A DNA stretch of 64,000 nucleotides from Glandiceps talaboti (taxonomy: Eukaryota > Hemichordata > Enteropneusta > Spengelidae): contig NC_135552.1 in NCBI RefSeq assembly GCF_964340395.1, positions 8,457,994 through 8,521,993 on the forward strand, read 5' to 3'. The translations under genes were made by a program, and so were the position numbers. The stretch's first letter is position 1, and each line of letters opens with the position of its first letter. Positions 1 through 64,000 of this stretch are shown here, in pieces. The notes beneath the pieces were generated by a model. The model ran no database searches. It had not been told where the DNA came from and saw only the letters and a list, made by a program, of their open reading frames with translations.

Positions 1-484
1 AGAGTAAAGTAGCATGTACGCCAGGTCTGACCTGGAGGCTGGTCAAGTTCAAGGAACCTTATCTAATCAGATTACATAAAATTGTCCACGTCAAATCTAA
101 GGGTCAAGAAACTTTACTGCTCTTAACTAAAAACTGGGGTTCAGAATCTTATACTGATACATGGACCGGAAAATGTACAAATTTCACAAAAAGATGAATT
201 GTTATGTGCTTTAAATGACCATAATAAAAAAAATGGCTTGTGTAACGTGTTCAGAGTTTTTTGGAAGGGATTTGACCGGGAAGTTGAAGAAGGCCTTGTT
301 TGACTGATGATCTTCTCATGCACGCTTTCAAACATGTATGGAACAAAGTACAAAAAAGATTTTCAGTTTTGAGAATGAAATAGTAAAGAGATCGTATCAA
401 TTTATCTTGGCGATAAATTGCCTGCCGATGTGATCTTACGGCCAACACAACATGCAATGTGATTGTGAATACATTGTAGCATAG
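1..484. other. No gene seen
   Basis: AT-rich DNA with no coding-like frame and no repeat I can place. Confidence 0.6.
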
Positions 485-860
485 CTCTCATTTAGTAAGA
501 GTTGTTATAGATCTAATTAATTCCAAAAAATATGCAAATAACTCATTAAAACTAAAAGATACGTCAGTGATATTTTCAGGACAGGTGCGCTTTGGTATCG
601 CAAATGTATGCACCAAATGATATTGAATTTGTAGTGTGCATCCTTAAGATATATAGCCTAATTACCAAAAACCATTAATTATGTAAATAGCTCACTAATT
701 TTAATGAAATATTTACCAAAATCTAATCAGTTCTAGCCATTACCCTAAAGGACACATGTACCAAATTTCATTTGAATTGAGCCAGCCGTTTTTGAGAACA
801 TGATTACACAGACAGACACACGCACACACACACATACACATACAGACTTTTCATCCCTAT
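485..860. repeat. Dispersed repeat ending in a CAGA/CACA tail
   Basis: This stretch shares phrases with 31070-31760: 'cattaattatg.aaat', 'atttaccaaaat.taa.cagttct', 'gtatg.accaaatg.tattgaattt' and a closing cagacagacacacgcacac tail. Two sites in one window with the same order of motifs indicate a dispersed repeat family. No coding capacity is seen. Confidence 0.55.
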
Positions 861-1254
861 ATATAACATCCCTTATAGAATTTTAAAAGGGTCGAATCGG
901 ACCGATAAAAATGCGCCTGGGTGTTCGTTGCGCTAAACCCAAGTGAATAAGGGAGCCTTCAGTATTTACAAGGGGGGGGGCCGGAGGAAATCACACATGA
1001 TCTGTTAAGTAAAACCTACCCTCCCACCATTCTCCATTTGTAAAAAGTGACCCTCCCTTTTGTCCCATTTTGTAAAACATGACCCTCCCCATGACAATTG
1101 CATATACTGAACGTTAATCAATATTTCCATTATATGTATACATACAAATTAAATGATTTTGACTCTGTATTAGAAAGCGATATTTCTACATATAAAGTGA
1201 CAAACAGTAAAAGACTGGCAAGTTACCTTTCTCTTATAATCATACATAATCTAG

Positions 1255-1441
1255 TTAGTATATAAAACGTGCTTTCATGTTGTGCATACTGGTCACGTGT
1301 AAAAGTTCCCTGATATCATTGTCATCATCATCACGTTCACTTTCAGTATTGTCATTATCAGTGTCATTGTAATCTGACTCACTGCTACTACTTGAGTCAG
1401 TACATGTATCACTGTCCGTGTTCTCTATGACATTCAAAACT

Positions 1442-1507
<66 letters not shown>

Positions 1508-1587
1508 CTGCTACCATCACCATCATATTTTAACAACAACATTCTCGTGCAGTGTGAGTGATAAGGTGAGATGGGTACACTCAACAA
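1255..1587 (-). other. Asp-rich open frame inside the TIR element (probably not a gene)
   Basis: A 110-codon frame on the minus strand contains about 21 consecutive Asp codons from the (ATC)n tract, followed by a Ser/Asp/Glu-rich tail. It lies wholly within the 951-1872 element. It has no recognisable domain. Low-complexity composition could arise simply from the microsatellite, so I treat it as a chance frame. Confidence 0.2.
1444..1506. repeat. (ATC)n microsatellite
   Basis: About 21 uninterrupted trinucleotide units inside the 951-1872 element. Confidence 0.95.
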
Positions 1588-1875
1588 AACGCATCATTTT
1601 ATTAAACAATTTTAAATTTCTTTCAATATATGTATTTCAATTTTTGTTTTGTTGCATGTAAAGTACTCGTAAAAATAAATGTTGAGTGCTCATCTCACTT
1701 TTACATCTAGAACTGACAATAATTGAATCTTGAATTTGGTCACAAAACTACGGATTATAAAATGTGACCCTCCCCCAAACATTGTAATGCAAAATATGAC
1801 ACCCCTCCCCCCAGAACAGGTTTGTAAAATGTGACCTAACCCCCCCCCCCCCCGTAAATACTGAAGGCTCCCTAA

Positions 1876-2742
1876 ACTATGTCCTACTTATGCTACTAAC
1901 AGAAATACGTAGTAAAATACAGGACGTTTCGTTACAGTATTAAGAATTACTGTTGGAACACAGAAAAGTGTCTTTGGTTAAAATAACTACGTACTATATA
2001 ATGTTTAACATGATATAATGGGGATTACTTGATAAAATATAACAAAATCATAAATAAACGAATTCTAATTTGGCGGTAATCCAACACCATACGATGTTCC
2101 TGTTAATGAATTTACCCATCGATCATGATTATATTCAGTGTTTATGCATCATTAGTACTAGTGGTATAACAGGTTGGTTTGAACAGATATTTAGGGATAA
2201 TGAGAAGATTAAATAGACTGTGTTTCTCCATAAATTGATTGACATCGCCCCAATCGTGTTAGATTATTTTGGAATGTGTATTTCTCGCAGTGGTTCCAGG
2301 ATCGACATATTTATTCCGGTAAGACCCTGTTTATCGCAACAGCGCATTATATATCAGTTGTGTTCCTGTACATACGTTCCAGGACCAGTGTTTCTGGTTA
2401 ATGTTTACATTTAGTTTGTTCCATTTTTACAATGTAAAGATTCACCGCACATTCACATCCAACAATGGTATCGACTGTCGAAATTTGAAATTTCAAAACC
2501 CTTGGGTTTCAAGTTCAGATATATGGAGATTTTGGTTGCAGGTGCCGTCTACGTGCTTAAAGTAAGACAATACTTCTTCAGGAAATATAGACATTATTGT
2601 AAACTATGAAATCGAGAGAGCCATTTTTTTAATCTTACCAACCTTTTCCTCATTATTTTTCGCTATCAGTCGTTGTCATGGACACGCAATGGCTCGTGGG
2701 AGTCAACAGACATGCATATGTAATTGATGGACAAAAATATTC
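1876..2742. other. No coding gene seen; possible 5' region of the SGNH-like gene
   Basis: Upstream of the coding exon. A non-coding first exon and promoter may lie here, but no TATA box or donor stands out. Confidence 0.4.
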
Positions 2743-2754
2743 ATGATTTCTAAG

Positions 2755-2758
<4 letters not shown>

Positions 2759-2805
<47 letters not shown>

Positions 2806-2810
2806 CTCAG
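2759..2810 (+). other. Probable 3' splice site with (TC)n microsatellite as polypyrimidine tract
   Basis: About 22 TC dinucleotides are followed by GCTCTCAG, ending 17 bases before the ATG at 2827. This reads as the end of a 5' UTR intron whose pyrimidine tract is a microsatellite. The alternative, translation through it from 2743, would give a (Ser-Leu)n leader. Confidence 0.5.
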
Positions 2811-2826
2811 AGGCTGTCGATTGAAC

Positions 2827-4419
2827 ATGGATCGAAGAATTGTATTGGGAACGGTCGTAACAGTCACAATTTGCTGGACAACTTGGACTTATCTGACAGC
2901 TTTCAACTCAAAGTCACCACGAGTTAGCGAGTCATTACCTTTAAAACCCCAAAAGACGGGTTCACATGAGAAGTTCACCGCAAAAGAAGCAAGTGGTGTG
3001 AACTTCAAATATGACAATACCGATTTGCTATTGAACTTAGAAACCTTACTGAGTAGGAGTACTAAACTTGATAAAAAGATTAACACACAACTTCTTGAAC
3101 TTGGCATTAATCAGACAACTATAAAACGAGCGTTTCAAATCCCTCGTTTGAAGACATCATTCCAGACACTGGAATATGACATCGAGGATGTTATCCTCAC
3201 CAAACGAGAGTTTGTGATCGGAGTAAGCGGTGGATCGATATCGACTGCCATGGGTGTTGGCTTCAAATATTTATACGCAGAACAACTTCGAGAAATGCTG
3301 AGCTACGTTTTAAAGACACCAGTTGTACTTCAGAATGGCGCGATTGGTGCTACTGGAAGTTTGTTCAGCACATACTGCATAGAAAATCATTTAAACTTGA
3401 CTGAATTAGACATCATTCTTTGGGAGTTTGCGTATAACGACTTTAATTTCAATTATGGCTGTTCACCACAAGAAGAATTCACCAGAAAAATGTTGAGCAT
3501 CCCGAAGGGACCACAGCTAGCTTACGCTAATTTCGTGATGGGTTTTGGGAGTGAGGTGTGTATGAGCTCTGAGGAAAACTGTAGCAAGCCTTTAAGTGAC
3601 TATTATAATATCCCTTCTCTAAACATGCAAAGTGCTTTATGTAGATTAAAAGAACGCGAAAAACGAAAGGATCTACGTAGTCCACTTTCCTGTTCCCATC
3701 CAAGTATCAAATACCACACCATCGTTGGACACCTTTTGGCCAAAATGTTCAATAACGTAATCGAAACAGTAGCTGTAAGGTTAGAGAAATCCACAGATCA
3801 GAGTTCAAATACTAGTACCACAAAAACACGACCAAAGAAGAAAATACTACCACTTGCTCTATTCAATGAAACAATTGTAACAGAAGCGCAGTGTTGGTCA
3901 ACGATGTTGTCTGCAACTGGAAATATGCATCCTCTTATTCCTGTGGAAAATAATGGATGGAAGAGATCTCTACCCAGTAGTGCAATTCCCAAGAATCTTC
4001 GCGAGGACAAAAAATGGTCGTGGGTACCGGTGCCCTACGGGGACAACAGTACCAGCATAATCACCTTTGAAATTAACATTAAGCCATACCGACAAAACCT
4101 GGCATATGTATTGATCGGTACATTCGCATGCAACGATTGTGATACTGTAAGTGTTTGGATGGACGGCAACACCACTGATAAAGTTACCCTCTCTACAGGA
4201 TTCAAGTGGGGTGTTCTAAAACTACATCATGTCAAAAGTGGCGTTCCTCCAGGTAGCCATTTTGTACATATAAAAAGTTTCGCAAGGAATGTACGGTTGG
4301 CCGCAGTGATTAGTGCTTATAGTGTCACAGAACACAAACGCATGCATGGGACAGATGATGATAGATTGGTAAGATTAAAAAGTGCGCCAAATCATAGTGC
4401 CGCAAATTTTAATCACTAG
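2827..4419 (+). CDS. SGNH-hydrolase-like type II membrane protein, single coding exon
   Basis: Uninterrupted 530-residue reading frame. I chose the ATG at 2827 because the in-frame ATG at 2743 would put a (TC)n microsatellite into the protein, and because a good splice acceptor (CTCTCAG, ending 2810) lies between them. Residues about 5-26 form one hydrophobic signal anchor after a short basic N-terminus, so a Golgi or plasma-membrane type II topology is inferred. Family signs: a nucleophile block GVSGGSIS with S137, a following GAIGATGS block, WEFAYND with N204 and D205, and a late SHPSIKYH block with H291 and H297. This pattern matches SGNH/GDSL-like proteins, with GGS in place of GDS. The C-terminal about 150 residues (KWSWVPVPYG onward) look like a beta-sandwich. 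There are many N-glycosylation sequons. Substrate unknown; an esterase or acetyl-transferring role on glycans is only a guess. A possible AATAAA lies at 4940-4945. Confidence 0.85.
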   Translation: MDRRIVLGTVVTVTICWTTWTYLTAFNSKSPRVSESLPLKPQKTGSHEKFTAKEASGVNFKYDNTDLLLNLETLLSRSTKLDKKINTQLLELGINQTTIKRAFQIPRLKTSFQTLEYDIEDVILTKREFVIGVSGGSISTAMGVGFKYLYAEQLREMLSYVLKTPVVLQNGAIGATGSLFSTYCIENHLNLTELDIILWEFAYNDFNFNYGCSPQEEFTRKMLSIPKGPQLAYANFVMGFGSEVCMSSEENCSKPLSDYYNIPSLNMQSALCRLKEREKRKDLRSPLSCSHPSIKYHTIVGHLLAKMFNNVIETVAVRLEKSTDQSSNTSTTKTRPKKKILPLALFNETIVTEAQCWSTMLSATGNMHPLIPVENNGWKRSLPSSAIPKNLREDKKWSWVPVPYGDNSTSIITFEINIKPYRQNLAYVLIGTFACNDCDTVSVWMDGNTTDKVTLSTGFKWGVLKLHHVKSGVPPGSHFVHIKSFARNVRLAAVISAYSVTEHKRMHGTDDDRLVRLKSAPNHSAANFNH

Positions 4420-5258
4420 GCTTGGGGTGGGTATGCACAGGATGTAAGAGCTGTGATCACTATTTATATAATATCTGGTAATTTCAACGAAATGCTAAAT
4501 GCGATTCAAAATTCACCATTTCTAGTATAAAATAACTGATATTCATCAGACACTATCTTTACCTTATATTGTTTATAATTGTCTCTGAAACTACGAGTAT
4601 ATGTACATAATACGAGTGCTCCTCGGGGAAGTGCCCTTTCCGCTATTTTGCTTACTTAATCCGAAGACTACAAAAAAGTATAAATTATGAATAATGCCCA
4701 AAGATGTAGCTTGTTTTGGTGACATATCATTGATTGGCGTGATTATAATTATATCAAAAATTATGAATGCTACTACCAATGTCTTAGTTTTATACTGTGG
4801 TCTTCAGTTGAATGTAGGGAAACCAAAGAATTGAAGAAGAACTCTGACCATGGTAGCATTGGAATTAAAGGGTGGATCAAGTAAATTGTAACAATTACTG
4901 GGGGAGAGTTCAATGAATGACATGCTTTCATTTGCTAGCAATAAATGTTATGTAGAAGCTTAGGCGACGTTCATTCCATTGCATGAACTGTATAGAATTC
5001 ATGACTCATTGCAAGTGCCTTTAATTTTGAGAAAAAAGTCTTTCGGCCCATTTTGTGGTGTTACTATATATGTAACGGTGCAGTGGTAGGAACTGTAGGG
5101 GCGTTCGAAGAATCTTCAGGTGGACCATGTAAGACTATAATGTTTGTATTTAGCGTAGACTATATTGGAGCGCCACCAACGACGTACACGTATGTTACAT
5201 TCTACATTCTGTGTTTAGCATGCATTAGTCTGTAAGTACTTGTACAGAATGCGAACAC
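4420..5258. other. 3' flank of the SGNH-like gene, no further gene seen
   Basis: It contains a possible poly(A) signal at 4940-4945. Short frames only. Confidence 0.5.
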
Positions 5259-5535
5259 AGTATAGACCAGCTGGGGCACGTTTGATTTGCCCAAACATGA
5301 TTATGATTAATCTGACGTCATTTCTCGTGTAAACAAAACGCTCAATCACGATCATGATTACTTACATGTAAACATTTTCACAGATTTCTTATATATTGAA
5401 TAATTTTACATCGTCAAAAATAATTATAATGATAACAAATTACCAATCTGATCTGATCGAACACAATTTATTTACATAATGTTTCCATCATTTCTAAGGG
5501 GTGGACCATTTGATATCCTGGGGGGGGGCTTGGAA
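5259..5535 (+). repeat. Dispersed repeat copy A, inverted relative to 7610-7870
   Basis: It starts near TATAGAC, then 'gtttgatttgc' and a run of CATGATTATGATT-like motifs, and continues to 'ggaccatttgatatcctggggggggg.cttggaagat'. The reverse complement of 7610-7870 has the same order of motifs. The two copies face each other about 2.1 kb apart. Confidence 0.6.
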
Positions 5536-6472
5536 GATTTCGGGGGAAAAAAAGATGCCAAATGGATTTGCTTTAAAAAAAAATCCGGATATGAGTGGGT
5601 GATGGAAAACAAAAGATGGACCACTGCTGCTAGAAAAAAAAAATTCTTGGCAGGGAAATGATGCACATGTTCGAGAATACTGTTCAACCTGCTCGTACCT
5701 CTCCAACCAGGACACTTGTCAAATCACGAGAAACATTTTCAAACACATGTCAGGGACCAATACAGTTTCGTTAGCCTGTGGTATATATATATATTTGTTC
5801 TTGTCTCTGTTTCTTTCATAAATGGTTTAAATATTACTTCATGTAAAGGTTCAAACATAACTATACATAAAATTATACATATAATACATGTATTACCTAG
5901 CTACTACACTAGTTACAGACCATGCCATGTAAGTGTTTGGCTGTTTCACAATCAGTGCTTCACTTATCTTGCACTTTGGGGCAAAAGTGAACTTGAAGGT
6001 TTTGTAATGGTAATCTTCATACTATTGGATAGTTTATAAAAGAACTTAATCTAAATTGTTCTAGTCTCTTCAGTATGAATTTGTCAGAAGGGGTAATACT
6101 TCCTATTTCGAACACTACATGTATCGACACCACAACTCAAATTCAAGTTTCTATTGTACACTAGGTATGACCTCCTAAAGTGCTCTCACACATCAGTAAC
6201 TTTACTATACATGCAATATCAATGCCCCTATACCAATGTTACAGGCCCACTTTTATAACATGGAAAACTTATTTAAAAAGTTTTATTTACTTTAGCTTTT
6301 CAATGCTTGGCAATATATATCTCAGAGGCTATGAATAACCTAAAAATTGCCTAAATAGAAACAAAAAACTGCAGATCTGGCAGGGGGGACCCCTTGGACT
6401 CCATCACCCCAGAGGCCACTCATTCGTTAAACCCACAATACGATTCACCAAAATTGGTAAAAAAAACTTGAA

Positions 6473-7005
6473 AGGCTTCTAGGGGAGACCCCTAGGAACC
6501 CCCCCCCCCGTAAGAGGTAGACATGTCCAAGCCTCAAATCAAAGTTCTTCCCTCCACCTCTTACTGTCAAGATGCTATGAAACTTTATTTCAAAAATGAT
6601 TCAACCTTATGTAGTTGCTTTTTACATGTTAGAGCTGTCTTGTAAAGCTTGCAAATTATTGTCTGAAAAGTGTTTGTGAATAGCCTAAACATTGCCTTTA
6701 GAAGTAAAAACCTCCAGGGCTTCTAGGGGGAGACATGTTCCAGTCTCAAATCAAAGGTCTTTCCTCCACCTCTTAGTGTCAAGATGCTATGAAACTTTAT
6801 TTCAAAAATGTTTCAACCTCACGTAGTTGCTTTTTTCATGTTAGGGCTGTCTTGTAAAGTTTGCAAATTATTGTCTGAAAGTGTCTGTGAATAGCCTAAA
6901 CATTGCCTTTAGAAGTAGAAATCCTCCAGGGCTTCTAGGGGGAGACACCCTAGAACCCTTCCCCCCCCCCATTCACACACACACAGACACACACACACAC
7001 ACACA

Positions 7006-7078
<73 letters not shown>

Positions 7079-7160
7079 GACTCACACAGGAGGTGGACAT
7101 ATCCCAGTCTCAAAGCTCTTCCCTCTACAGCTTACTGTCAGATGCAATGAAACTTTATTC
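6473..7160. repeat. Tandem repeat of about 212 bp, three copies, the third expanded by (CA)n
   Basis: The phrase GATGCTATGAAACTTTATTT occurs at 6571 and 6783, and in varied form at 7141. 'ggcttctaggg.gagac' occurs at about 6473, 6717 and 6929. The second period is 212 bp. The third copy is lengthened by the CA tract at 6974-7075. Confidence 0.75.
6974..7075. repeat. (CA)n microsatellite
   Basis: About 50 CA units with two CAGA interruptions, inside the third unit of the 212-bp tandem repeat. Confidence 0.95.
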
Positions 7161-7609
7161 ACAGGGGTCAGTGACTTCTTGTTGGCCCAATGGAAAAAAA
7201 TACTGACATCCCCCCCCCCCCTATCCCCCCAAGCTGGAGAAACTGACCGATCTATCTGAATGTCTGAGCTCACCAATCAAGTTTCCGATTTGTATTTTCA
7301 GTGTGTCATCATACCATGGCATAAAAACTGTCAATGATGTTTATTTAATTGAAAATCAAACATGTATGAAATATGTAGTTTTCTAAATAAAATCTGTATG
7401 TGATAGAACAACATCTTATTACTCTCTGTATTACCCTGTGCGAAAACCAAACAGAAAATTGTGGCAACAGATGTAGATTTTCAACATTGACGTAAAAAAG
7501 AATCCGGATATCTCAAAAAAGCAAAGAAAAAAAAGTTGGCAGCATAGGCGAAGGAGAAAAAAAATAATTCTCAGGTAAGCAGGTGGGAAAAAAAATAATG
7601 ACTCTCCAT

Positions 7610-7870
7610 CAATCTTCCAAGCCCCCCCCCCCAGGATATCGAATGGTCTACCCCTAACTTGCTGTCGACATGTCAAGCGCGCGACCCTCTCATGATATCA
7701 CGTTGTCCGCCATCTTGTAATCACGTCATGATTATTGTGATTACCAATCATGATTGTGATTGATATTTATCAAACGTGAAATCATTATTGTGATCGATAG
7801 ATCATGATTATGATTGTGCAAATCGAACTCCGCCCCCCCCCCCCCCCCGCCCCGGGCGGGTATAGACTAA
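7610..7870 (-). repeat. Dispersed repeat copy B, inverted relative to 5259-5535
   Basis: Reverse complement of copy A: the CTTGGAAGATT, poly-G, GATATC and TAGACCATT motifs, then ATCATGATTATGATTG-rich DNA, ending near TATAGAC. It has longer C-homopolymers than copy A. It may be a second insertion, or the two copies may be arms of one larger element. Confidence 0.6.
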
Positions 7871-8637
7871 GTTAACGCCGCTGATTAGCTTACTTTACTG
7901 CAATAAAATAATACTAAATAATCATCGTTGGACGTACTTATATCGGGATATATTTAGATGTTAATGAGGAGACATGTTGGGAGATTAACATAATTACACC
8001 AGTTCCGGTAATATCACATATAAAAATCAGGGAAAGGAATGGCAATTTTGATCGAACGTTTTGATTCACATTCGAACACAGCAAAACCAGTAGTGACGTG
8101 ACACGCGTTGTCATGACACTGAGACGTAGACGACGCGTTATCATGACCTAGAACGACCAGTGCTGTCGGATATGTTCCATATTTTTTGTTCATCTCGGTT
8201 TGTGCATGGTATAATTTAAGAGAGGTTGTAAATAATTATTCATATCTTTGTTTTTTCTTGTAAATTTGCATTGTCTAATATATGGCATGACTCACGGTGT
8301 GATCATTGACCAAAGATAGAAGGCTTACATTTGAATTTTAAAGACGGTCACCGACTTTTTTTAAGGACTTTGGATTCCTTTATATTATGTCAGATTTGTA
8401 GGAATAAAATGAGGAAGTTGTTATCATTCATTGTCAACAACAATGCTGTAGTGTACTGTACTGTACTGAATTGTGTTTCTGTATGGTATCATTGGTATGA
8501 GTCTATCTACTTCATGAGTTCTCATCATTCATGACTTCTCTTCAAAATCTGACCAGTTCTTGTGGTAACTGTTACAAGTGTGTGTACCATATATATCATT
8601 ACAATCAGCTTGTTTTTGAGATATCGTGTATACAATC

Positions 8638-10002
<1,365 letters not shown>

Positions 10003-10164
10003 TTTAGGCGGAAGTGACGTACAGGCCTTGCTAGGCAACTTCCGTTCAACGTTTATCGACTGATTCTATTACTATTGTAAGTGAATAACAATACAAACAG
10101 TTGATAATACTGTGGCGTTTAACAGAAGTTCCATACCAAAGCCCGTACGTCACTTCCGCCTAAA
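10003..10164. mobile_element. 162-bp MITE-like element with 20-bp perfect TIRs
   Basis: 10003-10022 and 10145-10164 are perfect inverted repeats with core GGCGGAAGTGACGTAC. The interior is partly self-complementary (ACTTCCGTTCAACG against GTTTAACAGAAGT). The size and structure fit a foldback or MITE element. The target duplication is unclear because the outer TTTA/TAAA is itself palindromic, so a TA duplication is possible. Confidence 0.6.
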
Positions 10165-10559
10165 TTCAGATCGACTCCCGCTCCGTATTATACGGATAAG
10201 TGAAAGTGAATGAAACCAACGCACTTTACCTCGTTCAACATCAAAGTTTTTATTAAACATTGTTAATTCATAAGATATCCTTTCATTTACAGAAAGTCGC
10301 AAGACTTTTAGTTTAATACTAGGTAAGGTGCCTAAATATGCCAATATACATTATGGATCAAAACTTGGAGCCTAAAATGTGCTGCAAGGATATCATTGGC
10401 ACCTAAGGCAGGATGGCAGTCATGACTGGGAGGACTTTCAACCTGCCTTGAATCTCTCAACTTGCCTTATTATCAACAATAACCAGCTGTATGTGTTTGC
10501 TCCACTGTTTCCCTTCCAGCAGATGCCATACACTCAGTAGTACATTCCGGCATAATGAC

Positions 10560-10600
10560 AAATTTAGATGAACGCCAAGAATCGAACCTCGGACGAGCCT
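10560..10600 (-). repeat. tRNA-like T-arm (B box), possible decayed SINE
   Basis: The minus strand has CCGAGGTTCGATTCTTGG, a good pol III B box with a pairable T stem. No convincing A box is found at the expected distance, so this is at most a SINE fragment. Confidence 0.25.
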
Positions 10601-11497
10601 TGAAGTGAAAACATGACATCATTCAAACAAACCTGAATTCAAGCCCGAGGTTACAATAAATCAGAACATACGAACGCATAAAAATATCCACAGTCATATT
10701 ACATATAATTTATAGCCATTAAACTGCAATATTTAAACATTGCACTCAATCATACCATGGTTTATGTTGAATACAGCCATATAAAGGTCGCTATTTGATA
10801 CGTCTTTAACTAGCACAGTTTTACCGTAAGACGAACGTTCTAGAGTTGGCGTCGACACAAGCCTCAAATATTGTGAATCCCCGCTGCCTTGTTTTTACAG
10901 CAGACGTGCAGATGGGTAAAGGTTCTAGGCAACAAGAGGGAAGGGAAGATGATATATTTGATTAAACTAATTATGCAATTCCGGAATGATATTTGTATTT
11001 AGTTATCGATTAGCACACACACTGTGATGTGATCTGAGATGATGAAATAAACATACATGGATCAACGTAATTTGAAGGTCACGAGCAGTTAATCATCACA
11101 TCGTGATAAATCACCTGTCATATTATCTACAAACATTGGACCCCTTAGGTTCATTACTTTGAAAAGATTCTCTTACATCATCTCGCAATTTGTAATCAAG
11201 GTCGACGACGACACAATTTATACATGATGTATTTTAGCTGTGCAAAATGCTGTGAATTATTTGAGAGAGACGAACATCCAAATGCAGTATATCTGCCCGA
11301 GTCGTTGTATACATCAAAAGAAAAATTTGCTTGCCTTTCACTTCCTACCAGATTTTTAACTGCCACGTTCTCTCTCCAAGATTCTCTCATCTCCCTATTA
11401 GAGGGTGGGATCTTTCTCATTATTAATCTCTCACATGAACAAGTCTGTCGGTCACTGTCTCTCCCTTCCCTCTCCACCTCTCTCATCTCCTCTTATT
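10601..11497. other. No gene seen
   Basis: Unique-looking AT-rich DNA without a supported exon. Confidence 0.5.
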
Positions 11498-11869
<372 letters not shown>

Positions 11870-12596
11870 CATTGTATATACAGAACTAATTACCATACCA
11901 TTAATCACGTTACGTTAAACTCATTCCTGATACGCTAGACACCAAGGGTATTAGGCAATTTCCATGGTGATTATGTGAGTGTAAGTAGTTGTGCCTACAT
12001 CGTAATTTCGTATTGAATATACACAAAACATTCACATGGGTAAAAAATCAAAGATGTAAATAACTTCCATTGAATATACGGATGCAGTTTGCCGTTCTTC
12101 GTTTACGTTGGTAAATTGCATCTGGTGCACTTATTATGTTCCACAAAATATTGAACACAGGGGATCTAATTCCCAGGGTGTATACACACCTTGAAGCAAA
12201 TACAGACGACTAAAAAAGATGCCAATAAAACAGCAAATGTTGTTAAAGATATAGAGATGTTTTCACCAGTTACAATGTACATTTCAACTGCTTCTAATGA
12301 CGGACAAAGAGTCAAGGTTAATGTGTTATTGTCACAGGTCATCTTAGTCATAAACCGGATTTCGCGTCAAGGCCTGATGCTGTCAAAAAAATGACACATG
12401 GCTTTCCGTGTTTGGAATTTTTCCAACTCTAATTTACTTCATGAGCAAATTACTGCATTCTCTCGAGACCTATCCTAGAACTAACCATTCCGTACAAGTC
12501 TTGCCTTTCACATAGTTTCATAGTACCTTAATATCTAGACCAGCCAAATGTTTGCTCTACCACTCATTGCGTAGCATCTTGTATCTAGACCAAATA

Positions 12597-12716
12597 GACA
12601 CAGACAGACAGACAGACAGACATGCATGCAGGCGCGCGGCGCGCGCACGCACGCACACACACACACACATATACATACATACATACATACATACATACAT
12701 ACATACATACATACAT

Positions 12717-12767
<51 letters not shown>

Positions 12768-12803
12768 TACATACATACATACATACATACATACATACAT
12801 ACA

Positions 12804-12833
<30 letters not shown>
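12597..12833. repeat. Composite microsatellite (CAGA)n-(CA)n-(CATA)n
   Basis: CAGA units, a GC-rich GCGCGCACGCACG joint, CA units, and two long CATA blocks split by another CA block. Confidence 0.95.
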
Positions 12834-12835
<2 letters not shown>

Positions 12836-13115
12836 ACGGCATGTATTTCCATTGGAATGAATGATGAAGTTTTATTGCGATTCACGGAGAAATCTACAAT
12901 ATTTTAAATACAATATCGTGAAAGTTGATTAATAAATTCCTAACGTACAGTTATATTAAAACACGCTATTTTCTATACCGAGAACAAATCTGGCTACTAT
13001 AGGACATGCATATGTGGTCACGTGACACATCAATGACGCAAATAGTTCATTTCAGGACACTCAGTCTATTTTTCACTGCGTAGTGATTGTGGCTAGGCTA
13101 CTATTGAGCACTAAT

Positions 13116-15307
13116 TCACTTGGAATCTTTATTAAAACAGACACTGTGGTAGAAGTAAGCGCCGTCGATTTTCTTCAATATTGCCAAATATTTGCCGACT
13201 TCTATGGTAGACCCGTCTTCCTTCACCATTGTGTATGCTGTACGTTGGTAGACCATATCACCCCCAGTGCTGCTGCCAAAGTCGTGGATTGTAAATTGCA
13301 TGTTGTGAACACCAGCATTCTTCATTTCTGACAATACGCCAGCCACACCTACAGAAGAGTCCAATCATTTGTAATTAAGATTAATGATAGTGTTCTGGCT
13401 AATTTTTTTTTCTGAATTAACAATGCCTGTTTCAAACATTTTAACTTGATTGTAAATGACATCTACTCATTCAGACCTGACAAGTCAGGAAATTAGGCAG
13501 TATGTGGGTCATGCTGTGGTTAAACTGAACTATGCAGACGTGACAAGTGGAGTGAACTCGGAACAATGACGAGTGATGGGGCCCAGTCTTGGGCATACAT
13601 CCGTATACCACACCATTTGTAGCCTGTCCTCGCTGGATCAATGACACCGCTTTACTCGTTCAAAGAGTGTAGGAGAGAGTAACATACCGTATGCATCCAA
13701 GTCTAGTATTTAACACACAAGGCACTCTTTTTTGCAAAACTAACGTAACCTATCGTTTTTCAAAACGAATCAACCCGCTTGCCAAGCATTGCTATAGTCA
13801 CCCCATACACATCAATACCCCTTTTGTCCATATAAATATTTGGGTTCTGTTCGCAAATATATAAATAACCTACGCGAGACAGTACGCCACGGTTGTGGAA
13901 TTTGATATTCATCGGATAGTGATGAGTGGTCACACAGGGTGACCTGTGTTATATGAGTTTTTAGCAGTTTGCCGTAAATCACCGAAAGCGTCACGTCGAT
14001 AAGATCGCTTTCGTTATTTATTTGGTTGGTTTTGGTTACCATCACGTCAAACGACTTTGTCAAAGGGGCATGCCGTCAAACAATCTAACAGTTTCGATAA
14101 TATATTAACGACACATTCGATCCCAGACAACGTATTCAACTTTTCAAAAATATTTTTTAAAGTACCTATTTCCTTTTCTCTCTCTTTTATTTGACCACGT
14201 GTATATATGATTATTTTACCATTACGATATCATCGGTGATTTTATTATTTTTAACTTTTTTATTGTAGACAGTGATATGTGTATTATTATTACACATTTA
14301 TATTATCACATTTTGCAACCTTCCGTTAAAAAAGTTGTATTATTTTCACACTCAGAAGACAGCGATATTGCATTACATCACGTGTCCTACAATAGGCGTT
14401 AACATCGCAATGTAACGTTTCATTCACGACACACGTACTTTAGCGGCATTATTTTATTTTCGCTGAGAAACATTACTCACCGCTTATGTATGTACCCTTG
14501 TCGTTAACCCCTCCCCTTTTACACACTGTAGTCCCTCTTAAAAAGGTCGTGGTTTGACTGGCGATAAAAGCCGAAGATTAAATTTGAGGGAAAAACCAAT
14601 TATCTTTTATAGGTAATGGAAATACGACGGCCAGACAGTGGGTTATATAATAATACCATTGACATATGGGAATTCTTGTCTTCGTGATAATAGCGATATA
14701 TTCGTCTGGACATCCCATTAAATATTTCAATATTTAATTATCGTAGACGAGCTTTACATATTATGTACACACTAAGATTGAGTAAATGAAATTTAAAATT
14801 AGACGTGCGGTAATTTGTGAAATTCAATAATAATTTTTATCCAGCCATCGATTTCCATCTGTGCTATTTTGTCTGGAGTATACGTACTTGCAGGTTAAAT
14901 GACTTACTATAGGCTTATTCATGCGGTGTTATATACATGTATTTCCCTGTGTGTACCCCTGGCATCACGTACAATATACTATACCCACCCATTTTCCCTA
15001 TGCATACATTGAAACTCGGTGGAACTTAGAAAATGATTTTTACTGTATCTGAATTTCCTGGGCCTGTGCTAAAATCGGTCGTGCGATTGAGCGAGGTACG
15101 TTTCAATTTTTCATTAAAAAAAACATACTATATGTAACTTATACACATACCTGGTCTACCATGTTGGACTTCAAAACCCGGAGCTAACATCGTTGACTCG
15201 GCAGTGAACAGGGTCTCTGCCAAAGTTTTGGTGTCTCCAGCCACGAAGTATTGTTCAAATTTCTTCAGCCATTCTTCGAGGGCGGTTTTCAATGCAGCGT
15301 CAGACAT
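13116..15307 (-). CDS. NTF2-like (DUF4440/SnoaL-like) small protein, two exons
   Basis: Exon 1 is 15151-15307 (ATG at 15307; donor CCAG|GTATGTG, phase 1). Exon 2 is 13116-13348 (acceptor TTCTGTAG, stop TGA at 13118-13116). Together they encode 129 residues, the usual size of a lone NTF2-like domain. The N-terminal helix (ALKTALEEWLKKFEQYF) is followed by VAGDTKTLAETLF, which fits the DUF4440 helix and its 'dGdaealaaly' turn. The end, DGSTIEVGKYLAILKKIDG then FN, matches the family's terminal beta strands. Such proteins can be small-molecule enzymes or binding proteins; the ligand cannot be told. A TATAAATA box sits about 90 bases upstream. A candidate minus-strand AATAAA lies at 12871-12876. 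Confidence 0.8.
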
Positions 15308-15397
15308 GGTGCGGAGATTGTGCGACGATGGTGATATTGACTTCGGGCGATATGAGAGGTCTGTGCTAAGCTTGGAGTGTGTATCCTGCGACTGCCT

Positions 15398-15405
15398 TAT
15401 TTATA
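15398..15405 (-). promoter_or_regulatory. TATA box of the NTF2-like gene
   Basis: TATAAATA followed by AGGCAGTCGCAGG on the minus strand, about 90 bases upstream of the ATG at 15307. This predicts a start site near 15370 and a 5' UTR of about 60 bases. Confidence 0.5.
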
Positions 15406-15407
15406 GT

Positions 15408-16655
15408 CTCTATCAATGATTTATGTTGTCACGGTCCATCATTCCTTACGGGATGTTGGGATAGACGAATCGAGATCTAATTTCCACTGGAACTGTTGTC
15501 GCTGTGTGAGGGCGCTATATAATGTCAATGAACGGTGGTCAGTATCTCTAGCTCTGTTACTTGCCAGTTGGGTTTTGCTCTTTTCCTGTTGATTTATTTT
15601 TCTTGGCACAATTTCAGGCTAATTGACTGTCGCCATTAACTTAAATGTCAAACAGACGATTGATGTCGGATAATAACTTTTGTTAGACAATTTCTGGACC
15701 AATTTTGAAGGACAGATAATAATCACCGGAATCAACATAATTTTACGTATTACCAACTGAACGAACCCACTGTAAATGATACAGAAAGTAAAGTATTTCT
15801 CAACCAAATAGTCCGTTGGAGGTTATTTCATTGCATTATTTTACCAATTAGATACAGATGGTGCATTTGTTGTTGTGAAATTACAATTTAAAAAAAGAAC
15901 GTTTTCAATAAAGTGATGGGTTAAATATCTTGCCCGAATTGGATGGGGCTTCAAAAACAATATTCCAAAATCCATCAACTCTTAACTTATTACACGTAAA
16001 GATAATTATGTAATTATGGTGAATGCAGATGCGTTCTTCACGTTAATTTCAAAGGATATATGGAGGGGAGGGGTTAGATATAAGCAAATGCGTGATGAAA
16101 GAGTTAGAGATTTATGCTTGAAAACAGTGGCTTCCTATCGTCGTAAAAACTACAGACCTTTTTACGGCATCGATGCAATACCATTTTTCTTTACGTCAGC
16201 AGGAAAATATGCTTTGGGTTTAGAAGATGACAGATTCCATGCCGAATGATGTAAACTAGTCACAAATGTAATCGTGCGTTTTCCGAGATGTCTGTTTTTT
16301 AATTTACAGTCTGTCCTTCGGCTGGACCTTGATATGAATGAAATAAGAGTGTAAGAGCTAAGACAAGTTCCTTTCCACATTTTGATAAATGGCGAACTGG
16401 AATCCTGGCATGTATCTTCATATCCAGTTACTGAAATATCACCCATAATTTACATTTATCATTTATGATATTCGTTGTGAAGACTACAGAAATATGATGA
16501 TACCAAATTTTCTAGCAAGGTTTGATTCACAATTAAAAATACACACAGTTTTATTGACTTTCTGAGATTTATTAAAAAAGAAAAGAAAAAAGTGTTCTTT
16601 TAGGAGGGAGAGCGTAATAATGGTTCCAAAGACAATACTGATAGGACCTACTAAC
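15408..16655. other. No gene seen
   Basis: Upstream flank of the NTF2-like gene. A 77-codon frame at 16016 has no recognisable features. Confidence 0.5.

Positions 16656-16694
<39 letters not shown>
16656..16694. repeat. (TTG)n microsatellite with adjoining GTGCT repeats
   Basis: About 13 TTG units followed by TGTGCTGTGC-type pentamer repeats to about 16738. Confidence 0.9.
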
Positions 16695-16695
<1 letters not shown>

Positions 16696-16839
16696 ATTGT
16701 ATTGTGCTGTGCTGTGCTGTGTTGTGCTGTGCTGTGTTGACACAAAATACACAACATAGGTTTAGTAGAGTTTCAGTCATTTTATTGAAAATCAAACATA
16801 GAAAAATACTGATTACTGAATAAGCATCATAACAGTAAG

Positions 16840-16965
16840 GGAATCTTCAGAAATTACATGGGGGAGGGCCGGGGGAAATCAAGCCTGGTATGTGGCATAA
16901 AATGTGACCCTTCCCCTAATCTGTTGAAATATGACAACTCCCCCCCCCCCCCGGTTCGACTATTA
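16840..16965. repeat. Relative of the 951-1872 element (one end)
   Basis: 'gggaatcttcagaaattacatgggggagggccggggg' parallels the left end of the 951-1872 element. It is followed by the same 'aaaatgtgaccc.tcccc' phrase and a C-homopolymer. No matching right terminal repeat follows, so it is a truncated or diverged copy. Confidence 0.5.
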
Positions 16966-16980
16966 ATTGTTTTTAACACC

Positions 16981-17170
16981 GCCTCATATGGTGTATAGTT
17001 GTTAGAGCTCAATATTACTAATTAGGACGTCCTGGGTTCGAATCACACTAGAGACAGAGAAATTGTCTTAGTAATACCCCACCATGTATTTAAAGGCACT
17101 TGTTATTTCCCACTATTATTACCATCGACTGAGTTTGGCTGAGCTAAGGCCAAGACTCCCAATGCAATGA
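16981..17170 (+). mobile_element. tRNA-derived SINE head
   Basis: TATAGTTGTTAGAGC resembles a pol III A box and D arm. It is followed 30-40 bases later by GGACGTCCTGGGTTCGAATC, a near-perfect variable-loop/T-arm B box. The 3' half of an acceptor stem and a CCA-compatible end are not convincing, so this reads as a SINE head rather than a functional tRNA gene. The tail boundary is uncertain. Confidence 0.5.
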
Positions 17171-18562
17171 GCATACAACTGACAAGCTCAAGACCGAGGA
17201 CAATATCTCCATCCATCGTCGCAAACCACATCCTGTTTTACGGCAACGTTCTTAACGAGCCTCCCACTGTATTTCGAAATGTATTGGTAGAAATAAGAAC
17301 TCTGGTTTGCGAGAATGATTCCATCACACAGGGGCACGTATTATTGCTTAGATTGCCGCCAAGGATTGCCGTTTTCTTAGGAAACTATCGTACGAATCCT
17401 ACTGCTACAAATGTATCAATATCTATACTAGTAGAAATATTCCTTTAAATACAGGTAGGAATATATAGTCAAGAGGTTGTTATATTTAGTCTGTAGACCT
17501 GGAAAACAACAATCTATGAAATATTACACGCCCCTATGCTCCATCACATTATCTCGGAGAGAAGACGTGTCGAAACCCCGCACCGTAAGCCTTATACATC
17601 CAGAGCTAGCTGAAATATTATATATTTATATATGAACAGCCTACATATTTTATATTCTAGTACAATAAGTAACAGTGTCAACACTTGTCCCCCAACAGAA
17701 GTGAAATGTCTATCTGAACTGAAAAGTGACAACGACACTTATGACAACAACTGTGAACTAAACGTTTGTTGTGTGTAAAATAAATGTGACATGAACGTTT
17801 CCGCGCATGTGCATACTGGCAATCCTCCACAGCAGCGTACACAGGGAAGGGGAACTTGGACCTAGTGCATATGTATGCTAAAACCCGATATTGACAGTAC
17901 AAGTTGAGTGTGCATGCCAGGACAAATCTGAGGCAAGTGACAGTATACGTTTTAATTTTGTAAATTAAATACAGTTACGACCTATGTAGCTATTCCATAC
18001 AACGCAGTTTAATAGGTGCATATAGCGTATACATGTAACGTACAGAGCCAATATCAGCTCGTATCATCCCCTGCTTCCTGCTTGTGTGTTGTGAATCATG
18101 ACTGCACATTTAGTGGTAACAAACTAAAAGAAAAATAACAACAACTCAATTCGATAATATGGAAGTGGCAACGACTACGATTATCCAGAGGGGTCAATTT
18201 GAGGTCATGTACCGTGGTCATGCAATTCCACGTACGCAGGTCCAGTCGAGTCCACAATCCGATAGGCCATGCACATACTAAGATGTGAGAGGAGGCCGGT
18301 GAGGGCGAAACGTCACGACCGTACATCTTCTTACAGTCTAATGTCTGGTGTGCAAACTTATAAACAACAGTCTAGTCACTCGTGGGCTGTGATCAAGTAC
18401 TATTACACAGTCTTGTAACCGACTTGAATTACTGATAAAATGTCTGTGTCTTTCTATAACTTACACTTTAATTTTTGGTTGGTTTTCACTTCAGTGTTAC
18501 ATTTTAGTGTTTTATCTTTCTTTTCTTTTTATTTGTATGGACTGCTGGCCTGAAATAAAGAA
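17171..18562. other. No gene seen; upstream region of IMPA copy 1
   Basis: A 93-codon frame at 17167 looks random. A pyrimidine-rich acceptor-like site (CTCTTTGCAG, about 18747-18756) before the IMPA ATG suggests a 5' UTR intron, so promoter and first exon may lie here. Confidence 0.4.
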
Positions 18563-18584
18563 TAATAATAATAATAATAATTTC

Positions 18585-18659
<75 letters not shown>

Positions 18660-18672
18660 GCCTGTCTGCCTG
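18563..18672. repeat. (AAT)n and (CTGT)n microsatellites
   Basis: Six to seven AAT units at 18563-18582, then about 19 CTGT units decaying into CTGC, just upstream of the first inositol monophosphatase gene. Confidence 0.9.
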
Positions 18673-18813
18673 CCTGCCTGTATTTGTCTGTCTCCTTTGC
18701 ACACTTTGATTATTTTCAATACAAAAACAACTACGTTACACATTCGTCTCTTTGCAGTCACATTGATCTCCCTCCTTTTTATTCCAAATCCACAGTAAAG
18801 GTCAGCAAAGGCA

Positions 18814-19166
18814 ATGGCTGAAAACGACAAACCCCCCAAGAAAGCTCCAGTTGAAGGACATGTGGACATAGATGAATGTTTTGATGTCATGGTTGCAATT
18901 GCTAGAGAAGCAGGAGAGGTATTGAGATGACCAGTTATTTTTATAGACTAGTGTAGTGTATCCTGGTAGAAGAAGCAATATTTTCACATCTACAGCTTTA
19001 TAATTTTTAGTACAATCCTAACACAATACCTACCACCAACTTCCGCGCCGCCGTAGAAGCCCTAACTAATACTGCTTGAAAGAAGAGAACGTTATAACAT
19101 TGTACAGTGTACTTGATATGCAGTATCTATATTCTCATTGTAATTGTCCTATTTTTGTTCTTGTTC

Positions 19167-19225
<59 letters not shown>

Positions 19226-22200
19226 GGTGGTGGTGGTGGTGGTGGTGGTGGTGGTGGTGGTGGTGGTGGTGTGTCGTGTTGTGCGTTGCGTTGCGTTGCG
19301 TAAATTGTGTTGCGTTGTGTTGAGTTGTCTTGTCTTGTCTTAGTTTGTCTTGTAACGTAATTGGTCGATGTTTATGGTTATGCTGACGTATTGCTATAAT
19401 TTTATGGCAAGGATTTTTGCAAGATTATGATATTCCACCTTCAGAACTCCGCTTATAAAAAAATAAGACATTTTAAAATATGCTGAAAGAATTACTACAC
19501 AGCGTAGTGTGTACTCTGTAAACATAGACAAATTTTAGTTATAAATAAACAAAGTAACGACTGTGACAGTTGCCTCACTCCATATTGTTGATTGTAGTGA
19601 ACCGCCTATTGAGTTTGAAATGTCTGGGTTAATCACAAAGTATTGCATCATGGTATATTTACTTTAACACTATAAATTATCGTTTTACAGATAGTACGTA
19701 AAGCATTAGATTCAGATATAACCATAGAAGATAAAGGATGTTCTACAGATATAGTAACGGAAACTGATAAAAAGGTGGAAGAAATGATAATATCGAGACT
19801 TAAAGATAAATATCCACACAGCAGGTACGTCATTGATAATATCCAGACTAAGATATAAATATCCACACAGCAGGTACGTCAATGATAATATCTAGACTTA
19901 GAGATAAATATCCACACAGCAGGTACGTCAATGATAATATCTAGACTTAGAGATAAATATCCACACAGCAGGTACGTGAATGATAATATCCAGACTAAGA
20001 GATAAATATCCACACAGCAGGTACGTCAATGGTAATATCTAGACTAAGAGATAAATATCCACACAGCAGGTACGTCAATGATAATATCCAGACTTAGAGA
20101 TAAATATCCACACACCAGGTACGTCAATGATAATATCTAGACTTAGAGATAAATATCCACACAGTAGGTACGTCAATGATAATATCCAGACTTAGAGATA
20201 AATATCCACACAGCAGGTACGTCAATGATAATATCTAGACTAAGATATAAATATCCACACAGCAGGTACGTCAATGATAATATCCAGACTAAGAGATAAA
20301 TATCCACACACCAGGTACGTCAATGATAATATCTAGACTTAGAGATAAATATCCACACACCAGGTACGTCAATGATAATATCTAGACTTAGAGATAAATA
20401 TCCACACAGCAGGTACGTCAATGATAATATCTAGACTTAGAGATAAATATCCACACACCAGGTACGTCAATGATAATATCTAGACTTAGAGATAAATATC
20501 CACACAGCAGGTACGTCAATGATAATATCTAGACTAAGAGATAAATATCCACACACCAGGTACGTCAATGATAATATCTAGACTTAGAGATAAATATCCA
20601 CACACCAGGTACGTCAATGATAATATCTAGACTAAGAGATAAATATCCACACACCAGGTACGTCAATGATAATATCTAGACTAAGAGATAAATATCCACA
20701 CAGCAGGTACGTCAATGATAATATCTAGACTTAGAGATAAATATCCACACACCAGGTACGTCAATGATAATATCTAGACTAAGAGATAAATATCCACACA
20801 CCAGGTACGTCAATGATAATATCTAGACTTAGAGATAAATATCCACACACCAGGTACGTCAATGATAATATCTAGACTTAGAGATAAATATCCACACAGC
20901 AGGTACGTCAATGATAATATCTAGACTTAGAGATAAATATCCACACACCAGGTACGTCAATGATAATATCCAGACTTAGAGATAAATATCCACACACCAG
21001 GTACGTCAATGATAATATCTAGACTAAGAGATAAATATCCACACACCAGGTACGTCAATGATAATATCTAGACTTAGAGATAAATATCCACACACCAGGT
21101 ACGTCAATGATAATATCTAGACTAAGAGATAAATATCCACACACCAGGTACGTCAATGATAATATCTAGACTTAGAGATAAATATCCACACACCAGGTAC
21201 GTCAATGATAATATCTAGACTTAGAGATAAATATCCACACACCAGGTACGTCAATGATAATATCTAGACTAAGAGATAAATATCCACACACCAGGTACGT
21301 CAATGATAATATCTAGACTTAGAGATAAATATCCACACACCAGGTACGTCAATGATAATATCCAGACTAAGAGATAAATATCCACACAACAGGTGCGTCA
21401 ATGATAATATCTAGACTTAGAGATAAATATCCACACACCAGGTACGTCAATGATAATATCCAGACTTAGAGATAAATATCCACACAGCAGGTACGTCATT
21501 GATTATATCTAGACTTAGAGATAAATATCCACACAGCAGGTACGTCATTGATTATATCTAGACTTAGAGATAAATATCCACACAGCAGGTACGCCAATGA
21601 TAATATCTAGACTTAGAGATAAATATCCACACAGCAGGTACGTCAATGATAATATCTAGACTTAGAGATAAATATCCACACAGTAGGTACGTCAATGATA
21701 ATATCCAGACTTAGAGATAAATGTCCACACAGCAAGTACGTCAATAAATTGTCATTACCTTTGACAACTGAGGGGTAATACATACTCAAGGATGATTGAT
21801 TGCAGCTAATTATTACTTTTGGTATGTATCAATCAAACTGTTTTATCGTTATTTTTCTGACTAGCCGTGGTAGACACGAAGTGTCTTGAAATGGACAAAG
21901 ATCCTCGTTTATATGTATTCACGAACGGTCACGGTGTTTACAGTGAATTGGTTGCCATGGATATTGGAACAGAGAATAGCATTACATTCTTTATATTACC
22001 TTTTACTTTTGTAGTTTTATAGGTGAAGAATCCGTGGTTGTAGGCCAACAGAGTGAACTGACAGATAACCCTACATTTATTATAGATCCTATCGACGGTA
22101 CTACAAACTTTGTACATGGGTAAGTTCAAGTAATAATAAAAATGTATTTTATATAATGTGCATGTCCCCCGGATAGCTACAGTTGCCAGTAATTATTACC

Positions 22201-22587
22201 TCTGCTACGGATCTATAGCGACACAGTGATTCAATATACTCCATCAACTCCCTAGGGAGCATACAATCCATTGCAACCCAAGTAAGCACATTTTGATCAA
22301 AACATTCACATTGCAACATCTATCCTACCAGGTCCCCAATTATACAGCTGGGTTGACTGAGGCACAATCGTGTTTCAAATCTTGCCCAAGGATTTATTTA
22401 TTCAGAAACAAATGGCAGCTGTGATGTCTTGAATATTGTTATATCAGCAATTTTTATGATGTGATTGATGTTTCAATCACGAAATTCTAGACCTACTACT
22501 TCTAGTATACTGTTGTATATTTATGTGGTGCAGTAAAGGGATTGTGTACTGTATGTATGTATGTATGTATGTATGTATGTATGTATG

Positions 22588-22618
<31 letters not shown>

Positions 22619-23942
22619 CTATGTATGTAGGTACGCGCGCTCATATGTGTGTGTGTGCGCGCGCGCGCTCAAGTTACCCAATATAAGTGACTGTTTACTA
22701 TACTTTTGTTCCAGATTCCCCTATATTGCAGTATGCATTGCACTTTACATTAACAAGACAGCTGAAATAGGAATTGTTTATCAACCCATATTTGACAAAA
22801 TGTTTATGGCGAGACGAGGAGGAGGAGCATTTTGTAATAAGAAGAAACTGAAGGTTTCAGGACAGAAAGGTATGCTTGGCGTAAAGCACTATCACCTGAT
22901 ATATGATTGCTTTATGTCGTTATACATGTTTTTTTTTTAATTCACCACATATGCTGGAATTATACTGTGGACACTGATGAGAAAAGAAGTAGCACATCAC
23001 AAAAATGGCTTAGGTTATAATTCTTACGACCACTTGATTGTCAGCGAGACATAGTAGAACACATATTATATATTTATCCATGACACCTTCGCAATCTTTG
23101 TGTTTATTATCATAGGTGATTTCATTTTCAGATATCAAGAAAGCTCTGATATTTTCAGAATATCCACAAGTTCGAAACCCAATAGAAGTGGAAACAAGTC
23201 AGAAGAACAAAGAGAGATTGATAAGAGCCCATATTCATGGGTAAATAGCGTTTTAATGTTATTAGTTATCCTCTTCAAATTCACGAGTTTTGCCAGCACC
23301 CACCTGACATGTTACCCCCTTCAAAACAAAAATTGACTATCAAATGCTCCAAAGGGGAGAAAAAATGCTTGGACAAAATTTGATGTAAATGTGTTCAGTT
23401 AAATTCATTAAATAGCACCGAGCTGTACTATATATACAACTATCAATTATTATTGTACTACTCTCCATCCCGTTCTGTTGCGACAGCTCAGAACAAGGCA
23501 GATGTAACTTCAATCCTTGTACACAGGATTACATCTTCTTGCTCTCTAAGCCATCGATTGTACTATGAAACTATTAGCCATTAATAATCTATTCTCAGTC
23601 TTTACAATCTTTAACTACCAATCCTTGAGTTAGCCTGGTTGAATTAGTGTAAACAAATAACCTTTTTTTATGATTCAATATATGTTGCTTAGCATCAGAA
23701 CTTTGGGTTCGGCGGCATCAGACATATGTGCAGTGGCAGAAGGCCTTGCTGATTCATACTTTGGATATGGTCTCCATTGTTGGGATATGGCGGGCGCTGT
23801 ACTTATAATACAGGAAGCTGGTGGAGTGGTTTTAGATCCAGAAGGTACATCTATAACAAACACATATCGTCAAAAATCTTCCTCTACGTCACTGATACTA
23901 TTTCTTGAACCTCTCACAACATTTCAAAATATTCCTATCTCT

Positions 23943-24021
<79 letters not shown>

Positions 24022-24075
24022 TTATCTGTCTGTCTGTCTGTCTGTCTGTCTTTCTTAATATATATCTATCTCTCC

Positions 24076-24159
<84 letters not shown>

Positions 24160-24293
24160 TTATTTATTTATTTTCATTTATTTCAGGCGGTCCGTTGGAT
24201 TTGATGTCCCGTCGTGTTGTCACAGCCAGTTCTCAGGAGCTTGCTGACGCCATACGTGCTATGCTTATACACCTTCAACTACCACGTGATTAG
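18814..24293 (+). CDS. IMPA1: Inositol monophosphatase (IMPA1-type), copy 1
   Basis: Seven exons: 18814-18918, 19691-19824, 22015-22119, 22715-22869, 23132-23240, 23693-23844 and 24187-24293, all GT-AG and in frame. They encode 288 residues, close to vertebrate IMPA1 (277). The enzyme is a Mg2+-dependent, Li+-sensitive cytosolic phosphatase that frees myo-inositol from inositol monophosphates, feeding phosphoinositide synthesis. Visible motifs: IGEES (E84), [12 protein letters not shown] (D104, D107) and [15 protein letters not shown] (D234). These equal the metal ligands E70, D90, D93 and D220 of human IMPA1, shifted by 14. The C-terminal [10 protein letters not shown] is also family-typical. 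Intron 2 holds a 49-bp array that repeats the exon 2 end and its splice donor. A close tandem paralogue starts at 26535. Possible AATAAA at 24819-24824. Confidence 0.96.
19160..19271. repeat. (TTG)n followed by (GGT)n in IMPA copy 1 intron 1
   Basis: About 15 TTG units pass directly into about 20 GGT units, an abrupt switch of triplet phase and composition. Then come GTTGC pentamers and a TTGTC section. Confidence 0.95.
19776..21735 (+). repeat. 49-bp tandem array built from the exon 2 end plus its 5' splice site
   Basis: The founding unit is the 3' end of IMPA exon 2. It is followed by 39 further 49-bp periods with no net indel: the authentic donor GT is at 19825, the last array donor GT is at 21736, and 1911 = 39 x 49. 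Each unit reads about AATGATAATATC, then AGACTTAGAGATAAAT, then ATCCACACACCAG|GTACGTC, with CAGCAG/CACCAG and CTTAG/CTAAG variants. So intron 2 carries 40 near-identical consensus donors. Splicing at any donor after the first would read through an in-frame TAA at 19856-19858. Confidence 0.97.
22190..22420. repeat. Probable dispersed repeat in IMPA copy 1 intron 3
   Basis: It contains CTGGGTTGACTGAGGCACA and CTTGCCCAAGGA phrases of a kind I associate with interspersed repeats in marine animal genomes. No second copy was seen in this window, so the call rests on recall. Confidence 0.35.
22550..22617. repeat. (GTAT)n microsatellite
   Basis: About 17 GTAT units in intron 3 of IMPA copy 1, followed by a GCGC-rich stretch. 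Confidence 0.95.
23938..24175. repeat. (TTTA)n-(TGTC)n-(TA)n-(TTTA)n block in IMPA copy 1 intron 6
   Basis: It fills most of the 342-bp intron 6 and runs up to about 10 bases before the acceptor of the last exon (TTTCAG, ending 24186). The TTTA/TTTC-rich end must serve as the pyrimidine tract. Confidence 0.95.
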
Positions 24294-26534
24294 ATTGATT
24301 GACCCCGTGATTCGATTGATCTACCACGTGATCTTATGGATGTACCACTTGTAATTGTTTAAATTTATATATCATGTGATTAGATTGATAGGTGGAAACC
24401 AAGCTTGCAGTTAATTAAGAAAAACACAAACGAAAATGACATGTATATTAAAGGTATTGACTGGACGTTGGTTTAGTTATACTCACTGCAGGGTGGCGTT
24501 TGTCATGACTTCCATTGCAGTGTACATTTTTTGGGTACTTCCAGTGTTTGCCCTATCTTATTATAGGGTGATTATACCTTCGTAACCAAAGCATCACTAT
24601 CACCACAGACAATTAAGAACTGTCTGTGCTATCACCCACATGTGTAATCTACCACACTGACTAAATAACAATCATTGAACAACAATAATTGTATTGTGTG
24701 TCTATCTTAATAAGTTAGAAGATCGGTTTCCACAGTAGTACTTGTTTATCCGAGAAAGTACTATCTAAACGAGATACTGATGCACAAACATAAACCCATC
24801 AATATGAGAATTTAAAGAAATAAATACTTTTTGTTAAATCTACATGTCATGTGTTCGTCCTTTTGATAGGTTATTTGTATAATTTATAACTTTCGGTTAT
24901 TAGACCATGTATTTAAAATGCAAGTTTCAAAGTCCATATAATTTGACACATGCACTGATGATAAGAAAACACACGTGTCATTGAAAGCTTGTTGGTATAG
25001 TTCTTAGCTTTAAATGAGTGATTTGCATTATTAACGAATTCTGGTAATTGGGCAATGTCGCAATCTTGCACATACTTAGATATGTGCATTTAAAGGATAA
25101 CAAAGAACGTGTCTCCTATACAGACTTTCATTTTTTTTAATGAGTCATTTGCAAAAATTTACCAATTAACAACATGAAATGTATGATAGCTCAGAATTTC
25201 GAAATCTTATAAGTTATTATGCATGTAGGAGGAACAACAAATGAAAATATCGATTTTTCCCTTACTGCGTAGAAATGCGGAAGGCATCCAGTTTACACCT
25301 GGTTCTTAACTTGCAATAGATTAACAGTAGCTATACATGACAACAATTTGACATAAATAATAAGGTGACATAAAATTTATGGTCACCCAGCAACTAGTGA
25401 GTCGTTCGCGCATGTGCGTAAAATATAGGTCACAATGACTGAGGAGAGTGACTGAATGGACCCTATTGGTGTGATTGTGAAAAATGTGCTGACCTATGTT
25501 CACAGCGCTAGCGTGCTGCAAGGGAAAGTCTATGTTCTGATTGTGCGACCGGTCTGTAAATTGAGGCAAGTGAAGTTATAGTATTACATTAACACAATTA
25601 CTAGCTATGTTTACCTTCCACTATCATTCACACAAAGGGGTAGAAGCTAAATATGCGTACAAGTACAGGAAGTACGTGCAACTTCTAAGTCCTTTTCGGA
25701 CTTCCTCTCGTACCCTATACGTGTACATGTCATTCCCCGGACCGTTGTCTGCATACATTCAATGTTAAAATGGAGAACACCGATATACGGGAAACTGGAT
25801 AGCTTTCTTCTATCCCATAGACCCTCCACCCACTGGAGGGTCTATGTTCTATCTAAGGTCAAACACCTTTTAACTATATATATAACTCACGGGGCTCTTG
25901 GGTCACGAGCATACTTGCTTTATTGGTCTACCCTCAGACCACTATAGTGGTCGGAGGTCTACCATTTTTTCTGAGCTTTCTGGGTTTTGAGTGCTAACTC
26001 CGAATATCAAGCTAAAAAAAACAAAGCTGAAAATCAAAAAACCAATGATACAATCATTGCAGCTAGGATACTACCTCACGTACTGCCGACTCGCAATAAC
26101 TCACGTAACCAACTTCAGTTCAGTATATTAATCATTCTGTTTGGACATGGCTGTCTAATACTCAAGAACTGCAAAATCTCAGGTCACCTAAACAGAACAA
26201 TCTTCATTCATCCATCCATTCATACAATACAACAGAAATTCGAAATTGGAATGGGTCATCCGATGTTTACACAGTCTTTGCAGAACACGCTGGCAATTAA
26301 GTCGAATGGGTGATTGCTTTTTTCCTATTAATTCGACCATGCCTCCATTATTGTTACCCCACGTGTTTCACTGACAAATCACAACCTCGCCATTAAGTTG
26401 AAAAACATGTTTCATTGATAAGATTACAAGCAGACCGTTCATAAACACCACTTTAAATCTGACACATACGATATATACCATTCAATAGTAGTTTCACTCT
26501 CTTTTTGTCGCTTCTATCCGTTTTGCAATTTCAG
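24294..26534. other. Intergenic region between the two IMPA genes
   Basis: The 3' UTR of copy 1 (AATAAA about 24819) and the presumed promoter and untranslated first exon of copy 2. It holds the small hairpin at 25816-25846. No further coding exon is seen. Confidence 0.5.
25816..25846. repeat. Small perfect hairpin
   Basis: 13-bp perfect arms, CATAGACCCTCCA and its complement, around a 5-base loop. A second imperfect palindrome (GACCACTATAGTGGTC) lies about 90 bases on. Confidence 0.8.
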
Positions 26535-28881
26535 ATGGCTGAATTCGAAAATGGCGGTCCTTGCAAGAAAGCTCGAGTTGATACAAATATGGATATAGCT
26601 GAATGTTTTGATGTTATGGTGGGAATCGCTAGAGAAGCAGGGGAGGTACGTACTAGTATACTGCACATCGATGACTATAGATTAGTGAAATCACTCTGTA
26701 TAGAGATCCAATCGGTACTCTGTATGTGCGTTATACATAAAAAGAAACTCCCACTACCTCATTTTATTGGGTGTGAGTTTTCATACTTTGACCTTGACCT
26801 GGGGGGGGGGGGTCAATTATATATCAAAACATGATCATAGGTATTGGTCTGCATTGTATGAACTGTTTTAACTAAGATTTACTGACATTTAGGTTTAGTT
26901 TTCAACTATTGCCGTAGGTGGCGTGATACCAAAATGTAATATGATGGAAGATGATTTACTGCCATTTTACAGGTAGTACGTAAAGCATTAGATTCAGATA
27001 TAACCATAGAAGACAAGGGGTGTTCTACAGATCTGGTAACGGAAACTGATAAAAAGGTGGAAGAAATGATAATATCGAGACTTAGAGATAAATATCCACA
27101 CACCAGGTACGTCAATGATAATATCCAGATATAGAGATATATCCACCTAGTAAGTACGCCAATATATCATATATTTAGTAAATTGTTAATTTGTTTTAAT
27201 TGAGAAACCTCAAAAGTAAAAACAAATTCAATCTTTGGTTGGTACGAGGTCTATCAAAAATAAAACGCAAGAAAAGCTTCAAGTGCATTAAATTCTTACA
27301 CACATACACATAAAGTTCTTTTCTTCCTCTTTCGATTGAGAAACAGACATGTTTCAAACAAATAATTTGTCCTTCAGTGTCTAACCAGGATCTGACAAAA
27401 TGGTCTAAATTTGCTAGAAGTGTTGACAACTTGCATTCAAATCAAAAATATAAAAGTTCAACAGAAGAGCCACGCCAAATACAAATAACTGATGTGTATA
27501 TCTACCCCCACCCCACCCCACATTACTGTAAATAGTCTAAAAATAATGTTGAATAATCATATGCCTTTATTTGGACAGTTTTATAGCCGAAGAATCCGTG
27601 GTTGTAGGCCAACAGTGTGAACTGACAGACAACCCTACCTTTATTATAGATCCTATTGATGGTACTACAAACTTTGTACATGGGTAAGTCTCTCATCGTC
27701 TCAGCAACACCTAGAAATAAATTTTCTTTTGTGCTGTCTTCTTTGTTATCAACTGATTACAAGGCATGTTACAGTTTAAAGATGTATTTAAGACATGTCT
27801 ATAAATGAAACAACACACAGTGTTGTTACTATTGTTACTGTATTTGACAAAATATCACACCAAAAGAGGTATATATAAGTCACCTTGGAAATGTCTGAAT
27901 TATTTTGATGATAGACTTCAGTACAAAGGTGTGTCTACAACGTATTTGATTGATAGGTTTCCTTAGAAGAATGAAGAGTATATAAACTATTATAATGATT
28001 TCAAGTTTCGACTGGACATTATCTCTTTTCCAGATTCCCCTATATTGCAGTATGCATTGCACTTTACATTAACAAGACAGCTGAAATAGGAATTGTTTAT
28101 CAACCCATATTTGACAAAATGTTTATGGCTAGACGAGGAGGAGGAGCATTTTGTAATAAGAAGAAACTGAAGGTTTCAGGACAGAAAGGTTTGTACAAAA
28201 CACTTTGTACAGCTGTAGAAAAAATAGCTTATTTCTGTGACTTTATATTAGATAAATTTGAATGATAGTCCAGTGCGCATGTCCGCATGTTTTTTGTTTG
28301 TCGACAACACGATGCGTGACGTCATGATCACTCGAAAAGCTCTTTCCCATTCCAAGTTCTGACGATGATGTTGAATTTTATCTTAATTTGCATGATGTCA
28401 TATTTCAGTTGGAGCAAAAGTGTTTTATAGTAAACTTTGTACAATTTTCAACGGAAAAACTAAGGCGTCACTAGTTACTGTCTAGGTAATCGTAGCATGG
28501 GACCCCGAGGCGAACATGTATGTGTCGTAAACCGACAATCATAAAGCATTATAGAAACACATAACAAATTTAAATTGACAACAGCAATTCGCTTGGCATT
28601 TGTAAATTCAATCCATCTTTCCTCTCTAACCTTCTCATTTTCAGATCTTCGGAAAGCTCTTATTGTGGCAGAACACCCACAAATTCGAGATCCAGTAGAA
28701 ATTGAAGCAAGTCAGAAAAATTTGGAGAGTTTGATCAAAGCACCTGTTCATGGGTAAACAGGACATAATTATATCTACCATTATTCAATACCCTTTTGTT
28801 TGTGATTTACTACCTTCCAAGCTGGGGTGTATCTATGAAAATATATTATTTTGGTGAAGATGCAGTGACGATAGGGGCAGT

Positions 28882-28931
<50 letters not shown>

Positions 28932-30226
28932 CGTGTGTGTGTGTGTGTGCGTGTGCGTGTGTGCGTGTGCGTGTGTGCGTGCGTGAATAAATTTTCTTCG
29001 ACAATTTTAGATCAGACTTTAGCCTGTCAAAACTCAGACCCTAGGGTGAATGTCAAACATCGTTGTATGTAACTGAAAATTCTGCAATATAATGCTAACG
29101 TTGTATTTCAACTTAGTAGTCCCTTCATTCGGAACGTAATACAATCTTTTAGTGGATGATTCATATAATGAGTAATCCGTTTAAGGAAACCAAACCTGTC
29201 TCATCTCAGCTGCACCACCTGTCATTCCATATTCATAATTTATAAAGCAATACTGTTATGACTTGTTACAACTATGTAATGGGATGAAACATTTTGTTTA
29301 GCATCCGAACTCTAGGATCAGTAGCATCAGATTTATGTGCAGTGGCAGAGGGCGTTGTTGATGCTGACTTTGCATATGGTCTCCATTGCTGGGATATGGC
29401 TGGTGCTGTACTTATAATACAGGAGGCTGGTGGTGTAGTAATCGATCCAGAAGGTAAAACAAATTGAATATTGTTGCATTCTCAACGAGATTCCATCCAA
29501 CAGAAGATACAATAAAGTGTGTCTGTGCCAATTAATTAGGCCTACACAGACCCAGCTGCTACCCCTTCGAATTCGAATTCACGTCTGTTGTATTCCTGCT
29601 TGAAGACGGTGTTTTAAGTTAGGACTTGATACTGATATTGTCCTGCAGTTTGCAGGCGGTGTAAATCGAGAGTCGATTCTGATATTGTCTCATGTATAGT
29701 AGGCAAGTCACAATGTCAGGGGTACCCAGTCTGCAGGCAGGGTTATACTAACTGTGTTGTAATGTATTTCAGACGTGAAGTGGTTACTGATAGAGCGCTA
29801 TCTTACACGTATTACAGACTAACAGAGTCCAGTGTTTAATATTCTGTACATTGTACTAAACCTAAATATGAGTTTCATGTGGTTAGGTTAAATCTTGGGC
29901 ATTAATATTTGATCATTAAATTGTAATTTCTTTGCGGTTATTCATCTACACATTAGCGTCTAACCATTAACTTTAAGATTTGAACTTCAAATTTGCTTTT
30001 GGAAACATGACCTAAATTGAGTACACACATATCCTAACAGCGTTATACAAAACTGCACAATTGGTTGCTTTTTTTCAACTTTGTAGTATTCCTAATATTC
30101 TCATTTATATTTATTTCAGGGGGACCGTTGGATTTAATGTCACGTCGTATTCTCACAGCTGGCACCCAGGAACTTGCTGACGTCATAAGTCAAAAACTTA
30201 CACACCTTCAACTACCCCGTGATTAG
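26535..30226 (+). CDS. IMPA1: Inositol monophosphatase (IMPA1-type), copy 2
   Basis: Seven exons: 26535-26645, 26973-27106, 27579-27683, 28034-28188, 28645-28753, 29302-29453 and 30120-30226. They encode 290 residues. All exon lengths except exon 1 equal those of copy 1, and all splice phases are the same. The first coding exon begins exactly at the ATG, directly after a TTTCAG acceptor, so a 5' UTR exon lies upstream. Metal ligands are present: E86, D106 and D109 in [12 protein letters not shown], and D236 in WDMAGA. One change stands out: the motif before the catalytic Glu is IAEES, not IGEES. Exon 4 differs from copy 1 at 1 of 155 bases, while exons 5 and 6 differ far more. Function is expected to match copy 1; division of labour is unknown. 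AATAAA at about 30326-30331. Confidence 0.96.
27107..27156 (+). repeat. Single degenerate extra copy of the exon-end/donor unit in IMPA copy 2
   Basis: Directly after the donor of exon 2 comes GTACGTCAATGATAATATC, then AGATATAGAGATATATCCACC and TAGTAAGTACG. This is one worn unit of the 49-bp repeat that is expanded in copy 1. Confidence 0.8.
28884..28984. repeat. (GT)n microsatellite
   Basis: GT units with GC interruptions toward the end, in intron 5 of IMPA copy 2. Confidence 0.95.
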
Positions 30227-30539
30227 TGTGATATTCAAGTTTTTCATCATGTTTTTTAAAGACTGTAAAACGTTCAGTATATAGATTATCACATTTTTGT
30301 GAAAATTCAGTTTTAACAGTTGCCAAATAAACTAATAAGATGTCCTCCGTGAGCGTATGATTCATTTTTTTAATTTCATAGTTGGCATAATAATATTATA
30401 TTTTGTTTCTCTTGAAAAAAATGGAGTAAAAGTATACTTCAAAACGACAAGTCCAGTCGGGCATATTTCTGTCTTCTATTACATACTCCTATCAACTAAC
30501 GTGATATTTACCTCCAGCAAAGTGAGATATAGTATTGGT

Positions 30540-30540
<1 letters not shown>

Positions 30541-30612
<72 letters not shown>

Positions 30613-31760
30613 CCGTCTTTGTCCGTCTGTTGACATATCTCAAAAACAATTTGCTACACATCCTCCATATGCTAATGGTAAGAACTGATTAGATTTTGGT
30701 AAATATTTTATTAAGACTGATTTTAGTCAGGCTTAATTACTCAGCACTAGTAAGAGGAACCCCAGAATCTATGAACATTGACACTTTATACCAATAAATC
30801 CATTTAACGTAGTTGAAGACGTAAATGTGTTTCAAGTCAGCAGTCCTGAATGGGGTGTCAGTACAAGTGCGTTCTCTCTTCAAAGTCATGTCTTAACTGA
30901 CTAACATCCAGTCTATCTCTCTTCACTCCAGATGCATATAACAAAGGAAACCTTCTGAACAAAGGGATACATTTCCGGATAATTACTTTGTTTACTTAGT
31001 GAACCTTTCTCTATTATCCCAATGTCTCATTTAAAAGCTGTATTAACAAATACTATAGGACATGTGCTCATTATTATGGCTCATATATACCAAATTATAT
31101 GAAATTTGAAGCTTTGCATTCTTAATTACCAAATATCATTAATTGTGCAAATTATTTGTTAAAACTAAAAACTGAGCCAACAGGCTTTAATGTACACATG
31201 AGCTTATTAAAGTTGATGTATGTACCAAATGTTGTGGCATTTGAAGTATCTCAGACCACTATAGAGGAAGTATGCATTCTTCAGATATAGCTTAAATACT
31301 GAAAATCATTAATTATGCAAATTACTAATTAAAACTAAAGGCTTTATAGAACATGTATGTTTTGTTATGGTTGATGTATGTACTAAATGTTGCACAATTT
31401 GAAGAATGCGTTCTTTAGATATAGCTTATAATTAATTACTGCAAACCATTAATTATGAAAATAACTCATTAAAGCTAGAAGCTAGAGCAACAAACTTTAT
31501 AGGTCATATGCGCGTTGTTAGGTCAATGTATGTACCAAGTCATATTGAATTTAAAGTATGCATAATTTCTTAAAAACCATCTATTATGCAAACGGCTAAA
31601 TAATGTTAATTGGATGTTTACCAAAATATAACCAGTTCTTATTATTACCATATGGAATATTTGTAGCATGGTTCATTAGAATCGATGCAGTAGTTTTTTA
31701 TATATCATACCTACAGGCAGACAGACAGACACGCACACACACAGACAGTGACACCGACAA
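30541..31760. repeat. Dispersed repeat bounded by CTGT and ACAG tracts, with degenerate internal tandem units
   Basis: It starts with (TGTC)n at 30542-30619 followed by 'tgacatatctcaaaaacaatt', and ends at about 31720 with 'cattagaatcgatgcagtag' and a cagacagacac tail, so the ends are roughly inverted. Between 31070 and 31600 there are about four degenerate units of 115-150 bp sharing 'cattaattatgcaaat.act.attaaaacta', 'gtatgtaccaaatg' and 'gaa.tatgcattctt.agatatagctta'. 485-860 is a related, shorter copy. Confidence 0.55.
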
Positions 31761-31800
31761 AACCATTACATTACCTTCCCCTTCTGGGAGGTAAAATGTG

Positions 31801-32448
31801 CGAAAGTAATAAAACAGTTTGTGTTGTGAGACAACTGTACACTGACTTCACCTGTTAAATTCCTCTATAGTTCCTTGAGAGTAAATCAAAGTTGGCTAAA
31901 TGCTCCCTGTGTATAAACTTTGCAAAGAGAACTAAAAGCTGAGAGGACGTTTAATCCCATGATGCACCATTTACATTAGCCTTCCGTCATCAGAGGAGGC
32001 CAGACGGGAGCATGACACCTGTTAAAGCGTATAGTATATATTCAGAAAACACGTATTACTTATTATTTTGCGATTTTCATGTTACGGATCAATTTAGTGA
32101 ATATTTTCCTCCTCTATGTCTAAATGTCTTTCATGCCGATCAGAAATATCAAAATGAAATACGACGGTATTGACAACTCTCGACGTATAGTCAATTGGTG
32201 GCGCTCTAAAGTCCGAAGTCACGCTGTAGTTGTATTTATTTTTATTGGGTAAAATGTTTTGTATTTTGGAAAAGGTAGACGTGTTTAAACATCTACCGTT
32301 TTATAGTCGGCTAGTGAATAAAGTTGGGGCGGTTCGACCTATTCGCTGAACTGACGACACAGCATGCAGCACTCAATAATACGCCCTGCTTTACTCGAGT
32401 TGCTTTCATTCTGGTGGGTGGATGGAGGGAGGGAGGGAGGGAGGTAGG

Positions 32449-32498
<50 letters not shown>

Positions 32499-33815
32499 AA
32501 AAACCGCCGGGCTCATTGGTATTTGGTAGGGATATTTCTTTCAGCATCTAGGAAAATCTTGTATCACCAGGAGATTTAAACTAAATGCCTTCCGTAAGGG
32601 CATGCAAGGCATAGCTATCATAGATGATATTCAAATAGGGGTACATATACAGGGGTGCATTACGTATGATAGCTGTAGGTCAGTTTACAACTGATTTGGT
32701 GATAAAATATCACCTCAGTAACTTTACTCAACTTTGAAATCTAGTAAAAAAAAAGCCCTTCTACACTTGACATGTGTTCAGCAAATTTTGGAGTTTCCTG
32801 CAAGGGTTAATAGGATAACCTTCAGTGATGACATCATTTGTATCCCAATTTCCTTGTCTAGACAGTCTTTGAAATTGTCAAGAAAGGCAGAAATAAGTCT
32901 TTAGCTTCTGAAATAGGGAAACCAATATTAACCCAAACATATGGCATTCAAGTACTTTGGCACTGTACATCAATGTACTCTATTTAAATTGGCGTCTTTA
33001 GTTGTTTCACAAGTTAATGAAGCTACGTCTGTTTAAAGTCACTTGGTGGTGATCGATAGCCATAAAACATGTATTGACAGATTATTGTTTCAAATTATCT
33101 TTCAGAAATGTTTGAGCCAAAAGACAAATAAGCTCATAATTTGACAAGGTACATAATATCAATGCAAATATTACAAACAAGCAGAGACATTTCGAAAATT
33201 ATTCAGTGATGGTGTATTTATTTCTTACCATTAGAAAAAGTACACCTGTATATAATGTAACGATCATCGCCATTTCCGAAGGTAGAGTATGTCGTTAAGG
33301 CACTTTCGATAAAACTGCCCCGAGGGATCGGTGTAATTCTCACCAATCTCCAATCTTTATTTCGTAATTGTGGTTTTCTTTATACCTGACTCCAATAGAA
33401 CAAAGATCCTTATGTACACTATGACAAATAGAGTCGAAGTTCTTGGGATCACAAAAAGTAAGCTTACTGCTTACTTACTACTTACTACACTAAGTGTTCA
33501 TATCAAAATATATCAAATACATTTCATCAAACTATGTTAGAGGTTAACTGACATGTGTGTATACACCGTTTGTTTGGTAGACTTTTAAGCCATTAAGCAT
33601 GACAAAATAGACGCAGCCTGAGTGATTTTGTGTGTTAATTATTTTTAGACGCCACCTGAGCAATTTTGGCTGTAATTATTGTAAATCAATGAGTTTCATA
33701 ATTGAGTGATGTAGTTCTTGCTATAATGAAGGCACCGCTTCTCGAAGTCCGTAGGCTATGAATCGTTGTACACTGTTTTTGTAAACGATTGCTCATAACC
33801 ACGGCCATAAAATCA
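31801..33815. other. No gene seen
   Basis: Only the microsatellites at 32417-32498. No frame shows coding character. Confidence 0.5.
32417..32498. repeat. (GGGA)n, (GGTA)n and (GT)n microsatellites
   Basis: A short run of GGGA and GGTA units followed by about 24 GT dinucleotides. Confidence 0.9.
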
Positions 33816-33851
33816 GTGAGTGAGTGAGTGAGTGAGTGAGTGAGTGAGTGA
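33816..33851. repeat. (GAGT)n microsatellite
   Basis: About nine GAGT units. Confidence 0.9.
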
Positions 33852-33883
33852 ACGATACTTTAGATTAAAGTGATGCTAAACAT

Positions 33884-34276
33884 CAAAGAGAATATCTCTT
33901 ACTACCAAACTAGAATGCCTATCGAGTTTCCGTAGGCGGCACGATGTCTTTTTTACATCTCACATAAGGTTTTGTAGACAAATTACACAAAAACAAAATA
34001 AAGACGCTGATAGCGCGTAAGCATAAACAATGACACAGTTTATCAAACTGTCAACATAAATCAACATCACTGTCAGAGGAAACAAGGAAAACTGAAACAC
34101 AGTGAACAGAAATACACGTGACATCTAATTTGCGTGCGCGCTATCACTGTGTATATTTTGTTTGTGTAATTCGTAATAAAAAGGTTGTGCCAGATGTAAA
34201 AAAATACAACAAACAAACAAACAAACAAAATGTGCCTTCGATTTGAAAGTCTATAGTCTCTAGGGTTTCATAGTAA
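33884..34276. repeat. Decayed copy of the 303-bp MITE at 50351-50653
   Basis: Its left end, ACTACCAAACTAGAATGCCT, parallels the MITE's left repeat. Shared interior phrases are 'aaattaca.aa', 'aaataaagacgctgatagcgcg', 'aatgacaca.tttatc' and 'aacataaatcaa'. The right end, 'gtctatagtctctagggttt', is a worn version of the right repeat. Confidence 0.5.
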
Positions 34277-35040
34277 AATATACATTCAAATATAAATAAT
34301 AAACTTCACTTATTACAAGTAATTTATCTCTATACCGTTAATATGTTAATAAAGTTCGTATACCCTAAAACAGAGCTGTAGTCAAACTAAGCTTATATTA
34401 AACATTGCACATATTAGCAGCTTGAAAAACAAACAAAGTTAACATTTTACTGTGAAAGTCAAGTATGCTATTTGGAATCTGATTGCACTTATATTGTGGT
34501 AAATAGTAAAAACCCGATGACGTAATTTGTATACGCAATACAAAATATCGAGGAAATTCCGAATATACAATCAACTGTTCTAACAAAAGGCAGAAAACAA
34601 TTGTAATATCATTGAAGGCAAACATTACACCAGATAAGTTTAATCGATGTTTTAGCTAAGTAATTTCACTTAAAATCTTATAAACCCAACCCGTGTCATT
34701 TACTAGGTTTATACCGTCGTAAGACAGTTTAATTATTCTTTTTGACTTCGCCAACATTGCACTTTTCACGTTTAGCTTTTCTTATCAAACGATATAGTTT
34801 GTCATCATAAACTTTTTCATATCAAGACTTGGTTTTCTTTGAAAATAAAAAGTGCCTGATATATTCTGGGTTATATCAACAATCATATTTCAAGAATTAT
34901 GATATCTAACATTCGATCTTAGTCACACCAGAGAAAACTGAGTTTACATTCAGTAAATTCTTTTTTTGCTTTCTGTCAAATTCATCTTTGTGTTGTTAAG
35001 GTTTCATCTTCTTACATAGTAAATATGCTATCTCCTTCGT
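34277..35040. other. 3' flank of SUR copy 1
   Basis: Downstream of the stop codon at 35041 on the minus strand. I found no clear AATAAA close to the stop. Confidence 0.4.
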
Positions 35041-55042
<20,002 letters not shown>

Positions 55043-56066
55043 TATACGTATTACAGTAGACGAACAGTGTAATTTTTACCGTCTCTGATGTGGACGCCCA
55101 GCTAGGCTGCGGCTGTTGTTGTGACGAAGCATGTGATTTAAATTAAGGTCACTCTCACAAAACAAAACCTTTAACCTTCGAACCTTGAAACAGTGAAGCC
55201 ATCTGCTGGATTCAGATTGAAATTCAGTTCCATAATTCAAATTTACTGGGTGGCACTGAATGTTCCACGAGTATAGCTGTTTCCTATAAGGGAATAGTAT
55301 TATATACATAACCTTAAGCCTATTTGTTTACAGTACAAACCTACAAAACCATCGTTAAAACCGTCGACCATCAGCCATTTTTTTCTTCAATTTGTGTATT
55401 TATTATACTGATACTGAAAAACGACACGATTCGTAGATTTGTTGACGGGTCTTCCCGTGTGTTTCCCCGTAGACCCTCCACCGTGAAAGGTATATGATCC
55501 CCCCTCCCCAACAAAGTCAACATTTACAACGATCAGGAACGCAACATTCAAGATCCTCACTCCCTACAACTTATAGATACAGCAAAGACATTGAGACATT
55601 GGTAGTATTGTTATGTTTTATAACTCTGTGTTTTGTTTTCCAACACCTAGTCTGAAATATCCAGTCCCTTGTCCCTTGGTTGGAGCATATTACAGCAGAA
55701 GCAACGTCTGGATCTTGTACAATTAACTTACTGCCCGCCATGCAGGCGTAGTTGAAGGCACTGGGATGATATTAGGCACATATAGGTATGAGGCCATATA
55801 TACACATATATATACTGTCGGTGTGATATGTAGTTTACATTTCATTTCACCAAGTTTAAACTGGTCACTATCTAGTGCATGCGATTTATAAGTAGCTGCC
55901 CCTCTGTCACATTTCAATGTCACATTTCAATCAACAAATTTGTAAGGTAATTCAGTCCCCGCTTTCTTTTATTTCATTCAATTCAACTGTTTCGATTGTT
56001 TAATTTCGAAAATACGGTGAAAGATATGAGAAATACAGTCTAGAATACGGCGGCGGCGGCGGCGGT

Positions 56067-56113
<47 letters not shown>

Positions 56114-57329
56114 AAGTTTTAACAATAACAACACTAATATAACAACGGGTCAATCGGCGAGTATAAACGCTTTCCCGATCTTTATCCCTAACCAACGCTA
56201 AGCTTAACTCCTTAGCTTCATATGAATTTGTCGATTGTGCATCCCACTGTTCAAATGTTCTACGTCATTGCAAGAAGAAAATAACCACATACAGACAGTA
56301 AAGTATACATGACTTCTATTGTAACTACAATGCCAGTAATAAAACATGAATTTTTCAGTTAGTGATTTCTCACTTTCGATTACCCTGATATTTTATAGTC
56401 TTTTTCTCAAATACTACACAACTGGTTTAGTGTAAAAAAAATGTTACACAGAATGTAAATGTCCCAAAAATTATCTCCAAAGTGTTACAATCAAAAGACA
56501 AAAATGTCTTATCAAAGTTGTAAATTGTATTGAATCAGGATATTGTGCGTTTAAGAAATCACCGGAAGTACAAACGTAAAATTAGCTCGCAATATATCCA
56601 AAACGTCCATGACATTATATTTATTATGTAATTACCAGTCATAACTATCAACACACCACGTGTTGATATGCAAAATGGTAGGCTGGAATAACGCGCGAGT
56701 CTCCCTGAACGGATTATCCCGGATGTATTGAGAATTACAAGACCCCGAATTTGTTTAAAATTAGAAGTCTTGGAAAATATACAAGACTACGCATTAGTCT
56801 GTAGGATATTGAAAGACGTCCCAGTTTTAATTTTGGAAATTGCTTGATTGCACCTCGAGTAAATCGCACAATGAAAAGAAAAGAAAAATAATTGCGCTTA
56901 TATTTCATGCGTATTGTTTTCCAAATAGTAATCTGTATGACTGGCAAGGGTCTGGCTTTATCAATAAACTTACTGTTCTGTGCAAATGATTAGTTTCATG
57001 TACGTTACATTTGATCATATTAGTCAAAAACTTGGTTTAAAAAGGGTATAAAAGTAACATCTGTATTAAGTAAAGGTTACAAATATTTTAAACTTAAATG
57101 AAATTATTAATAGTACTAGAGAATTTTCTGTTCGCCACAATCACACAATTGTAGTCGACTATTCTCGCAAACAAGAGCTGTTATTTCTTCCGCGAAACTA
57201 CCAGTCTTGGGGGTGCGTCTTGGATGGTGCCGTAAAAGAGGCTATGGTTTACGACAATGTCGTCGACCAAATTATGCAGCAATTTAAGATATTCTTTGAG
57301 TAGTTGCGAATGCAAAATAGTTTCTTCCT
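55043..57329. other. Region between the two SUR genes
   Basis: Holds the upstream region of copy 1 and the 3' flank of copy 2, with the CGG/CGA repeat at 56049-56113. No coding exon is recognised. Confidence 0.5.
56049..56113. repeat. (CGG)n then (CGA)n microsatellite
   Basis: A GC-rich triplet repeat that switches from CGG to CGA, between the two SUR genes. It is unusual in such AT-rich DNA. Confidence 0.9.
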
Positions 57330-63493
<6,164 letters not shown>

Positions 63494-64000
63494 CTGTAGA
63501 TATAACAAAAATACAACACAGGAAAGGTAAACTTTTAGGACAACCTGGTAGGAATACATTTTTGCTTTAAATTACTATAAGTTGAGTGGCACTTTGGAGT
63601 TGGTGCGGAAATTGTAATTGGACGAGAGTCGAAGACTTAAATAAAAAAGTAAATAACTGACTGATACATCAATGTACATTGCTGACGAAGTGAGGAAATG
63701 TCAGCTTGTCGACCCCCTGTATGATTTATATTGTTGAATGAATAGTATAAAGCACACAACTGCACTGTCGATAAGTTCTCCCGTGCACAGAACTATGAAA
63801 GGTGACGTCACAGTTACTAGTATGAGTATTAGCCATAAGTCAAAGATCAACTTTTAAAACTGGAATACGTTTCCTCATGGTGGTGAATCACTGCCTCTTT
63901 TACGACACTGTCCACGACTCACCGTCATTTTTCTCGATTTCCCATGTGTCACAGACAAAATTAAGGTATGGTTTAAATTTGCTCAAATGGCATTTGCTCT
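63494..64000 (-). other. Intron of SUR copy 2, reaching the window edge
   Basis: The matching intron in copy 1 is 661 bp, so exon 18 of copy 2 is expected just beyond the edge. None is seen here. Confidence 0.6.

Follow-up and report, generated by a model that had tools for sequence, protein, structure and literature searches.

The second intron of an inositol monophosphatase-like gene of the hemichordate Glandiceps talaboti begins with 39 further copies of its own 5' splice site. How such an array arose, and which of its 40 donors the spliceosome uses, are the questions raised by this locus, which lies within a window of 64,000 nucleotides (the whole stretch of DNA analysed, from contig NC_135552.1). 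It is very probably a splice-site minisatellite, or 'mirage', seeded at the exon-intron border and grown by repeat turnover, with splicing most likely taking place at the first donor.

The host gene, gene A (18814-24293), has seven coding exons, and its product is identical over 288 aa to the Glandiceps talaboti NCBI record P0001, named 'inositol monophosphatase 1-like'. An Inositol_P domain covers nearly the whole product (PF00459, residues 20-276, E 2.8e-80), and its best PDB match is 2bji (E 5.5e-92). Together with the full open reading frame, these matches confirm an intact gene of IMPA1 type, as an earlier note on this DNA had proposed. Intron 2 occupies 19825-22014 (2.2 kb), and exon 3 starts with TTTTATAG, which gives the SFIGEES stretch present in the mammalian enzyme. 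The exons of gene A are as follows.

18814..18918, forward strand: gene A (IMPA1-like), coding exon 1; the joined exons translate to P0001
19691..19824, forward strand: exon 2, the last 42 nt of which form the exonic part of unit 0 (frame check)
22015-22119, forward strand: coding exon 3 (frame check)
22715-22869, forward strand: coding exon 4 (frame check)
23132-23240, forward strand: coding exon 5 (frame check)
23693-23844, forward strand: coding exon 6 (frame check)
24187-24293, forward strand: coding exon 7 (frame check)

Tandem Repeats Finder (TRF) calls the array at 19783-21745, with a period of 49, 40.1 copies, 96% matches, 0% indels and a score of 3513. Counted in register, this one assembly holds 40 units: k=0, made of the end of exon 2 and its donor, and k=1 to 39 in the intron. 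Each unit comprises 42 nt of exon 2 followed by GTACGTC, so that the tandem repeat spans the splice boundary, as in a mirage. The 39 head-to-tail 49-bp periods described previously at the start of intron 2, with donors at 19825+49k and no indel, are thus recovered by both TRF and register alignment. The makeup of the unit also stands, except that its exonic part is 42 nt rather than the 'about 41' first given, and the limits of the array, previously placed at 19776-21735, are corrected to 19783-21742, the match extending three bases (AAT) past the last unit to 21745.

19783..19831, forward strand: unit 0, the end of exon 2 with the frame-keeping donor GTACGTC, GT at 19825 (register alignment, splicing and frame check)
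19832..21742, forward strand: the 39 units of 49 bp within the intron, GT of unit k at 19825+49k (TRF and register alignment)
21694..21742, forward strand: last unit, k=39, with the weakened donor CAAGTACGT (register alignment, donor scoring)
19856..19858, forward strand: TAA read in frame from any later donor (frame check)

Among all 40 units there are 18 different sequences, and 14 of the 49 columns vary; the 39 intronic units comprise 17 types and 13 variable columns. With so few variable columns among the intronic units, few independent mutations would have been sampled, so zero indels is unremarkable. The register is accounted for by head-to-tail copying without indels and is no separate marvel.

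The AG/GT characteristic of mirages is maintained along the array, GT being present in 40/40 units and AG|GT in 39/40. The donor 9-mer CAGGTACGT occurs in 35/40 units and 34/39 intronic donors share it with the true donor; the five deviating donors are TAGGTACGT (k=7 and 38), CAGGTGCGT (k=32), CAGGTACGC (k=36) and CAAGTACGT (k=39). The U1 duplex energy of the true donor (k=0) is -8.1 kcal/mol, and only one of the six donors in gene A is stronger by this measure. Energies range from -8.1 to -8.9 kcal/mol for 35 of the 39 intronic donors; the remaining four are weaker, at -7.3 (one donor), -6.5 (two) and -2.8 (k=39, the last). Only one donor of the 40, donor 0, gives a full open reading frame with the acceptor at 22015. 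In computed translations, joins from donors k=1-4, 38 and 39 each stop after 90 residues, and the remaining later donors also stop because each such transcript includes the TAA. The claim that the first donor alone keeps the frame, with all later ones running into this codon, is borne out. The NCBI protein of gene A is the first-donor product, an annotation that may rest on homology.

Selection for a ladder of donors finds no support, since the donor columns are no better kept than the rest of the unit: across the 39 intronic units 4/9 columns of the donor 9-mer are variable vs 9/40 of the others (Fisher p 0.22), a difference that runs opposite to conservation, in a test with little power in a homogenised array. 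A reading in terms of RNA structure is likewise unsupported. The fold of three units (20322-20468) has a z score of 0.61, with 150/200 shuffles at least as stable, and the array donors, with a median predicted accessibility of 0.007, fall within the range of the 12 donors in genes A and B (0.0000-0.128).

Gene A is adjoined, 2.2 kb downstream, by a tandem paralogue, gene B, which shares the intron and holds 2 units against the 40 of gene A (one assembly).

26535..30226, forward strand: gene B, P0002, an 83% identical paralogue with 7 coding exons (protein match, exon joins)
27065..27113, forward strand: gene B counterpart of unit 0, GT at 27107; 1/49 positions differs from the array consensus
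27114..27160, forward strand: single decayed intronic copy of gene B, donor TAAGTACGC, GT at 27154

The intronic copy of gene B differs from the exon copy of the same gene by a 2-bp deletion and 9 substitutions over 47 sites, and by 7 differences over 47 sites from the array units closest to it, namely k=7, 8, 34, 38 and 39. The array consensus scores 44 against intron 2 of gene B, the maximum in 1000 dinucleotide shuffles being 32; its scores in the remaining 10 introns of the two genes and in the post-array part of gene A intron 2 are 12-18. Moreover, 5/9 changes between the intron and exon copies of gene B are variants also found in the array (P 0.0012, with transition bias not modelled). 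This sharing of variants favours common descent of the gene B copy and the array, although the gene B copy may also be an independent duplication. The last copies in the two genes (21694-21742 and 27114-27160) both lack the G at position -1 of the donor (CAAGTACGT and TAAGTACGC), which could reflect common descent or selection against the donor nearest the acceptor.

The age of the gene B copy is complicated by the history of the pair. Synonymous divergence between the two genes (dS) is 0.12 in exons 2-4 vs 0.60 in exons 1 and 5-7 (exon 4 alone, 0.03), or, in rounded counts, 10/85 vs 45/109 synonymous sites changed (Fisher p 5e-6). The gene B copy can thus not be dated to the gene duplication. 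Its 7 differences over 47 sites are too few for a dS of 0.60 (P 1e-4, the best of 40 units being taken). The donor was probably already repeated when this part of the two genes was last exchanged, and exon 2 may have been exchanged together with the intronic copy after the gene duplication. In all 6 pairs of introns, that of intron 2 being compared without the array, no alignment exceeded the best of 50 shuffles. Similar exons 2-4, diverged exons 1 and 5-7 and unalignable introns suggest gene conversion confined to exons, possibly mediated by cDNA.

The arrangement of unit types gives some indication of how the array grew. Types recur at lags 2, 5 and 10 (p 0.0095, 0.004 and 0/2000 shuffles, respectively; 19 lags examined), and neighbouring units are slightly more alike than when shuffled (1.87 vs 2.11 differences, p 0.037). 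Adjacent units are identical less often than in shuffles (1 case vs a mean of 4.27), which argues against simple one-unit copying throughout. Interior units differ from the consensus by a mean of 0.70 vs 2.5 for edge units, with a split chosen after the data had been seen; the array thus has the homogenised interior, with boundary units left out, of a mirage. Together these features would be expected from the exchange or copying of multi-unit blocks. The 39 intronic units agree at position 21 with the exon of gene B rather than that of gene A, and at position 39 the 40 units are divided between C (20, the base of B), G (19, the base of A) and A (1), suggesting that the exon of gene A changed, or was changed, after the array had been seeded.

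In the scenario that we propose, a 49-bp segment across the border of exon 2 and intron 2 would have been duplicated in tandem, the likely joint being the AAT common to exon (19783) and intron (21743). The intronic copies would then have drifted without coding constraint, and slippage or unequal exchange would have raised their number to 39. Four options, neutral expansion among them, had been raised from the sequence at the outset; neutral expansion appears the best supported, given the lack of donor conservation, the lag recurrence and the contrast between edge and interior. The other three, a decoy ladder, a source of NMD isoforms and a U1-binding array, have gained no positive evidence in this analysis.

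Repeats of this type have been described in lancelets (amphioxus), where mirages are reported in Adh3, globin and TnC genes and similar repeats in PGBD5 (PMC3087553, PMC3902484). These splice-boundary repeats are described as leaving splicing undisturbed (PMC3087553, PMC3902484), and the Adh and TnC mirages are stated to 'not generate aberrant mRNAs' (PMC3902484). In lancelet BflGb6 homogenisation is reported to act within the cluster and to spare the boundary units, and here too the interior is homogeneous. As described, BflGb6 has either 6 or 3 units, each 150-160 bp long, and the units of Adh3 measure 10-72 bp, whereas the present array has 40 units and no indel. The host also differs, being a hemichordate. 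It belongs to a known kind, and what is notable is its length, its regularity and its phylum. No report of mirage repeats in hemichordates was found among the papers listed by a literature search that named this species but not hemichordates as a group. The array suggests that repeats of the lancelet type are present in hemichordates too.

In human IFI6 (6-16) the repeat unit is short, 12 bp. This minisatellite with multiple splice donors (Turri 1995, cited in PMC4526556 and PMC2572611) resembles the present array in that a tandem unit repeats the donor at the end of an exon; however, two downstream units of IFI6 are reported to be used as donors (PMC4526556), while in Glandiceps the later donors break the frame. 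The human CBS 31-bp VNTR c.1444_1467+7(16_21) is polymorphic in people, with 16-21 copies (PMC2630376). Judging from its name, its unit comprises 24 exonic and 7 intronic nt, and a donor is repeated in each copy, as here; like the Glandiceps array (49 bp, 40 units), it is described as having substitutions at a constant unit length. It is associated with reduced CBS activity according to the title of Lievers 2001 (cited in PMC2630376). Altered splicing is also reported as an effect of human internal tandem repeats that lie at exon-intron boundaries (PMC2812944). In introns formed by AGGT duplication, as reported, the tandem copies carry AGGT, multiple in fission yeasts (24 bp), and AGGT copies are present here too. 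Those introns were gained, whereas the Glandiceps intron pre-existed. Intron gain by AGGT duplication was thus rejected: gene B has an intron at the same position, and the full reading frame needs donor 0 with acceptor 22015.

Donor 0 is most likely the one that the spliceosome takes, with the array leaving together with intron 2. It would be favoured because it closes an exon of 134 nt, with the context of that exon upstream; under exon definition the exons ended by later donors would measure from 183 nt up to about 2 kb. A stop codon upstream of further introns exposes a transcript to nonsense-mediated decay (NMD). Since introns lie downstream of the TAA, later-donor transcripts would be expected to be degraded in this way. 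This raises the alternative of a copy-number rheostat, in which the spare donors divert splicing, the TAA transcripts are destroyed and array length tunes the IMPA1 level. We consider it unlikely. In its favour are the 35/40 identical donor 9-mers, the 39 later donors that all lead to the TAA, and the human parallels, CBS being alike in build; downstream donor use in IFI6 and the title on CBS keep this reading open. Against it are the donor columns, which are conserved no more than the other columns, and the absence of aberrant mRNA reported for lancelet mirages (PMC3902484). Furthermore, the predicted 90-aa product of the later donors had no candidate among database proteins of similar length, a weak negative. 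If the rheostat existed, more units would catch more spliceosomes at out-of-frame donors and leave less enzyme. Its full form, a heritable, copy-number-variable array of poison donors for IMPA1 with gene B (2 units) as the unthrottled copy, is quite unlikely. The array offers a natural test of spliceosome choice among 40 near-identical in-register donors, with gene B and its one weak extra copy as a neighbouring control.

An assembly artefact, with the array collapsed or expanded and its copy number wrong, is very unlikely. Tandem arrays are error-prone, and one lancelet mirage is reported to appear aberrantly assembled in a draft (PMC3087553). However, the 18 distinct units, their patterned variants and the related copy in gene B indicate that the array exists, its exact length coming from one assembly.

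U1 protects transcripts from premature polyadenylation. A U1-binding array that guards the transcript in this way, or enhances transcription, would fit the 35/39 intronic donors at -8.1 to -8.9 kcal/mol, but is highly improbable given that the adjoining gene B, whose exons are intact, carries a single weak extra site, and that the donor is not specially conserved. Recursive splicing, in which the CAG|GTACGT units would serve as ratchet points for stepwise removal of the intron, has next to no likelihood: the back-to-back AG|GT (39/40 units) and the poor pyrimidine tract pointed out in the earlier note are both present, but the published motif Y5 N0-4 YAGGT (PMC10156609) is absent from 19783-21760 (0 hits), the 39 intronic units have 7-8 pyrimidines and 3-4 T in the 17 nt that precede the final three intron bases, against 8-14 and 7-13 at the 12 genuine acceptors in genes A and B, the consensus unit is without a CTRAY or YTNAY branch motif, and the intron is only 2.2 kb. 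Hoppe et al. describe many claimed recursive sites without a pyrimidine tract, as well as sites in shorter introns (PMC10156609), so this case is not absolute.

When 24 junctions of genes A and B were scanned for mirage-like copies with 45-nt queries, only the donor of gene A intron 2 was clear (score 78, 0/200 shuffles), followed by the donor of gene B intron 2 (28, 2/200) and the acceptor of gene B intron 4 (22, 3/200). A search for the 49-bp unit elsewhere in the window, on both strands with up to 14 mismatches, retrieved only the exon copy of gene B; being limited to substitutions, it misses copies with indels such as the intronic one of gene B. Parts of ABC transporter genes lie on the reverse strand at 54407-55042 (SUR2/SUR1 chains, E 5.9e-26; Pfam TMD0_ABC below cut-off) and at 63104-63559 (matching ABC_membrane), and their order, judged by eye, suggests two genes. 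A 38-bp tandem repeat of 3.7 copies at 38670-38810 may be intronic, just after a reverse-strand exon that by eye is ABC-transporter-like (Pfam, no match). The window is very rich in microsatellites, with 52 TRF rows, some overlapping, among which the 49-bp array is the only tandem repeat with a unit above 18 bp and more than 4 copies.
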